DNA of 64,000 nt, from the NCBI RefSeq assembly GCF_000972705.2, contig NZ_LATL02000068.1:1-64000 (forward strand), written 5' to 3'. Made by a program: the position numbers and the translations under genes. Shown here one piece after another: positions 1-64,000 of this stretch (positions are counted from its first letter, which is position 1; every line of letters starts with the position of its first letter). Under the pieces are notes generated by a model, which was given only the letters and a program-made list of their open reading frames with translations, searched no databases and had not been told where the DNA came from. Source of the DNA: Limnoraphis robusta CS-951. Its GTDB lineage: Bacteria; Cyanobacteriota; Cyanobacteriia; Cyanobacteriales; Microcoleaceae.

Positions 1-327
1 CTACAACATTGGTGAGGAGGAAAGGGCGGGTTTATGCAGGTTATTGATAACAGACAGACATTTATTCGGAACCCGCCCCTACAACATTGGTGAGGAGGAA
101 AGGGCGGGTTTATGCAGGTTATTGATAACAGACAGACATTTATTCGGAACCCGCCCCTACAACATTGGTGAGGAGGAAAGGGCGGGTTTATGCAGGTTAT
201 TGATAACAGACAGACATTTATTCGGAACCCGCCCCTACAACATTGGTGAGGAGGAAAGGGCGGGTTTATGCAGGTTATTGATAACAGACAGACATTTATT
301 CGGAACCCGCCCCTACAAAGGTTGGTT
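1..327. repeat. 78-bp tandem repeat, four full copies plus a partial fifth
   Basis: Copies begin at 1, 79, 157 and 235 and are identical as far as I can read; a fifth stops after a few bases at 313. Each unit carries a long inverted repeat (GGGCGGGTT ... AACCCGCCC) able to form a stem. The unit is 26 codons long, so a reading frame stays open through the array; that is a by-product of the length and not evidence of a gene. The array sits just past the 3' end of acyP and may extend to the left of the window. No unique spacers are present, so it is not a CRISPR array. Confidence 0.95.
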
Positions 328-628
328 AGCGGGAAATCTCAAAATGTTGTAAACCTTCGGGAGACTCCTGACTGACATTCACCTCTTTGACAACGGCCCC
401 GGGCGGCCCCTGATGACACCATTCAATCATTGATTCTACATCGGTTTGTGAGCCTTCTAACACCGCTTCAACCCGACCATCTGATAAATTCCTTACCCAA
501 CCTTTAACGTTGCGTTGTATCGCCGCTTCGCGAGTGGAATAGCGAAAGCCAACCCCTTGAACTCGCCCTGAGATGAAAACACGAACACGCTGAGTTGATG
601 AGGGTGATGAGTTTGGCATAAATGACAT
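326..628 (-). CDS. acyP: acylphosphatase
   Basis: A 100-residue protein, the normal size of the family, which hydrolyses acyl phosphates such as acetyl phosphate or carbamoyl phosphate in the cytosol. The N-terminal half carries the family signature [17 protein letters not shown], containing the phosphate-binding loop and the catalytic Arg. The catalytic Asn lies in the following [11 protein letters not shown] stretch. The gene starts 12 bp after the stop codon of the large helicase-like gene and probably shares its transcript. A role in that cassette cannot be concluded, because acyP is a common housekeeping gene and may simply have been caught downstream. Confidence 0.92.
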
Positions 629-640
629 AATTAATTCGCT

Positions 641-3600
641 TTATTCGGGATCTTCTAATAAAATGGTGTTGAGTAAATTCAACTCCGAAGACGCCATAAA
701 ATAGCGGTTATTAAACGCTAATTCTAACGAAGAAATCGAATGTCGGCTAGCTACAGCCGCCCAAGGAAAATCCTGGTATTTGGCAATTATAGGTATTACA
801 GATCCCTGGGGAGTTAATGTCCGTCCCAAAGCATTTCGCCAGGTTTCCGGGTCAACGAATTCCTGTTTTCTTTCAACCCCATCACTATTGAAAGGGGGTT
901 TCCAAAATTGGGGATAATCCAGGGGTAAGGCAATCATCACATCGTTGGATTTAATCTCTTCTATTATAGAATATTCCCGCCACTCTGCGTTATTTTCGCG
1001 AAGTAAAATTTTATGGATATCGCGAGCGGGGTCACGCAGTTTTCGCGGGATTTTTTGACACTCTCCTATTTGATGTAATATCCCCATTAATTGCTTTCTT
1101 GCTTCGCGAATTTTGGCTTGAGACTCGGAGAAACTGTATTTTTCTTGAATTTGGCGATCGCCCCAATCTTCCCACCAAAACGCCCCCAAACAAGTGAGAT
1201 AATCGGGAATCTGAAGGGTTGGATCATTGACTTTCGGTAAAAGGGGACTTGAGGGGCGAGAAATTGTTTTAACTAAGGCTTCAAGCGTCGGATAATTGGC
1301 GTAGGAAACCCGATCTTTTTTAGTCGTTCGTCCTGATAATCTAAAATCTTTAAACAAGTCTTCTACGAACTGTTGACCCTTTTTCACCAGTCCCTTAAAT
1401 TCAGAAGAATAACTACTATCGTTCACAAAAACATTGGCTTCTTGCAAAAACTGTTGAATATCATCAGAGATTAACTGAATTAACTCCTCATCGCCAATGC
1501 GACCAACCGGAACAAAAGCTAACCGTTGTTTTCGCAGCCCCGCATCCCCTTTAATTCGAGTCAAAATAGTCGAACGCAGCATTAATAATAACGTTAATAA
1601 ATCGCTCGATTGCCGCAACCATTGACGCTCTTGATCGACGGTTTCACTGGGAATAAAAAAGTCATTAATCAGCAAAACGAGCCGCCGAGGAATATTTTCA
1701 CCGGAGCATTTTTCACCCGTTTCTGGATGGGTATATTGTCCCCGCCCCCGATAAATTAACTGGGCAATTTCCATCAGCGAAGCTTCTACACTAAAACGGG
1801 GAAAAGAGGCAATAATCCAATCAGCTTTCGGAAAAGAAACCCCCCTCGCCCCGGAAGATGTCATTAAAAAGACTTTCACGTTATCCCGTTGGGGTTCGGT
1901 GACTAACCGCAGGCGTTCACGGGGTAAAACACTTTGGTCTATAACTTGAACATCATCTTTTGAAAATAACTGTTGATCTCCCTCGGTTAACATTCCCTTG
2001 AGTTTGCGTAAAAATGCCTTATCTTGAGCAAAAAATATAATTTGTTGGGCGTTATTTTTTAACCCTTTGTTGATTTCTTGCCAAGCATTATTTAAAAGAA
2101 CCGATTCACTTTGTTGACGAATGGCTGATTTAATACTTTGCGGCTTGCCATCGGAAGTTAATTCGGGAGTAATTAACGACAAACGAATACTATAATCAAT
2201 CGTTAATTCTGTCGCCGGATAACTGTTGGTCATAATATGTAGGGCAGAGTGTTTATTTCCCCCAATTTTTAATTCAGTTTCCGTTACCCGAAACGCCTCT
2301 TTACCCCGACTGGGACTAATCAAAACTTTATCGGGAACACGCTTACCGGCTTCCAGAAAATTCGTGAGAACAATTTCATTACTTAAAGACGCATCGGCAA
2401 CAATTAAAATAACCCGAAACGGTGAATCTTTAAAAGGTAGAATAAACTGTTCTTGTAACCATTTTGCGATTTCATCAACAAATAATGCTCCGGCTCCATC
2501 CCCCGCCACTTCATCGATCATTACAATAATTGTCGGAACCCGTTTGGCAAATTCTAGGCGTTCATTAATTCCGGGTTGAGTATTAACACGGTTGCGAAAT
2601 AACTTGCCTAACGCTTCAATTGTCGTCCCTTGACTTAAATTTCGATAACCTTGTGTCGCTACGGTTAAAACAACCTGTTGAACTTGGGGATTTTTTTCTA
2701 ATAAATGACGAGTTCCAGTTGCTAGAGTTCGTAAAACTCCAGGATTTATTTTCGTATTCACTAGCTCATCCCGTTCATTAATTGATTTTTTATAGCGTTG
2801 AATGCTGGCGAGATCATTATTAATCTCTTCTTCTTGTTGGGGATTAATAAAAAGAATACTACTTTTGACTGGATGTTGTAAATGATCAACCCCATTGACA
2901 ACAACAAGACCATCAATCTTTTTCGGTTTTTGTTCTTGAGGGGCTATTTTTTCCTCGTAGTAGGTTTTAGCCGAACTAATGAGTAAAGAGTTAGTTGTAA
3001 CTGTTAATATTCCCGTTTTTTCTCCCCGTTCTTGGGCTAAATCTTGGGTAACATTTTGGTTAATCACCACGCGGGGACTCGCATATAAAAATAAAAATCC
3101 GTCCCTTTGTTCTTTCAGAAAAGAGACAACCGAAGCCGTTTTCCCAATCCCCGGATTGCCTTCCAAAGCGATAACATTTAATCGCCCAGATATTGCCGAA
3201 TCTAAACCCGCTTTGATCGCCGATTTATGAGCATCTCTAAGCGTTAAACTGGGTTGAGTTAAATAGGGTTCAATCGCAGAACGAGGAGAAGTTTCAAAGT
3301 AAGCTTGCAGCTTTTCTGTTTCTTCAATCGCTTCTAAAATATCTTGTCTGTCAAAGGTTTGCATGGGTTTAAAGAAGTCTTCAACTGTCTCACTAAAATC
3401 CATGCTTAAATGTTTATCAAAGCTGTGAGTTGGCTTAAAATATCTTTTTGCTTGCTTTTTTAAAGCAGGCGGTAAAGAGTTTAAAAGTGTATTAAAAACG
3501 ACTTTAATTTCAGCGTTAAAATTTTCTGGATCTTTATGCTTGATTAGATGTTCATAAGCTTCTCCCAAAGATTTCATTAACTTCACTTGGGGATTATTCT

Positions 3601-4507
3601 CAGAATTAAAATGAGCAGATAAACTTTCAACCCCGTTTGATGTAATCGCCATTGCTCTCGTCAGACAAGAGTTTTGTAACCGTTTTTTCTTTTTCAGCAA
3701 ATCAACTAATTGATAGGTATAGGAAGACGCTTGAGATAATTTATAAAGGGGTTTATCTTTCCCACTAAATACAAAAAGATGTTTTTCTAATTTAGAACTT
3801 ACTTGCAGTTGATCGCCTTGAACTTCTGCACAGATCCGCGAAAAACTTCCTCTCGCATCTAGATAACGAGCATAACGGTTAATTTCTTGACAATGAGCCG
3901 TTTCTAAACGAAAGTCTTTTAATTCTAAAGGAGCGTTAAAAGAAAACTCAAAACAGAGAATAAAATCCTGTGGGGGTTGACGTTTTTTGAGTTGTTCTTC
4001 TGTGGGAGATAGCCAGAGTAAAAAGTCTGCTCTTCCTGGCTGTCCCTGAGTCACTAAAAACGGATCAAACAAATCCAAAATGTTAAAGGCTTGATGAAAT
4101 TCCTCAGCCGTTTTCTTGGGTTCCAACTCTCTGTTATCCGTTTCTCCCGGTAACGTTAAAGGACACCAAAACGCCTCTAATTTCATCGTTCGAGAGGGTT
4201 TATAATGATTCAGACATTCTCTTAAGCTAGTCCAGCCTAAACCGTACCCTAAAACCAATAAATGACGTAAATATTCTTGAATCCGTTCTTCAACATAAAT
4301 ATCGTGAACAGGTAAAGTTTGTGTTTCTTTTAAAGCTTGAATGAGGTGTTTGCTGAGTTGACTAATTTTAACTTTTCGCCAAGGTTCGAGTTGGGGATGT
4401 TCTTCGTTTAAGAATTTACAATCCAATAAATAGGCGATAACACCCCGTTGAACTGCGATTTCAAAAACTCGCCCCCAAATTGAAGCTTGTTCTAAATTAC
4501 TATTCAT
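641..4507 (-). CDS. large helicase-like P-loop NTPase, second gene of an unnamed cassette
   Basis: A 1288-residue protein. A Walker A motif (GNPGIGKT) lies near residue 450, an acidic Walker B-like strand (IIVMIDEVAG) near 662, a motif V-like SGARGVSF near 890, and a motif VI-like QLIYRGRGQ near 919. This order suggests a superfamily 2 or DinG-like helicase core flanked by long unassigned regions. About residues 160-190 there is an acidic pattern (ADFLLW ... FEFSF) that loosely recalls a degenerate PD-(D/E)xK nuclease fold; this is only a guess. The start codon overlaps the stop of the 1072-residue gene by 4 bp, so the two are translationally coupled and probably act together. An anti-phage or nucleic-acid-processing role is inferred from architecture. 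I do not recognise the family. Confidence 0.75.
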   Translation of the reverse strand: MNSNLEQASIWGRVFEIAVQRGVIAYLLDCKFLNEEHPQLEPWRKVKISQLSKHLIQALKETQTLPVHDIYVEERIQEYLRHLLVLGYGLGWTSLRECLNHYKPSRTMKLEAFWCPLTLPGETDNRELEPKKTAEEFHQAFNILDLFDPFLVTQGQPGRADFLLWLSPTEEQLKKRQPPQDFILCFEFSFNAPLELKDFRLETAHCQEINRYARYLDARGSFSRICAEVQGDQLQVSSKLEKHLFVFSGKDKPLYKLSQASSYTYQLVDLLKKKKRLQNSCLTRAMAITSNGVESLSAHFNSENNPQVKLMKSLGEAYEHLIKHKDPENFNAEIKVVFNTLLNSLPPALKKQAKRYFKPTHSFDKHLSMDFSETVEDFFKPMQTFDRQDILEAIEETEKLQAYFETSPRSAIEPYLTQPSLTLRDAHKSAIKAGLDSAISGRLNVIALEGNPGIGKTASVVSFLKEQRDGFLFLYASPRVVINQNVTQDLAQERGEKTGILTVTTNSLLISSAKTYYEEKIAPQEQKPKKIDGLVVVNGVDHLQHPVKSSILFINPQQEEEINNDLASIQRYKKSINERDELVNTKINPGVLRTLATGTRHLLEKNPQVQQVVLTVATQGYRNLSQGTTIEALGKLFRNRVNTQPGINERLEFAKRVPTIIVMIDEVAGDGAGALFVDEIAKWLQEQFILPFKDSPFRVILIVADASLSNEIVLTNFLEAGKRVPDKVLISPSRGKEAFRVTETELKIGGNKHSALHIMTNSYPATELTIDYSIRLSLITPELTSDGKPQSIKSAIRQQSESVLLNNAWQEINKGLKNNAQQIIFFAQDKAFLRKLKGMLTEGDQQLFSKDDVQVIDQSVLPRERLRLVTEPQRDNVKVFLMTSSGARGVSFPKADWIIASFPRFSVEASLMEIAQLIYRGRGQYTHPETGEKCSGENIPRRLVLLINDFFIPSETVDQERQWLRQSSDLLTLLLMLRSTILTRIKGDAGLRKQRLAFVPVGRIGDEELIQLISDDIQQFLQEANVFVNDSSYSSEFKGLVKKGQQFVEDLFKDFRLSGRTTKKDRVSYANYPTLEALVKTISRPSSPLLPKVNDPTLQIPDYLTCLGAFWWEDWGDRQIQEKYSFSESQAKIREARKQLMGILHQIGECQKIPRKLRDPARDIHKILLRENNAEWREYSIIEEIKSNDVMIALPLDYPQFWKPPFNSDGVERKQEFVDPETWRNALGRTLTPQGSVIPIIAKYQDFPWAAVASRHSISSLELAFNNRYFMASSELNLLNTILLEDPE

Positions 4508-7500
4508 GGGTTTGTCCTCCGACGAAGTACCTGAGCCATTCGAGTGAGTATCGCTGGATAACTTAATAATACTTTTCCTTGGCGACGAGAGTGTAAAATT
4601 TTGACTTCTCCTGCGGCTTCAACGGTATTCGGAGAAATCCAACTAAAGGGGTCAAGAACGGGAATAAATTGTTGATTCTGTACACCCCGTTCTGCTTCAA
4701 TAAAATGGAGTCCTCGCAGTACAGTTAATAAGCAAGGATGAACGGTTGAATTTTGTTCGGGATCGATTAAATGTTGACGCGATTTTTCCGTCCAATTAAT
4801 ATTACTCAGGCGAGAATCGGAGAGCAGAAAATAAACACAAAATCCCGATTGTGGTCTTTGTTGAGCTGTGGTTTCTATCGCGAATAGCGTTGCAAAGCTA
4901 TAAACCGGAATAATATCTCGCAATCCCATTTCTCCAATCTGCTCAGAAAAATAAGTGTGATCGCTGGCTCGTAAAATTTCAAAAGCGGCTTCGCTATTCT
5001 TCTGGCGTGGTCGCATTCTTGTTCCGGGAAACACATCTCGCAGCAGGGTATATATGGTTAAATTTGGGAACTCTTGGTAAAGTGTTTGCAGGAAGTTTTT
5101 ATCCGCTAAAGGGGTGTTATAATCGGCTGTTTTGTTAATCCGACGACTGCGGTAACTGTGACCTAATAAAATAATATGTTCACAGCCTTGTTTTTCTAGA
5201 TAGGCGACTTCTTCTTTAATGAGTCGTTGTTCCCGGAGTTCTTCTTCTGTAGAAACAATATCAGATTGGGTTCGTCCGGCTTTGAGTTCGTAGCCAATCA
5301 GGGGGTTTTCGATAGCGGTGGCGATGTAACTTTGACTTAAAATTATATCATTTTTCTGCGGATTTTTTGGGCTTTCATCGCACGGACGGCTTTTATAGGA
5401 AATTAAACCCAGTTTTGAGACTGCGGGTTTTTCTGGGGTAGAAATGGCGATGGGAAATGCACTCAATAAGGCGGTGAATACTCCTTTTTTTACATAGGTT
5501 GCATTGTCTTTTTCCAAGTTTTGTAAGACTAGCCCCTGCATTCGTGTGGGATTATCTTGAGCTAATAAGGACTCTAGGGCTTGAGTCGCAGCATAGATAT
5601 ATTGTTCACCGCTTTTCTCATCATCTTCTTGGCTTTGTTGGAGTCTGAGAATTGAGGTTGTAAAGGATAAGTTTTCGATGTCTTTGAGTTGTTTAACGAT
5701 ACACCACAAACAAGTATAAACCAAAACGGCAAAGGCGGTTACTGCTGCTGAATGTCGTTGCTTTGCTTCATCCTGTTGTTGTTGCTTTTTATTGCTTCTC
5801 TGTAATGTTCGGGTTTCGTATTCAATTTGAATGGCTTTGGGTAAAGCCCAGTCACGGGCTGCAATAGCAATTGGACAAGGTTTGTATTTTTTGAGTTGAT
5901 TTTGCTTCGCTGTTTCCGGTTTACTCTGATCTTTTTTGTCTGGTTCCTCGGCTTCCCATTCATAAGGAACAAAAATCACCTGTAATAACTTTTCCGGTAA
6001 ACACCGTTGAATCTTTAGAGATGTTTCCTTATCTTTGATGGTCACTAAATTTCGTTCTAATAATTGAGTCTCTACTTTAATTGAAAACAGAAGATTGGGA
6101 ATCGATGACGGATTTTCGGCGATTTCGATTTGTTGTAACCAAGCGATTTTATCCTGCTCTGGTGAGCTTGACCTGACTAAGAAATCAGGGATTCCGGGTT
6201 CTGCTCCTTCCAGTCTATTCCAATCTACAATTCCCTTTTTTAAACAAATAAATTGCGTGGCGGTTTGACGGTAAACCTCTGAGATAATTTGCTCCCCTTT
6301 GCTTTTGAGAATGCTGATTAAAGCCGTTGCTATTTTATTCATTGAACTCTCACGAGCAATCAGTTCTTGAATAAAGTCATCGATTTTTTCTCGGGGGATA
6401 TCTTCAATTTTATTGACCAGTGCTTCCATTCCTCGAAGCACGACTTCTTGGGGCAATCTATTGTTATTACTCGGAACAACAACGGACAGAAAAAAGAGTT
6501 CCGCGAAGCAATTTCTGAGCCGATAGCGTGAGGGATTCTCCGCTTGTAATAAATCTTCTTGGATTTTCTCTAAGCGGGCGATAAAGGCTGATTGTCCTCG
6601 CTCTGGATTGTTTCCATTTATCCGAAAACGATAGCTAATTTCGCGAATAATATTACTATCTGTCGAGTCTGAGTTAGCCTGTCTATTTTCAAAAATTTGG
6701 GTTTTCCATTCTGGCCAAACAGCCAGACAAGAGAAGAATCTAGCACTGTTAATATAATCGAGAAAATTGATTTCCGCTATCGAGCCATAATTGGCGGTGA
6801 GATTGAGTGTTAATCCTTGGTTTTTGACAATTTCAACAAAGTGCTTGATTCGTTGAATATATTCTGCTAAAAGTTGTTTATTCGGATCTTTACTGTCTTT
6901 AGCTTTGTTCGCGATCGCTTCCATAATTCTCATGGTAATATTTAAACGAACCCGCGATAAAGCCTCATCATCGAGAAATTCGATAAAGCGTTTAATTTGA
7001 CTTTGAACTCGCTTATGTTCGGCTTCTAAACTGGCGATCGCTTCCTCGATTTCATCTTCTTCTGCATCTCGATTGGTTTCGAGTTCGTGGGCTATCGCGT
7101 CGCACATTCGCTTAAAATAATTACTACTATCAATCCGTTCTATCGCCGAAATAATTTTTGCAACTTCAACACCGCGATCGCTTTTGGCTTGGCTGCGATC
7201 GTCAAAAGCTAAAGGAATTAAATGAGCCTGATTAATTCCCGACGGAAAAAATCCATTAACCCGTTTCGCTAGTTTTTCTAACTCCCCTTTCACCTGATCT
7301 ATTAGAAAATCTTCTAACTTCACATCAGGGGGAATAGCATTTTTTAAAGCTTCTAAAATGCTCTCTCGCAGTCGATCAACTGCGTCGGGAAGTTGTTGTT
7401 CATTTCCTTCGCTGAGTTGACCCCCAATGCGACTCTCAAAGCCATATCCGGGGGGATCGAAATCCTTGACAAAATTACTCGCTTGGGTTTTAAATTCTGT

Positions 7501-7722
7501 TAGGGAGAATAGCCGCAACAATACGCCCGACGTGCAGATTCTCAATCGTTTTTTGTCTTGATCGTAGTAAAATAGAGGCCGTTGTTGAGGATTGTCAGAA
7601 AGTTTTGACGTCTGGGAATTGACGGCGATCGCTTTTTCGAGCAAACTAACTAAAAGCGCAAGATCGAGGGAAGCTTGCTGCTGTGAAGCCTGTAGGGACG
7701 CACCCTGATTTGAATCTTTCAT
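4504..7722 (-). CDS. large protein of unknown function, first gene of an unnamed cassette
   Basis: A 1072-residue protein I do not recognise. The N-terminal half is mainly helical and charged, with a Glu-rich coiled-coil-like stretch around residues 210-250. Near residue 512 there is a PDFLV strand followed by QIEIAE, which resembles the D...ExK spacing of restriction-type nucleases without a clear Lys. A hydrophobic stretch (AVTAFAVLVYTCLWCIV) sits near residue 665 and could be a buried helix or one membrane segment. The C-terminal 250 residues are alpha/beta-like, with IILLGHSYRSRR near 855 and a conserved-looking DPFSWISP. The gene follows a 240-bp divergent spacer and is coupled by ATGA to the helicase gene. 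Function is not assigned. Confidence 0.7.
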   Translation of the reverse strand: MKDSNQGASLQASQQQASLDLALLVSLLEKAIAVNSQTSKLSDNPQQRPLFYYDQDKKRLRICTSGVLLRLFSLTEFKTQASNFVKDFDPPGYGFESRIGGQLSEGNEQQLPDAVDRLRESILEALKNAIPPDVKLEDFLIDQVKGELEKLAKRVNGFFPSGINQAHLIPLAFDDRSQAKSDRGVEVAKIISAIERIDSSNYFKRMCDAIAHELETNRDAEEDEIEEAIASLEAEHKRVQSQIKRFIEFLDDEALSRVRLNITMRIMEAIANKAKDSKDPNKQLLAEYIQRIKHFVEIVKNQGLTLNLTANYGSIAEINFLDYINSARFFSCLAVWPEWKTQIFENRQANSDSTDSNIIREISYRFRINGNNPERGQSAFIARLEKIQEDLLQAENPSRYRLRNCFAELFFLSVVVPSNNNRLPQEVVLRGMEALVNKIEDIPREKIDDFIQELIARESSMNKIATALISILKSKGEQIISEVYRQTATQFICLKKGIVDWNRLEGAEPGIPDFLVRSSSPEQDKIAWLQQIEIAENPSSIPNLLFSIKVETQLLERNLVTIKDKETSLKIQRCLPEKLLQVIFVPYEWEAEEPDKKDQSKPETAKQNQLKKYKPCPIAIAARDWALPKAIQIEYETRTLQRSNKKQQQQDEAKQRHSAAVTAFAVLVYTCLWCIVKQLKDIENLSFTTSILRLQQSQEDDEKSGEQYIYAATQALESLLAQDNPTRMQGLVLQNLEKDNATYVKKGVFTALLSAFPIAISTPEKPAVSKLGLISYKSRPCDESPKNPQKNDIILSQSYIATAIENPLIGYELKAGRTQSDIVSTEEELREQRLIKEEVAYLEKQGCEHIILLGHSYRSRRINKTADYNTPLADKNFLQTLYQEFPNLTIYTLLRDVFPGTRMRPRQKNSEAAFEILRASDHTYFSEQIGEMGLRDIIPVYSFATLFAIETTAQQRPQSGFCVYFLLSDSRLSNINWTEKSRQHLIDPEQNSTVHPCLLTVLRGLHFIEAERGVQNQQFIPVLDPFSWISPNTVEAAGEVKILHSRRQGKVLLSYPAILTRMAQVLRRRTNP

Positions 7723-7965
7723 TGTTTGGGGTCTCCTGATAATTCTGCCTGTTCAGACAGCTTCACCCTGCTTGAGTTGACCCAACCCAAGAGAATGGAA
7801 CCTAAGAGTTTATTAGATCACAGTTTTTATAATTTGTCAATCAGTTAGCGGTTTGAAGGGGGATGGCTGCTTCTATTTGGGTTAAAACGGTTTAGGTGAA
7901 TAAATTGATGCAAAAGGAATGCCAGATTATTACTATAATGACTTATTGTAAACCGGGAGGCAAAT

Positions 7966-9366
7966 ATGGAAATTCTCAATCTAGCTTTTATGTTAATTGC
8001 TGCGGCTTTTGCTGGCTTAGGGGCTGGCTTTTGGTGGTGGGATAAACGGCTAAAAACTCAAAAACGAGCCTATGAAAGTCAAATTCGCCAACAAGTTGAA
8101 CAGCTAGAGAAAGATCATCAAAATCGGATCAAAGAAACGGTACAATCTCTGCGACTGGAGTATGAAGCTAACCTGAGAAAACAGAGTGAAGAAACCGAAC
8201 AGTATTATCAGCAAAAACTCAACGAGGTGAATGAATCTTGGCGAGATAGATTAGTAACAGAGCGGCGTCAACTGACTGAACAAATTCAAGTCCAAAATGT
8301 AGAACTCGATGAGGTTAATCAATCTCTCAGCGTCTATGAAACGCAACTGGGAGAAGTGAATCAACAGTTAGCTGACAGTGAACAGCAAGTTCAACAAATG
8401 AACCAATCTCTCAAAGTCTATGAAGCACAACTCGGACAAATGAGCCAACAGTTAGAAGTCAATAAGGCTCAAGTTCAGGGTATCGGTGAAGCGATCAATT
8501 TATACGGAACTCAACTTCAGCAACTCAACGAAGAAAACGAAACAACTCAAGCAGAAATTCAAAGTCGCATGGGTTTTATAGAAGAACAACATCAGGCTGA
8601 TCTTTCACAATTGCGACAGGATTTAGAAGCGTCTCAAGAAAGTCAAATTCAAAATGCGATCGCCAATTTAGAACAGGAATATCGAGTTAATATTCGTCGG
8701 GGAACGGATCAATTGGTGCGTTCGATGCAGGAGAATCCCCAAACAAACCCAGAGTTATCGACTGTTATTCCTTCGGTTGAAACAGCGCCTGAACCGATTG
8801 TAGAAGAACAACCGCAACAAATGGTGATGGCTGATCCTATTGTTGAACCTGAAGCGATTGAGGATGTTTCTACAGTCGAGGAAGCAACATCTGTGGCGAT
8901 GTCTGCAAACGTGCCAACGTCATCTTTACCTAATAATGAAGCAGTTAATACTTATATCATTGAAACGATTAATCATTGGGGAAATTCTGGTTTACTTTCA
9001 ACTGTACCGCAATTATTAAATTATGCTCAACACCAAAATGATCAAGTTCGTGAACAGTTAGCGCTTGCATTGGGTAAAATTGCCTCTACAAATGGTTTAA
9101 GAACGGAGATTCAACAAGCTATTCCGACTTTAGCAAAACTGAGTCAAGATTCTAATCCCCAAGTTCGTCAAGATGCGGTAAAAGCGTTAGGAGAGATTAA
9201 ATCTGAAAAGGTGATTCCCTTTTTACAGCGTGCTTTACGGGATTCTAACTATGCTGTTGTTCGAGCCGCAACAGTGGCGTTAGAAAAATTTAAATCTTAT
9301 CCCGTCAAACAAAAAGAAAAACCTCAAAATCTATCTTTGCAAAAACCCAATCCTGAAGACAAATAA
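7966..9366 (+). CDS. membrane-anchored coiled-coil protein with C-terminal HEAT repeats
   Basis: A 466-residue protein. Residues 1-27 form one membrane segment ending in a WWW-like cluster, so the rest is probably cytoplasmic and tethered to the membrane. Residues 30-270 are a Gln/Glu-rich coiled coil with at least two internal copies of a pattern around NQSLxVYExQLG. After an acidic low-complexity linker, residues 330-450 hold HEAT or PBS-lyase-like repeats (VREQLALALGKIAS, VRQDAVKALGEIKS, VVRAATVALEKF). HEAT repeats bind proteins, which suggests a scaffold. A clear Shine-Dalgarno (GGGAGG) lies just before the ATG. It is divergent from the unnamed cassette, and no partner gene is evident. 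Confidence 0.72.
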   Translation: MEILNLAFMLIAAAFAGLGAGFWWWDKRLKTQKRAYESQIRQQVEQLEKDHQNRIKETVQSLRLEYEANLRKQSEETEQYYQQKLNEVNESWRDRLVTERRQLTEQIQVQNVELDEVNQSLSVYETQLGEVNQQLADSEQQVQQMNQSLKVYEAQLGQMSQQLEVNKAQVQGIGEAINLYGTQLQQLNEENETTQAEIQSRMGFIEEQHQADLSQLRQDLEASQESQIQNAIANLEQEYRVNIRRGTDQLVRSMQENPQTNPELSTVIPSVETAPEPIVEEQPQQMVMADPIVEPEAIEDVSTVEEATSVAMSANVPTSSLPNNEAVNTYIIETINHWGNSGLLSTVPQLLNYAQHQNDQVREQLALALGKIASTNGLRTEIQQAIPTLAKLSQDSNPQVRQDAVKALGEIKSEKVIPFLQRALRDSNYAVVRAATVALEKFKSYPVKQKEKPQNLSLQKPNPEDK

Positions 9367-9490
9367 ACCCTGAAAATCTTATCTAGATTTTCCCCTAATT
9401 CTCGTAATCGTGCGGCGAGTCGTTCGGCTCGCTGACGTTCTTGTTCACTGCTGTAGATGAACTCCCTTGTGTTTGGGTTTCTGCGGTCAT
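9324..9490 (-). pseudogene. remnant of a Uma2-family (DUF820) nuclease gene
   Basis: Reading the minus strand from the ATG at 9490 gives MTAETQTQ, a typical start for cyanobacterial Uma2 proteins. In another frame the same stretch continues as SSEQERQRAERLAARLRELG, which is the typical Uma2 C-terminal tail. The whole PD-(D/E)xK nuclease core, about 150 residues, is missing, and the two ends are joined out of frame. The tail now runs into the 3' end of the HEAT-repeat gene. I read this as an internal-deletion relic. A 60-residue ORF of the tail frame (starting at 9506) is open but unlikely to be functional. Confidence 0.5.
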
Positions 9491-9678
9491 CAACTTTCCC
9501 CCCCAATTGTTGAAATTTTTTATCCTACTTTATTATATTTTTGCTCGGCTTAATTGCAAGGGGTAAAGTCTCGCTAGAATGAATGACATCGGTGAGCTTG
9601 GAAAATCTCAAAATTTTGAGTTACAGATGAGGTGAGCCGATTTAGAACCCTAAAAATTAACGTTTTGATGATGATCTT

Positions 9679-10032
9679 ATGTCTAATTCCGTAATTGTCT
9701 TGTTTTGGGTTGTGATTTTTATGATAACAATTCCTTGGTTGGTAAAAATTTTGACTGGCCGAAAAGAAGAAGCATTTTCTGAAATTATCTTTCTATTCAT
9801 CGGCTTACTAACTTTGTGGTTTGTGGGGGGTGCTATTGCTTTTGTAAGTGTACAATTAGACTTGATCTTTCAAACTTGGTTTGCACAGGTTCAACTCTCG
9901 GAAACACAAAAACAACTGATTCAAGGAGCCGCTTTAATTGTAGCGGCTGTATTGGTACTCAATATTGAAAAGATTTGGGCAAGGTTGAAACGTCTGTTCT
10001 CACAGATTTTAACTCGGGTTAAAAAGGACTAA
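9679..10032 (+). CDS. small membrane protein of unknown function
   Basis: A 117-residue protein with three predicted membrane segments: roughly residues 4-24, 36-62 and 82-100. It has a positively charged C-terminal tail ([16 protein letters not shown]). No domain is recognised. It converges on fumC, and the two stop codons overlap by 4 bp. A unique start cannot be argued beyond the ATG used here, which follows a weak GATGAT spacer. Confidence 0.6.
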
Positions 10033-11441
10033 ACATCGGGATAAGCCATCTGACGAGGAACGACAATTTGATCGAATTCTTCGGCTGTAATATAACCTAA
10101 TTCCAAACAAGCTTGTTTTAACGTTAGGTTTTTTTCGTGGGCGATATGGGCAACTTCTGCGGCTTTATCATAGCCTATTTTGGGGTTTAATGCGGTGACT
10201 AACATCAACGATTGTTCGACATATTGATTGATTCTTTCGGTATTAGGTTGCAAATCTACCAGCAGAAAATCGGTAAAATTGTTGCAGCTATCGGCTAAAA
10301 TATTAATCGATTGAATGAGATTAAAAATCATCATCGGTTTAAAGACATTTAACTCAAAATGTCCTTGAGATCCAGCAATTCCAATCGCGGTATCATACCC
10401 CATGACTTGAGCGGCTACCATCGTCATGGCTTCGCATTGGGTGGGGTTCACTTTTCCGGGCATAATCGAGGAACCGGGTTCATTTTCGGGTAAGATTAAT
10501 TCTCCTAAACCACAACGCGGCCCACTCCCTAAAAAGCGAATATCGTTAGCAATTTTCATCAGTGAACAGGCTAAGGTTTTTAACGCCCCGCTTGCCATCA
10601 CAATTGCATCATGGGCTGCCATTGCTGCAAATTTATTGGGTGCAGAAACAAAGGGTAATTCGGTGATTTCACTAATATATTGAGCGGTTTTTTCCGCAAA
10701 TCCTTTCCCAGCATTTAACCCCGTTCCGACTGCGGTTCCTCCTATGGCTAATTCATATAAATCGGGTAAAATACTCTCTATTCGCTTTAAGTTGGCATCA
10801 AGTTGTGCCACATAACCGGAGAATTCTTGTCCTAACGTTAGGGGAACTGCATCTTGTAAATGGGTACGACCAATTTTGACAATATCGGCAAATTCTTCTG
10901 ATTTTGCTTGCAGTTCATCCCGCATTTTTTGAACGTTGGGAATGAGGCGTTGATGAATGGCAATGGCGGCGGCGATGTGCATTGCTGTGGGGAAAGTATC
11001 ATTAGAAGATTGCGACATATTCACATGATCATTGGGATGAATTGGGGTTTTACTTCCCATTATTCCTCCGGCAATTTCTATCGCACGGTTGGCAATCACT
11101 TCGTTAACGTTCATATTACATTGAGTCCCGCTTCCAGTCATCCAAACCCGCAAGGGAAAATTCCCCTCTAATTTTCCTTCGATCACATCTTGGGCGGCTT
11201 GTTGGATTAGTTTTGCTTTATCTTCTGGAAGTTTTCCTAAGTTTTGGTTGGCTAAAGCCGCCGCTTTTTTGAGGATACAAAAAGCATTAATAACTTCGGA
11301 TGGAATATAATCATTTCCGATGGAAAAATAACGAAGCGATCGCTGTGTTTGCGCCCCCCAGTAACGAGTCGCAGGAACTTCGATTTCTCCCATGCTATCC
11401 CGTTCGACTCGAATTGAATTTGTAGCGTTTTCAGGGTTCAT
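10029..11441 (-). CDS. fumC: fumarate hydratase, class II
   Basis: A 470-residue protein, standard length for the iron-independent, homotetrameric fumarase that interconverts fumarate and malate in the cytosol. It carries the aspartase/fumarase superfamily signature [15 protein letters not shown] and the substrate-site regions [14 protein letters not shown] and [10 protein letters not shown]. The N-terminus ([13 protein letters not shown]) is typical. In cyanobacteria it feeds the open or branched TCA cycle and recycles fumarate from purine and arginine synthesis. It is monocistronic; its 3' end overlaps a convergent small membrane gene by 4 bp. Confidence 0.97.
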
Positions 11442-11554
11442 TATTCCTATTGCTCCGAAGACGTGCTTAATAATGGCTAGTTTTATTTTTTATCATAAAA
11501 CGGGGTCAAGAGACGATTAAGAGAATCTGAAATCTAGAAATGCTGCATTCAACA

Positions 11555-11574
11555 GGGCAATTTATCAATTGCCC
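11555..11574. repeat. short palindrome, GGGCAATT stem
   Basis: A perfect 8-bp stem (GGGCAATT / AATTGCCC) around a 4-base loop, followed by CCTAC. It lies 17 bp past the smpB stop codon. A very similar element is found at 52779-52800. Such GGGGCAATT...CCTAC palindromes are common between cyanobacterial genes. Here it could aid smpB mRNA ending or stability, although no T-run follows on the minus strand. Confidence 0.7.
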
Positions 11575-11591
11575 CTACTAAATTTGGGATT

Positions 11592-12068
11592 TTAATATTG
11601 TTTCATTGCTCGTGCCATTGTTCGTTGATCATCGCGTTCTTTAATGGATTCTCGTTTATCGTGCAGTTTCTTACCGCGTCCAACCGCAATCTCGACTTTA
11701 ACTAATCCGTTTTTAAAGTACATTTTAGTCGGAACTAAAGTCAATCCTTTTTGTTCAACTAAACCGACAAGCTTATTAATTTCTCGACGATGTAATAATA
11801 ACTTACGAGTCCGGCGAGGTTCGTGGTTAAAATAAGCGCTCGTTTCATAGGGTGAAATGTGAATATTAAGCAGCCAGGCTTCCCCATTGCGAATTAAAGC
11901 AAAACCATCCTGCATATTCACCCGCCCTCCACGAATCGATTTCACTTCTGTTCCTTGAAGTTCGATTCCAGCTTGGTAGAATTCTAACAGTTCATAGAGA
12001 TGGCGGGCTTTGCGGTTATCGATGATAATTTTACGCCCTTCACTGTCATTTTTACTCATATCAATCAC
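11592..12068 (-). CDS. smpB: SsrA-binding protein SmpB
   Basis: A 158-residue protein that binds tmRNA and delivers it to stalled ribosomes for trans-translation. Diagnostic segments are [46 protein letters not shown] and the basic C-terminal tail with [17 protein letters not shown], which enters the ribosomal mRNA channel. A second in-frame ATG three codons in is possible as the start. No tmRNA gene is visible nearby. Confidence 0.97.
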
Positions 12069-12302
12069 ACCTTAATCTTAGATCAATTCTTCAAATCTAT
12101 CTCCAGAGAGTGGTACCCTCCGAGAGAACTACAACCTTTGTCTAGAAAATATTAGCGACGATACCCAAATTCTCTCTAAGAGGGGATGAAATCAATCACG
12201 TAATACTTCTATCTTATAAGTATAGCGTTTACAGCGATTCAGGCAGGATTAAATCAAAAGAATAGAGAATCGGCTTGGTCAAAGGCAATATTAGGAGGAT
12301 TT

Positions 12303-12974
12303 ATGATTCACGAACAATTACAATATCTTAAAAATACAAAACTGCTGGGTGCAATCTGCGGAAGTTTACTGTTAGGTTTGCCTTTTATCCCTAAAGTAGC
12401 CTCTGCTCAACCTGCGGAAAAACCTGATTATTGCTTTGATGACTTTTATCAAGAGCCTTTGAATAGCATGGTTAGAGTTCCGCCTGGATGTCCTGCAAAT
12501 GATTACACTCAAGAAGTTGATATCGAGGAAGAATTAGAGACAGAAACCAATAGTCGCCAGAGGGAGATGAATACTAACACTCGACAAGATAATCGACAAT
12601 ATAACCGTCCGGGTCGAGTCGGTGTCATTCAACCGCCAATGCCTGCTGATCAAATGAGAACGATGGGCAATATTAACGTCAATGGTAGTACGGTTAATGT
12701 TACTTTAAATAATGATACCAATGCCAACATTACTTATCAAGTCATCGGACAGACAAATGATCGATTGCTTTCCGGAGGAAATGAAGCAGAACTTTTGAAT
12801 TTACCTTTACCTATAACCATTACAGTTCAACGAGAAGATAGTGGACTTATCGATATTAAAAACCAGGTTTCTGAAGATGGAGAAGTCAGTTTTTCTTTGG
12901 AAGAAGAAGGCAACTCAAGCGCAAGTCAGCTAACAATTCGTATTCAAGAAGACGGTACTATTTTTGCGTACTAA
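12303..12974 (+). CDS. exported protein of unknown function
   Basis: A 223-residue protein with an N-terminal signal peptide: basic start, hydrophobic LLGAICGSLLLGLPFIP, and a likely cut after VASAQ near residue 36. The middle is Asn/Arg/Gln-rich and low in complexity (residues 75-105). The C-terminal part (NINVNGSTVNVTLNN onwards) looks like a beta-rich domain. A very strong Shine-Dalgarno (AGGAGG) stands 6 bp before the ATG. Only two Cys are present, both in the mature N-terminal part. No family is recognised, but secretion is well supported. Confidence 0.7.
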   Translation: MIHEQLQYLKNTKLLGAICGSLLLGLPFIPKVASAQPAEKPDYCFDDFYQEPLNSMVRVPPGCPANDYTQEVDIEEELETETNSRQREMNTNTRQDNRQYNRPGRVGVIQPPMPADQMRTMGNINVNGSTVNVTLNNDTNANITYQVIGQTNDRLLSGGNEAELLNLPLPITITVQREDSGLIDIKNQVSEDGEVSFSLEEEGNSSASQLTIRIQEDGTIFAY

Positions 12975-13005
12975 TGAATCGAATTTTTAGACGGGGATAG
13001 AAAGA

Positions 13006-13599
13006 ATGCAAACGCTTTTAACGCTGGAAGTTCGCTGGTTTGAGTCGGGTAAAATTCCACAAGTGATCGAAAAATGGTTTACAACGGCTTGTCCGGGCGA
13101 ACTTTCCAGCCCTCCCGAGGAGCGTCAAGATCAATATTTTTATACGCCAGGGTGTGAAAGCCTAAATCTAAAACTGCGTCAAGGCAAGCTTGAATTAAAA
13201 TGGCGTCAAACTGAACTGGGAATTTATTCGTTTGCGGAGAAGGGTTGGCAAGGTCGAGTCGAACGCTGGCAAAAATGGAGTTATCAAGAATCGATTCCCT
13301 CAAATTTTATTCAAGCTTTAGAAGCGGCTGATCAACCTGTGGTTCCTGTTAGGAAAAAGCGTTCCCAACGTGATTATAACGGTGTGGCTTGTGAACTGAC
13401 TCAACTCCAATTTGATGAGCATCAATTTTGGTGGAGTTTAGGGTTTGAAATGGAAGAAACCCCGACCCAGGGAAAAACTCATTTTGAAGAAATGGTCAGC
13501 CAAGTCACGAAAACCTATCCCGAAACCGCCTTTAATCTTGCTCATTCTCGTGCTTATCCCAGTTGGCTATTACAAGAGGTTTTTGCCCTTAGTCGTTAA
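13006..13599 (+). CDS. CYTH-like domain protein
   Basis: A 197-residue cytosolic protein. The pattern of alternating charged residues on beta strands (LTLEVRWFE at the start, LNLKLRQGKLELKWRQ near residue 55, RVERWQKWS near 85) matches the triphosphate-tunnel CYTH fold. Members bind triphosphates or polyphosphate through such inward-facing Arg, Lys and Glu. The usual N-terminal EIERKF signature is not clear, so catalysis is uncertain. It begins 32 bp after the exported-protein gene and may be co-transcribed with it. Confidence 0.5.
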   Translation: MQTLLTLEVRWFESGKIPQVIEKWFTTACPGELSSPPEERQDQYFYTPGCESLNLKLRQGKLELKWRQTELGIYSFAEKGWQGRVERWQKWSYQESIPSNFIQALEAADQPVVPVRKKRSQRDYNGVACELTQLQFDEHQFWWSLGFEMEETPTQGKTHFEEMVSQVTKTYPETAFNLAHSRAYPSWLLQEVFALSR

Positions 13600-13620
13600 G
13601 ATGCTAGCCCTCTTTTATAT

Positions 13621-13638
13621 CTCTACTAAAAAGTAGAG
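13621..13638 (+). terminator. hairpin after the CYTH-like gene
   Basis: Perfect 7-bp stem CTCTACT/AGTAGAG with an AAAA loop, 22 bp past the CYTH-like stop codon. Only three T residues follow, so it is a weak candidate for an intrinsic terminator. Confidence 0.4.
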
Positions 13639-13672
13639 TTTCATTGAAAATTTCATCTACATTTTTAGCATA

Positions 13673-13849
13673 ATGATTCATTTAATTCAGATACCCACAC
13701 CCCCACCTGTTCCGGCACCTGCGCCCCAACCCGTTCCCGCGCCGATACCGCAACCCGTTCCCGCGCCGATACCGCAACCCGTTCCCGCGCCGATACCGCA
13801 ACCTGTTCCCGCGCCGATACCGCAACCTGTTCCCGCGCCGATACCTTAA
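13673..13849 (+). repeat. 24-bp tandem repeat encoding a proline-rich octapeptide
   Basis: From about 13718 a 24-bp unit (CCCGTTCCCGCGCCGATACC plus CGCAA at the joints) is repeated five times with a few C/T changes. On the plus strand it lies inside a 58-codon ORF from ATG 13673 to TAA 13849, giving a [12 protein letters not shown] octapeptide repeat. There is no convincing Shine-Dalgarno and no signal peptide. The minus strand is also open over the repeat, because a 24-bp period preserves every frame. The substitutions are synonymous for Pro on the plus strand (CCC/CCT), which slightly favours that strand as once coding. It may be a tail lost from a larger gene. Confidence 0.55.
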
Positions 13850-13942
13850 CCGATACCAAAACCCATTTCTTCAAGCCTGACGGTAACGAAGACCGATATA
13901 ATAACACGGTAGTCTGATCGCAAGCAAGCACTGTAAGCCAAA

Positions 13943-14803
13943 ATGGGAACGATTTGGGAACTGGACTTTTATAGCCGTCCACTGCGCGATGAAGAAGGTA
14001 AAAAGGTTTGGGAAGTTGTAATTTGTCAGACTCCCTTAGAAATTAGCGATCGCGCCGAGTCATTATTTCGCTATACTCAATTTTGCCCCAGTACCGAAGT
14101 GAATTCAATTTGGTTGCAGGGAGCCATTCAAGAAGCAATAGAAAAAGCCTCTGAACCTCCGCAACGAATTCGTTTTTTTCGGCGTCCGATGGCGAATATG
14201 ATTTTAAAAGCCTGTAAAGAATTGTCGATTCCGGCGGCGGCGAGTCGGCGTACTTATGCCTTGTTTCAATGGTTACAAGAACGCATGGATCAATTTTATC
14301 CAAGCTTACCCAACTATCAGGAAACGAGTAGTCCTTCGGTGCAATTTTCGCCCTCTCCACCGCAGCGTTTACCGGATGCTTTGCAGGGAGATAAATGGGC
14401 ATTTGTGAGTTTAGAAGCCAGTGCGTTTAAAGATATGTCGGAATGGGATATTGGTTTTGGTGAAGCGTTTGGTTTGCCGATGGTGGGTTTGAGCGAAGAA
14501 ACACTAATTCCGGGTTTAATTGTGTATTCGTCACGGGCGACACCGTTAGCGGCTTGGATGTCGGGTTTAGAATTGGCTTATTTACGATTGGATAAAAGTG
14601 ATCGTCCCAGTTTGTTGTTGGAAACGGGAGAAAATGACAGTTGGATTTTAGCGAATTTAACTGATGCGGCAACTCAAGGGGAAGCTGAACAGTTTGAAGA
14701 AGCGAAACGGAATGCTAAAAATGTTCATTTTCTAGCAGTTCAGTCTGACCCCAATTCTGAGTCTTTTGCCGGACTTTGGATGTTGCAAGAACTGAATTTT
14801 TAG
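13943..14803 (+). CDS. Tab2/Atab2 family RNA-binding protein (DUF1092)
   Basis: A 286-residue protein starting MGTIWELDFYSRPLRDEEGK, the hallmark of the Tab2/Atab2 family. In algae and plants, members bind the 5' leader of photosystem mRNAs (psaB in Chlamydomonas) and promote translation. Cyanobacterial homologues are probably involved in photosystem biogenesis, though less is known. The conserved C-terminal region (FGLPMVGLSEETLIPGLIVYSSRA) is present, and the length is normal. It converges on the sensor kinase gene, with the stop codons overlapping by 4 bp. Confidence 0.9.
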   Translation: MGTIWELDFYSRPLRDEEGKKVWEVVICQTPLEISDRAESLFRYTQFCPSTEVNSIWLQGAIQEAIEKASEPPQRIRFFRRPMANMILKACKELSIPAAASRRTYALFQWLQERMDQFYPSLPNYQETSSPSVQFSPSPPQRLPDALQGDKWAFVSLEASAFKDMSEWDIGFGEAFGLPMVGLSEETLIPGLIVYSSRATPLAAWMSGLELAYLRLDKSDRPSLLLETGENDSWILANLTDAATQGEAEQFEEAKRNAKNVHFLAVQSDPNSESFAGLWMLQELNF

Positions 14804-17800
14804 ACTAAATGTTCAGTGATCGCCGTAATTTTATCAAACCTAAAATCTTCAATTATTGTTGTTAAAGTTGCGGCGAGTTCAGCATGAGATTCAGGGATTT
14901 GAGTGATCAAATTATTCATCCAAGCGTCATCCCCTCGGACTGCTGCTTGATGCAATTGTTCGAGCCATTCTAGAGGCATAATCTTTAAGGTTTCGGGTGT
15001 GATCTCCACTAGAGAAACAGACGACTGAGAGGTAATATCAGGCGTTTCATAAATATATCGAACACCTAAATGAGTAGCGATTTTTTCTAACAGTTCTAGG
15101 GGTTGAAAGGGTTTGTGAAGAATATCATCACATCCGGCGGCAAATATTGCCTGTTCATCCTGAGATAAAGCACTCGCCGTTAAAGCAATAATAATCGTAT
15201 TTTTTCCTGCGGGTTTAGCTTTAATATGTTGAGTGGCTTGATAACCATCCATGACAGGCATTCGGATATCCATCCAGATTAAATGGGGAGAATATTGTTC
15301 CCATTGGGTGATGGCTTCTAAACCATTTTCCGCTTCAAAAACGTTAAATCCTAAAGGTTGTAAAAGTTGACGAACTAATAAGCGATTTTCGGGGATTTCA
15401 TCAACGACTAAAATTCGATATTGGGGTTGATCTGCTGCAAGAGCAATCACTTTGTTTTTGGGTTTTGGGATGACAACTTCATCGGCTTTAACGGTTTTGA
15501 GTTGAATATTAAATTGAAATAGGCTTCCTTTTCCTAACTGGCTACTGACTGAAATATCGCCTCCCATCAGTTGAATAAATTTTCGACTAATAGATAAGCC
15601 TAAGCCTGTTCCTTGTTGAGATTGTCTTCCGGCAGACGTTTGTACAAAAGCATCAAATAATTGATCAATTTCTTCCGGTGCGATTCCGGCTCCCGTATCT
15701 TCGACTTCAAAAATTAGGGTGTTGGGTTGTTGGAAATTCTGACTTCTCACTCGCAGTGTTACACTTCCTTTGTCGGTGAATTTAATCGCATTTCCGATCA
15801 GATTAATTAGAACTTGTCGCAATTTTTTTTCATCTGCTTTGATATATTGAGGAATATCATAACGTTCAAAAAATAGTTTAATCTGTTTAGCCTCGGCTCT
15901 GATTTTGAGCATTTCTTCTAAAGTCTCTAGCAGGAAGTATAAATCAAAGGATTTTTCATCAAGAGCAATTTTTCCGGCTTCTATTTTAGATAAATCGAGA
16001 AGATCATTAATTAAACTCAGAAGATGTTCTCCACTGCGGTTAATAATTTCTAATTCTTTAGAGGCTGTCGCAAAGATGGGATTTTTAGCCATCAGTTGAC
16101 TGAACCCTAAAATGGCATTCAGGGGGGTTCTCAATTCGTGACTCATATTGGCGAGAAATGTACTTTTGGCTCGGTTTGCTGCATCGGCATTTTTTCGAGC
16201 GGTTTCTAACTCGATGTTTTGAGCTTGTAACTGAGCTTCAACCTGTTTGCGATCCGTGATATCATTACTGGTAGATAGAAGATATTGTTCGCCATTTATC
16301 TCAATAAAATCCGCCGATAATAATGCCGTTCTGATCTCTCCAGATTTCGTGCGAAAATCAAGTTCATAGTTGCGAAGTTCGCCCTGTTCTGCTAGAGTTT
16401 GATAAAATTTATCATAGTCTTCTTGACTCACCCAGAGATTGAGATTTAACGAGTTTTTACCTAATATTTCTTCGTGACTATAACCTGTTAACTGACAAAA
16501 GCTTTCATTGACATCAAAATAACTGCGATCACTCAGGCGATTGATAATAATCGGATTTGGTGTATTGCGAAAAGCTTTTGAAAATTTTTGTTCAGACTGC
16601 TTAAGTTGGTGAGTGTTTTCAGTTACTTTTTGTTCTAAATTGTGAGAATATTGTTCAAGTTTATGATAAGATTTCTGAAGCTGTTGACTCATTTGGTTAA
16701 ATGCAGTCGCTAAAATATTAAATTCTTTAACCGGATTATTTTCAAGAGTTTGATTCCAGTTTCCACCGGATAACCCCTGAGCGACTTTACTCAGTTGAAT
16801 AATCGGTTGAGTCAGTTGACGACTGGTGATCATTCCAAGAGTAATCGCAATTCCTAATGCACCCAAACACAGTAAAATTGTGGTTCGAGTATTAGCCTGA
16901 ATTTGTTCCATAAAATCCGCTTCAGGAACTACGACAACAATCAACCAATTCAAACCAAACTCATCGGTAAAGGGAACAACTTGAAGAAATTCTTCTTTTC
17001 CTTTGTGAATAAACTTCAGTTGATGAGGACTTTTAATCTTATTGAAATCATTAAAGTTTTTAACTAAATGTTCAACTGTAGCGGTAATCAAAGAGTCACC
17101 ACTATTCGCTGCTTTCATTTGTACAGCTTTATTATCCTGGAGGGTAAAAACGTCTTCTAAAGTCGAAGAAGCAATTAAAAATCCCTGACGATCAATAATA
17201 AAGATTTTTCCATATTTGCCAATTTTTTGTTGACGGAGAAATTCATTAAACTCTTGAAAGCTGACATCAGCACCCGTGACGCCAATAATTTGATTTTGAT
17301 TATTCTTAATTGGATGCACAAACGTTAAACTTAAACCCGTATTATCAAACCCATTATAGATCTCTGTCCAGGTCTGTTTACCTGCTTTAAGAGCGGCTTG
17401 ATACCAAGGACGAACGACAGGATTGTAGGGAATTGTCGATGCTTTTAACCGTTTTCCTAACTTTCCTTGCTCGTCTATAGCATAAGTGTAGATTAATCCC
17501 TTTGTAGTTTGATCTTTAATATCAATGCTTAAAAATTTATCTTGATGACGAGCAATTCCCATATAATTTCCCTGAGCTGTTCCAAACTGAATAAAATTAA
17601 CGGTATCAAAAATCTGTATTTGTTGCAAAATTCGACGCTGTAGTTCTGAAGTATTTTGTAAATCTAACTCTCCAGATAGAACAGCTTTTTCATTAATTTC
17701 AGTCACCAGTTTAGGCGTTTCTAGAAAAGAATAAAGCTTTTGTTCAATGCGATCGCTGACTTCATCCTGTAACTGATTCACCAGTTTATTCACTGCTTTT

Positions 17801-17949
17801 TCTCCATTCAGCCAGGAAAGATATCCCGTCAGTCCGACAATGGCTAACATTTGCAATACAAATGGAACGGTCAAAAGCGTTCGTAAGGAAACTTGACCGA
17901 ACAGTTTACTAATGAGAGAGTTGAGAGACAAAATTCTAGGAGTGACCAT
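14800..17949 (-). CDS. hybrid sensor histidine kinase with periplasmic Cache sensor, PAS and receiver
   Basis: A 1049-residue membrane kinase. Domain order: membrane segment near residues 20-45; large periplasmic double-Cache-like sensor (about 50-345, with RPWYQAALKAGKQTWTEIY); second membrane segment near 355-375; HAMP linker; coiled coil; PAS (about 455-565); HisKA with phospho-accepting His604 in NMSHELRTP; HATPase_c with DTGAGI and GTGLGLSIS; receiver (about 840-960) with phospho-acceptor Asp in WMDIRMPVMDG and Lys in LHKPF. The last 70 residues are helical but lack a clear Hpt His. The ligand is unknown; Cache sensors usually bind amino or organic acids. No cognate regulator gene is adjacent. 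Confidence 0.93.
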   Translation of the reverse strand: MVTPRILSLNSLISKLFGQVSLRTLLTVPFVLQMLAIVGLTGYLSWLNGEKAVNKLVNQLQDEVSDRIEQKLYSFLETPKLVTEINEKAVLSGELDLQNTSELQRRILQQIQIFDTVNFIQFGTAQGNYMGIARHQDKFLSIDIKDQTTKGLIYTYAIDEQGKLGKRLKASTIPYNPVVRPWYQAALKAGKQTWTEIYNGFDNTGLSLTFVHPIKNNQNQIIGVTGADVSFQEFNEFLRQQKIGKYGKIFIIDRQGFLIASSTLEDVFTLQDNKAVQMKAANSGDSLITATVEHLVKNFNDFNKIKSPHQLKFIHKGKEEFLQVVPFTDEFGLNWLIVVVVPEADFMEQIQANTRTTILLCLGALGIAITLGMITSRQLTQPIIQLSKVAQGLSGGNWNQTLENNPVKEFNILATAFNQMSQQLQKSYHKLEQYSHNLEQKVTENTHQLKQSEQKFSKAFRNTPNPIIINRLSDRSYFDVNESFCQLTGYSHEEILGKNSLNLNLWVSQEDYDKFYQTLAEQGELRNYELDFRTKSGEIRTALLSADFIEINGEQYLLSTSNDITDRKQVEAQLQAQNIELETARKNADAANRAKSTFLANMSHELRTPLNAILGFSQLMAKNPIFATASKELEIINRSGEHLLSLINDLLDLSKIEAGKIALDEKSFDLYFLLETLEEMLKIRAEAKQIKLFFERYDIPQYIKADEKKLRQVLINLIGNAIKFTDKGSVTLRVRSQNFQQPNTLIFEVEDTGAGIAPEEIDQLFDAFVQTSAGRQSQQGTGLGLSISRKFIQLMGGDISVSSQLGKGSLFQFNIQLKTVKADEVVIPKPKNKVIALAADQPQYRILVVDEIPENRLLVRQLLQPLGFNVFEAENGLEAITQWEQYSPHLIWMDIRMPVMDGYQATQHIKAKPAGKNTIIIALTASALSQDEQAIFAAGCDDILHKPFQPLELLEKIATHLGVRYIYETPDITSQSSVSLVEITPETLKIMPLEWLEQLHQAAVRGDDAWMNNLITQIPESHAELAATLTTIIEDFRFDKITAITEHLV

Positions 17950-18036
17950 ATCGAAAAAATTTATCAGGTCTAAAAGTGGAATGTTTAATAATTGTATTAG
18001 GCTAATTTTTACGAGAGCTTTGTGAAGATAAAACTC

Positions 18037-19245
18037 TTATAAATTTAGCCATTGATTGAGTATTTTATAGATGCTGACTAATCCCCGGATGTGGGATTTA
18101 TCGGAACGTCCGTAGAGAAAATCAGACAAACTAATCTGATAATTTTGTTGAACTGCTAAATCTAGCCATAGATTGTTAAACACTTGTCCAGAAAGATAAT
18201 CAGGAACGTTTTCTTGATAGTAGGAATAGCTATCTAAACAGGTGTTCATAAAATTCTTACGTCCCCGATGTTTAAGATAGGCTAGGCGAGGTTTAAAGGC
18301 GGTTGGATGTTCTAGGACTGTATGAATCGTATCCGCTAAAGATTCAGGCTCGAACTTCGCATATAGACCCGCTCCTTCAGGAAATGCGCCATCTTGACCC
18401 CGCACATATTGGTTAAACTCCTGAAAACAAATTACCGGAACATTACAACTCATCGCCTCACTGAGAAAGCGATTTTTTCCTTCTAAAAGAGAACCTAAAA
18501 CACCAACTTTTGACCGAGAATAATAAACAGGCATTTCTTTATAATACTCAGCCCGAGGAACTAAATCAATATATTCAAATGGATCACCTAATATCGCTTC
18601 AATTTGTTGCCATTCATGGCGAGCATGAGAATCCAGTTTATCAATTCCTTGAAAATTTTGAAAACCCGGAATCAAAGTCATCTTGATTTTTTTTCCATAC
18701 TTCTGATGATAAATTTTCAACGCTTTAGCGATCATCGGAAGATTTTTTTCTGCTGATAATCGAGAAACACACAACACATCAATATCTTTTTGAGCAACAG
18801 GTTTAGGAGCGATCACATATTCATTGATAAAATCTGAGTCATAACAAGAAATCATAATTTTTTTAGCTCGTTCAGGATAGGTTTTACAAAACCAAGCATT
18901 GCGATGAGGATTATCATAAAGAGAAGAGTAGGAATCAGCAGTATTTGACCAGGGAAAAGCCGCATACATTGAATAAGCATGAGCAAAAAAATATTCTGAC
19001 AGTTGCGGTAAGACTTTATTCAACAAATCGACGGATTCACTCAAATAAAAACCTTTAATTAACCGTCCTTCGTATCGAACGGGAGGTAAAACCACAAAAA
19101 AACTGATGGTATTGAAGCGTTCGGGTTGATTTTCAAAAATTTCATAGGTGTAAGCATCCAAATCGGCATAAATTTCTTCAAGAGGTTTATTCACATTCGG
19201 ATTGTGAAAATATTGGCGCAGACGTTCGTAATTTCCTTGTCCCAT
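18037..19245 (-). CDS. glycosyltransferase, GT4-like
   Basis: A 402-residue cytosolic protein without membrane segments. The C-terminal half has the Rossmann-type nucleotide-sugar domain of group 1 transferases: DVLCVSRLSAEKNLPMIAKAL near residue 180 begins it, and KVGVLGSLLEGKNRFLSEAMSCNVPVI near 275 matches the conserved E-x7-E region contacting the donor. The N-terminal acceptor domain is not recognised. It is divergently placed from the GT2-fusion gene, so both may serve the same surface glycan or glycolipid. Donor and acceptor cannot be told. Confidence 0.75.
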   Translation of the reverse strand: MGQGNYERLRQYFHNPNVNKPLEEIYADLDAYTYEIFENQPERFNTISFFVVLPPVRYEGRLIKGFYLSESVDLLNKVLPQLSEYFFAHAYSMYAAFPWSNTADSYSSLYDNPHRNAWFCKTYPERAKKIMISCYDSDFINEYVIAPKPVAQKDIDVLCVSRLSAEKNLPMIAKALKIYHQKYGKKIKMTLIPGFQNFQGIDKLDSHARHEWQQIEAILGDPFEYIDLVPRAEYYKEMPVYYSRSKVGVLGSLLEGKNRFLSEAMSCNVPVICFQEFNQYVRGQDGAFPEGAGLYAKFEPESLADTIHTVLEHPTAFKPRLAYLKHRGRKNFMNTCLDSYSYYQENVPDYLSGQVFNNLWLDLAVQQNYQISLSDFLYGRSDKSHIRGLVSIYKILNQWLNL

Positions 19246-19424
19246 AAACTTTAAGAATTTGTGATTAAAATTAAGTGATACAGTCGCTTGATTGTTAAGG
19301 CACTACATAAAAAAATGAATTTGTCAACTAGCTGACTCAGTTAAAGTTAAACTGTTTCTCAGGTAAAACTCATCTGACTCATCTTAAATGAAAACTGTAA
19401 TTCATTTTAATTTAGCATAAATTT

Positions 19425-21560
19425 GTGCAGCTTAGACTCACTGTGAATCAACCTCTTAACTTACCTGAAGATCATCACAATTCGCTGGATTTAGATCAGG
19501 TTCTCGTGATTATCCCGGTTCTGAATGAAGAAGCCACAATTGCAATGGTTATTAAGTCCTTGAAACAGTTGAATTTAACTCAGATTCGAGTGGTTGATAA
19601 TGGCAGTATTGATAACAGTGTAGCAGAAGCGAAACAGGCTGGTGCAGAGGTTGTGATTGAACCTCAAGCGGGTTATGGTCGTGCTTGTTGGCGAGGACTC
19701 CAACAGCTTCCTTCTCACATTGAATGGATTCTATTTTGTGATGGCGATGGTAGCGATGATCTCAGCGAGTTATCCCTATTTTTTACGGATAAAACCACTG
19801 ATTTTCTTTTAGGAAACCGTCGGGCTACCTCTCAAGGACGGGCGGCGATGACTCCGGTTCAAAACTTTGGAAATGGACTGGCGACATTTCTGATTCATTT
19901 CGGTTGGGGTTATCGTTATTATGATTTAGGCCCCTTGCGATTAATTCGTCGTTCCGCTTTAGAATCTATTCAAATGCAAGATCGGGGCTTTGGTTGGACG
20001 GTAGAAATGCAAGCGAGGGCGGTAGAATTGGGTTTGACGATTCGGGAAATTCCGGTTAATTATCACCGTCGTCAAGGGGGAAGATCTAAAATTTCGGGGA
20101 CATTCTCAGGAAGTTTTAAAGCCGGAACAATTATTCTTACAACCCTGGGAAAATTATATCTTAAACATCTGTTTAAAAATGCAAATAATGAACAATTAAA
20201 AGTAAATACTCCGTTGATGACGGGCTTAAGTTCTCTACTGTTAATACTCGGTAGTATTTGGATTATTCCTCATGGAGACTTTCGCGAAGTTGGGGCGGTT
20301 CCTCAATTTTGGATTGGGATTATAATAATGAGTCTGGGGTTTATTTTCAGTTGGGGAATTGAACATATTTCTAGAATTTGGTTTTGGGCGATCGCAATTC
20401 TTTCTCGACTGTTATTATTACCGATGTATCCCGGTGATGATGTCTGGCGATATCTTTGGGAAGGCTACATTCAAAACCTCGGATTTAATCCCTATCTTTT
20501 GCCACCCAACGCACCCGAACTTATTCCCTATCATACCGCTTGGTGGTCACTAATTAATCATCTTGATCATGCGGCAATTTATCCCCCTTTAACTCAGTTA
20601 GGATTTCGGATATTAGCAGCCATTTCTCCTTCTGTTATTCTATTTCAACTAGCATTTATTGGCGCAGATTTAGCCATCTGTTGGCTTCTCAGTCGTCGGT
20701 TTGGCTATGCAAAAACACTGCTGTATGCTTGGAATCCTTTAATTATTTATTCATTTGCGGGAGGCGCTCACTATGATAGTTTGTTTATTCTTCCTTTAGT
20801 AGCAGGCTGTTTGATGTATGACTACAAAAACCGTAGTTGGAGTTCTGTTTTAATTGGGATTAGTATTGCCATAAAATGGATGTCTTTACCCCTTTTGGGT
20901 TTATTAGCTGGGTTACAGTTTCCTCGGTTTAAATCTGCTGTAATGGTTTTATTCTTAGGAAGTTTACCCTTTATCTTCAGTGCAATTTCTTTCTGTTCAA
21001 CTTCTGGCTGTCCTGTCATTCCCCTCGGTTCAAGTTTTGTGAATAATGGACGCAGTGCTGAATTTTTTCCCTTTCTTCTCCATTTAGTTTGGCAACCAGA
21101 AACTCAAACAAACTCCATTTATTTAATCCCGCTAACTTTAGCAATAATTGGGGGACTGTGGTACTTTAAGAATCAAAAATATAAGCTAACTTCCTGCTTA
21201 TCCTCTCCGTCTGAAAACTTCCTCTATCTCTCGGAATTTTATCTGATTTCTTTACTGATTTTCTCTCCTATTATTCATGCTTGGTACTTTACCTGGCTGG
21301 TTCCCTTTGCGGTTGTCAGCCGTAACTTAGGGACTCGTTTAGTGAGTATTTCAGCATTTGTTTATTTTATCTTACAACACCGTAAAGCATTAGGAGACTT
21401 GAGTTGGTACTTAACATTAAACGAACGACTTTTTATGTGGCTTCCTTTTGTTTTTGGCTGTTTGTGGATGGTGTTTAAACCTCATCTGTTCAAACAAAAT
21501 ACATCTATTCAATCCAAATCATCTCAATCCAATTTAACATCGACTCAAAACCATGAATAA
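19425..21560 (+). CDS. GT2 glycosyltransferase fused to a polytopic membrane glycosyltransferase
   Basis: A 711-residue two-part protein. Residues 25-240 are a DPM1-like GT2 domain: VLVIIPVLNEEATIAMVIKSL, VVDNGS, then DGDGSDD as the metal-binding acidic motif, and QARAVELGLTIREIPVNYHRR. Residues 265-690 contain about ten membrane segments, with an acidic luminal motif (YPGDDVWRYLWEG) characteristic of GT-C enzymes using polyprenyl-phosphate sugars. The pair suggests that one protein makes and uses a polyprenyl-P-hexose. The start is a GTG at 19425; a second GTG lies at 19443. Its 3' end overlaps the next gene by 8 bp, indicating an operon. Confidence 0.82.
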   Translation: MQLRLTVNQPLNLPEDHHNSLDLDQVLVIIPVLNEEATIAMVIKSLKQLNLTQIRVVDNGSIDNSVAEAKQAGAEVVIEPQAGYGRACWRGLQQLPSHIEWILFCDGDGSDDLSELSLFFTDKTTDFLLGNRRATSQGRAAMTPVQNFGNGLATFLIHFGWGYRYYDLGPLRLIRRSALESIQMQDRGFGWTVEMQARAVELGLTIREIPVNYHRRQGGRSKISGTFSGSFKAGTIILTTLGKLYLKHLFKNANNEQLKVNTPLMTGLSSLLLILGSIWIIPHGDFREVGAVPQFWIGIIIMSLGFIFSWGIEHISRIWFWAIAILSRLLLLPMYPGDDVWRYLWEGYIQNLGFNPYLLPPNAPELIPYHTAWWSLINHLDHAAIYPPLTQLGFRILAAISPSVILFQLAFIGADLAICWLLSRRFGYAKTLLYAWNPLIIYSFAGGAHYDSLFILPLVAGCLMYDYKNRSWSSVLIGISIAIKWMSLPLLGLLAGLQFPRFKSAVMVLFLGSLPFIFSAISFCSTSGCPVIPLGSSFVNNGRSAEFFPFLLHLVWQPETQTNSIYLIPLTLAIIGGLWYFKNQKYKLTSCLSSPSENFLYLSEFYLISLLIFSPIIHAWYFTWLVPFAVVSRNLGTRLVSISAFVYFILQHRKALGDLSWYLTLNERLFMWLPFVFGCLWMVFKPHLFKQNTSIQSKSSQSNLTSTQNHE

Positions 21561-22401
21561 CTTTAAAGCTTTAACTCTACTCATTCCAGTCCTCTTTTTA
21601 ATCTCCAGTTGTGCGACTGAAACCACACCGTTAAATCTCAACAGTGAAAACTCAACCGAGTCTAACGTAACTTTAGCTGCAACTGAACCCTTTAGTTATC
21701 AAAATTATCAACAAATTCTCTCTACCTATGTCGATGAGAATGGAAATGTTAACTACAAAGCATTAAAAGAAAATCGTCAAAATTTGGATAAATTTAATGC
21801 GTCTTTAGCGACTCTTTCTCCCCAAAGCTTTGAAAACTGGACAGAAAAAGAAAAAATTGCGTTTTGGATTAATGCTTATAACTCATTAACTTTACTAGCT
21901 ATTATTGAAAACTATCCTACGAAAAGTATTCGTGACATTCCAGGAGTTTGGACAAAACTTCAGTTTAACGTCATGGGAAAAGAGGTGACATTAGACGAAA
22001 TTGAACATAAAATATTGCGCGTCCAATTTAACGAACCCCGCATACACATGGGATTAGTTTGTGCTTCTATTGGTTGTCCGTTATTACTTCAAGAACCCTA
22101 CACCGGAGACAAACTAGACGAACAACTCGACGAACAAACCCGTAAATTTATCGCTCTCAACCAAAATTTTCAAATCGACAAACAAAACAATCAAGTTTAC
22201 CTTTCCTCTATCTTTAAATGGTTTGGTGAAGATTTTATCCCGAGTTTCAAGGCTCAAGACAAGTTTACTGGAAGCGATAAAGAACGTGCTGTTTTAAACT
22301 TTGTCAGTCAATATCTAGAGGAATCAGAAAACAAGTATTTAATCAACGGCAAATATCAAATTAAATACCTTGATTATGACTGGTCACTCAATGATAAATA
22401 A
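21553..22401 (+). CDS. DUF547 lipoprotein
   Basis: A 282-residue protein. The N-terminus is a lipoprotein signal with lipobox LISSC, giving a lipidated Cys near residue 19. The body is the DUF547 domain: VDENGNVNYKALK, EKIAFWINAYNSLTLLAIIENYP, and HMGLVCASIGCPLL, with two Cys that may be catalytic or structural. DUF547 proteins have a transglutaminase- or thiol-protease-like fold, with no proven reaction known to me. It overlaps the GT fusion gene by 8 bp and is co-expressed with it, suggesting an envelope function. Confidence 0.88.
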   Translation: MNNFKALTLLIPVLFLISSCATETTPLNLNSENSTESNVTLAATEPFSYQNYQQILSTYVDENGNVNYKALKENRQNLDKFNASLATLSPQSFENWTEKEKIAFWINAYNSLTLLAIIENYPTKSIRDIPGVWTKLQFNVMGKEVTLDEIEHKILRVQFNEPRIHMGLVCASIGCPLLLQEPYTGDKLDEQLDEQTRKFIALNQNFQIDKQNNQVYLSSIFKWFGEDFIPSFKAQDKFTGSDKERAVLNFVSQYLEESENKYLINGKYQIKYLDYDWSLNDK

Positions 22402-22457
22402 ACACTGTAGGTTAGGTTGAACGACCATTAAACTTAGTTTAGATTTGATAGATTTTG

Positions 22458-22522
22458 GTAGGGTACATCAGATTAGAAAGTTAATCATAGGCTAATTTAT
22501 TCTATTTTCTGATGCACCCTAC
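22458..22522. repeat. 65-bp imperfect palindromic element between convergent genes
   Basis: Ends GTAGGGTACATCAG and CTGATGCACCCTAC are inverted repeats with one mismatch, around a 37-bp AT-rich centre. It lies between the convergent DUF547 and DJ-1/PfpI genes, where it could act as a two-way transcription stop. GTAGGGTGCATCAG ends are reminiscent of small mobile palindromes (MITE-like) in cyanobacteria. Confidence 0.75.
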
Positions 22523-22536
22523 ATGAAGTCAAATCA

Positions 22537-23136
22537 TTACACAGTTGTTAATTCTCGATGTTCTATTTTTGTGCCTAATACTTTCAGAAATTCCGCCAAC
22601 CAACGGGGATGAGCCGGCCATGCAGGTGCGGTAACTAAATTACCATCAACAATTGCTTCATCCACTGGAATCTCAACATATTCTCCGCCTGCTAATTTGA
22701 CATCAGGACTACAAGCCGGATAAGCTGAACAACGTTTTCCTTGAATGACATTGGCTGCGGCTAACAGTTGAGCGCCATGACAAATTGCTGCAATCGGTTT
22801 ATTTTTATTGGCAAAATGTTGTACCATTTCTATTACTTGTTGATTGAGGCGAATATATTCGGGGGCGCGTCCACCCGGAATCACCAAAGCATCGTAATTC
22901 TCAACATTAATTTGATCAAAAGTTGCGTTTAATGTGAAGTTATGACCCGGTTTTTCGCTGTAGGTTTGATCCCCTTCAAAGTCGTGAACTGCTGTCCGAA
23001 CCGTTTCCCCTTCTTTCTTCTTGGGACAAACCGCATGAACTGTATGACCGACCATCTGTAACGCCTGGAAGGGAACCATACACTCGTAGTCTTCAACGAA
23101 GTCACCGACTAGCATTAAAATTTGTTTTCCAGCCAT
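22537..23136 (-). CDS. DJ-1/PfpI family protein
   Basis: A 199-residue cytosolic protein with the glutamine-amidotransferase-like fold. The nucleophile elbow is [10 protein letters not shown], with Cys near residue 119 and His next to it, as in PfpI-type enzymes. An earlier ALVIPGG supplies the oxyanion region, and a Glu near residue 15 (GDFVEDYE) matches the acidic partner of the Cys. The family includes deglycases, glyoxalase III-like enzymes, chaperones and proteases, so the exact substrate is open. It is transcribed alone, divergent from the IMS-domain gene. Confidence 0.9.
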
Positions 23137-23260
23137 GTTAAACCTCTACAATCTAGGGCTGATTTATTCTTAGCATGAATTGCCGAAATTTGTCGTGGGG
23201 ATTTGTAGTAAACTTTAACTGGTTTTCAGCTTGGGAATGACTACTGATTGGTGAAAAGCG

Positions 23261-23773
23261 ATGAAACTGAGAATTTTAACCCTAACCTTGTTGCTACCGT
23301 TGGCTTGGACTGAACCGATTGTTGCCGAAATTTCACCGATGCAACAACCGGATGATTCTACCCCCCAAAACTCGATTTTAATTGCTCAAAATCCCTCTCT
23401 AAGTTTGGGAGGAGCGGCAGATTTAGTGAGTCGATGGTTAGAGGCAAAATCCCGCATTTTTGCTCCCCCTTTTGACCGTAGAACTTTAGAACAATTTACC
23501 ACAGGCGCATTGTATCGAGACACGTTAAAAGCGATTAATTTTTTGATCACAAATGATGGTTATTATGAATATGGTGTACAGAAACTAGAAACAGTAGAAC
23601 AGTTTGCTGTATCTGGAAACAAAGCAACTCTTGAAGTTCAAGTTACTGAAGATACAACCTTTTATCAGAATGGGAAAGTTCAAGATAGTAGCTTTAATAC
23701 AAAGCGCATCCGCTATAAATTAGAGTGTTGGGATGGAATTTGGAAGATCGCTGATTTTCAAGTCATTAACTAA
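23261..23773 (+). CDS. exported IMS-domain (ARC6-like, DUF4101) protein
   Basis: A 170-residue protein with an N-terminal signal peptide (MKLRILTLTLLLPLAWTEPIVAE). After a short linker, the ARC6-like IMS domain spans about residues 50-170: AADLVSRWLEAKSRIFAPPFD, LYRDTLKAINFLITNDGYYEYG, ATLEVQVTEDTTFYQNGK and IWKIADFQV. The same domain forms the intermembrane part of the chloroplast division protein ARC6 (Ftn2 in cyanobacteria), but stand-alone secreted forms have no known role. There is no J-domain, so this is not Ftn2. Confidence 0.82.
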   Translation: MKLRILTLTLLLPLAWTEPIVAEISPMQQPDDSTPQNSILIAQNPSLSLGGAADLVSRWLEAKSRIFAPPFDRRTLEQFTTGALYRDTLKAINFLITNDGYYEYGVQKLETVEQFAVSGNKATLEVQVTEDTTFYQNGKVQDSSFNTKRIRYKLECWDGIWKIADFQVIN

Positions 23774-23983
23774 AGTCAGTTTTCCAACTACTTTTTGGGG
23801 TGCTTTGAATGGAAAATAAGACGATATCTTGAGCCATTCCATATTTTTGGCTTGATTGTAGATGTTTGATCAGCTTAAATATTATTGATTGTTATTGGGA
23901 AGATCTCTAGCTTCAATCTTTTGTGGCTAAACTGCTGTTTGGTACCGATTTCCAGTTTAGAGATCGTTCCCGCTAGAGGTTAG

Positions 23984-24085
23984 ATACGAGATGAACAGGG
24001 AAATGTTATTCTTGTGGGTTATAACCCCAATCAAACCGAAGTTCATCGACAAATTAACACTCAATTTCTGCAATTTAAACCTTAA
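23984..24085 (+). pseudogene. short C-terminal relic of an unidentified gene
   Basis: In the 335-bp gap between the IMS gene and zorC, one frame reads DEQGNVILVGYNPNQTEVHR and continues QINTQFLQFKP to a TAA at 24083. It has coding-like composition but is preceded at once by a TAG and has no start of its own. It looks like the tail of a lost gene whose front was removed when this region was rearranged. The parent family is not recognised. The rest of the gap (23774-23983) shows nothing I can name. Confidence 0.35.
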
Positions 24086-24108
24086 TACTATCTAATAGTA
24101 TCTCACAA

Positions 24109-24453
24109 TTACGCTAACGTTTTCAAGTCTTTTTGCCACTGTTTTAACTGTAAATCTCGTTCTTTTTGTTTATTGGGTTCGGGGGGGCGCAGTCCTGTTT
24201 TCCGGTCATATTTCCCATAGTATTGCAACATTCCTTGAAAACATTGAACATCTGCATTCGGATAAATTTTCTTTGCGGCTAACCACCTTTCACAGGAACT
24301 TTGCCAAAAAACAACATGATCGTGAATGTCACCCCCTAGTTTTCGCAGGTGTTGAATCGTCGGTTGTTTTAAGTTAAAAAGCACTCGTTCATGTTCTTTA
24401 TTTTTAGGAATTAACCGAGCTTCACAGCCAACTCCCTGCAAAAATTCTATCAC
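24109..24453 (-). CDS. zorC: C-terminal part of a ZorC-like EH-signature protein, separated by a frameshift
   Basis: A 114-residue ORF opening at a GTG inside the 3' end of the upstream ORF (32-bp overlap). Read back through the overlap, this frame gives YFVIEFLQGVGCEARLI, which continues naturally from the LDFG at the end of the other frame. It then carries LRKLGGDIHDHVVFWQ and SCERWLAAKKIYP, consistent with the conserved His/Trp end of the EH-signature domain found in ZorC. I therefore treat it as the displaced tail of zorC, not an independent gene. One extra base, or two missing, near 24460 would explain the split. It is the last recognisable part of the zor operon; no zorD follows. Confidence 0.55.
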   Translation of the reverse strand: MIEFLQGVGCEARLIPKNKEHERVLFNLKQPTIQHLRKLGGDIHDHVVFWQSSCERWLAAKKIYPNADVQCFQGMLQYYGKYDRKTGLRPPEPNKQKERDLQLKQWQKDLKTLA

Positions 24454-25576
24454 AAAATATCCCGAAATCTAAGATGATCACTTCAGTTTCGTTGGGACAG
24501 GTTTTGAAAATATCACAAGATAAATCACCCCGTTGATAACCCAGGCGATCAAAAGAACTTTGGGGTAAGAGTAGACGAACTCGCCGAATACTGTCACTAT
24601 AATTTCCCCAAAAATTCTGTCGTTCTTCTAACTGTTTTCTGTCAAATTCTGTCGGTTGTAAAAATCTTAAAATTAAGTCAATCAATCTCTGAATATAATG
24701 ATAATTCAGCGCACCGATCCAACGGTTGAGACTATTTTGAGCGGGTTCAGACAGTTGATCGAGTTGAGTTGAATATTCATCTTTTAGCCATTCAATCAAC
24801 TTGGGACGGTGATTTTTTAAAACGTCATCTGAAATTTGTGTGAGTAATATTTCAACAGTTGCAAGTTTTTGTTGAGGCGACATCTGTTGGAGACATCGCA
24901 GCATCCATTCCACACCCGAACGATCAGAAACATTATTTTTAACAAAAATTTGACCCACACAATTCAGCGTGAGTTCAATGACAGGAAGGGAAACAGGTAA
25001 TTGCGCTTTTTCAAGGAGTTCTTGAGGTGTTTTTCCATATTTCCAGCTTAAGTTTGCGATCTCATAATCAATTTCACCTTGAGAAATGGTTTTGAGGATT
25101 TGTATGGATAAAGCATCTCCAGACGTCGCAGTTAAACTCCAGTCTAGAAATGCTGTAATTAAACTTTCAGCAATCACTGGAAACGGGATATTTTGTGATG
25201 TTACTAACTCTTTTTTGCTTTGGTAATAAAGTCCAATTCGCCAAAAAAGTAGCTGTTTTAACCAATCTGCTAACAAGAAATCTTCACTAATCCCTTGCCA
25301 AATAATTTGTGATATTTTTTTACTTTTTTCTGGATACTCATGTTCCCATTGAGTTTGTATCCAGAGATAATAAATCCATTCTATTTTTGTGAGTTTATCT
25401 ATATTTTGACTTTCTAGATCAGCAATAATCTCATCTATAAAACGAAGTAATGAAGTTTCAAAACGAGGTAAATTCAGAGAAAATTTAGGTGAAATTTTAC
25501 TCACTAAATGCAGTTTATTCGGGGTTTCATCAGGTTGATTTGATGGAATTTTGATGGAGCTAAATTCAACAGTCAT
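24422..25576 (-). CDS. zorC: ZorC-like EH-signature protein, N-terminal part, frameshifted
   Basis: A 384-residue ORF, 15 bp after zorB. It is helical and Leu-rich; the C-terminal part has RQNFWGNYSDSIRRVRLLL, matching the arginine/tryptophan entry of the EH-signature domain. It then goes off-frame after VIILDFG, ending in a short unrelated tail (CDRIFAGSWL). Restoring the frame would give about 490 residues, near the roughly 560 of type I ZorC. Type I Zorya uses ZorC together with the ZorD helicase-nuclease as cytosolic effectors of the ZorAB membrane motor. Whether this strain makes functional ZorC is doubtful unless the shift is a sequencing error. Confidence 0.62.
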   Translation of the reverse strand: MTVEFSSIKIPSNQPDETPNKLHLVSKISPKFSLNLPRFETSLLRFIDEIIADLESQNIDKLTKIEWIYYLWIQTQWEHEYPEKSKKISQIIWQGISEDFLLADWLKQLLFWRIGLYYQSKKELVTSQNIPFPVIAESLITAFLDWSLTATSGDALSIQILKTISQGEIDYEIANLSWKYGKTPQELLEKAQLPVSLPVIELTLNCVGQIFVKNNVSDRSGVEWMLRCLQQMSPQQKLATVEILLTQISDDVLKNHRPKLIEWLKDEYSTQLDQLSEPAQNSLNRWIGALNYHYIQRLIDLILRFLQPTEFDRKQLEERQNFWGNYSDSIRRVRLLLPQSSFDRLGYQRGDLSCDIFKTCPNETEVIILDFGIFCDRIFAGSWL

Positions 25577-25591
25577 CGATTTATTTCCTTT

Positions 25592-26308
25592 TTACTTTGA
25601 ATCCAGACTTAAACTCTCACGACGGAATTGAAAACGGAACGTCACTTTGCGATCGCCTGAATTATCTTGAGTTTGATCAGCATCAATTTCCCCCCGACCT
25701 GAAACTAAAATTTTATTTTGAAATTGTGGTTTTTGAGTAAAAGATAGCTCATTCGATAAGATATAATTAGAAACAGCTAAAGCACGCTCTAAACTCAATT
25801 GCATATTGCGAGTTGGAGTTCCGGCTGAACTGGTATGACCTTCGATAATAATCCGAGCAATTTGTTCAGAAAATTCAGAATTAGAAAAAACTACCTCGCT
25901 ATAAACTGGGATAAATGCTTTTAAAAACTCTTTTCCTTCTGCTTTCAGTACCGAACTATTATCATCAAATAAAATGCGATCGCGAATACTCACATCTCCC
26001 GTCGCTGGATCAACTGTAAAAGTATCTTCAGTTCCAACTTTCCCTTCTAGCGCATTAATAATAATCTGCGGTAAGGCTTTAAACGCCTGTTGATATTGTT
26101 CTAACTCTTTTGAAAGTTTTTCGACCTGAGCCATTTTTTCATCAAGCTTTTTTACATAATCATTCAGTTGAACTTGTACAGTAATAAACAATAGCGCAAA
26201 AAACAGTAGCAAACCTGACATTAAATCCCCAATTGATAGCCAAACACTAGAATCTTGGTTATCTTCTAAATCTTCATTGGTTTCAAAATCAAAGCGATTG
26301 ATGTTCAT
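25592..26308 (-). CDS. zorB: ZorB-like motor stator protein with OmpA/MotB domain
   Basis: A 238-residue protein. One membrane helix (about residues 24-48) contains Asp28 in the SIGDLMSGLLLFFALLF segment, the position of the proton-binding Asp of MotB-type stators. A short coiled coil follows, then an OmpA-like peptidoglycan-binding domain with IRDRILFDDNSSVL, IIIEGHTSSAG and LSLERALAVSNYIL. With ZorA it should form a ZorA5-ZorB2-type ion-driven complex in the inner membrane that senses phage at the cell wall. It lies 8 bp after zorA and 15 bp before zorC. A flagellar motB is unlikely in a cyanobacterium, and ExbD or TolR would lack the OmpA domain. Confidence 0.82.
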   Translation of the reverse strand: MNINRFDFETNEDLEDNQDSSVWLSIGDLMSGLLLFFALLFITVQVQLNDYVKKLDEKMAQVEKLSKELEQYQQAFKALPQIIINALEGKVGTEDTFTVDPATGDVSIRDRILFDDNSSVLKAEGKEFLKAFIPVYSEVVFSNSEFSEQIARIIIEGHTSSAGTPTRNMQLSLERALAVSNYILSNELSFTQKPQFQNKILVSGRGEIDADQTQDNSGDRKVTFRFQFRRESLSLDSK

Positions 26309-26316
26309 TTTTAAAA

Positions 26317-28518
26317 TTAATTTTTGGTTTGTTTGAGACTTAAATTGTCAGCAGAGGCGACTAAATATTGAGCCACTTGCATCAACCCATCAGAACTTGC
26401 TTGCAACCCTTGACAGACTTTTGCCATCGAACTATCGGCATCTGTAAAAAACTTATTTTGGGATGCACTAGCTTGTTCTAAATAGTGAATTAATTGTTGA
26501 TTTCCCGACTCCAAAGCCAGATTAAATTGACTAACTAGATTCTGATAAACACTCTCAACTTGCTGTACTTGTTCTTGTTCAGCTTGCAAAGAAATGTGCA
26601 ATTGTTCAACTAAGTTTGTATAAGTATTTTCGAGTCGTTTTCCTTCAGTATTTAACTGTTCAACTAACTTTTCATAAACAGTTTCTACCCGTTTTACTTC
26701 CTCAGCAGTGATCTTCGCCAGTTCTTGTAATTGAGCCATGCGATCGCTCGCATTTAACCCAACAGAATTAGCATATTCACTCACTTCTTTTGCCGTTTTT
26801 AAAACAATTGCCATGCTTTCATCAACTTGTTGCGACATCAATTGTCGCTTTTCTGACTCCTCTTGAAATACCCGTTGCAATGCAACGACAACTTGAGCTA
26901 GACCTTTTTGTTGCTTTCCAAGTGTTCCCTCTAATAAGTTATTTTGTTCTTCAAAGAAATGTTGCAGAGAAACCTGATAACCAATGCGAAACCTTTCTAA
27001 TTCTTCCTGTACCGTTAAGCGCGTATTTTGTAGCATTGTATCTACATTTTGCAAACTCCCGACTAAATTTTCTTGAGCTTGGTTCATCAGTTGAGATGCT
27101 TCTTCTCCGACGGCTTTAATCGTATTCGATTGAGTTTGAAACGCATTGTGAGTTGCTGTTAAAATTTTCGTCATGCGTTGCTGCACTTGTTCAAGCATTT
27201 GTTGTTCTTGTTCAGCTTGAGTTTGCAAAGCGAATTGCAGGTTTTCTTTAATTCCTCTAAACGTATTCGCCGCATCTTCAGCACTAGCTTGAAACGCAAT
27301 TCTTTGTGCTTTCATTCCCTCAATACTTTCTGCAACTCCTGATCGAATTTCCAGAGAAACTTGCTGTAAAACTCCTTGAGTATCGCTTTGAAATTCTCCT
27401 AAAATACTTTGCAATGAACCTGCAAAAGCTTGTAACTGAGTTAAGGTATCTTCCTGAAACGTTTGAATCGTTAAAATCGATTGGGCTAAACTCGCCGAAA
27501 TTCCCCCTAATTCACTTTTTAATTCTCGCACTGCTTGAGACGCTTCTTGAGTCAATTGTGCGCTTTGATCGAGTCGTTCCACAACAGGTTCAATCACTTG
27601 TATTCGCAGTTCTCGCAGTAAGTTATTTAAGATCACTTCACCTTGATCCGCTTTAATTTGTTTTAAGGTAGTTAATTCCTCCCGAATATCTTGAAAAATC
27701 GGTGTCATTGCTAATCCGACTTGAGTTCCAATGGCGTGAGAATCTACTCGATTTTGAGCTTCTATCAGTTGAGAAAAACCTGCTTTCATAATCTCTGCAA
27801 TATTCAAATTACCTTGAGAGTTAGCAGAGTTTGAGAGTTTAATTTGAGAAATTTGATCGAGTTTTTCTCGCAAATTATCTCTAAAATTTTGCCGTTTTCG
27901 CTCTCCCCAAGCCAGTACCAGCGTCATTAAACTTGCAGAACCTAAACCCATAAGTGAGCTAGAAAAAGCAGTTTTCATTCCTTCTAGAAGTAGTCGGATT
28001 GAAGGGAGTAATTCTGTGGTATTTTCTAAGTTTCCTAAACTTATATCTTGTAATCCACTCTGAATACCATAAAAGGTTCCTAGCACTCCAATTGCAATCA
28101 ACAAACTCGGTACAAATTGCCATTGACTTCGCGGAATTGATCGGGTTAAAAAGGCGGGATATTGAAATAAAATAAATTTTCTACCTTTAATTTCAGTTTC
28201 GTAGGTGTTACCTTGATAGGAAATTTCACCGATGAGGTAGCTGCTAAACCAGTCCAATAGTAATCCCCAGTTAGAATGAAAAATTTCGGTTGATTTTAAT
28301 TCGATTCGACCTTCAGGTTGACGTTCTAGCTGAAGTGATAAATAGGTGATAGCTTCTTGAGTAATCTGACTTTTAGCCTTTAGATAGCGTTGGTATTGCC
28401 TCACAAATCTATGCTCACCCCAAACAGCAATTATAAATAATATTAAGGTGCAAACATGAAAGAAGCTATTTTGCCAAAGGACAGAAATAAATGTGTAAAA
28501 AGAATTAACTAATTGCAT
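26317..28518 (-). CDS. zorA: ZorA-like MotA/ExbB-family stator with long coiled-coil tail
   Basis: About 733 residues from the ATG at 28518 (a TTG at 28542 would add eight). The first 220 residues have three membrane segments, the last two forming the MotA/TolQ/ExbB core: IAIGVLGTFYGIQSGL, then LLEGMKTAFSSSLMGLGSASLMTLVLAW. From about residue 230 to the end is one very long coiled coil rich in Gln, Glu and Leu. This length and layout match type I ZorA, whose intracellular tail transmits the phage signal; ordinary ExbB, TolQ or MotA are far shorter. It is the first gene of the operon zorA-zorB-zorC. The upstream 220 bp contain its promoter and the broken edge of a feoA gene. Confidence 0.82.
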   Translation of the reverse strand: MQLVNSFYTFISVLWQNSFFHVCTLILFIIAVWGEHRFVRQYQRYLKAKSQITQEAITYLSLQLERQPEGRIELKSTEIFHSNWGLLLDWFSSYLIGEISYQGNTYETEIKGRKFILFQYPAFLTRSIPRSQWQFVPSLLIAIGVLGTFYGIQSGLQDISLGNLENTTELLPSIRLLLEGMKTAFSSSLMGLGSASLMTLVLAWGERKRQNFRDNLREKLDQISQIKLSNSANSQGNLNIAEIMKAGFSQLIEAQNRVDSHAIGTQVGLAMTPIFQDIREELTTLKQIKADQGEVILNNLLRELRIQVIEPVVERLDQSAQLTQEASQAVRELKSELGGISASLAQSILTIQTFQEDTLTQLQAFAGSLQSILGEFQSDTQGVLQQVSLEIRSGVAESIEGMKAQRIAFQASAEDAANTFRGIKENLQFALQTQAEQEQQMLEQVQQRMTKILTATHNAFQTQSNTIKAVGEEASQLMNQAQENLVGSLQNVDTMLQNTRLTVQEELERFRIGYQVSLQHFFEEQNNLLEGTLGKQQKGLAQVVVALQRVFQEESEKRQLMSQQVDESMAIVLKTAKEVSEYANSVGLNASDRMAQLQELAKITAEEVKRVETVYEKLVEQLNTEGKRLENTYTNLVEQLHISLQAEQEQVQQVESVYQNLVSQFNLALESGNQQLIHYLEQASASQNKFFTDADSSMAKVCQGLQASSDGLMQVAQYLVASADNLSLKQTKN

Positions 28519-28739
28519 TTTAAATTTTAATTTTGAGGACAAAAATGATCAATGACAAAGATTAAAAGCTTATTTAAAAAGAGCTTAAATTAACTTCAAT
28601 CATTTTTAATATGGATTGAAATTTGGAACCCAAAAATGCTAGTAGCAAAATACAGGAATAGGCTAGTCTTTCAACTTTTGCCCATCCATAGCGATCAAAA
28701 AACAGGCAGTTGTGTTAACGATGAAACAATCATAGCAGA

Positions 28740-28820
28740 GAACTTCAGGTTTTAAGTACCCAACACAGTGGCTCTGTCGTCGTCGCCATTGCAGATAACC
28801 GCTTAGGCTTAGGGGCGGGA
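28740..28820 (+). pseudogene. truncated first FeoA domain
   Basis: In frame with the FeoA gene below, and uninterrupted by a stop, the sequence reads ELQVLSTQHSGSVVVAIADN and continues with RLGLGAGMAEKIMV. This is the second half of an SH3-like FeoA/DtxR-type domain. Its front half is absent: a TGA lies a few codons upstream in the same frame. Either a tandem-FeoA protein or a separate small feoA gene once stood here. The break point lies about 200 bp from the zorA start codon. Confidence 0.5.
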
Positions 28821-29132
28821 ATGGCTGAAAAAATCATGGTGACAGACGAACCCCTCAACCGTCAACAGGAACAAACAACAATGGAAACTCAGGACACATC
28901 TATTTACCTGCGGCAAATGCCCTCTGGAAGCGTCGGGCGCATACTCGGCTATGAAAAATCCTATCGAGCCTACAAAAGCAAATTGCTGTCAATGGGACTC
29001 ACGCCCGGTACTGAATTTACGGTGATTCGGGTGGCACCTTTTGGTGATCCAATTGAAATTAACGTGCGAGGATTTAACCTCAGTTTGCGGAAGCAAGAAG
29101 CTGATGCTTTAGTTGTGGAAGTTTTGAGATAA
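28821..29132 (+). CDS. feoA: ferrous iron transport protein FeoA
   Basis: FeoA is a small cytosolic SH3-like protein that assists the FeoB ferrous-iron transporter. The complete domain runs from LRQMPSGSVGRILGYEKSYR to the end (DALVVEVLR), including LLSMGLTPGTEFTVIRVAPFGDPIEI. The more natural start is ATG 28881 (METQDTS), which has AGGAAC upstream and gives an 83-residue protein of usual size; the ATG at 28821 belongs to the remnant of a preceding FeoA domain. It lies 68 bp before the broken feoB and is probably useless without it. Confidence 0.85.
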   Translation: MAEKIMVTDEPLNRQQEQTTMETQDTSIYLRQMPSGSVGRILGYEKSYRAYKSKLLSMGLTPGTEFTVIRVAPFGDPIEINVRGFNLSLRKQEADALVVEVLR

Positions 29133-29200
29133 GGCAATCATGCAAGAGGTAAGAGGCGAAATATTTGTTAAATCAATCGTTCATTTAAAGGGAATTCAAG

Positions 29201-30646
29201 ATGGCAACTCGGAAACCGATTATTGCCTTAATTGGCAATCCTAACTGTGGGAAAACAACGCTATTTAATGCCCTAACGGGATCAAATCAACGCACGGGAA
29301 ACTGGCCTGGAGTGACCGTTGATCGCAAAGAAGGACAGTTTAAATATCAAGACACGACTATTACCGTTGTTGACTTACCGGGCGTTTATTCTCTCGATGC
29401 GGAAGACACCGCCACCGGGATGGATGAATTAGTCGCCCGAGATTATCTCCTCTCAGGAGAAGCCGAACTGGTAATTAATATTGTCGATGGTTCTAACCTA
29501 GAGCGCAACCTCTATCTAACGACTCAGTTAATGGAAATGCGCTTACCGATGATTATCGCTTTAAACATGATGGATATTGCCGAAAAAAGAGGCATTCAAA
29601 TCTATCCTGAACGACTCGCTGAACATCTAGGATTAGCCGTTATTCCGATTGTTGCCGCCGAAAGCAAAGGGGTAAAAAACCTGGTCGAAACCATTGATAA
29701 AATGTTACCCCATTTGACGCGATCGCCTCATTATGTCGCCTATCCGGCAGTGATTGAAGATGCGTTAAATGAACTCATCCCCTACATTACCCAACATAGC
29801 CATCTTCGCATCGTTGAACCCCGTTGGACGGCTTTAAATCTCCTGCAATGGGTTTATGTTTCTATTTCTCTCTCTATTAGAAGACTCTGGCTACATGGCG
29901 AGGGCGGCATTTGTCATGGATCGGGTGATGCGGTTTATTGGACTTCCGGGGAAATCTTTTGTGCCAATGTTAGTTGGTTTTGGCTGCAATGTTCCGGCGA
30001 TCATGGCAACGAGAACTTTAGAAAATTCTCGCGATCGCTTAATGACAATTATGATGAATCCGTTCATGTCTTGTGGGGCGAGATTACCCGTTTATGCGTT
30101 ATTTGCTGCGGCTTTTTTCCCCGTTGGCGGTCAAAATATTGTCTTCGGACTCTATCTTTTAGGGATTTTGGCGGCAATTTTTACAGGATTAGTCATGAAG
30201 CATACCCTCCTGAAAGGACAGATGCCGCAGAACAAGGAATTACCGTTGGAACCTTTGGGGCGATGGCGAAGCGATTTGATGGAAAAGTCGGAGCGTTTGC
30301 TTATTTACTGTTTGTATTATTGTATTTTCCTTGTGTTTCGGCAACGGCTGCGGTGTACCGAGAAACGAATCTAAATTGGACGGTATTTGTAGCAGTTTGG
30401 ACGACGGGAATGGCTTATATTGTTGCCACGAGTTTCTATCAAATTGCTCGGTTTAATCAACATCCGGTTTTTTCTGTCCTGTGGTTAATGGCGATGCTTC
30501 TCCTCAGTGGCGGAACATTATTCATTCTGAAGATGGCGCGTCCAGTCAGTCGAGTTTATCAACACAAAGTCGAAAAATGTGGAGGTTGTAGCCATTGTCA
30601 AACTGAAAGCTTTGAACTTTACGAATGGGTGGGAAAAAATAATTGA
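29201..30646 (+). pseudogene. feoB: feoB, ferrous iron transporter, broken by two internal deletions
   Basis: The first 210 codons encode an intact G domain: GNPNCGKTTLFNALTG (G1), TGNWPGVTVD (G2), DLPGVYSL (G3) and NMMD (G4). At about 29845 the frame jumps to the other plus frame, where [20 protein letters not shown] continues the membrane core and its gate motif. The region in between, roughly 100 residues or more in normal FeoB, is missing. A second deletion near 30210 brings back the first frame at [20 protein letters not shown] and the last membrane segments and Cys-rich end CGGCSHCQ. The 1446 bp compare with about 1.8-2.3 kb in intact genes. The long open first frame is partly nonsense. 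Membrane uptake of Fe2+ by this gene is lost. Confidence 0.88.
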
Positions 30647-30664
30647 TTTTCACCCCCTCAGCTT

Positions 30665-30705
30665 TCAAAAAATGGGTCTAATCGTCAGGCCCATTTTTGT
30701 TTTTA
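30665..30705 (+). terminator. intrinsic terminator after feoB
   Basis: Stem AAAAATGGG ... CCCATTTTT with a 12-base loop, followed by GTTTTTATAG, about 20 bp past the feoB stop codon. It still marks the end of the old feo operon and can also stop transcripts in the opposite direction from hepT. Confidence 0.8.
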
Positions 30706-30801
30706 TAGATCGTTATCGATGTTGTATGGGTATGAGTTGGAGAAGCAAAAACTATGTTTCTTTCGACTCGCTGAGAACTTCAACCCCACTTCAATTGTTT
30801 T

Positions 30802-31167
30802 TTAATCTTTCCTTTTTGACTTCCGTTCCAAATATTCAGAGAGTCGCTTAACCGCAGATTCCAACCCCGGCAAATAATTGGCGATCGCATCCCAAACTCG
30901 CTCTAAATCAATGCCGTTCAAATAATCGTGGACTAAAACATTTCTAAATCCAGATAATGCCCGCCAATCAACATCCGGCGCTTCTGCTTTTAAATCATCC
31001 GAAAGCTGTTGTGTTGACTCCGCCATTGTTTGCAACCTTCTTAATACTGCATCCTGCACCAAAGAATTATTCATAAAACTTTCTCGATCGTTGCCCGTAT
31101 AATCTCGAATGCGATCGATACACTCCAAAATATGCACCAAATAAACGCGATCGCGTTCCGGGTTCAT
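30802..31167 (-). CDS. hepT: HepT-like toxin (HEPN ribonuclease)
   Basis: A 121-residue all-helical HEPN protein (DUF86). The catalytic RNase motif R-x4-6-H-x-Y is present as RNVLVHDY near residue 81. HepT toxins cleave RNA and are silenced by the MntA antitoxin, which adds AMP groups to a Tyr near this motif. The gene overlaps mntA by 4 bp. Such pairs are very common in cyanobacteria. Confidence 0.9.
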   Translation of the reverse strand: MNPERDRVYLVHILECIDRIRDYTGNDRESFMNNSLVQDAVLRRLQTMAESTQQLSDDLKAEAPDVDWRALSGFRNVLVHDYLNGIDLERVWDAIANYLPGLESAVKRLSEYLERKSKRKD

Positions 31168-31457
31168 AACGGTTTTGCCTCGCTCAATACTCGTTCTTTA
31201 ATCAAAGGACTTAACCCTTGTTCCGTCACAATATCCACCCGACAGCCCAACAAATCCTGCAAGTCCATCAGTAGCCCACCCGGAAACCAAGGAGTCGTTT
31301 TTTCCAAATCATAATCAATCAAAAAATCAATATCGCTTGTTTCTTTTTCCTCTCCCCTTGCCACCGAACCAAACACCCGCACATTAAAGGCGCCATGTTG
31401 GGCGGAAATTTTGATAATTTCATCGCGTTTTTCTTGTAATAATCTCATTAATGACAT
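31164..31457 (-). CDS. mntA: MntA-like antitoxin (minimal nucleotidyltransferase)
   Basis: A 97-residue protein with the minimal nucleotidyltransferase fold. The motif GSVARGEEKETSDIDFLIDY holds the GSxARG loop and the two metal-binding Asp residues; a third acidic residue follows in CRVDIVTE. It should transfer AMP to HepT and so neutralise it. It precedes and overlaps hepT, and the order antitoxin-toxin fits this family. It lies 27 bp downstream of sbcC but probably has its own promoter. Confidence 0.9.
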   Translation of the reverse strand: MSLMRLLQEKRDEIIKISAQHGAFNVRVFGSVARGEEKETSDIDFLIDYDLEKTTPWFPGGLLMDLQDLLGCRVDIVTEQGLSPLIKERVLSEAKPL

Positions 31458-31484
31458 GGCTTTTTTAGAAATTTAAAAAGTGGA

Positions 31485-34400
31485 CTACATTAATAATCTC
31501 AGTTGAGAACCTGTTGGGGATTTTTCAACTTCTATTCTGGCTTGAAAGGCTTCTTTTAAATGAGGCATATGTGTAACGGTTAAAATACAAGCAAAATCTG
31601 AGGATATGGCGTTAATAGCCGCAATTAAACGGTTACATCCTTCAGCGTCTTGGGTACCAAACCCTTCATCAATAATCAGCATTTGGAGGGCTGTTCCCGC
31701 GCGTTGAGCGAGTAGTTTTGCTAAGGCTAACCGAATCGCAAAATTAATTCTAAAAGCTTCTCCACCCGAATAGGTTTCATAGGGTCTGGTTCCGCGTGCA
31801 TCTGCAATTAAAATGTCTAAAGTATCGATTAATTTTGCCGTTTTCTTTGAAGATTTGCTACTGCGTCCCGCCCGTTGCGTGATAAACTGAATATGTAACT
31901 GATTGGCAGATAATCGCGATAAAATTTGATTGGTTTCGGCTTCTAACTGCGGTAATACATTCTCAATCATTAAGGCTTGAATGCCATTTTTTCCAAAGGC
32001 TTGCGCCAGTTCACTATAGACGCGATATTGACGCCGAGCGGTTTCTAACTGTTGTTTTTGTTCGCGATGTTGGGTGTTTAAACTCTCTAAATAGGCTTGC
32101 TGCTGTTTGAGACTTCCCAACTGACCTAACGTTTGATCCATCTGTTGACGACGCTGCTGAATTTGTCGTTCTAACTGCTGAATTTGTTCGCTAAGATCTG
32201 GGGTTTCTTTAAGCTTTTGTTCGAGGAGATATATTTGGGCTTCAACGGTTTTGATATCCTGGGCTTTACTGGCTTTTAACTGCTGTAATTGTTCTAAACG
32301 TTGCTGAACTTGCGGATATTGTTTTTGGGCTGAATTTAACTTCTCCACCCGAGTTAACCACTGTTGGGCTTGACGCAATTGCGATCGCACTTGATTATGT
32401 TCTTCTAAATTATACCCGATTTCGGCAATAGAACGATCTAACGTCACAATTTGTTGCTGTAATTCTGAGTGAGTTTGTTGTTGGGTGAACTTTTCTTCAA
32501 AAGCTGCTTTTTTCGCTTCTAACTCTGGTTTTTGAGCTTGAATTTTCGCTAACTTACTTTCGGCACTTTGCAGTTGACTTTGCTTAATTTCTGCCCAACG
32601 CCAACGCTTTTCTTCATTCCGAGCTAAAACGTGGCTTTGCTCATTATAATTGAGCTGTTGTAATTGTTGCTCGAGGTGTTGCTGTTCTCGATACAATTCT
32701 GCTGCAAATTCTCCCGTTTGTAGCGATCGCTCAATTTCTCTCGCTTCTAATTTTAGTTGTTGAAACCTTAACTGAGATTCTTCTATCCCTTCTAATTTCG
32801 CTTGAATTTGTCCTCGTTGTTCTCGATATTCCTCATACTGCGATAACTCCTGATCTAGCTGGCGATACTCCTCTCGAAACCCTTTAATTTCCCGTTCAGC
32901 TACGGCTAACTGTTCATTAACTACCCACATTTGATCGCGAATTTCTTGCTGCTGAGTGCGATGTTTTCCCACCACTAAACCCCAGTGATGTTCATCTAGA
33001 GGGCGATCACACAACGGACATAAAGGCTGAACCGAATTAGCTTCTTGATCCCCATTTGACGGCATCCCTAATAAACTAATTTTCTGATCTAATTCAGCTA
33101 ATTTTGCTTCATAATCTCGTTGTCTAGCACACAACCGTTCCATAAAATTGTGTCTTTCTAGCCCTTTTTCTTTGACTCTTTGTTGATAAACCTGCTTTTT
33201 TTCTAACTCCTGAATTTGGGCATTAATTTGTTGTAAAGTTCGTTGTAATTCCGGATGAGTTTGCAAATTTTGTTGGAGTTGACGAATGGACTTTAATAAC
33301 TCCTCCAAACGCGCACTACAACTCGCCGATGCCCTATCTAATTGCGTTTGTAACTGTTGGCGTTGTTGTAATAAAGGGGTGACTTTTACCTGTAATTCAT
33401 CCAGTTGATTTAAATGGTTCCGAGCGGTTTGTAATTCGATCAGGGCGGCTTCTACTTCTGAACGCTGGTTTAAGACTTCTAGCTGTTCACTTTCTTGTTG
33501 ACTTAACCCTTCTAACTGCACCGTTATATTTAGAATTTTTTGCTGGATTTTCTGCAAAATTTGCCGTTGTTGTTCAAGGAGTTCTTGACGGTTTTGTTGA
33601 GCTTCTTGATAGCTTTTAAATCTTGCTGAAAAGCCTTCTTCAGTCGCTTGTAGGGTTTGAAATCGAGCGTATCCGGCTTGAATTTCAGACGCTTGTTTTA
33701 AGACGGCTTCGACTTCTTGCTGTTGTTGTTGAGTAGTGCTAAAGTCTTGCTGGAGTCGTTGATAATCTTGAGAGAGCGTTTGATATTGTTGTTGTTCGCC
33801 TTGACGCAATTTTTCCCAGGTTTGGCGATGGTGTTGGCTGGCTTGTAGCTGTTGTAATTGTTCCCGTTCGGTGTTTTGTTGACTGTTCAGTTGGTTGAGA
33901 CTGGTTTCGAGGTTCGCAATATTTTGAGTCATTTCATTTTGCTGTTGAAGCTGTTGCTTGATGCTATCTATCGTTTGTTGCAACAGTTCAATTTTCCCTT
34001 TATATTCTCGGGATAAATCTTTAGCGCGATCCGCTAATTTATCGTACTCATTGAGTTTGAGTAAACTGGCTAAGATTTCTTTTCGTTCATTGGGGCGTTT
34101 GAGCATGAATTCATCCGCTCGTCCTTGACGCAAATAAGCAGAATTAATAAACGTATCGTAATCCAATTTAATCTGATCTAATATCTTCTGCTGTGTCGCT
34201 CGCATTCCCCGTTCTCCAATGGCGCGAAACTCAATTTTTGCTCCGTTTTGAATTTCATTATAAGCTTGAGTTGCCACTTGAAAATCGAGCGTTCCAGACT
34301 GACCTCGGCGACGGTTGCGAATCACCCGATAGAGGTTTCCCTCGCCAATGAAGGCAAAGTCTACTTGAGCTTCTGTTTCTCCCAAGTGAATGATATCATC

Positions 34401-34571
34401 TTCTGTAGCGGCGCGACTACTGCCCCAAATTGCCCAGGCGATCGCTTCAAGTAGCGAAGATTTTCCCGCCCCATTCGGCCCACAAATACAGGCGGTGTGC
34501 AGTCCACTAAAATCAAGGCTAGCTTCTCGATAGCTGAGAAAGTTTTTGAGCGTTAGTTTATATGGAATCAT
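31485..34571 (-). CDS. sbcC: exonuclease subunit SbcC (Rad50-like)
   Basis: A 1028-residue SMC-like ATPase. The N-terminal Walker A is GPNGAGKSSLLEAIAWAIWG (about residues 33-52); the ABC signature is YSGGEAFRINFAI near 930 and the Walker B region is MLIIDEGFGTQD near 960. Between them are two long Gln-rich coiled-coil arms meeting at a zinc hook CPLC near residue 518. With SbcD it cuts hairpins and protein-blocked DNA ends, and it restrains long palindromes. No sbcD is in the window, so the partner is encoded elsewhere. The arms are unusually rich in Gln. Confidence 0.96.
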   Translation of the reverse strand: MIPYKLTLKNFLSYREASLDFSGLHTACICGPNGAGKSSLLEAIAWAIWGSSRAATEDDIIHLGETEAQVDFAFIGEGNLYRVIRNRRRGQSGTLDFQVATQAYNEIQNGAKIEFRAIGERGMRATQQKILDQIKLDYDTFINSAYLRQGRADEFMLKRPNERKEILASLLKLNEYDKLADRAKDLSREYKGKIELLQQTIDSIKQQLQQQNEMTQNIANLETSLNQLNSQQNTEREQLQQLQASQHHRQTWEKLRQGEQQQYQTLSQDYQRLQQDFSTTQQQQQEVEAVLKQASEIQAGYARFQTLQATEEGFSARFKSYQEAQQNRQELLEQQRQILQKIQQKILNITVQLEGLSQQESEQLEVLNQRSEVEAALIELQTARNHLNQLDELQVKVTPLLQQRQQLQTQLDRASASCSARLEELLKSIRQLQQNLQTHPELQRTLQQINAQIQELEKKQVYQQRVKEKGLERHNFMERLCARQRDYEAKLAELDQKISLLGMPSNGDQEANSVQPLCPLCDRPLDEHHWGLVVGKHRTQQQEIRDQMWVVNEQLAVAEREIKGFREEYRQLDQELSQYEEYREQRGQIQAKLEGIEESQLRFQQLKLEAREIERSLQTGEFAAELYREQQHLEQQLQQLNYNEQSHVLARNEEKRWRWAEIKQSQLQSAESKLAKIQAQKPELEAKKAAFEEKFTQQQTHSELQQQIVTLDRSIAEIGYNLEEHNQVRSQLRQAQQWLTRVEKLNSAQKQYPQVQQRLEQLQQLKASKAQDIKTVEAQIYLLEQKLKETPDLSEQIQQLERQIQQRRQQMDQTLGQLGSLKQQQAYLESLNTQHREQKQQLETARRQYRVYSELAQAFGKNGIQALMIENVLPQLEAETNQILSRLSANQLHIQFITQRAGRSSKSSKKTAKLIDTLDILIADARGTRPYETYSGGEAFRINFAIRLALAKLLAQRAGTALQMLIIDEGFGTQDAEGCNRLIAAINAISSDFACILTVTHMPHLKEAFQARIEVEKSPTGSQLRLLM

Positions 34572-34779
34572 AGAGTAATTGTAAGACTATTTATCCCCTC
34601 TTGTCATGGGTTTCATCTATATTTTATAATTCTTTACAGTTTCGATCTAGATTGGTGAATTGCTGTTCGCTAACGGTTGAATCTCGGCAGGATACGCTAT
34701 ATTTATAGTTTATAGAGGCTTTTCAACACTAAACTTGGTGTTAGTTTGTTCACCGAATTTCTGATTTCTATTATAACCG

Positions 34780-35400
34780 ATGACGTCATTCACTCAAAGC
34801 TCCATCCTTCTCTCTCAAGCAGTCAAAGCGGTCTTCACCAAGTCGCTGGAAAAGCCTGCGGCTGATCAGGTTGTAGAGGCACTTGTTGAACAAGAAAAAA
34901 CCGCCAGCAAACAGAAACAACCAGCAAATTTGAGTCAATTTGTGGGAACTTGGCGGCTGTGTTTTATTACCGGAACTCAAAAAACTCGCCGTAAAATTGG
35001 CACCGCTTTAGGCGCCGGTCGTTATCTTCCCAACTGGGTGAAAATTCATTTATCTTATTCCGTTTCTGTTTCTCCTCAAGCCAATTTAGAACAACCTTTT
35101 GAAACGGGAAAGGTAGAAAATTCTGTTCAGTTGGGTGGGTTGAAATTAACCCTCAGTGGGCCTGTAAAATTTTTAGCAAAAAAGAATATTTTAGCGTTTG
35201 ACTTTACCCGCATGAATGTGATATTATTCGGAGTGAAGTTGTATGATGGCTATATTCGTGGCGGCGCGGAAAGCGAAGAAAAGTTTTACAGCGATCGCAT
35301 AAACAAACAAGCATTTTTCGCCTATTTTTATATCCAAGAAAAAGCGATAGCTGCCCGAGGGCGAGGCGGAGGGTTAGCTCTTTGGGGTCGGGAGAATTAA
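34780..35400 (+). CDS. PAP/fibrillin-like protein
   Basis: A 206-residue soluble protein. The central block LSQFVGTWRLCFITGTQKTRRK and GAGRYLPNWVKIHLSYS resembles the lipocalin-like PAP/fibrillin domain, in which a conserved GTW-type start is followed by beta strands. In plants fibrillins bind lipids in plastoglobules and thylakoids. The end (GGGLALWGREN) is glycine-rich, as is common in cyanobacterial members. It is transcribed alone, divergent from sbcC. Confidence 0.55.
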   Translation: MTSFTQSSILLSQAVKAVFTKSLEKPAADQVVEALVEQEKTASKQKQPANLSQFVGTWRLCFITGTQKTRRKIGTALGAGRYLPNWVKIHLSYSVSVSPQANLEQPFETGKVENSVQLGGLKLTLSGPVKFLAKKNILAFDFTRMNVILFGVKLYDGYIRGGAESEEKFYSDRINKQAFFAYFYIQEKAIAARGRGGGLALWGREN

Positions 35401-35526
35401 TTCGATCTTCTTCTATGATTTCTTGTATGGTTTCTAGCCCCCATTACAAAAGCATTACCCACATTCCCAATCAACATTCCGGTACTGCCAAAAATAAACC
35501 ACCAAATGCCAGCCTTTTGGAATTAT
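35397..35526 (-). other. intergenic stretch with a possible membrane-peptide relic
   Basis: One minus-strand frame reads AGIWWFIFGSTGMLIGNVGN and continues to a basic end (NHTRNHRRRSN), as expected for one membrane helix plus a cytosolic tail. A TAA precedes it in frame and no conventional start lies before the hydrophobic part, so it may be the decayed end of a small membrane protein gene. The rest of 35401-35653 shows nothing else I can support. Confidence 0.25.
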
Positions 35527-35653
35527 AAGTCGATATCTTCCTTAGGAGGGATGAAAACAGAGGGGGAAAGCCGAGTATTATCTAAAAAAGAAGGTGAAAT
35601 CAAGCAGAGTAGCCAGCAGCAAAGAAATTGAAGGAATTTACGTCTCTCCTATT

Positions 35654-36115
35654 ATGACTGGCATAGCAACATTTGATCGAACATTAGAACAAACTCACAC
35701 TTGGGTTAACGATATCGCCCAAATATTAAAGTGCGAAAATAAAGAACAGGTATTTCAAGGACTGCGAGTTACATTACATAAATTACGCGATCGCTTAACC
35801 GTAGAAGAAGCCGCCCATTTAGGAGCCCAACTCCCCGTATTGCTGACGGGATTTTACTACGAAGATTGGAAACCCGCAACCAACCCCGATAAGACCCGTT
35901 CCCAAGGACAATTTTTGCAGTCCGTAGAAGAACAATTACCCGCATGGGAATCAACAAATATTAGCATTGAAAACTTAGTTCGGGCTGTTTTTAACATGAT
36001 CTCAAGTCGGGTTTCAGCAGGCGAAGTAAAAGAAGTGATTAACATGATGCCGGATGAAATTAAACAGCTTTGGCCCGAACCCATGCAAGCTGAAGTCGCC
36101 GCCAGCCGACAGTAA
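35654..36115 (+). CDS. DUF2267 protein
   Basis: About 153 residues from ATG 35654; an in-frame GTG at 35594 would give 173. The start chosen matches how DUF2267 proteins begin (ATFDRTLEQTHTWVNDIAQIL). Two tandem helical halves are visible: FQGLRVTLHKLRDRLTVEEAAHLGAQLPVLLTGFYYEDW and, later, LVRAVFNMISSRVSAGEVKEVINMMPDEIKQLW. The biochemical role is unknown. It lies 18 bp before a cupin gene and forms part of a group of stress-associated genes. Confidence 0.88.
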   Translation: MTGIATFDRTLEQTHTWVNDIAQILKCENKEQVFQGLRVTLHKLRDRLTVEEAAHLGAQLPVLLTGFYYEDWKPATNPDKTRSQGQFLQSVEEQLPAWESTNISIENLVRAVFNMISSRVSAGEVKEVINMMPDEIKQLWPEPMQAEVAASRQ

Positions 36116-36133
36116 TTAACACAGTTAAAAATC

Positions 36134-36475
36134 ATGGTAGATAAAACCGTAAAAAAAGTCAGCGCCGAATATTCACCCCAAGGTGAAATGGATCAGAAAT
36201 ATTTAGTTTCCGGTCGGACAATCTCGATGCGGTTGTGGGAAAATGAACAGCCCCACGAAGGAAAACCCATCGTTGAACGGGACTATGAAACGGTTGGTTT
36301 TGTAATCAAAGGACGGGCGGAATTGTACCTAGAAGGACAGAAAATAATTCTGGAACCGGGCGATTCTTGGGTCGTTCCGAAAGGCGCCCGTCATACCTAT
36401 AAAATCATCGAACCGTTTACCGCAGTAGAAGCCACGAGTCCCCCGGCTGAAATGTACGGACGCGACCAAGTTTAA
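36134..36475 (+). CDS. cupin-domain protein
   Basis: A 113-residue single-domain beta-barrel protein. The second cupin motif is clear (LEPGDSWVVPKGARHTYKI), with a metal-binding His. The first motif is weaker (ERDYETVGFVIKGRAELYLEG), with Glu but no HxH, so metal binding may be altered. A substrate cannot be given. It follows the DUF2267 gene by 18 bp and precedes a small charged protein by 36 bp, indicating one operon. Confidence 0.85.
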   Translation: MVDKTVKKVSAEYSPQGEMDQKYLVSGRTISMRLWENEQPHEGKPIVERDYETVGFVIKGRAELYLEGQKIILEPGDSWVVPKGARHTYKIIEPFTAVEATSPPAEMYGRDQV

Positions 36476-36511
36476 ACTCAATAAAAAACGAAGAAAAGGA
36501 GGACTCAACTT

Positions 36512-36769
36512 ATGAGTACCAAAGAACAATCAAGAGAAATATTGACGGAAGAACGTCATTATTCTCAGCAGCGTCAAGAGTCAATGGTTGAACGGGCTGA
36601 ACCCCAAGCTGAGAATGCAGACGAACAAGCGGACATCACTCAAGAAAGAGCGCGAGAACTGGTTAGTGAAGCGCATCTCAAAGAAGAAAAACGTAAACAA
36701 TCCATGTCAGAACGCATGGAAGAAGCGATTGAAAAATCTCCCCTGGCTGACCCCGATCATCCTGATTAA
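36512..36769 (+). CDS. small, highly charged protein of unknown function
   Basis: An 85-residue protein made almost only of Glu, Gln, Arg, Lys and Ala, with no aromatic cluster and no Cys; it is probably disordered or a single helix. It ends in PLADPDHPD. AAAGGAGG stands just before the ATG and makes a strong ribosome binding site. Its place directly after DUF2267 and cupin suggests a shared stress response; the function is unknown. Confidence 0.65.
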   Translation: MSTKEQSREILTEERHYSQQRQESMVERAEPQAENADEQADITQERARELVSEAHLKEEKRKQSMSERMEEAIEKSPLADPDHPD

Positions 36770-36775
36770 TTGGTG

Positions 36776-36967
36776 ATGAATTAAACTTCCGAACAATCTC
36801 AGCAGGGAACCGTTGTTTCTGTTCGAGGGAGCGTAATTAACGTTAAAATTTTGCCGCCCTTACCCCCGATTTTCAAAACCTTGATGAACGCTTCTCTCTG
36901 CTTCTCAAGGAAGAGAATCGCGCCCCCTCTTTCGGGAGTTCGGGTAAAGATTTACCAATTTAGATAG
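36776..36967 (+). pseudogene. atpD: 5' relic of N-ATPase beta subunit gene
   Basis: From ATG 36776 the frame reads M-N-stop, then TSEQSQQGTVVSVRGSVINV followed by KILPPLPPIF. GTVVSVRGSV-(I/V)-x-V ... LPPI is the start of the beta subunit in the alternative, Na+-type N-ATPase operon. The third codon is TAA where CAA (Gln) is likely the ancestor, and after about 35 codons the similarity stops. The remainder to the TAG at 36965 is not recognisably ATPase. In intact N-ATPase operons atpD is the first gene. Confidence 0.68.
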
Positions 36968-37065
36968 ATGGAACTGAATCATTCTTTTACTAATATAAAG
37001 TCAATCGGGTTATTAAATTTAACCCGACGATTTAGTTCTAATGTATACGGGAGGATTTCCTTCTG

Positions 37066-37614
37066 ATGAATATTAACAGTTTCAAATCGGAAAACAACGA
37101 AAAAAGTTTAATCAAACGGATTACGAAAAACTGGAAAAAGAGCGGGTCGGCAGTGGCGATGCTCCTGTTATCCGGTGCTTTAGTTGCTTGCGGCGATCAG
37201 TTTGAAAATAACGCTCTAAATACCCAAGAGGATCTCACTTCAACCAACGAAACTGAAGAATTGGAAACGGCAACCTCTGTTGATGAAGTTGCAGATGAAA
37301 CCGAAGAACTTGTCGGTCAAACGGTTACAATTACCGGAGAAGTTGAAGAAGTTGTCGGTCTAAATTCCTTCGTATTGCAAGACGAAGAAGACTTATTTGA
37401 CGAAGATCAAGTGCTTGTAATTTCAGTGAATAATCAAGCCGAACCGATTGTTGAAGGTGAAACTGTGCAAGTTACCGGAGAAGTTCGTCAGTTTGTGGTG
37501 TCAGAATTAGAGCGCGATTATAATTTAACCTGGGACTTAGATCTCCAACGAGAACTTGAAGCTGAATATCAAAATAAAGCCGTTGTTGTAGCCGATCTGA
37601 CCCGCGTTCAGTAG
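37066..37614 (+). CDS. lipoprotein with OB-fold-like domain
   Basis: A 182-residue protein. After a long basic N-terminus, a membrane segment ([17 protein letters not shown]) ends in a lipobox LVAC, so it is probably a lipidated envelope protein. A Glu/Thr-rich acidic linker follows. Then comes a small beta domain with [23 protein letters not shown] and [15 protein letters not shown], the pattern of bacterial OB-fold lipoproteins that bind small ligands or cations. A GGGAGGA site lies just before the ATG. The gene sits exactly between two N-ATPase relics; its stop codon TAG overlaps the GTG that opens the downstream relic. Confidence 0.75.
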
Positions 37615-37889
37615 TGTATTTAAGCAACACTAATGACCCCGAATTCTCAAAGGTGCATGGAACGGGCCGAGTGATGGATGTACCCGTCGGGGAAGCCTTC
37701 CTCGGTCGAGTTGGGAATTCGGTAGGCACTCCCGTCAAAATTCCCCTACAAACGGGTTTAAAAGTGATAGATGCTTTGGTTCCCAGGAGTCGGGGTCAAC
37801 GAGAATTAATTGTTGGCGATCGCCGTTCAATTACCGGAGAATTACTCGATATTGCATCGGGATTTGAAGCCTTAACTTCGAGAGAATAA
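37614..37889 (+). pseudogene. atpA: N-ATPase alpha subunit relic joined to a gamma-like tail
   Basis: This 91-codon frame holds [17 protein letters not shown] and then, after a deletion of about 30 residues, [15 protein letters not shown]2[11 protein letters not shown] of the ATP synthase alpha subunit. The P-loop that should follow (QTGKT) is gone. The last part ([20 protein letters not shown]) resembles the C-terminal helix of F1 gamma (atpG). [11 protein letters not shown] fits the alternative N-ATPase better than the housekeeping enzyme. In N-ATPase operons atpA and atpG are the last two genes, so this is the collapsed end of that operon. Confidence 0.8.
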
Positions 37890-37900
37890 AAAAACTCGGT

Positions 37901-38857
37901 TTAGGACTTGAAAGGCCCAGAAATACTACAAACTTGATTGCGTCCTTGTGCCTTCGCTTTGTATAAAGCATTATCGGATCGTATCCACAGATCATCGAGT
38001 TTTTCATCATCAACATGATAAGTGGTTACTCCCAAACTAATTGTAATTTTAATCTCAAGATTCAAGTCAGAATTAGAGTTAGAAATCGGAATCGAGAGAT
38101 CGGCGATCGCTTGCCGCAAACGTTCCGCTATTTTCAGAGCCGTTTTCAGATTAGCGTCGGGTAAAACAATGGCAAATTCTTCCCCCCCCAACCGTCCAAA
38201 ACTATCCCTCTTTCGCAATAAGCTTTGTACCTCCTGAGTCATCGTTTTCAGAACTCGATCGCCAACAATATGTCCGTAGGTATCATTAATCTTTTTAAAA
38301 AGATCGATGTCAAGCATGACGATAGAAAAAAGCCGATTATAATCAATCGCGCCCTGAAATTCGGTCTCCGCAATCGAGATCAGATGGCGACGATTGAAAA
38401 TTCCAGTGAGCGGATCGGTAATCGCTAGCTTTTCCAAAGCGGCTGCTGTTTTTTTGAGTTGATCTTGAGTATATTTTAATTCCAGATGAACTCGCACCCG
38501 AGCCAACAGTTCGGGAGGATAAAAGGGTTTAGTAATGTAATCCACAGCTCCCTGGTGAAAAGCTTCTAATAAATGCTCTCTTTCTTCACTTGCCGTCAGA
38601 AAAATAATCGGAATTTCACAGAATTTGGCATCGGCTTTTAACTGTTTACAAACTTCTAAACCGCTCATAATCGGCATCATCAAGTCCAGTAAAATTAAAT
38701 CGGGTTGAGCAAGTTTGGCGCGTTCTAGGGCTTGTTGTCCGTTAGTCGCAAATGTGACTTCATAGCCCACTTGCTCTAACATATCAGCAAGCACTTGCAG
38801 ATTTAGAGTGATATCATCAACCACTAATATGAGAAATTTATCGGGATTAAAACTCAT
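37901..38857 (-). CDS. response regulator with GGDEF diguanylate cyclase (PleD-like)
   Basis: A 318-residue protein. The receiver (residues 1-125) has DDITLNLQ, phospho-acceptor Asp in [13 protein letters not shown] and the conserved Lys in DYITKPF. The GGDEF domain (about 140-312) has the active-site version GGEEF and an intact inhibitory I-site, RKRD, five residues before it, so it should make cyclic di-GMP with product inhibition. The gene overlaps the upstream phytochrome kinase gene by 11 bp. It is therefore very probably its direct phosphorylation target, linking light to cyclic di-GMP, which controls motility and aggregation in cyanobacteria. Confidence 0.95.
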
Positions 38858-41800
38858 TATTTTTACGCTCTATTTCGGCTAAAATTAGAGAAAATTTTTC
38901 AATTGTGTCGGGGATTATCTGCCATTCAAAAGCATCAAGTTGGGCTGATATTTCTTGAGCATAATCGAGCAAAAGCTGACATTTATGCTCCGTTCCATAG
39001 GCTTGTAAGCGTTCATAAAAAGCCTTAACTTCACGCCTTTTCAGGGTAATTATTAACTGCTCCCAAACCGTTTTTTCTTGATTCAATTTTTCAATCAATT
39101 GAGGGAGTTGTTGTATTTCTTCAGTTTGATTAGGTTGAGATCCTAGAGTCTCCGAAGCAGTAGTTAATTGCCTCTGGGTAGAGGGAAGAACCGTTTTTAA
39201 GGCACTAACCAGTTGAGCGCGATTAATCGGTTTGTGAAGCACGCCTTGACACAGAAATTGTACATCGAGATAGTCTTGTCGCAGAACAGAAGCTGTGACA
39301 ATAAATATAGGAATATTTTGAGTTTTATCATTTTGTTTGAGGGCATTAAATACACCTCGTCCATCCAGATTTGGCATTCGCCAATCTAGCAAAATTACAT
39401 CAGGTTGTTCGGTTTGAGCAAGTTGAATTGCACTTTGACCATCCTGTACCAACAGCAAACGATGTTGAGTTCCTTCAAAATAACCTTGAATCAGTTGTAA
39501 ATTTGAGTATACGTCATCTACGGCTAATATTGTTGAACTGTTAAATTGCTTTAAGTCTTCATCAACAAATGAGACAGTCTCCGAGTCCAAAGGTGTATGA
39601 CTCACCTCGATTTCAGGAAAGATAAAAATGAAGCTACTCCCGTGACCTAATTCACTTTGCAGCATTAGAGTTCCCCCTAATAAAGTGGTGAGGCGGCGAG
39701 TAATTGCTAATCCTAAACCCGTTCCTCCGTATTTGCGCGTACTTTGACCTTCACTTTGAACAAAGGCTTCAAAAATATCGTCTTGCTGATCTTTAGCAAT
39801 ACCAATTCCTGTATCTGTTATCGCAATTTCTAGCCAGACTTTCGGGAGATTTTCTTGAGTATAAGCTTGAGCGCGAATTGAAATTTGAATAAAACCCTGC
39901 TCCGTAAATTTAATTGCATTTCCTAAGACATTAAAGAGAATTTGACGCAGACGTATACCATCAAAAAAAATGCCTTGAGGAACCGTGTCATCAATTTGGC
40001 TAATCAGAGACAATCCCTTTTCTTTAGCTCGATGGGTGAAAATCTTTTTAACTTCGGAAATTAACTGTCGTAAATTTAAAGGTTCGTAGTGGACTTTAAA
40101 CTTTCCAGCTTCGATTTTAGAGAGATCGAGAATATCATTAATCAGATCAAGTAATGACTGCCCACTGGCAGCAATTAACTCTAGATAAGAACGTTGGCGG
40201 GGTTCAGTGACTAATCCTTGAAGCAAGTCACAAAAGCCTAAAATGGCGTTCATGGGAGTGCGAATTTCATGGCTCATATTCGCTAAAAATTCGCTTTTGG
40301 CTTGATTGGCAATTTCCGCCCGTTGAGCCGCTTGTTCGAGGGCAAGCTGAGAAGACTGTAAAGCCGTGAGCATGAGTATATTTCTTAATTCTAAAGCTGC
40401 ATCAAGTTCTATTTTTTTCCAGGGAAGCGAACAGCCTTTAATCGTCTCTTTCCAAGCTTCAAAGGAGCGACGCGGAGAGAGTTGCATCGTTCCATCCTCT
40501 GCTAAAATAACGGGTTTATTGGGATTTCCAGCCCAAGTGACGGTTTGAGTTCTTTCAGGTCTTAACCAGACAATTTGATAGGAAGTATTCAGGGAGAAAA
40601 TAGAGATGACTAAAATTCCACTGGCGATCTTTTGATAAGCCGAAAACTCGGGATAAATCTCACTGAGATTATTGGTATGAAAGAGTTCGACTTGATGATT
40701 AAGTTTTAACCAATCTAACAACTTTTTTACCGCTTCAGTTGGGGGTGTATCTCCAAAAACGAGCAATTCATCTTGGAGAGCAATCAGAATCCCACTGGCA
40801 TTCACGAGAGACGATAAACGGTTGCCATTTTTATGAAGAAAAGCAATAATATTTGCAGGCTTTGTTGATAAGTTTTTCTTGAATTCTTTTTGTAAATTTC
40901 TAACTGTTTTTTGGTATTTTTCTGATTCTTTATACTGCTTTTTAAAGAGTTTAATAGACATAAACTGTCCTAAAAAATCACAGGCTTTGCGAGTTTCATA
41001 ATTGACGGATTTAGGTTGATAATGATGACAAACAATCATTCCCCACAGTTGATCATCTTGAATCAAGGAAATACATAAAGAAGCTGCAACACCCATATTT
41101 TGGAGATATTCTACATGGATCGGAGAAACACTCCTGAGCATGGAATCACTTAAATCTAAAGGTTCATTGGTGAGGGGATTAAGAACCGGAACGATATCTA
41201 CAGGTTTATAGTTGATATCGATAATCAGACGTAACCAACTTTTACAGTATAACTTTCTCGCTTGCAAAGGGATATCAGAAGCCGGATAATGCAAACCTAA
41301 ATAAGATTCTATATCCTCTTTTTTTGCTTCCGCAATCACAACTCCACTACCATCTTCTTCAAACTGGTAAATCATTACGCGATCATAACCTGTGAGTTTA
41401 AAAACTTCCCAAACTAGCCGATCTGTAGACTCTTGAAAACTGGAAACATTGACAATACTTTTGAGGGAAGCTTTGAGTAAATGATAAAAGCTGAGGGGAT
41501 AACTTCTTTGAGAATCGGATTGGATTTCTAACTCCAAACATAAAACACCATCTGTTCGATGAATCACCCCTTCAAATTTAGAATAAGGAGAGGGAATTTT
41601 TGTTCTAATTTCAAAGGGGTTAAAATAATCGAGATCAACGTTGGAAGCTGCTTGGGTTAGAAACTGAATATCCTCATCTAAAAAAATCTCATTTAATTTT
41701 TTTCCGAGTAGCGACTGAGCTTCAATGCCTAAAAAACGAACAGTATTTTGACTGGCTTGTAAAATGCTCAGATCAATGTCTTGGAATGTGAGGAGAACTC

Positions 41801-41894
41801 CATGAGGTTGAATTTTTCCCGGAATATGGATAGGTTCGCGATCACAGTTCGTCAGATCAATCGGTTCGGAATAAATAAAGTTAATATCTTGCAT
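38847..41894 (-). CDS. bacteriophytochrome-type hybrid histidine kinase
   Basis: A 1015-residue cytosolic photoreceptor kinase. N-terminal PAS with Cys17 in [20 protein letters not shown], the bilin-attachment site of BphP/CphB phytochromes. GAF with [11 protein letters not shown]; the Cys used by Cph1-type proteins is replaced ([12 protein letters not shown]), so biliverdin at Cys17 is expected. A PHY domain follows (about 335-510), then HisKA with His542, HATPase_c ([14 protein letters not shown]) and a receiver with Asp in [11 protein letters not shown]. The last 110 residues are helical and could be an Hpt-like tail without an obvious His. The gene overlaps the diguanylate cyclase gene, giving a likely red/far-red to cyclic di-GMP path. 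Confidence 0.94.
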
Positions 41895-42092
41895 TTTAAA
41901 AAGGTGATTGAATGGTGTGGGTGCATTTTATTATAATTTTTATAAGACTAATGTTCAAATCAGAGTTTCAACCTCCGACCCCGGTGAACCGTTCAACCAC
42001 TCAGTATTCTTTCTCAAATCCTGATCTTCTCAAACATTAAGCTTTATGAACAAGTCCAGCAAACAGACGAAGCTCTAATCTAAATACCTTAC

Positions 42093-42122
42093 AAAAAAAC
42101 AAAGAGGTTGTTGATAACCTCC
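42093..42122 (-). terminator. intrinsic terminator after tal
   Basis: On the minus strand, stem GAGGTT/AACCTC with a six-base loop, followed by TTTGTTTTTTT, 37 bp past the transaldolase stop codon. Confidence 0.8.
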
Positions 42123-42158
42123 CCGATTTAAGATATTTCAGTTAAACGAAATTTGTTT

Positions 42159-43325
42159 CTAGACGGTGGTGAGTTGTTGCGCTTTATCTGTGAGAGACTG
42201 CATCAATTCATCATAAGGCTGAGTAAACTGATCAATTCCTTCTTCCAACAATTCAGCCATCACCTGATCTAAATCAATCTGAATATCAGGAGCTTGCAGA
42301 CTTTCCATCAATTGATAAGCATGATCCACATTTGTTTCTATTTTATCGGCTGAAGGATGACAGTGATCGGCGCAAACTTCAAGAGTTTTTAGTGGTAAGG
42401 TATTCACTGTATTTTTCCCGATTAATTCATCGACATACATAACATCGCTGTATTCAGGATTTTTGGTACTCGTACTCGCCCAGAGTAACCGTTGAACATT
42501 TGCGCCTTTTTCCTCTAATGCTTTCCAGCGCTCGCTCCCGAAAATTTCCTTATATTTTTGATAGGCGATTTTAGCATTAGCAATGGCGACTTTCCCTTTT
42601 ATTTGACTCAAACGCGCCTCTTCATTCAAGTTTTCAGTGCCGATTTTTTTCATTCTTTGATCAATCAATTCATCAACTTTTACATCAATCCGACTGATAA
42701 AGAAGCTAGCAACCGAAGCTATTGAATCAATGGGTTGATTATTCTGGACTCGCGTTTCTAGTCCGCGAATATAAGCTTGAGCGGCGGCTAGATAACTGTC
42801 AACTGAAAATAACAGGGTAATATTAACGTTAATTCCTTCAGAAATCGCCTGTTCAATAGCCGCCATTCCATCAGGAGTTCCTGGGATTTTAATCATCACA
42901 TTCGGACGATTAATTTCCTTAAAGAAACGTTGAGTTTCAGAAATTGTTTTTTGAGTATCTCGCGCCAGAGAGGGTGGAATTTCGATGCTGACATAACCAT
43001 CTAATTTCTGTGATTCCTCGTAAATTGGACGAAAGATATCACAGGCTTTGCGAATATCATCAAAAATTAAGTTAGCGCAAATATCTTCTACCGACTGCTT
43101 TTTCTCAATTCCCGCTTTGATATCAGCATCATAGCTTTTATTTCCAATGATAGAAGCCTTAAAAATAGCCGGATTTGAAGTGACTCCTCGGATGTTTAGA
43201 TTTTTGATTAAATCTTCGAGTTCTCCTGATTCAATCAAACTGCGATTTAGATAATCCATCCAAATGCTTTGATCATACTGGCGAATTTTAGCGATTTGAT
43301 TCGTTGTCATCATTAATTTCTCCAA
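42159..43325 (-). CDS. tal: transaldolase
   Basis: A 388-residue TIM-barrel enzyme of the pentose phosphate pathway, exchanging a three-carbon dihydroxyacetone unit between sugar phosphates. The Schiff-base Lys is in NVMIKIPGT; RGVTSNPAIFKASI near residue 45 is the other family signature. The length suits the cyanobacterial form. ATG 43325 or ATG 43313 (MTTNQ) could both start translation. In cyanobacteria transaldolase works with the oxidative pentose pathway in the dark. The USP gene starts upstream on the same strand, 51 bp away. Confidence 0.95.
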   Translation of the reverse strand: MEKLMMTTNQIAKIRQYDQSIWMDYLNRSLIESGELEDLIKNLNIRGVTSNPAIFKASIIGNKSYDADIKAGIEKKQSVEDICANLIFDDIRKACDIFRPIYEESQKLDGYVSIEIPPSLARDTQKTISETQRFFKEINRPNVMIKIPGTPDGMAAIEQAISEGINVNITLLFSVDSYLAAAQAYIRGLETRVQNNQPIDSIASVASFFISRIDVKVDELIDQRMKKIGTENLNEEARLSQIKGKVAIANAKIAYQKYKEIFGSERWKALEEKGANVQRLLWASTSTKNPEYSDVMYVDELIGKNTVNTLPLKTLEVCADHCHPSADKIETNVDHAYQLMESLQAPDIQIDLDQVMAELLEEGIDQFTQPYDELMQSLTDKAQQLTTV

Positions 43326-43376
43326 TCTCGTCTCATTTTCAACAAACTTTTAACTTTTCAGAAAGCAATACTCCAG

Positions 43377-43895
43377 TCAGTTTTTGTTCTGCACCACTAA
43401 CACTGAACAAGGCGCATGGTGAACCACATGGTTACTCACACTTCCGATCAAAGCTTCTTTTAAACCTGTGCGACCTGTACGACCCACAACAGCTAAATCT
43501 GCATTCCATTCCTGCGCTGTTTTACAAATTTGTTGACCGGGATTTCCCCCAGCCAGAACACATTTATATTGAGTCCTAACTCCTTTATCCTCAGCCTTTT
43601 TTTGATAGTTATGCAGCCACGTCTCTGCTTGTTCTCTCGCTGTTTTAATCTCTTGTTCGGTAGCTTGTAATACCTCTTTTTCCGTCATAGAAGGATACAT
43701 TCTCATCAAAGGATGTAAACCCCTTCCGGTTGTTGTTTCTGCTGGTGCTACAGTTGGCATTTGTTCCAACCTGGGTAAGCAAAAAATCAGCAAGAGTTCA
43801 GCTTTTTGAGTGTGAGCGATATCAAACGCTTGTTCAAATACATCTTCTCCTTGGGAAGATCGATCTAATGCAGCTAATACTTTACTGTAACTCAT
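43377..43895 (-). CDS. universal stress protein, UspA family
   Basis: A 172-residue single USP domain. Starts YSKVLAALDRSSQGEDVFEQA; the ATP-binding motif G-x2-G-x9-G-S appears as GRTGRTGLKEALIGSVSNHV near residue 138, followed by APCSVLVV. It is therefore of the ATP-binding UspFG/MJ0577 type. It is located between a Ca2+-ATPase and transaldolase, fitting the stress theme, and may be co-transcribed with tal. Confidence 0.93.
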   Translation of the reverse strand: MSYSKVLAALDRSSQGEDVFEQAFDIAHTQKAELLLIFCLPRLEQMPTVAPAETTTGRGLHPLMRMYPSMTEKEVLQATEQEIKTAREQAETWLHNYQKKAEDKGVRTQYKCVLAGGNPGQQICKTAQEWNADLAVVGRTGRTGLKEALIGSVSNHVVHHAPCSVLVVQNKN

Positions 43896-44353
43896 AATGT
43901 CATTCGCTCTGTTTTTCCTGTGTTACCTTACTATATCGACCTATTAAAAAAGTGAAAAATCTATTATTTATAAATTTAACATCGAAAACCAGTAACTTCT
44001 TCTGTCAGAAGATGGATTTATCTCCCGACTGCTCAAATGACCCTCTGTTTTGATAAACTCTTCCTCTTGAAAGATGTAAACTTGACAACGAGATTATACT
44101 TTCTCACTATTAATCTTAACTTTTCTCAACATAAATATCTCTCTTAAGTGTTGGTTGAACCTCTGTCTGAAGATAGAGGAATTTTTATTTGAATAAGTTT
44201 ATATTAAAAGTTGTTTTAAAAAAATGAAATTTTGTTAAAAAACCGGGATGTAGAAGACAAAATTAACCCCATTAATAGATTCTCGAAAAGGGAGTGATTT
44301 TTAATCTCCCATCAGCTTCAATCTGAAACCCTTTCATTAAACCATTTTAAAAA
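43896..44353. other. gene-free 458-bp AT-rich spacer
   Basis: A divergent spacer between usp and the zinc-ribbon/P-ATPase genes. It holds their two promoters and a small hairpin (CCTCTGTCTGAAGATAGAGG near 44160). I see no coding relic on either strand and no repeat. Confidence 0.6.
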
Positions 44354-44566
44354 ATGATTATCTGTCCTCTCTGTTCAGGAGAATTAACTCGTCATGTTTG
44401 TCAGCACAAAATCTGTTGGTTTTGCTCGGACTGTCGGCAAACCTTATCAGACTTTTTAGTAGGACGATACAACTATCAGTCTTTAGGTTTAGCTGCGATC
44501 GCCAAAGTCAGTCTAAATTCCATCACTCCCCAAAAAACAACCGTTCCTATCCCACTAAAAAGTTAG
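44354..44566 (+). CDS. small zinc-ribbon-like protein
   Basis: A 70-residue protein with CPLC at the start and CWFCSDC near residue 21, giving four or five Cys spaced like a compact zinc ribbon (C-x2-C ... C-x2-C). The remaining 40 residues are non-descript. It stands 51 bp before the P-type ATPase gene on the same strand. Function unknown; reality is supported by the Cys pattern and operon-like spacing. Confidence 0.6.
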   Translation: MIICPLCSGELTRHVCQHKICWFCSDCRQTLSDFLVGRYNYQSLGLAAIAKVSLNSITPQKTTVPIPLKS

Positions 44567-44617
44567 CCTCATAAAAGTTAAAAGTTTCACATTTTATCCC
44601 TTTTAGGTTAACCTCCT

Positions 44618-47341
44618 ATGACCCAAACTAAAGAACAGCAAGAACAGTTCGATCTTCGCTGGACAAGCTCCCATTCAGCAGAAGAAAACCTGAATAAACT
44701 TTCCGTTGAAACCAACCAGGGACTCTCCGCTTCTACCGTCAAAAAAAGACAAGAAAAGTACGGCCCTAACAGTTTACAAGAAATCAAGCGTCGTAGTAAC
44801 TGGCAAATCTTTATCGATCAGTTCAAAAGTCCAATCATTGGACTATTAGCAATTGCGGCAGTTCTTTCCTTTTCTTTTCAAGATTGGGTCGAAGGGGTTG
44901 CTATTATTATTGCAATTCTTTTAAATGCAGTGATTGGCTTTTTTACTGAACTAAAAGCCGTCAATTCGATGGAGTCTCTACAAGAACTCAGCCACACAAA
45001 AGCAAAAGTTAGACGAGAGGGAAAAGTTAAAGAAATTTCGGCTGAAGAACTTGTTCCGGGTGATATTGTTATCCTAGAAAGTGGTGATTTAGTTCCGGCA
45101 GATGTGCGAGTTTTGGAAGCATCTAAGCTGCAAGCTGATGAATCTGCTTTAACCGGAGAATCCCTTCCTGTGAGTAAAACAACAGAAGCTTTAGAAGGCG
45201 ATCTTTCCCTTGCTGAACGTACAAATATGCTGTTTAAAGGAACAGCAATTACACGAGGTTCGGGCGAAGGAGTTGTAATTGCAACTGGAATGAATACCGA
45301 ACTCGGTCATATTTCCTCAATGACGGCGCAAGCTAAACAAGAATCTACCCCCTTAGAACAACGACTTGATAAACTCGGTCAAAATTTAATTTGGGTAACA
45401 TTAGTAATTGTAGCCTTAGTAGCCGGGGCGGGAATAATTGGGGGGGAAGAATTATTTTTGATGATTCAAACCGCCATCGCGTTAGCTGTGGCTGCGGTTC
45501 CCGAAGGACTTCCAATTGTGGCGACTGTCGCCTTAGCGCGAGGAATGTGGCGCATGGCAAAACGTAATGCTTTAATCAACCGTTTGTCGGCGGTAGAAAC
45601 TCTGGGAGCCACCAATATTATCTGTACCGATAAAACCGGAACCTTAACCGAAAATCGAATGAGTGTGGCGCAAATTGCCTTATATTCTGGAATATTAAAA
45701 GTGAGTGGAGAAGCGTTAAAAATTGAGGGAGAATTCACCCAAGATGAAGAAAAAATAGATCCCCAACAAAACGAGTGTTTGCGCTCCCTCTTAGAAGTGG
45801 GAGTTTTGTGTAATAAAGCCACCTTACCCGAACTTAACAAAGAAAAAGATAAACCCCTTGGTGATCCGATGGAAGTCGCCTTATTAGTTGCCGGAGCCAA
45901 AGGAGATATTCGCCGCAAAAACCTATTAGAAACCTATCCAGAAGTTAAAGAAATTGCGTTTGATTCCGACACTAAAATGATGACAACTATTCACGAAGAC
46001 GAACAAGGTTATCGTTTTGCTGTTAAAGGCGCACCGGAGTCAGTTATCGACGTTTGTACTCAACAATTAACCGCAGAAGGTGTTCAAGATTTAAGCGAAG
46101 ATGAACGCAATGCTTGGCAAGAACGCTGTAATAAACTCGCCAAAGAAGGATTAAGAATTCTTGCCTTTGCCTCTAAAAATACAGACAATTCAGAAGCAGA
46201 ACCCTACGAAAATCTTACCCTTTTAGGCGTAGTTGGATTACTCGATCCCCCCCGAGAACAAGTGAAATCTTCCCTAAAAGCTTGCCATGATGCAGGAATT
46301 CGAGTGATCATGGTGACAGGAGATCAACCCGTTACCGCTCGTAATATTGCCTTGGCTGTAGGCTTAATCACTGAACAAGAAGCCGAAGCAAGACAAGGCA
46401 ATGAACTGCAATCTCTCGATAATTTATCTAAACAACAAAAGCAAGAATTACAACAAGTTTCTATTTTTGCTCGCGTTAGTCCTGAACAAAAACTGAATTT
46501 AGTCACCCTACATCAAGAGCATAATGCTATTGTTGCCATGACAGGCGATGGTGTTAACGATGCACCCGCATTAAAGAAAGCAGATATTGGTATTGCAATG
46601 GGAAAGCGAGGAACTCAAGTGGCGCAAGAAGCGGCAGATATGGTATTACAAGATGATGCCTTTTCGAGCATTGTTGCTGCGGTTGAACAGGGGCGGGCAA
46701 TCTTTGGGAATATTCGCAAGTTTACCCTGTATTTGCTCTCGGGAAATATGGGTGAAATTATTGCGGTGGCTGGGGCTTCGTTAGTCCAAGCACCCTTACC
46801 CTTATTACCCTTACAAATTTTATTTCTAAACGCTATTAATGATGTCTTTCCTGCGTTAGCTTTGGGCGTGGGAGAAGGAAGTCCTAACCTGATGAAACAA
46901 AAGCCCCGCGATCGCAGTGAACCGATTTTACCCCGCCGTCATTGGATGGCAATTGTGCTGTATGGCGTGATTATTTCGCTCACCGTTTTGGGGGTATTTT
47001 GGCTCTGTTTAACTCGTTTGGGAATGGAGGAAGAACAAGCAGTTACTATTTCATTTTTAACCTTAGCTTTTGGTCGATTGTGGCACGTTTTTAATATGCG
47101 AGATTCCAACTCGGGATTGTTGAGAAATGAAGTCACCCAGAACCGTTATGTGTGGTTAGCGTTATTAGTTTGTACAGGTTTACTGTCGATGGCGGTTTAC
47201 ATTTCACCCTTAGCAAATGTGTTACAATTAGTTAATCCTGGCTGGCAAGGATGGGGATTCATTTTAGCAGGAAGTTTAATTCCGTTAGTCATTGGACAAA
47301 TACTCAAAGCAATCATTCCTCAGAGATGGTTTGCATTGTAA
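44618..47341 (+). CDS. P-type cation-transporting ATPase, calcium-type (P2A)
   Basis: A 907-residue ten-helix pump. Contains the actuator motif LTGES, phosphorylation site Asp338 in CTDKTGTLTENRM, nucleotide-binding segments (FDSDTKMMT, KGAPE) and the hinge TGDGVNDAPALKKADIGIAM. The fourth membrane helix has AAVPEGLPIV, the PEGL form shared by Ca2+ and Na+/K+-type P2 pumps. Membrane helix 6 has NAINDVFPALALG. Most likely it exports Ca2+ or related cations through the plasma membrane. Its neighbours (USP, DUF2267, cupin, N-ATPase relic) suggest a salt- or stress-response island. Confidence 0.92.
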   Translation: MTQTKEQQEQFDLRWTSSHSAEENLNKLSVETNQGLSASTVKKRQEKYGPNSLQEIKRRSNWQIFIDQFKSPIIGLLAIAAVLSFSFQDWVEGVAIIIAILLNAVIGFFTELKAVNSMESLQELSHTKAKVRREGKVKEISAEELVPGDIVILESGDLVPADVRVLEASKLQADESALTGESLPVSKTTEALEGDLSLAERTNMLFKGTAITRGSGEGVVIATGMNTELGHISSMTAQAKQESTPLEQRLDKLGQNLIWVTLVIVALVAGAGIIGGEELFLMIQTAIALAVAAVPEGLPIVATVALARGMWRMAKRNALINRLSAVETLGATNIICTDKTGTLTENRMSVAQIALYSGILKVSGEALKIEGEFTQDEEKIDPQQNECLRSLLEVGVLCNKATLPELNKEKDKPLGDPMEVALLVAGAKGDIRRKNLLETYPEVKEIAFDSDTKMMTTIHEDEQGYRFAVKGAPESVIDVCTQQLTAEGVQDLSEDERNAWQERCNKLAKEGLRILAFASKNTDNSEAEPYENLTLLGVVGLLDPPREQVKSSLKACHDAGIRVIMVTGDQPVTARNIALAVGLITEQEAEARQGNELQSLDNLSKQQKQELQQVSIFARVSPEQKLNLVTLHQEHNAIVAMTGDGVNDAPALKKADIGIAMGKRGTQVAQEAADMVLQDDAFSSIVAAVEQGRAIFGNIRKFTLYLLSGNMGEIIAVAGASLVQAPLPLLPLQILFLNAINDVFPALALGVGEGSPNLMKQKPRDRSEPILPRRHWMAIVLYGVIISLTVLGVFWLCLTRLGMEEEQAVTISFLTLAFGRLWHVFNMRDSNSGLLRNEVTQNRYVWLALLVCTGLLSMAVYISPLANVLQLVNPGWQGWGFILAGSLIPLVIGQILKAIIPQRWFAL

Positions 47342-47420
47342 ATCAATCTATCCGCAGTCAGATTTTTCCATCGCATTTTTGCTTCATGCTAGATTTCAGA
47401 ACCGCAATCTATTTACAGAG

Positions 47421-47963
47421 ATGAGTCATAAAAATTACGCAGAAAAATATACTAAGCCGGAGTTACGGCGTCAAATCAAACAAGAAATAATGGAGTCTGA
47501 CAAAGGGGGAAAACCGGGGCAATGGTCAGCGCGAAAAAGTCAGTTACTCGTACAGGAATATGAAAAACGAGGAGGAGGTTATCAAGGCGAAAAAGATGAG
47601 GCTGCACGTTCTTTAGAAGACTGGACAGAGCAAAATTGGCAAACTCAAGAAGGGGATGAAAACGCTCGTAAAAACAATAAAACCAAACGGTATTTACCCC
47701 AAGAAGTTTGGGAACGTTTGAGTGAGGAAGAAAAGCAAGAAGTTGAGGAAAAAAAGCAGTCGGCTTCTCAACAAGGAGAACAATATGCAGAATGGACGAC
47801 CGCAGTCAAGCGAGTGATGCGCGAAATTCAACAGTCTGATGAATCTGAACTCACCAAGCGAGAACTTTACCAAAAAGCGCAAGAATTGGAGATAGAAGGA
47901 CGCAGTAAAATGGATAAGTCGCAACTTTATGAAGCCATAGAAGAAGCGGAAAATTCTCTTTAA
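47421..47963 (+). CDS. DUF5872 protein with C-terminal Rho-N/SAP-like helix bundle
   Basis: About 180 residues from ATG 47421. The frame extends upstream to 47292 inside the ATPase gene, but the conserved part begins NYAEKYTKPELRRQIKQEIM, so the shorter start is chosen. Residues 10-75 are the DUF5872 domain with KGGKPGQWSARKSQLLVQEYEKRGGGY. Residues 140-178 (ELTKRELYQKAQELEIEGRS, then KMDKSQLYEAI) resemble the nucleic-acid-binding Rho-N or SAP fold. The composition is very charged, as for stress proteins that bind DNA or RNA. It is 80 bp after the ATPase gene. Confidence 0.78.
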   Translation: MSHKNYAEKYTKPELRRQIKQEIMESDKGGKPGQWSARKSQLLVQEYEKRGGGYQGEKDEAARSLEDWTEQNWQTQEGDENARKNNKTKRYLPQEVWERLSEEEKQEVEEKKQSASQQGEQYAEWTTAVKRVMREIQQSDESELTKRELYQKAQELEIEGRSKMDKSQLYEAIEEAENSL

Positions 47964-48063
47964 ACACCTGGAGGAAGTAGACGACCAGGGAATCGAACTA
48001 CAACCTCCAATTCAATTTATTCTCTACCCGATTTAAGGCGTTTTTCTGTGGGTTTGAAAAGCT

Positions 48064-48279
48064 CTAATTAGAATGACGATAATCGGCATCTACCCAGCAA
48101 CGAGGTAAACTTTCACCAGAAGGAAAAATAAGTTCTTCTTTTTCCATAAACTCGGGGGGTTGTTCTTCTTCTCCGGCTTGAACTCTCCCTGAAATCTGAC
48201 TCTTATTTGGGTCAGCTAATGCTGTTACATCCTGAACTTTTACTAAGTTTCCGGTTTGTTTATTTTCTAAAAAAATCAT
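48064..48279 (-). CDS. small conserved cyanobacterial protein
   Basis: A 71-residue acidic protein starting MIFLENKQTGNLVKVQDVTAL and ending in PSGESLPRCWVDADYR. I recall similar short proteins in other cyanobacteria (EEEQPPE ... LIFPSGESLPRCW), but without a known function. No membrane segment. It converges on the DUF5872 gene. Confidence 0.65.
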   Translation of the reverse strand: MIFLENKQTGNLVKVQDVTALADPNKSQISGRVQAGEEEQPPEFMEKEELIFPSGESLPRCWVDADYRHSN

Positions 48280-48417
48280 AGCTTGATCAACTTCGACTCT
48301 ACTACTCTAGAGAGTATCTACGATTCCCCGAACTCTGTCATCTATCTTAAGTTCTATCAATGAGCAATCGATGAGGATACTCTCCATTTCACTGAATTTA
48401 TCGTCTAAAGCTATTCA

Positions 48418-49896
48418 TTATTCCCAAGAATGTAAAGCTCGCAACTGGGGAGTCTTTTTCATCTGATGGGCTTGCATTCGCAGCAAAACATCATCTAAAA
48501 TCGTCACCGCTTCTTCAATAAACGGCCCTTTATTCAACATCACACATTCAGAACGTTGCGCCATCGCCGCATCTGTAACTTCTGAGCGTGAAGGAATTCC
48601 TGTTTTCGCCAAATTCTCTAAAACCTGAGTCGCCCAAATTACTGGAATATGCGCCGCTTCACACATCCACATAATTTCTTCTTGTATTTCAGCTAAACGT
48701 TGATAGCCAATTTGAACCGCTAAATCCCCCCGAGCAATCATTACCCCAAACGGTTGACGACCTGCGGCTTGAACAATCAATTCGGGTAAATTTTTAATCG
48801 CAGCTTGAGTTTCAATTTTAGCAATTAAACCTATTTGGTGACTGGGATTTCTCGCTTCGAGTTCCTCCTGTAATCGCTTAATATCTGAGGCTTCTTGTAC
48901 AAACGAATATCCAATAATATCCGTATGAGCCGCAATAAAATCGAGATCTTCTAAATCTTTTTCAGTCAAAGCATCAAAATGAACTTCCGTATTTGGAAAA
49001 TTCATTCCTTTATCATTTTTGAGCTTTTCTCCCTTTTCCGGTCGAGCTTGAATGACCTCTAATATTATACCGTCTTCCTGAACAGACTCAACCCGAGTTC
49101 CCAGTTTACCATCATCGATCCAAACAGTATCTCCTTCTTGAACTTGATCGAGAATTTCAGGAATTGTGCAGCAGGTTTGAAAGGGAAATTCTGCATTGGG
49201 CTGAGGTTTATTTTTACTCAGAAATAACCGATCACCTAAATATAAACTTTTTTCATTTTCTGGAGTAATCACATCCACCGTTCGAGGTTGAATTCCGCCC
49301 AAATCCATTAATAATTTGCAAGACTTTCCGGTTTCTGACTCAGCCCAACGCAAGTTATCAATCATTGCTTCCCATTCTTTGGGGCTATCATGGGCGCAGT
49401 TAATTCGTACACAATTAACTCCCCGTTGTAAAAGTTTGACAAAAAATTCATAATTTTCTGCGGCTTCTGTTGGTAAAGTCACCATAATTCGCACCCGACG
49501 TTCCGATGATGACTCTCCTAAAAGTTCTTGAGTTTGACGCTCAAGCAAGCGTTCTCCGCGAAAAAATGCACGCTTAGAAGGACGTTGAGGTAAACTCCCA
49601 GGGTCAGCTTGACAAATCGCTCCCAAAGCAGCAATTGTTGCATCTATATTTTCCATCACTCGACTTTCACAACGTCCCAATGAAGACAGTCCTAAAGGCA
49701 TTAATGCGCGTTGAAGGGGTCGTAAGTCATGGTGTCTTAAAATCAGATAATGAGCGAGATTTAAGCCACTGATTGTAAACACTCGTCGATTAATATTAGG
49801 TCGCCACTTTTCATAGAGTTCTTGACCTTCTTGTTCGATAGACTGGCGTAACTGCTGTAGGGTATGTAGTAAGGTTTTTAAGTCAGTTTTATTCAT
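48418..49896 (-). CDS. pyruvate-kinase-like protein with N-terminal extension
   Basis: A 492-residue protein. Residues 130-480 form the pyruvate kinase barrel plus B domain: CVRINCAHDSPKEW (substrate loop), WIDDGKLGTRVESV (B domain), LIAKIETQAAIKNLPEL (catalytic Lys-Ile-Glu), and IWATQVLENLAKTGIPSRSE (the MATQMLESM equivalent). The first 115 residues are an unusual helical extension, and the normal C-terminal allosteric domain is absent. It may therefore be a non-allosteric or moonlighting paralogue of the glycolytic enzyme that turns phosphoenolpyruvate and ADP into pyruvate and ATP. It stands alone. Confidence 0.82.
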   Translation of the reverse strand: MNKTDLKTLLHTLQQLRQSIEQEGQELYEKWRPNINRRVFTISGLNLAHYLILRHHDLRPLQRALMPLGLSSLGRCESRVMENIDATIAALGAICQADPGSLPQRPSKRAFFRGERLLERQTQELLGESSSERRVRIMVTLPTEAAENYEFFVKLLQRGVNCVRINCAHDSPKEWEAMIDNLRWAESETGKSCKLLMDLGGIQPRTVDVITPENEKSLYLGDRLFLSKNKPQPNAEFPFQTCCTIPEILDQVQEGDTVWIDDGKLGTRVESVQEDGIILEVIQARPEKGEKLKNDKGMNFPNTEVHFDALTEKDLEDLDFIAAHTDIIGYSFVQEASDIKRLQEELEARNPSHQIGLIAKIETQAAIKNLPELIVQAAGRQPFGVMIARGDLAVQIGYQRLAEIQEEIMWMCEAAHIPVIWATQVLENLAKTGIPSRSEVTDAAMAQRSECVMLNKGPFIEEAVTILDDVLLRMQAHQMKKTPQLRALHSWE

Positions 49897-50167
49897 GCCG
49901 ACATCCTTTGATTCCTCTGGCTTACGCTTTACAATATCATCTCAGTTTAATTTCTTTTATACTCCCCGAGGTAGATTTTAAATTTTTGCTGCTCGTTGCG
50001 AAAAGATTTTCACTCTTATTCAAAGATAAACTCTGTCGCTCGGAAGATGCGATTTGACAATTCATTTTCTAATATTCATCTAATATTAAATTTTAAAAAG
50101 ATTCAGTCCTGGCCTCGTTAGTTGCTCTCCAAGAGTCTTAAAGCATGACTCAGGAATACTCCGAGTA

Positions 50168-52627
50168 TTAGTTTTGTTGTCGCATCAACAGACGCCAATC
50201 TCGAATAATTGCATTTGTCCAGAGCCAATTTTGACTCAATAAATGAGGTTTAAATTCTTCCGGTGCTTCACTCAAGACTTTATCACAAAATTTCACCGCT
50301 TTACTCAAACGCACAGCTTGTTCTGCGGGAGGTAACTGAGCGGTAGATTTCATCAAAACTAATCCTAACCCTGCATAAGCCGTTAAAATTTGCGGTTTAT
50401 TTTCACCTTGAACTTTAGAAAGCTGTTGTTGGACGGCTTTTTCATTAAACGCGGGTTCTTCTAAATCTAAAACTTGCAACCAAGTTTGATAAGCTTTATC
50501 AAAACTTCCCTCTGAATAATAAGCAAATCCCAAAGCATTGCGATATTCTAAAGCATCAGGACGTTGCTGTACTGCTCTTTCCCAATAGCGTCGGACATCA
50601 TCCATCATATAATCAGCACTGCCTTGATTAATCGCTTGCCACATCAACCGACCCCAAAGAAAGTTAATTTCGGGTTGATCACTATCTTCAACAGGTACAG
50701 CAGCTAAAGCGGATTTTGCTTCGGTAATTGCACCACGATTCAGCAGTTCTGTCGTGGCTTGTACACCTGCTAAAAGATTGCCTTTATGAAACTGTTCAAC
50801 CGCAATTCCTAATACATAATCGCTCTTAGCAGTATTCAAGTCAAGCGGTTGTTCGTTCGTCGAGTTCGCTTCTGTAGAGTGAGGTTTTGTCGGTTTAGAA
50901 AGGGAAATTTCCGGCTGAGATTTCCCGAACTGAAGAATACTACTGTAAAATAATCCCATCCCTAAACTCATCGGAATTAACAGCAACGCTAAAGGTAGCC
51001 AAGATTTTAAAGTATTAAAGTTAGGTTGCTTTCGAGTCGGAAAATTTGAAGTTTTAACGGCTGTAGTTGGAGAAACTGTAGACGTTTTTACAGGATAAAT
51101 ATGCTCGGGTTTCTCAACAAAAATATTATTGATCGTTTCGCTAGAAGATGGAGAACTTTTGAGTTGACGCAAAGCATCACCAATAAATTCCAAATCCTCG
51201 CCATCTTCGGCTAAATCATCCCCATACTCAATCTCATCAAGAAACAAGTCTATTTCTTCTTCGACAGGAACTTGTTCCTGTTTTTCAGTTTCTTTCTCCA
51301 CCGGAGGAAGACTAGATTCTCCACAATTTTGAGTCGAAATCGGAGCAAACAAGTCAGTTTGACTTTCCGAAGAATCAGCCGTCAAATACCCGTCAAACTT
51401 GCGATGTAGATAAAGAATGGGTAAACCCCAGTAAAGTTGGTGAGACCCATAAGCTGAAATCAACCCCTGTCGCGCCCGACTCAAACTAATATCAACCGGA
51501 TGACCTTGATTAAGATTGCGGTACAGTAAGCGAGTCAGCGTCAGTGCGACTTCATCCGGGATGCGTTCAGCCATCGCCAATACACCCGGAATTCCGCGTC
51601 TAACGAGGCTTTCGGCGAGGTTGAGTTGGGCGGTGTCTTCGTCAGAATGCAAACCCTGAGCGTAAGCCCCCCGACAGGAGTTCAACACCGCCATTTGAAC
51701 CCCATTATTAACGAGTAACCCCGCTAAATCGTCACCACTGAGGGTTTCAGTTAATCCGGTACGACTGCTCACCAGATAAAGTTCACCCCCCGATACGCCC
51801 AAATTACTGTGTCCGGCGTAGTGAAAGACTTGATATTGACCTTGTTCGAGGGCTTGGGTGAGTTGTTCACCATCGGGTTGTTCGAGAATTGTCAGTTGAA
51901 TTTCTGGGCGTGATCCGATGCGCTCTGAACTGCGTTGGGTATCGCGTTGCAGTTCTTCTTGCAGATGTAGAACTTCTCGCTTCAGTTGTAGGCTTTCTTG
52001 ATCGTTGGGCGCGGAAATCGCAACTAAAATTTTTAGAGGTTGATTCGAGGTTAAGAGGCGAGAGTGGAAATGAGAACTCCCTCCTGGTTGGTAACGAGAA
52101 AATCCGACATCAGGCCCGGTTCCAATCGGGCGATCGCCTGCATACAGCACTTCCCAAGGTAAACTGGTTAAACGTTTTCCCTTGACTCCTAAGCGCAAAT
52201 GTAGAAACTCGCGTCTATTTTGAGCAATAGCTTGGGCGCAAGTCCAACTTTCGCGCATTGTCCCTTGAAACAGACCGTTATACAGTTGGCGTCCGAGTTC
52301 GACTAGACTAATTAGGCTTGATTCTGGGGATACCGCCGACTTGGAAGCGGTGTTAACGCCTCGACTGCGATATCGAGATAGAGTTTGCCCTTCTAGAACC
52401 CCCAACAAGGGGTCTTGCATCAATTGACGAGCGTAGCCGAGCCATGCTTCCACTGGCCAGCTCACCTGTTCTTCTGCTAATGGTACACCGGATGCGACTT
52501 CTTCAGTTCGCACGAGGTATTCATCGTTCCCAACGGGGGTAACAGAGATATGGAACTCCTGAGTCATCATGTCCAATCCGCTATTTGTGTTTAGGCTGAG
52601 GGAGGGGAAGCCATATTTCGATGCCAC
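50168..52627 (-). CDS. CHAT-domain protease with membrane anchor and TPR-like repeats
   Basis: An 819-residue protein. The N-terminal half is a caspase-like CHAT domain with catalytic pair His273 (FHYAGHSNLG) and Cys318 (LNSCRGAY). An acidic linker follows (residues 430-500), then one membrane helix (LPLALLLIPMSLGMGLFYSSIL, near 550) and a C-terminal TPR-like helical region (about 610-810, with LEYRNALGFAYYSEGSFDKAYQTW). CHAT proteases can be regulated executioners in programmed cell death or phage defence, but many cyanobacteria carry several with no known target. No obvious substrate or sensor gene is adjacent. The ATG at 52570 (MMTQEFHI) is an alternative start. Confidence 0.85.
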   Translation of the reverse strand: MASKYGFPSLSLNTNSGLDMMTQEFHISVTPVGNDEYLVRTEEVASGVPLAEEQVSWPVEAWLGYARQLMQDPLLGVLEGQTLSRYRSRGVNTASKSAVSPESSLISLVELGRQLYNGLFQGTMRESWTCAQAIAQNRREFLHLRLGVKGKRLTSLPWEVLYAGDRPIGTGPDVGFSRYQPGGSSHFHSRLLTSNQPLKILVAISAPNDQESLQLKREVLHLQEELQRDTQRSSERIGSRPEIQLTILEQPDGEQLTQALEQGQYQVFHYAGHSNLGVSGGELYLVSSRTGLTETLSGDDLAGLLVNNGVQMAVLNSCRGAYAQGLHSDEDTAQLNLAESLVRRGIPGVLAMAERIPDEVALTLTRLLYRNLNQGHPVDISLSRARQGLISAYGSHQLYWGLPILYLHRKFDGYLTADSSESQTDLFAPISTQNCGESSLPPVEKETEKQEQVPVEEEIDLFLDEIEYGDDLAEDGEDLEFIGDALRQLKSSPSSSETINNIFVEKPEHIYPVKTSTVSPTTAVKTSNFPTRKQPNFNTLKSWLPLALLLIPMSLGMGLFYSSILQFGKSQPEISLSKPTKPHSTEANSTNEQPLDLNTAKSDYVLGIAVEQFHKGNLLAGVQATTELLNRGAITEAKSALAAVPVEDSDQPEINFLWGRLMWQAINQGSADYMMDDVRRYWERAVQQRPDALEYRNALGFAYYSEGSFDKAYQTWLQVLDLEEPAFNEKAVQQQLSKVQGENKPQILTAYAGLGLVLMKSTAQLPPAEQAVRLSKAVKFCDKVLSEAPEEFKPHLLSQNWLWTNAIIRDWRLLMRQQN

Positions 52628-52778
52628 ACTGGGTTAAGTTAAAAGTTCTGACAAAAGACAGAAGACAGGATTGGCTCCCATATCCAGATTAGCGAATTTA
52701 TCTAATTTATTCCCTAAATTGCCTCTACATCTTCCCTATCCTCAATTCAGGAGGAAGTCTTTACAGTGAACAGTTGCA

Positions 52779-52800
52779 GGGGGAATTGATGAATTCCCCC
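52779..52800. repeat. short palindrome, GGGGGAATT stem
   Basis: Perfect 9-bp stem GGGGGAATT/AATTCCCCC with a GATG loop, followed by TACC. It resembles the element at 11555-11574 and sits between the CHAT gene and the amino-acid-binding gene. Confidence 0.65.
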
Positions 52801-52832
52801 TACCAGTTTTCAGTTTCTCGACTGTTCAGTGT

Positions 52833-53690
52833 CTAGGGCATACACTTATTTACGGCGGCTTCTGTCGTTTGAACATAGGCCGAATCACTTCCATACAATT
52901 GGCGGAGAATCTCGACACTTTCCTGAACGAGAATTAGGGAGTTAATCGTATTCAGCCAAGCGATATCTCCTTCTGGTAAAATCATTCCATAAAATTCACA
53001 GGTAAGTGGTTCATCGGGAACTAAAGCATAATCTGTTTTGCTCACTTCCGGTTGTCTCAACACTTCTCCGACTAATAAAAGTCCGTCACTGGCGAAGGCG
53101 TTGATTTTGCCACTGAGAACATCTTGAACGGCGGTTTCTCGGCCTGAGTTTCCCGAATATTCAACGGGTTGAGCGAGGGAATATCGACTGGTAATAAACC
53201 TTTCAGTTAGAGAAGCCGGAAGCACACCGATGGAGATATTTTCTAACGCACCTGATGGGTTAATATAAGCTTTATTATCCGGTCGGACTAATAGATACAC
53301 CCCAGTCGCTAAAAATCGATCTGAGTAAACAATTCCCGCTTGCGGTGTGCGAGTTACCGTGTTGGGGCCGCATTCGAGATGTACGGTTTTATCTCTAACA
53401 ATTTGTTCGCGATTTTCCAGGGTAGACTGAATATATTCTATTTTAATGGGTTGACTCAAATTCAATTGTTTTTGCAGCCGGGTTGCCAGTAACTCCATTA
53501 ATTCAATGCAATATCCTTCCCATTCTCCTTTGGAAGATAGATGCCCTAAAGGCGCTGCATCTTGCCTGACTCCGGCTTTGAGAACTCCTGTTGTCTTGAT
53601 GTCTTCTAAGACCGTTGCCGCTAAACTAGGTAAAGGAAATAAAATAGATAAGGCTAAACTCAGTGAAATTTGAGTCAGTTTTCTTCTCAT
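52833..53690 (-). CDS. family 3 extracellular solute-binding protein (amino-acid type)
   Basis: A 285-residue protein with a signal peptide (LSLALSILFPLPSLAAT). The mature part has the two-lobe fold of amino-acid-binding components of ABC transporters: ILKAGVRQD-like start (GVLKAGVRQDAAPLG), WEGYCIELMELLATRL, and the hinge region GVLPASLTERFI. No permease or ATPase gene is next to it, so it either serves a transporter encoded elsewhere or acts as a sensor. The ligand is not predictable. Confidence 0.85.
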   Translation of the reverse strand: MRRKLTQISLSLALSILFPLPSLAATVLEDIKTTGVLKAGVRQDAAPLGHLSSKGEWEGYCIELMELLATRLQKQLNLSQPIKIEYIQSTLENREQIVRDKTVHLECGPNTVTRTPQAGIVYSDRFLATGVYLLVRPDNKAYINPSGALENISIGVLPASLTERFITSRYSLAQPVEYSGNSGRETAVQDVLSGKINAFASDGLLLVGEVLRQPEVSKTDYALVPDEPLTCEFYGMILPEGDIAWLNTINSLILVQESVEILRQLYGSDSAYVQTTEAAVNKCMP

Positions 53691-53767
53691 TGGTGTCCGA
53701 TTCAGACCGAGCTAGATTTTAACCGAGTCTAGCTTACCTTAATTTAGTTCCGTTTTGTTGACCTTCG

Positions 53768-54454
53768 TTAAGAGCGCAATTGAAAGGAGTTAAAGAATTG
53801 ACTAATATCCGGGGTCGCTGCTCCTCCATCTTTGGCTTTACTGACTCCTAAAATGTAGACTCGTTGCTGCACGAGATAGAGTCTAAATTGATGGGTTCCA
53901 CGACTGCTTGATAAATTCACTTCTCGACCTGGATAACGTTGCAGAGATATATTTCGTTCTCCGACTAACTGTACAGGTCTACCTTTTATATAACTGTCTC
54001 GAATTTGGTTAAATAAAGTTTGAGGTTCACCTAAACGAGTGGAGGTCAAAGGTAGCGAATAAGCGACTGTAAACTGAGAATTACTTTGACGAGTTGCCAA
54101 TACGGTAAATTCTAGCTTTCCGCCCAAAGTATCAAGAATTTCCCTTCTCTCACTGGGGGAAGCACCGGGCATTGCCACGATCACATTTCCGGGCAGTTGG
54201 GTGAGGGGTTGTCCGGGGTTCTGGGCTTGTTCAAACCGGAGAATCGGTTCCTGCTGCTGTTTTGAGGGGTGATCAAGACGCTGAATTTCTTGATCGAGTT
54301 TTCGATCGCCATCGCTGAAAAAGGTCGGGCGATCAGGACGATATTGAGCCGTTGTCGGTGAAATCATACTCAGGACACTAGCGATCGCCATCAAACTGAT
54401 AAGTCCTAAGCTTCCTTTGATTGGATTCTGCCAAGCCTGTCTGTCGTTTGCCAT
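53768..54454 (-). CDS. exported protein of unknown function
   Basis: A 228-residue protein with an N-terminal membrane or signal segment (LGLISLMAIASVLSMISPTTAQ). The mature part begins with a Pro/Gln-rich stretch, then a compact domain containing SERREILDTLGGKLEFTVLA and VYILGVSKAKDGGAATPDIS. The end NSFQLRS resembles the finish of small cyanobacterial lipid- or stress-related exported proteins, but no family is recognised. Confidence 0.68.
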   Translation of the reverse strand: MANDRQAWQNPIKGSLGLISLMAIASVLSMISPTTAQYRPDRPTFFSDGDRKLDQEIQRLDHPSKQQQEPILRFEQAQNPGQPLTQLPGNVIVAMPGASPSERREILDTLGGKLEFTVLATRQSNSQFTVAYSLPLTSTRLGEPQTLFNQIRDSYIKGRPVQLVGERNISLQRYPGREVNLSSSRGTHQFRLYLVQQRVYILGVSKAKDGGAATPDISQFFNSFQLRS

Positions 54455-54501
54455 ATTTTTTGCTGTTAATACTGATATTGTTTGATGGATAAACTCTAAG
54501 C

Positions 54502-54801
54502 TTACATCTGACGCTGATATTCTTCTAACAGTCTTACTAGATCGTTCTGCACTGGAGTCGGGATTAAATCCGCCAGTGAAGCGGTCAATTTCCCTCCCCC
54601 TAATTTTACAGAAATGTCTTGCAAAACTTGAGCAATTTTATCCGCTTCTATATTCCCCTCTTCGAGTAGAGGATATAGCTGTTCTGCGACTTGGGTATGC
54701 AGATGAGCATCTGATAAGTAAAGATGCCATTTGGCAACATCAATATAAACGCTTTCACCAATTGCAGAGGCTAATTTTTCGATGTCTTGTGTAGTAGGCA
54801 T
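54502..54801 (-). CDS. DUF3181 protein
   Basis: 99 residues from ATG 54801; the frame is open further upstream to 54951 but that part overlaps the next gene and does not look conserved. The conserved start is TTQDIEKLASAIGESVYIDV, followed by WHLYLSDAHLHTQVAEQLYP and TPVQNDLVRLLEEY. DUF3181 is a small cyanobacterial family of unknown function. Confidence 0.85.
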   Translation of the reverse strand: MPTTQDIEKLASAIGESVYIDVAKWHLYLSDAHLHTQVAEQLYPLLEEGNIEADKIAQVLQDISVKLGGGKLTASLADLIPTPVQNDLVRLLEEYQRQM

Positions 54802-54889
54802 AACTCTAATTTTTAGGGTGACTGACACAATAAGCGTGAAATTTTCAGAGCAATCTATTGTTAATCCTTTTATTCTAGACAATCCATCT

Positions 54890-55150
54890 CTAACCGGGTC
54901 GTTGAGGTGTGGTCGAAGAATAATCGGCGATCGCAAAAATGTAAATCCCATGAACCCCCAGGATCAACACCCAAGCTCCCGTTACCCAAACAGCCCAAGG
55001 CCAAGTTGCTGCTTGTATTTTCTGAAAAAACCATATACCGGAATTACACGCCGCAAAAGTGGCGACATGAACGGCAAAATTCATCCGGTCATCCAAGCGG
55101 CGATAGGCGGGATCTTTACGGTCAGGTTCTCGAGGCCAACGCGGTGGCAT
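54890..55150 (-). CDS. 2TM-domain protein
   Basis: An 86-residue protein with a basic N-terminus (MPPRWPREPDRKDPAYRRLDDR) and two membrane helices (FAVHVATFAACNSGIWFF and WPWAVWVTGAWVLILGVHGIYIF). This is the 2TM layout seen in small cyanobacterial membrane proteins. It lies upstream of DUF3181 on the same strand, with 88 bp between them. Confidence 0.7.
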   Translation of the reverse strand: MPPRWPREPDRKDPAYRRLDDRMNFAVHVATFAACNSGIWFFQKIQAATWPWAVWVTGAWVLILGVHGIYIFAIADYSSTTPQRPG

Positions 55151-55263
55151 TTCTTTGGCTCCTTAGCAGTTCTATGTCTATTCTAGAGCGAGAAGTTCGG
55201 GCAGAACATTTACTACATTATTTATTTATTCACAAAGAATTCCCAGCAAATGTTAGCTGAGAA

Positions 55264-55785
55264 CTATTTTTGTTGTTTTTCTTCTAGTGATCGCTCATAG
55301 TCTCCGGACTTCCCCCCGGTTTTACTTAACAGTCGAATGAATTCAATTTGTATTGATTTTTCCAGGGCTTTTGCCATGTCATAGAGGGTTAACGCCGCCA
55401 CTGAGACGGCAGTTAAGGCTTCCATTTCTACCCCGGTTTCTGCCTTTGTGATCACTTGAGCGCGAATTTGATACCCTGGCAGTTCAGGATCAGGGGTCAG
55501 TTGAACTTCAATTTTACTCAACGGTAAGGGATGACACAAGGGGATTAACTGGGCGGTTTGTTTGGCAGCCATAATTCCAGCGAGTTTGGCAGTTGTGATC
55601 ACATCTCCCTTGGGGGCATTGCCCGCTACAATCGTCTCAAAGGTAGAGCGAGACATTCGCACCTGAGCGGCTGCAACTGCTTCTCGACGAGTGGGAAGCT
55701 TGGCAGAGACATCGACCATATTGGCTTCTCCGGTGTCATTGAGATGGGTTAAGCGTTGTGGCTCTTGCGGCGAAGAAAAAGTCAT
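55264..55785 (-). CDS. moaC: cyclic pyranopterin monophosphate synthase MoaC
   Basis: A 173-residue hexameric enzyme converting the MoaA product to cyclic pyranopterin monophosphate, the first pathway step of molybdenum cofactor synthesis. It carries [17 protein letters not shown], the signature [15 protein letters not shown], and [21 protein letters not shown], with the conserved catalytic Lys near AKALEKS. In cyanobacteria Moco is needed for nitrate reductase. The other moa genes are not in the window. Confidence 0.97.
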
Positions 55786-55875
55786 TTTTGTTTGTCATTT
55801 TCTAAAAATGTGTTATGATGATAACTCAGGCAACGAGTTGAGGTGAAGTTTCACCTGCAAACTCAAAGCTGGTAA

Positions 55876-55949
55876 GGGCTTGTAGCTCAGTGGACTAGAG
55901 CACGTGGCTACGGACCACGGTGTCGGGGGTTCGAATCCCTCCTAGCCCG
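55876..55949 (+). tRNA. tRNA-Arg(ACG)
   Basis: 74 nt, folding into a cloverleaf. Acceptor stem GGGCTTG with CTAGCCC (one T-T mismatch), D-arm GCTCAGTGGACTAGAGC, anticodon stem CGTGG/CCACG with loop CTACGGA giving anticodon ACG, and T-arm with GTTCGAATC. The discriminator is G and CCA is not encoded. ACG becomes ICG after A-to-I editing and reads CGU, CGC and CGA. Confidence 0.96.
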
Positions 55950-56022
55950 TTCAACATCCGTAAAAAGTTAATACAATTAATTCAGCTAGAGGTCAGACAA
56001 TACACCCCTAGCTCTTTGATTT

Positions 56023-56490
56023 TTACTTAAGATTCCAAAAATATTGTAACTTAATCTGAATATTATTTTGCGGTGTGGCAACCACAACGAAAGTATCCCC
56101 AAACTTAGGGGGGCCTGCGAGAATGGTGGGGTTGCGAGAAAAGCCAAAGCCTTCGGTGGGAATACCCAAACTGTTCACGTTCAGGGTACGATCACTATTG
56201 GCATCGTGAAAAACAGCAACAGCATAATTTCCCGGAATCAAATTTTCAAAGGTAATTTTCGGGCTATCTTTTTCAAGCTGAACACATTCGCTTTGCAAAG
56301 CATTCTCTTTACTATCAGGAAAGCCTTGATCACTGGAAAATAAACTCAGACAAACTTGACCTGTTTGATTTTTTAAACCATTCAGTTCGACAGTCAAATT
56401 ATTTTTAGAAGTCGCTTCTACACTCGATAAAATCAAAAAATTTCCGAGAGTCGCAAGCCCAACAATACTAGCTGAAAGTCGTTTTTTCAT
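56023..56490 (-). CDS. exported DUF2141 protein
   Basis: A 155-residue protein with a signal peptide (LSASIVGLATLGNFLILSSVEA). The DUF2141 domain follows: LTVELNGLKNQTGQVCLSLFS, FENLIPGNYAVAVFHDANSD, GIPTEGFGFSRNP and FGDTFVVVA. Two Cys could form a disulfide in the periplasm. The fold is a beta-sandwich, and the function of the family is unknown. Confidence 0.9.
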   Translation of the reverse strand: MKKRLSASIVGLATLGNFLILSSVEATSKNNLTVELNGLKNQTGQVCLSLFSSDQGFPDSKENALQSECVQLEKDSPKITFENLIPGNYAVAVFHDANSDRTLNVNSLGIPTEGFGFSRNPTILAGPPKFGDTFVVVATPQNNIQIKLQYFWNLK

Positions 56491-56753
56491 TCTGACCTTT
56501 TTAAGGATAAATATTCAAACACCATTCTTGATCTTCAGATACAGAGAAGCCTAAGCAAAATCAGGTGATTCAGCCAGAAATATTACTAACAGACCAAGCT
56601 ATCTCACCCGCCCGATGGCAGGTTCACAAAATAATTTACATTCTGTCTGGCACTTTGTCAAGATTTGTTAAGGCAAATCTAAAATTTTTATTAACTATAT
56701 AATAGCACAGGAAGTATTAGCTCTTTGTTTCCCAGTAGGGGCCTATTCCACAA

Positions 56754-56786
56754 CAAAAAAATCTAGGGCGCATTTTGCACCCTAGA
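56754..56786 (-). terminator. intrinsic terminator after DUF760 gene
   Basis: On the minus strand, stem CTAGGGTGC/GCGCCCTAG with an AAAAT loop, followed by ATTTTTTTG, about 55 bp past the DUF760 stop codon. The rest of the 350-bp gap (56491-56840) holds the DUF2141 promoter and nothing else I can name. Confidence 0.8.
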
Positions 56787-56840
56787 CGGTTGATTTTAAC
56801 AAACCTTTCAAAACCCAAAATGTTTGAAACAGGTTTAAAA

Positions 56841-57221
56841 TTAGTAATGTTCTTCTGCTTCTGAAGACTGTTCTTGATGACTAAATGAACCCGGTAAAGC
56901 TCGTTCTAAACTCATCCGTTGGTGAGCGCTATGTAGAAAATAACCATTTAACATTGCGGCGGCTAACAATTGCCCTAAACTTTCACGACTGGTGGTAATA
57001 GAGACATCAAAATGTTGGGGGGGTAAGTGACCTAATACGCCGTTGAGATGAGACTCCATTAATTGACGAACTTCGGGATTCGGTTTAGAGAGTTGAGTGA
57101 TTGATTCGGGGTCAAGAGATTGAATATACTCATACAGGACATTTTGACGGCTAGACTCATCGTTTAACCAACTGGTTGTTGAGTTGGACTGATTGTTTCT
57201 ATTGTTATCTGCTGGGTTCAT
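56841..57221 (-). CDS. DUF760 protein
   Basis: A 126-residue protein. After an Asn/Ser-rich start, the DUF760 domain reads VLYEYIQSLDPESITQLSKP, PEVRQLMESHLNGVLGHLP and SRESLGQLLAAAMLNGYFLH. This family is limited to cyanobacteria and plastids and its role is poorly defined. The strong upstream site (AGAGGAGAACAAG) supports the start used. Confidence 0.88.
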   Translation of the reverse strand: MNPADNNRNNQSNSTTSWLNDESSRQNVLYEYIQSLDPESITQLSKPNPEVRQLMESHLNGVLGHLPPQHFDVSITTSRESLGQLLAAAMLNGYFLHSAHQRMSLERALPGSFSHQEQSSEAEEHY

Positions 57222-57336
57222 CTTGTTCTCCTCTATGACTTTCTCTAAACTTTCTATCTATTTGCTAGTGTAGGAAAAGGAAAGCGAGAAGTTAGTGAGA
57301 ACAACCGAACAATCCATTTCGGATTTTACAGCCTGT

Positions 57337-57369
57337 AGGGTTTTCCGAAAAAAAGGTCGGGAAAACCCC
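57337..57369 (-). terminator. hairpin after MFS gene
   Basis: Stem GGGTTTTCC/GGAAAACCC with a T-rich loop lies just beyond the MFS stop codon. The T-run is inside the loop and not after the stem on the minus strand, so its efficiency is uncertain. Confidence 0.45.
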
Positions 57370-57372
57370 ACT

Positions 57373-58644
57373 TCAGGATTCATTTTTGAACACATAAATA
57401 TCTTCGACTTGTCCCAGTGCAAATTTAATCGAGTCGGGAATATTGCGGCTAGACTGGGTGATAAAGATGATGAAGCCGATGAGTGCTAACCCGGCATCAA
57501 AAAGATACATATTCGAGTAGCCAACTTGTTCTGCAATCCAACCAAATAAAGGCCCGGCGATCGCAATTCCGATATCAAATCCCCCAATACAAAGAGAAAA
57601 GAATTGACCGCGTTCATCGGGGGAACAACGGTCTGTCACTAAGGTGATAATAGTCGGAATGAGAATTCCGGCGCCCGCCCCTTCTAAAGCGGCAGCAAGG
57701 AGAATTTCGGGGTTGTTATTCGCCGTTCCTAAAATCAACATAGAAACGAAATAAAACATCAAAGCAATGGTAATAAAGATACCTCGGCCGTATCGATCTG
57801 AGGCTCGACCCGCAAATAAACGAGCGCTGAAACTGGCGATCGCTGCGGTAGAATAAAATAATCCGGCATTTAATTCTAAGTTAGATTCGGCAATGTAGAG
57901 CGGTAAAAAAGTCACTAAACTGCCAAAAATCAAACCGACTGTTCCCATCACCAAAGCGGGAGTTCTCAGGGCTGGACTGCCTAATAATTGTAAGTAGCGA
58001 AAGAATTGATTCAAGCGAACCCTGGGCGTTAAGGATGTGGGTTTGAGGGGGTGTGGAGAGGCTTGAGGGCGAATGGGTTCCCAAACTTGAGAAATACCGA
58101 GTCCGGCGAGGAGTCCAAAGGTTGCACTCGATAAAAACAGGAAGTTGTCCCCAGCCCAAGCCTGTACAAAACCGCCAAACGCGGGGCCTATCGCCATACC
58201 GACAGGCGTGACGAGACTCATATAACCAATCACCTCGCCTCGGCGGTCAATGGGGGCAATATCGGCAACTAAGGCACTGTAACCAATGGTAAAAGCGGCA
58301 ATAGCAATCCCGTGAAAAGCCCGAATGACGGCCATTGATGAAATTGAGGTGACAAACAAATAGCCCAAGGGGGCCAGCATGACAACCGTTGTGCCAATCA
58401 GTAAAACAAGTTTACGGCCTTTCGTGTCGGCAAGGGGGCCGAGTCCAAACCGGGAGGGTAAAAGTCCGATGGCAAAAGCCCCCATGACTAAACCCACTTG
58501 TCGGTTAGTGCCACCGAGCGCTTGAATGTATAGAGGTAAGGTGGGAAGTAGACTGGTGGTGCTTGACCAAAAACACAAGCCTGCGATAAACAGAATCAAC
58601 AGGCTGTGGCGTCGTTTAGGGTCGAGAGTGAAAAAAACGTTCAA
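57373..58644 (-). CDS. MFS transporter, probable drug or metabolite exporter
   Basis: A 423-residue protein with twelve predicted membrane helices. The MFS loop motif GPLADTKGRKLVLLIG lies between helices 2 and 3, with a second version (AGRASDRYGRGIFI) between helices 8 and 9. GYMSLVTPVGMAIGPAFGG in helix 5 is the antiporter-type motif C of drug/H+ exporters. The substrate cannot be given. Confidence 0.93.
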   Translation of the reverse strand: MNVFFTLDPKRRHSLLILFIAGLCFWSSTTSLLPTLPLYIQALGGTNRQVGLVMGAFAIGLLPSRFGLGPLADTKGRKLVLLIGTTVVMLAPLGYLFVTSISSMAVIRAFHGIAIAAFTIGYSALVADIAPIDRRGEVIGYMSLVTPVGMAIGPAFGGFVQAWAGDNFLFLSSATFGLLAGLGISQVWEPIRPQASPHPLKPTSLTPRVRLNQFFRYLQLLGSPALRTPALVMGTVGLIFGSLVTFLPLYIAESNLELNAGLFYSTAAIASFSARLFAGRASDRYGRGIFITIALMFYFVSMLILGTANNNPEILLAAALEGAGAGILIPTIITLVTDRCSPDERGQFFSLCIGGFDIGIAIAGPLFGWIAEQVGYSNMYLFDAGLALIGFIIFITQSSRNIPDSIKFALGQVEDIYVFKNES

Positions 58645-58978
58645 AATATCGATTCCTCGAAATGCTCAACTGAATTTCAGACCAAGCGGTAAGTATAGCA
58701 ATCAGAAATGATTTGTGAGAAATCTAAAAGCTGATAAAAAGTCTGTAACGACTTTCCAAGATTGCCTCTTGCAAGATTGCATGATTGCATGATTGCAAGA
58801 AGATATGACACACAACTCAGAACGGACTGCTATATGATGAAGATATCGGACTATCTCTCTATTGTGTAACAATTTATGAAAAATTGGAAGTGAAAACAAT
58901 ATAAAATATTTTTGAGGGTTTGAGCGACTTTGAACTGAAAAATCGGACAAAATTTAAAAGGTTTGAAATGGACAAATA
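58645..58978. other. gene-free spacer with short direct repeats
   Basis: Upstream of the MFS gene. It has a run of overlapping ATTGCA/ATTGCATG units near 58766-58799. An 82-codon minus-strand frame covers it but consists largely of translated repeat and is not convincing. Otherwise it contains the MFS promoter and nothing I can name. Confidence 0.5.
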
Positions 58979-58979
58979 G

Positions 58980-59451
<472 letters not shown>

Positions 59452-59559
59452 CCGGACATGATATCATTTCATATAAAGATGGTATATTAGCTCATTTATA
59501 AGTGTTTTTAGCGTGAATATTTTCACGCTTTCATTCAACGTTTCAATCGGATTTGCGCT

Positions 59560-60927
59560 TTATTTTTTCTGCAAACTTTGATTGATATCAATCAAAACCG
59601 TATCGACATTTTGACCGTCAACATACTTCATAATGCCCAGCCAAAATGTGCCAGTGCCAACATTTGCAGGCATCAGATCCGAACCATCAAAGCGAATTAA
59701 ATCAGCATTTAATAAAATCTCAGCTTGTTGGCGACTGACGGGATCGGGATAAAGGTCTAAACTCACCCCTTTGTGCGGGGAAATATAACCCCCCATTTGC
59801 GCTGAAATTTCGTGAGGTTTTACCGATGCTAAATATTGCATTAACTGACGAGCTGCGGGCGTATCATTGAACATAGCGACGACATCGCCACCGACTAAGA
59901 TCGGCAAGCCAAATTCTTCGTTAATCGGCGGTAAGGGAAAAATAGCGACATTTTCACCGAGTACGACACCTTCAGGGAAAAAACTGCTGATAAAACTGGC
60001 TTGACGGTGCATATAACATTCTGGCGGATCAGTAAATAAGCCATTGGGAGATAAACCAAAGGGAATGGTAACAACACCAACAGTACCGCCAACAACATAT
60101 TTAGGATTGAGGGCGATTTGACCAAATTTTTCAAAGGCTTCTTTAATGGGGGGAGAATTAAAGGGGATTTTGTTTTGAACCCACTGATCATAAACTTCAG
60201 GCCCAGAGGTTCGCAAGAGAATATCTTCAATCCAATCCGTACCCACCCATCCGGTCGCATCGCCGCTTTCCATTCCCAAACACCAAGGAACGCCGCCATC
60301 AGCGACAATTTGATCGGAAAGATCTTCTAATTCGTCCCAGGTTTTGGGAATTTGGTATCCGGCTGATTGAAAGGCTTTGGGATTGTACCACACCAAACTT
60401 TTAACCGAGGCCCTATACCAAATTCCGTAGATTTTGCCATTGACGGTTCCTAAAGCCAACCAGTCCGGAGAAAAGGCTTGAGTGAGAGTTTCTCTATCGA
60501 TCACCGTTTCAAGGGGAACCAGCAAACCTTTTCGAGCAAATTCTGCCATCAAACCGGGTTGGGGAAACATCGCAATATCGGGTGGATTTCCCGCGTCAAC
60601 CCGCACGGGAAGCAGGGTACTGAAAGCTTCGGTTCCTTGATAAATCACCTCGATTCCGGTTTCTTTGACAAAAGGGGTGAGTGCGGCTTCTAGCTTTTCC
60701 TGCTGCGCCCCAGTCATCGCCCCTAAAATCGTCACGGTTCCTTTGGAGGGGGGTTCGCGAGGGGTGGAAATATTTGGATTTTCCGTTGTTTGCGGAGTAC
60801 AGGCTACCGTCAATACCGATAAACTCAGGAGTAAGCCTGTATAGCTCAAAAGGCTACGATACCGACGGCAAGAATAGCAAATTTTGTCAACTTGAATAAT
60901 CACTCTCTTGGTTTGAGCTTCCCACAT
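59560..60927 (-). CDS. family 1 extracellular solute-binding lipoprotein (sugar type)
   Basis: 455 residues from ATG 60927, which has AGGAGG seven bases upstream; an upstream ATG at 60996 is less likely. A membrane segment with lipobox LTVAC anchors the mature protein outside the plasma membrane. The fold is that of family 1 sugar-binding proteins: GTVTILGAMTGAQQEKLEAAL, PDIAMFPQPGLMAEFARKG, YGIWYRASVKSLVWYNP and GGDVVAMFNDTPAARQLMQYL. Similar proteins bind glucosylglycerol, sucrose, trehalose or alpha-glucosides. No permease or ATPase gene is beside it. It is flanked by repeats on both sides. Confidence 0.9.
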   Translation of the reverse strand: MWEAQTKRVIIQVDKICYSCRRYRSLLSYTGLLLSLSVLTVACTPQTTENPNISTPREPPSKGTVTILGAMTGAQQEKLEAALTPFVKETGIEVIYQGTEAFSTLLPVRVDAGNPPDIAMFPQPGLMAEFARKGLLVPLETVIDRETLTQAFSPDWLALGTVNGKIYGIWYRASVKSLVWYNPKAFQSAGYQIPKTWDELEDLSDQIVADGGVPWCLGMESGDATGWVGTDWIEDILLRTSGPEVYDQWVQNKIPFNSPPIKEAFEKFGQIALNPKYVVGGTVGVVTIPFGLSPNGLFTDPPECYMHRQASFISSFFPEGVVLGENVAIFPLPPINEEFGLPILVGGDVVAMFNDTPAARQLMQYLASVKPHEISAQMGGYISPHKGVSLDLYPDPVSRQQAEILLNADLIRFDGSDLMPANVGTGTFWLGIMKYVDGQNVDTVLIDINQSLQKK

Positions 60928-61261
60928 CTTGTTCTCCTCCTGACTAGACTTTAGCGATTTGAAAAATAAAGAGCAACACAGCCAGAGTTTTACCACTAAC
61001 CTGTTCTCTTAAGTTACAGTCCTTATTCAACTTGAACTGTAGGGGAAAAACAGGAAAAACATGAGTTTAAGACTTTTTTCGGCTTTTTCCTGCAATTCTT
61101 GCTCCCATAGACTTGATTGGACAGAATTATCTGTTATATAGTTTGTATAGGTAAAGACTAAGCTAATTTCTAGGCATCGATAGAGGAGTAATCGGTCATG
61201 CACGCCTCATTCGTTAGTTTTTGAGACCGCATCCATTTCTAAAAATGCCACAAATTTTCTG

Positions 61262-61292
61262 AAAAAAAACACCGCTCCTGAAGCGAGAGCGG
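61262..61292 (-). terminator. intrinsic terminator of small RNA copy A
   Basis: Minus-strand stem ACCGCTC ... GAGCGGT with loop including TCGCTTCAG, followed by G and eight T residues. It is also nested in a wider AACACC/GGTGTT inverted repeat. Confidence 0.8.
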
Positions 61293-61403
61293 TGCATAGG
61301 GGGTGTTATGGGTGTTACGGCTACCAGAGTAGCAGAGCTAAACCCGGTCTGAGACTCCAGCTTGTGCTAGTTGAGAAATTGTCACAATATTTCTAGATTG
61401 CAG
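61262..61403 (-). ncRNA. candidate small RNA, copy A
   Basis: On the minus strand this block ends in a strong terminator (stem ACCGCTC/GAGCGGT then GTTTTTTTT). Before it lies a CA-rich unpaired segment (AACACCCATAACACCCCC), and about 110 nt upstream a palindrome ATTGTGACAATTT (plus-strand 61376-61388). Copy B repeats the same layout, with its 3' 60 nt nearly identical and its 5' part diverged. This pattern, conserved end and variable start, is typical of duplicated small RNA genes. No ORF fits. I cannot match it to a named cyanobacterial RNA. Confidence 0.5.
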
Positions 61404-61425
61404 TGGTCAAGACTGAAATTTGGGC

Positions 61426-61456
61426 AAAAAAACACCGCTCCTGAAGTGAGAGCGGT
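61426..61456 (-). terminator. intrinsic terminator of small RNA copy B
   Basis: Minus-strand stem ACCGCTC ... GAGCGGT with a CACTTCAG-type loop, followed by G and seven T residues. Confidence 0.8.
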
Positions 61457-61562
61457 ACATAGGGGGTGTTATGGGTGTTACGACTCTTAAGATAACAAAC
61501 CCTCTAGGCTTTTCTCTTGACTGTTGTGCAGGTCATAAAATTGTCACAATTGCGAATCGCAG
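61426..61562 (-). ncRNA. candidate small RNA, copy B
   Basis: Second copy of the unit described at 61262-61403. Terminator stem at 61434-61456 followed by GTTTTTTT, the same CA-rich segment, and the palindrome AAATTGTCACAAT at 61538-61550. Two base changes in the hairpin (C/T and G/A) keep or nearly keep pairing, which argues for RNA structure. The 5' halves differ between copies and could give each its own targets. Confidence 0.5.
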
Positions 61563-61596
61563 ATGTTATAATCTCTCAGACTCAACGGGTGGCAAA

Positions 61597-61966
61597 TTGA
61601 CATCCTCACCGCCGTGAACGGACGGTGATTCCTAAACCTCACGATGCGCGGTTTCTGTTTCGTAGCAACAGCCTCTACCCGATTCGGAGTTTTATGGTCT
61701 TACGTTCGCGACCCAGACTATCCCCGCAAGTCCTGCGGTTCTTATGCGTAGAAGTCTCTCAAAGAGAATTCCTAGTTTAGATTTGATTCTAGGGGTGGAC
61801 TACCCATTGCCCTATCCTCTTATCCCAGTCTGCCGATTTTTCTTCGCCGTTGCTCATTCAAGCAAGCTTTGGTGTTAGGCTTTATGTCTCCATCGTCTGG
61901 GTGGGTATGTTACCACTACTATTATAAGATATAAAGCCGTCCTACAAGGACGGGGTTTCAGACCCA
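61597..61966 (-). mobile_element. tnpB-less IS200/IS605-type element with omegaRNA-like end
   Basis: On the minus strand one end has hairpin CCGTCC/GGACGG followed by TTTATATCTTATAATAGTAG, the usual left end of cyanobacterial IS605/IS1341-type elements. The other end reads GGAATCACCGTCCGTTCACG then GCGGTGAGGATGTCAA, the hairpin-bearing right end that normally follows tnpB and forms the 3' part of the omegaRNA guide. About 370 bp remain and no tnpA or tnpB frame is left. It is therefore an internally deleted, non-autonomous copy. It needs transposase and perhaps TnpB from another copy in the genome. Confidence 0.62.
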
Positions 61967-61997
61967 AAATTTTCGATGAAGGTTCTGACATCAGATC

Positions 61998-62879
61998 ATG
62001 CTTGCTATGGATTTTAGCCTTTTTGATTTGTTCTGGGTTTTTCTAGTGATTAGCTCTTTGCAACCCGTGATTCAGAAACGTTCGATTGAGTCGCGTCGGA
62101 TCAAAGCGATTCGAGAATTAGAACAGAAGCGTAAAAGTCGCGTGATTTTGCTGATTCATCGCCAAGAGTCTATCAGTTTGTTTGGGATTCCGCTATCGCG
62201 CTATATTAGTATCGAGGACTCTGAACAAGTTCTCCGGGCTATTCGCCTCACTCCCCCTGATGTTCCGATTGATTTGATTCTGCATACTCCAGGCGGTTTG
62301 GTTTTAGCCACTGAACAGATTGCTCACGCTTTAATTCGCCATCAAGCTAAAGTAACGGTGTTTGTGCCTCACTATGCCATGAGTGGGGGAACGATGTTGG
62401 CTTTGGCCTCTGATGAAATTGTCATGGATGAGAACGCAGTTTTAGGCCCGGTTGATCCGCAGTTGGGAAATTTTCCGGCGGCTAGTATCTTAAAAGTTCT
62501 TGAAGATAAACCGATTAGCGAAATTGATGATCAAACGCTGATTATGGCTGATATTTCTCGCAAAGCAATTCGCCAAGTGCAAAAGTTTGTTAGAACTCTG
62601 CTCGAAGATAACATCCCTGAACAAAAAATTGACCCCAGCCGCATTGATGGGGTGATTGATGCCCTAACCACAGGTCGGATTACTCACGATTGTCCGATTA
62701 TGGTAGAAGATGCGGAAAAACTGGGATTACCTGTAACTCCAGGATTGCCAAAATCAATTTATTATCTGATGGATTTGTATCCTCAGCCGCGAGGCAACCG
62801 TCCGACTGTACAATACATTCCCATGCCTTACAAACCTCCGGCTTTGCCTGAAGGGGCTGAAAAGTCAGATAGACGCTAG
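61998..62879 (+). CDS. SDH family Clp-fold serine protease, membrane-linked
   Basis: A 293-residue protein with an N-terminal membrane helix (FDLFWVFLVISSLQPVI). The body is the Clp/crotonase-like fold of the periplasmic serine-protease family PF01972: LILHTPGGLVLATEQIAHAL, then the nucleophile Ser in HYAMSGGTMLALASDEIVMD, and GPVDPQLG. A Lys or His-Asp partner follows. The family is related to SppA and is thought to cut membrane-near peptides. ATG 62007 is an alternative start. It precedes the prolyl oligopeptidase gene by 48 bp and may form an operon with it. Confidence 0.9.
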   Translation: MLAMDFSLFDLFWVFLVISSLQPVIQKRSIESRRIKAIRELEQKRKSRVILLIHRQESISLFGIPLSRYISIEDSEQVLRAIRLTPPDVPIDLILHTPGGLVLATEQIAHALIRHQAKVTVFVPHYAMSGGTMLALASDEIVMDENAVLGPVDPQLGNFPAASILKVLEDKPISEIDDQTLIMADISRKAIRQVQKFVRTLLEDNIPEQKIDPSRIDGVIDALTTGRITHDCPIMVEDAEKLGLPVTPGLPKSIYYLMDLYPQPRGNRPTVQYIPMPYKPPALPEGAEKSDRR

Positions 62880-62927
62880 TTTTTACCGACGAACACTTGA
62901 GATCAACCGTTACCGACAGGCTAAATT

Positions 62928-64000
62928 ATGTTAGACTCCCAACTTTCTCGACCTTATCCGACCACTCGCCAAGCCGATCAAATTGATGATTATCACGGGA
63001 TCAAAGTGGCTGATCCTTATCGTTGGTTAGAAGATCCGAACTCGGAAGAAACCAAAGCCTGGGTTCAAGCCCAAAATCAGGTGACATTTGGCTATCTGCA
63101 AGACATTCCAGCCCGAGAACAACTGAAACAACGCTTGACTCAACTTTGGGATTTCGCCAAATATAGCACGCCTTTTAAGCAGGGTAATCGCTATTTTTAC
63201 TTCAAAAATGACGGTTTGCAAAATCAAAGTGTTTTGTATGTTTTGGATAATTTAGACGATCAGCCGGAGGTTCTGATCGATCCCAATACTTTGTCTGAAG
63301 ATGGTACCGTTGCCTTGTCAGGAATTGCTCTGAGTGAAGATGGAAATTTAATGGCTTATGGGCTTTCTACCTCGGGTTCCGACTGGCAAGACTGGAAAGT
63401 TCGAGATATTAATACCAAACAAGATCTTGATGATCATTTAAAGTGGATTAAGTTCTCAGGAGCGTCTTGGACTCACGACCACAAAGGCTTTTTTTATAGT
63501 CGCTACAACTCACCTAACGAAAACACGAAACTCGAAGATGCTAACTATTATCAAAAATTATTTTATCATCGTTTGGGTACGCCGCAATCCGAGGATATTT
63601 TAATTTACGAACGTCCCGATCAAAAAGAATGGGGCTTTAGTGGTTCGGTGACAGAAGATGGCAAATATTTGATCATTTCCGTTTGGCGAGGATCTGAACC
63701 CAAAAATCTGATTTTCTACAAAGATTTAACTCAACCGGATGCGCCCGTTGTTGAACTGATTAGCGAATTTGAAGCGGAATATGGTTTTATTGATTATCAA
63801 GATCATCAGTTTTGGTTACAAACGGATCTAGACGCACCCAAAGGGAAAGTGATTTCCTTTGATATTAACAGCAAAACTCAAACTGAAATTATCCCCGAAA
63901 TCGAGGATACGCTGCAAGGAATTAATGTTCTCAATCATCAGTTTATCGCCTTTTATCTCAAAGATGCTCACACTCAAATTAAAATCTTAAATCTTGATGG
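62928..64000 (+). CDS. prolyl oligopeptidase (S9A), N-terminal part, runs off the window
   Basis: From ATG 62928 the frame stays open to the window end (about 357 codons). The start SRPYPTTRQADQIDDYHGIK plus VADPYRWLEDPNS is the classical N-terminus of S9A prolyl oligopeptidases. The rest seen here is the seven-bladed propeller domain (RYFYFKNDGLQNQSVLYV, SWTHDHKGFFYSRYN). The catalytic Ser-Asp-His domain lies beyond the window. The enzyme cleaves short proline-containing peptides; no signal peptide is seen, so it is likely cytosolic. Confidence 0.95.
   Translation, partial: MLDSQLSRPYPTTRQADQIDDYHGIKVADPYRWLEDPNSEETKAWVQAQNQVTFGYLQDIPAREQLKQRLTQLWDFAKYSTPFKQGNRYFYFKNDGLQNQSVLYVLDNLDDQPEVLIDPNTLSEDGTVALSGIALSEDGNLMAYGLSTSGSDWQDWKVRDINTKQDLDDHLKWIKFSGASWTHDHKGFFYSRYNSPNENTKLEDANYYQKLFYHRLGTPQSEDILIYERPDQKEWGFSGSVTEDGKYLIISVWRGSEPKNLIFYKDLTQPDAPVVELISEFEAEYGFIDYQDHQFWLQTDLDAPKGKVISFDINSKTQTEIIPEIEDTLQGINVLNHQFIAFYLKDAHTQIKILNLD

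What the first reader, a model, noticed from the sequence alone, without database searches (positions are those of the whole stretch)
24109..28518. Zorya operon zorA-zorB-zorC without zorD and with frameshifted zorC
ZorA (MotA-like core plus a 500-residue coiled-coil tail) and ZorB (stator helix with Asp28 plus OmpA domain) look intact. ZorC is split between two frames and the region where zorD should follow contains only a short unrelated relic. Either this is a dying type I system with a still functional membrane motor, or a Zorya variant that uses an effector encoded elsewhere.
Basis: partly seen in the sequence, partly recalled or inferred. Interest (0 to 1): 0.75.

Follow-up and report, generated by a model that had tools for sequence, protein, structure and literature searches.

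The report
Zorya phage-defence operon lacking zorD
A cyanobacterium carries the membrane motor and one partner of a known anti-virus machine but not its usual DNA-cutting partner; the same is true of its cyanobacterial relatives examined here, most of which carry a small undescribed protein beside it, so the machine probably works differently in this group.

Summary
zorA and zorB are intact, zorC is broken into two frames near 24453, and no zorD lies in the 64-kb window. The missing zorD is not a local loss: of 388 genomes in the order of Lyngbya aestuarii, 89 match this ZorC (13 only by a fragment), and none of 51 zorC loci inspected has zorD beside it; the listed genome-wide ZorD-model hits cover only the helicase core. 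Most loci carry instead an undescribed ~113-residue gene ('c3') on the same strand before zorA or after zorC (54 of 54 same-contig cases; odds ratio 91). c3 has a confident predicted fold without a clear PDB match. The window lies in a well-supported branch without c3. Its zorC break is very fresh or a sequence error: the C-terminal piece is 114/114 identical to an intact ZorC attributed to Limnoraphis robusta. In Lyngbya aestuarii BL J only relics remain. This is a ZorD-less cyanobacterial Zorya variant. How it acts is open: ZorABC alone does not protect in the Serratia type I system, and sampled neighbours are mostly not defence genes, so a non-defence role is not excluded.

The parts
26317..28518 (-). 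zorA: MotA-like motor subunit with long coiled-coil tail (start ATG 28518; an upstream TTG at 28542 is also in frame)
   Evidence: PADLOC ZorA1 981 bits; PDB 8vvn match over residues 142-229; closest relatives 64-68% identical
25592..26308 (-). zorB: stator helix with Asp28 plus OmpA-type peptidoglycan-binding domain
   Evidence: PADLOC ZorB1 257 bits; Pfam OmpA; Asp28 aligns with Asp26 of 8qyd_F
24422..25576 (-). zorC, N-terminal piece (helical part, profile 1-372)
   Evidence: PADLOC ZorC1 279 bits; 348 of 372 residues identical to intact ZorC P0241
24109..24453 (-). zorC, C-terminal piece in another frame (EH-signature core, profile 375-486)
   Evidence: PADLOC ZorC1 120 bits; 114 of 114 residues identical to P0241 residues 376-489; holds the glutamate invariant in the 17 full-length ZorC compared
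23774..24108 (.). gap between zorC and the ARC6-like gene; place where zorD would follow, no zorD present
   Evidence: no ZorD similarity in the window; next gene is an ARC6-like IMS-domain gene at 23261-23773
28543..28820 (.). gap upstream of zorA; place where c3 lies in most relatives, no c3 present
   Evidence: c3 profile with filters off finds nothing at E 1 in six frames of the window

Best explanation
The operon belongs to a cyanobacterial branch of Zorya that does without ZorD. The ancestral unit in this branch is probably c3-zorA-zorB-zorC; the window lies in one sub-branch that later lost c3. Inferred mechanism: ZorB anchors to peptidoglycan and senses envelope damage, ion flow turns the ZorA tail, and the tail recruits ZorC. 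ZorC then holds or blocks the incoming DNA without a dedicated linked nuclease, or passes it to a resident host enzyme; c3 would be an accessory coupling or control subunit. Shown here: gene content, family membership, absence of linked zorD, association of c3, phylogeny. Inferred from work on other Zorya systems: sensing, motor action, recruitment. Pure inference: ZorC acting without ZorD, and the role of c3. In this copy zorC is split at the border between its helical part and its EH core, so unless the break is a sequence error the copy has probably just lost function.
Against: In Serratia Zorya I, ZorABC without ZorD gave no significant protection (Mariano 2025, PMC11890865, section 6), so ZorABC alone is not known to work anywhere. 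The c3-less clade shows that c3 is dispensable. Of 10 neighbours that I picked by hand, only 2 match a defence model at 1e-10: a protein kinase and a helicase four genes from zorC on the Nostoc plasmid. The ZorD genome search scored at most two candidates per genome and its match list was cut, so a divergent ZorD could be hidden; ZorD subfamilies also match each other's models mainly over the helicase core.
Confidence: 0.45

Rival explanations
1. The system is a Zorya defence whose nuclease effector is encoded elsewhere in the genome, for example a housekeeping SNF2 helicase or an unrelated nuclease recruited by ZorC.
For: ZorD is needed in Serratia Zorya I. Every genome with a zorC match bar G225 has a protein with a ZorD-like helicase core. 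In G001, G002, G211 and G271 zorC lies apart from zorAB, so the parts need not be linked.
Against: The ZorD-like core is as common in genomes without zorC (378 of 388 in all), and the two such proteins checked are sll1366-family helicases. No gene follows zorC in more than a handful of the 40 loci, and those that recur do so in alike neighbourhoods.
Confidence: 0.22
2. Not a defence system now: a Zorya-derived motor kept for an envelope or other housekeeping role in cyanobacteria.
For: A ZorC match in 89 of 388 genomes. Of nine chromosomal neighbours picked near zorC, eight match no defence model; they include an aminotransferase, an X-Pro peptidase, Met-tRNA synthetase, aldehyde dehydrogenase, Hsp70 and a photosystem II protein. 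ZorAB without zorC or c3 recurs in several lineages.
Against: Patchy distribution, different neighbours in most loci, relics and near-complete deletions (L003; L153 against L140), carriage on the Nostoc sp. HK-01 plasmid beside an ARMADA-like gene set.
Confidence: 0.2
3. A decaying type I system that lost zorD locally.
For: zorC is broken here; the operon is almost gone in Lyngbya aestuarii BL J; the feoB-like gene beside it is also damaged.
Against: No zorD in any of 51 relatives' zorC loci. The zorC C-terminal piece has not drifted from the intact P0241.
Confidence: 0.07
4. c3 is the effector that replaced ZorD in this branch, and the window's branch lost its effector together with c3.
For: c3 stands on the same strand close to zorC in all 54 same-contig cases, in two gene orders, in eight genomes where zorD would be.
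Against: c3 is about 113 residues, with no Pfam, PADLOC or NCBIfam match above noise, no clear PDB match and no nuclease motif that I recognise. 21 genomes have a long zorA and a zorC match without c3.
Confidence: 0.06

Closest known systems
Zorya type I (ZorABCD; Doron 2018, recalled; Mariano 2025, PMC11890865, parts read)
   Same: ZorA, ZorB and ZorC in the same order; PADLOC type I models for all three; a relative's ZorC model matches the solved ZorC 8r68
   Different: No ZorD in the operon; ZorC shorter (about 490 residues against 578 in Nitrosospira); most cyanobacterial members carry c3; NCBI's type I ZorC model does not reach the window's N-terminal piece or P0241
Zorya type II (ZorABE) and type III (ZorABFG)
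   Same: ZorAB motor core
   Different: ZorC is present, and no ZorE, ZorF or ZorG match was found among the six window proteins scanned; c3 has no Pfam match above noise
MotAB, TolQR and ExbBD motors
   Same: 5:2 ion-driven motor family (Mariano 2025)
   Different: long ZorA tail and linked ZorC

Membership tests
Zorya (any type) | ZorA: MotA-like core with long cytoplasmic tail | tested here: met
   PADLOC ZorA1 981 bits, best stretch residues 23-650; PDB 8vvn match
Zorya (any type) | ZorB: stator helix with conserved Asp and OmpA domain | tested here: met
   PADLOC ZorB1 257 bits, Pfam OmpA, Asp28 aligned with Asp26 of 8qyd_F
Zorya type I | ZorC (EH-signature protein) | tested here: met
Zorya type I | ZorD (SNF2 helicase, Mrr-like nuclease) in the operon | tested here: not met
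   none in the window, none in 51 relatives' zorC loci, only helicase-core matches in the listed genome-wide hits
Zorya type II | ZorE in place of ZorC and ZorD | tested here: not met
   ZorC present; no ZorE match among the six window proteins scanned, which are zorA, zorB, both zorC pieces and the next two genes downstream
Zorya type III | ZorF and ZorG beside ZorAB | tested here: not met
   no match among the same six window proteins; three c3 sequences gave no Pfam match above noise
Zorya (any type) | protects against phage | not testable with these tools
   no experiment; no held paper found on cyanobacterial Zorya function

The most novel reading that the evidence does not exclude
Cyanobacteria hold a fourth kind of Zorya, c3-zorABC, in which the motor and ZorC act with a new small subunit and no dedicated helicase-nuclease; the window represents a branch that has gone further and dropped c3, leaving ZorABC as a minimal set.
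Probability: 0.45. Interest if true: 0.75.

Novelty: new variant of a known kind. Interest (0 to 1): 0.6.

Why it matters
Current Zorya models end in a nuclease (ZorD or ZorE) brought to the DNA by the motor. A widespread branch with the motor and ZorC but no such linked nuclease would show that the motor-ZorC part can do something by itself or with a partner not yet known, and it gives a natural system in which to ask what ZorC does. c3 is a protein family tied to it that matched nothing in the libraries used here, with a confident predicted fold. Annotation that expects ZorD may miss or misname these operons.

Tried and rejected

Rows dropped: the ZorA tree used 57 of 70 rows. Left out before building were L111 and L115 (same genes as L067 and L001) and L039, L044, L047, L048, L050, L053, L060, L061, L072, L146, L149 (short or broken ORFs; L146 and L149 had also been given the wrong label, and L039 is a broken locus without c3 whose place is therefore untested). 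Of 28 genomes with a zorC match and no c3, 23 have a zorA match and 21 a long one; 12 of the 21 are in the tree, besides the window. Five have zorC fragments and no zorA.

The idea that c3 is a chance neighbour is rejected by its two separate positions in the operon. One of the 54 same-contig pairs (G354) is two short relics. Gene-by-gene order was looked at in the fetched loci; for the rest of the 54 it rests on strand and distance.

The idea that this region is simply full of sequencing errors is weakened, not excluded: of 14 Lyngbya aestuarii reference ORFs with a match (two of them weak or paralogous) only the feoB-like one changes frame; zorC was not in that comparison. Programmed frameshifting in zorC: P0241, P0242 and P0243 are full length, so it was not pursued. 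P0244 is shorter (376 residues) and its last part reads, by eye, as if out of frame at another place, so broken zorC copies may not be rare in this group.

Literature (open-licence library only): no held paper carries Zorya, cyanobacteria, ZorC and ZorD together; none carries cyanobacterial, Zorya and PADLOC; 20 hold Zorya and ZorA; 29 hold Zorya and cyanobacteria, 25 listed, of which I read passages of one (PMC12458937); 144 hold EH_Signature or Zorya, 20 listed; 'zorABC' occurs in one, the Mariano paper. Hu et al. 2025 (Nature), on the Zorya mechanism, is not held and was not read. Read: Mariano 2025 (PMC11890865) outline, passages, part 1 of section 6 and section 10; passages of the PADLOC paper PMC8565338, the MotAB paper PMC12505986 and the Druantia-Zorya preprint PMC13192584.

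Full report
What is there. On the minus strand, between a feoA-feoB pair (named by eye) and an ARC6-like gene, lie zorA (28518-26317), zorB (26308-25592) and zorC in two frames (25576-24422 and 24453-24109), with 8 and 15 bases between genes. PADLOC models name all of them as type I Zorya proteins; the two zorC pieces match profile positions 1-372 and 375-486, so next to nothing is missing between them. ZorB has the stator aspartate (Asp28, aligned with Asp26 of 8qyd_F) and an OmpA domain. There is no ZorD similarity in the window.

Is zorC dying? The three closest full-length ZorC in the protein collection are open: 491 residues (P0241, whose NCBI source is a Limnoraphis robusta MAG; the entry stands for 15 sequences), 490 (P0242, a Lyngbya species) and 490 (P0243). 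The window's N-terminal piece is identical to P0241 at 348 of 372 positions, the C-terminal piece at 114 of 114. A gene dead for long would not keep its downstream part unchanged, so the break is very recent or a sequence error; the unevenness between the two pieces is unexplained. The break falls between the helical part and the EH core; a glutamate kept in all 17 full-length ZorC aligned, two of them proteobacterial, lies in the C-terminal piece. In Lyngbya aestuarii BL J, which shares the flanking genes, only relics of zorA (residues 595-710) and zorC (130-175 and 244-274) were found. So in this small group the operon has been lost in one species and zorC is whole in others.

Is zorD lost here, or was it never there? 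A search of 388 genomes of the order of Lyngbya aestuarii with the ZorC model found 89 with a match, 13 of them covering less than half of the model. I fetched 40 of these loci. In 37 zorA, zorB and zorC stand together (zorA in pieces or shortened in four); in two zorC is alone, and one is a contig end. No gene follows zorC in more than a handful of loci. With two true ZorD proteins as queries (Nitrosospira and Polymorphobacter, where zorD directly follows zorC), 61 cyanobacterial loci, 51 with zorC, gave no hit. Genome-wide, the ZorD model hit 378 of 388 genomes, but every listed match covers only the helicase core with at most 380 bits, where true ZorD scored 1349 and 1396; two of these proteins were scanned and pass NCBI's cut-off for sll1366-family helicases. 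This search scored at most two candidates per genome and its list was cut, so it is strong but not complete. I conclude that this branch lacks a linked zorD as a rule.

c3. Directly upstream of zorA in 35 of the 40 loci is a gene of about 113 residues with no match above noise in Pfam, PADLOC or NCBIfam. Its profile finds 68 of 388 genomes; 61 of these have a ZorC match (292 genomes have neither, 28 only ZorC, 7 only c3; odds ratio 91). All 54 pairs on one contig are on the same strand and within 4.3 kb: 46 with c3 on the zorA side, one of these a pair of relics, and 8 with c3 just after zorC; in 7 genomes the two are on different contigs. Of the 7 genomes with c3 but no ZorC match I fetched 6: three have c3 beside zorA (one cut by a contig end), one is a partial c3 at the site where a relative has the whole operon, one is on a short contig, and in one my scan found no anchor gene. 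The database search lists 120 of 266 relatives, and those that carry an organism name are cyanobacteria. The predicted structure is confident (mean pLDDT 90): a helical hairpin, three strands, two short helices; neither Foldseek nor VIA-align gave a match that stands out.

History. A ZorA tree (57 of 70 rows; the dropped rows are listed under Tried and rejected) puts the two proteobacterial rows on a long branch away from the cyanobacterial ones. The c3-upstream form is spread over the cyanobacterial part (29 rows, 8 changes); the c3-downstream form is one clade (7 rows, 100/99); the c3-less form, which includes the window, is one clade (13 rows, 100/100). The simplest reading is that c3-zorABC came first in cyanobacteria and c3 was lost once on the way to the window. 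The root was set at the midpoint, so this direction is inferred. Six ZorAB loci without zorC and c3 need five changes on the tree.

How it works. In tested Zorya systems ZorAB is thought to sense damage to the envelope and recruit a nuclease (Mariano 2025, parts read). In that work the Serratia set ZorABC, without ZorD, gave no significant protection. So the cyanobacterial branch must differ somewhere: ZorC may act by itself, c3 may help, a host enzyme may be recruited, or the job may not be defence. I favour a ZorD-free Zorya at 0.45; a trans effector and a non-defence role each stay near 0.2.

Against a defence reading: of ten neighbours that I picked by hand (nine genes within about 2 kb of zorC in chromosomes and one helicase on a Nostoc plasmid), only two match a defence model at 1e-10, the plasmid helicase and a protein kinase; six of the others have metabolic or housekeeping Pfam families, one is DUF2887 and one has none. 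For it: on the Nostoc sp. HK-01 plasmid the c3-zorABC operon is followed by a BrxH/DrmD-like helicase, a methylase, a hypothetical gene and a DruE-like helicase, which I read as a set like ARMADA in the order reported for cyanobacteria (PMC12458937 passages).

Noticed in passing
window 29201-30646: The feoB-like gene next to the operon lacks two internal stretches and changes frame compared with the 783-residue Lyngbya aestuarii gene.
   Followed up: partly
window 30802-31457: A pair of small genes (121 and 97 residues) between the feoB-like and sbcC-like genes, which I labelled HEPN and MNT by eye; it is kept at 96-99% identity in Lyngbya aestuarii. The labels were not tested against a family library.
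   Followed up: no
L122-L137: ZorAB-like pairs, mostly with a shorter ZorA, without zorC, c3 or zorD beside them in several cyanobacterial genomes; six of them are scattered over the ZorA tree.
   Followed up: partly
L001 6831-7430; L067 11526-12143; similar ORF in L002 and one of like size in L156: A Y1-type (IS200-like) transposase gene sits between zorA and zorB in relatives of the window's zorA.
   Followed up: partly
L056, L057, L155, L157 (zorC); L001, L002, L156 (zorAB): In a sub-branch related to the window, zorC lies away from zorAB in the same genome.
   Followed up: partly
L043, L055, L074, L075: Two zorB copies in one operon.
   Followed up: no
L166 (Nostoc sp. HK-01 plasmid AP018320, 72000-105000): c3-zorABC followed by an ARMADA-like gene set on a plasmid.
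   Followed up: partly
P0213: A 768-residue protein listed with both the EH-signature domain and WD40-type domains.
   Followed up: no
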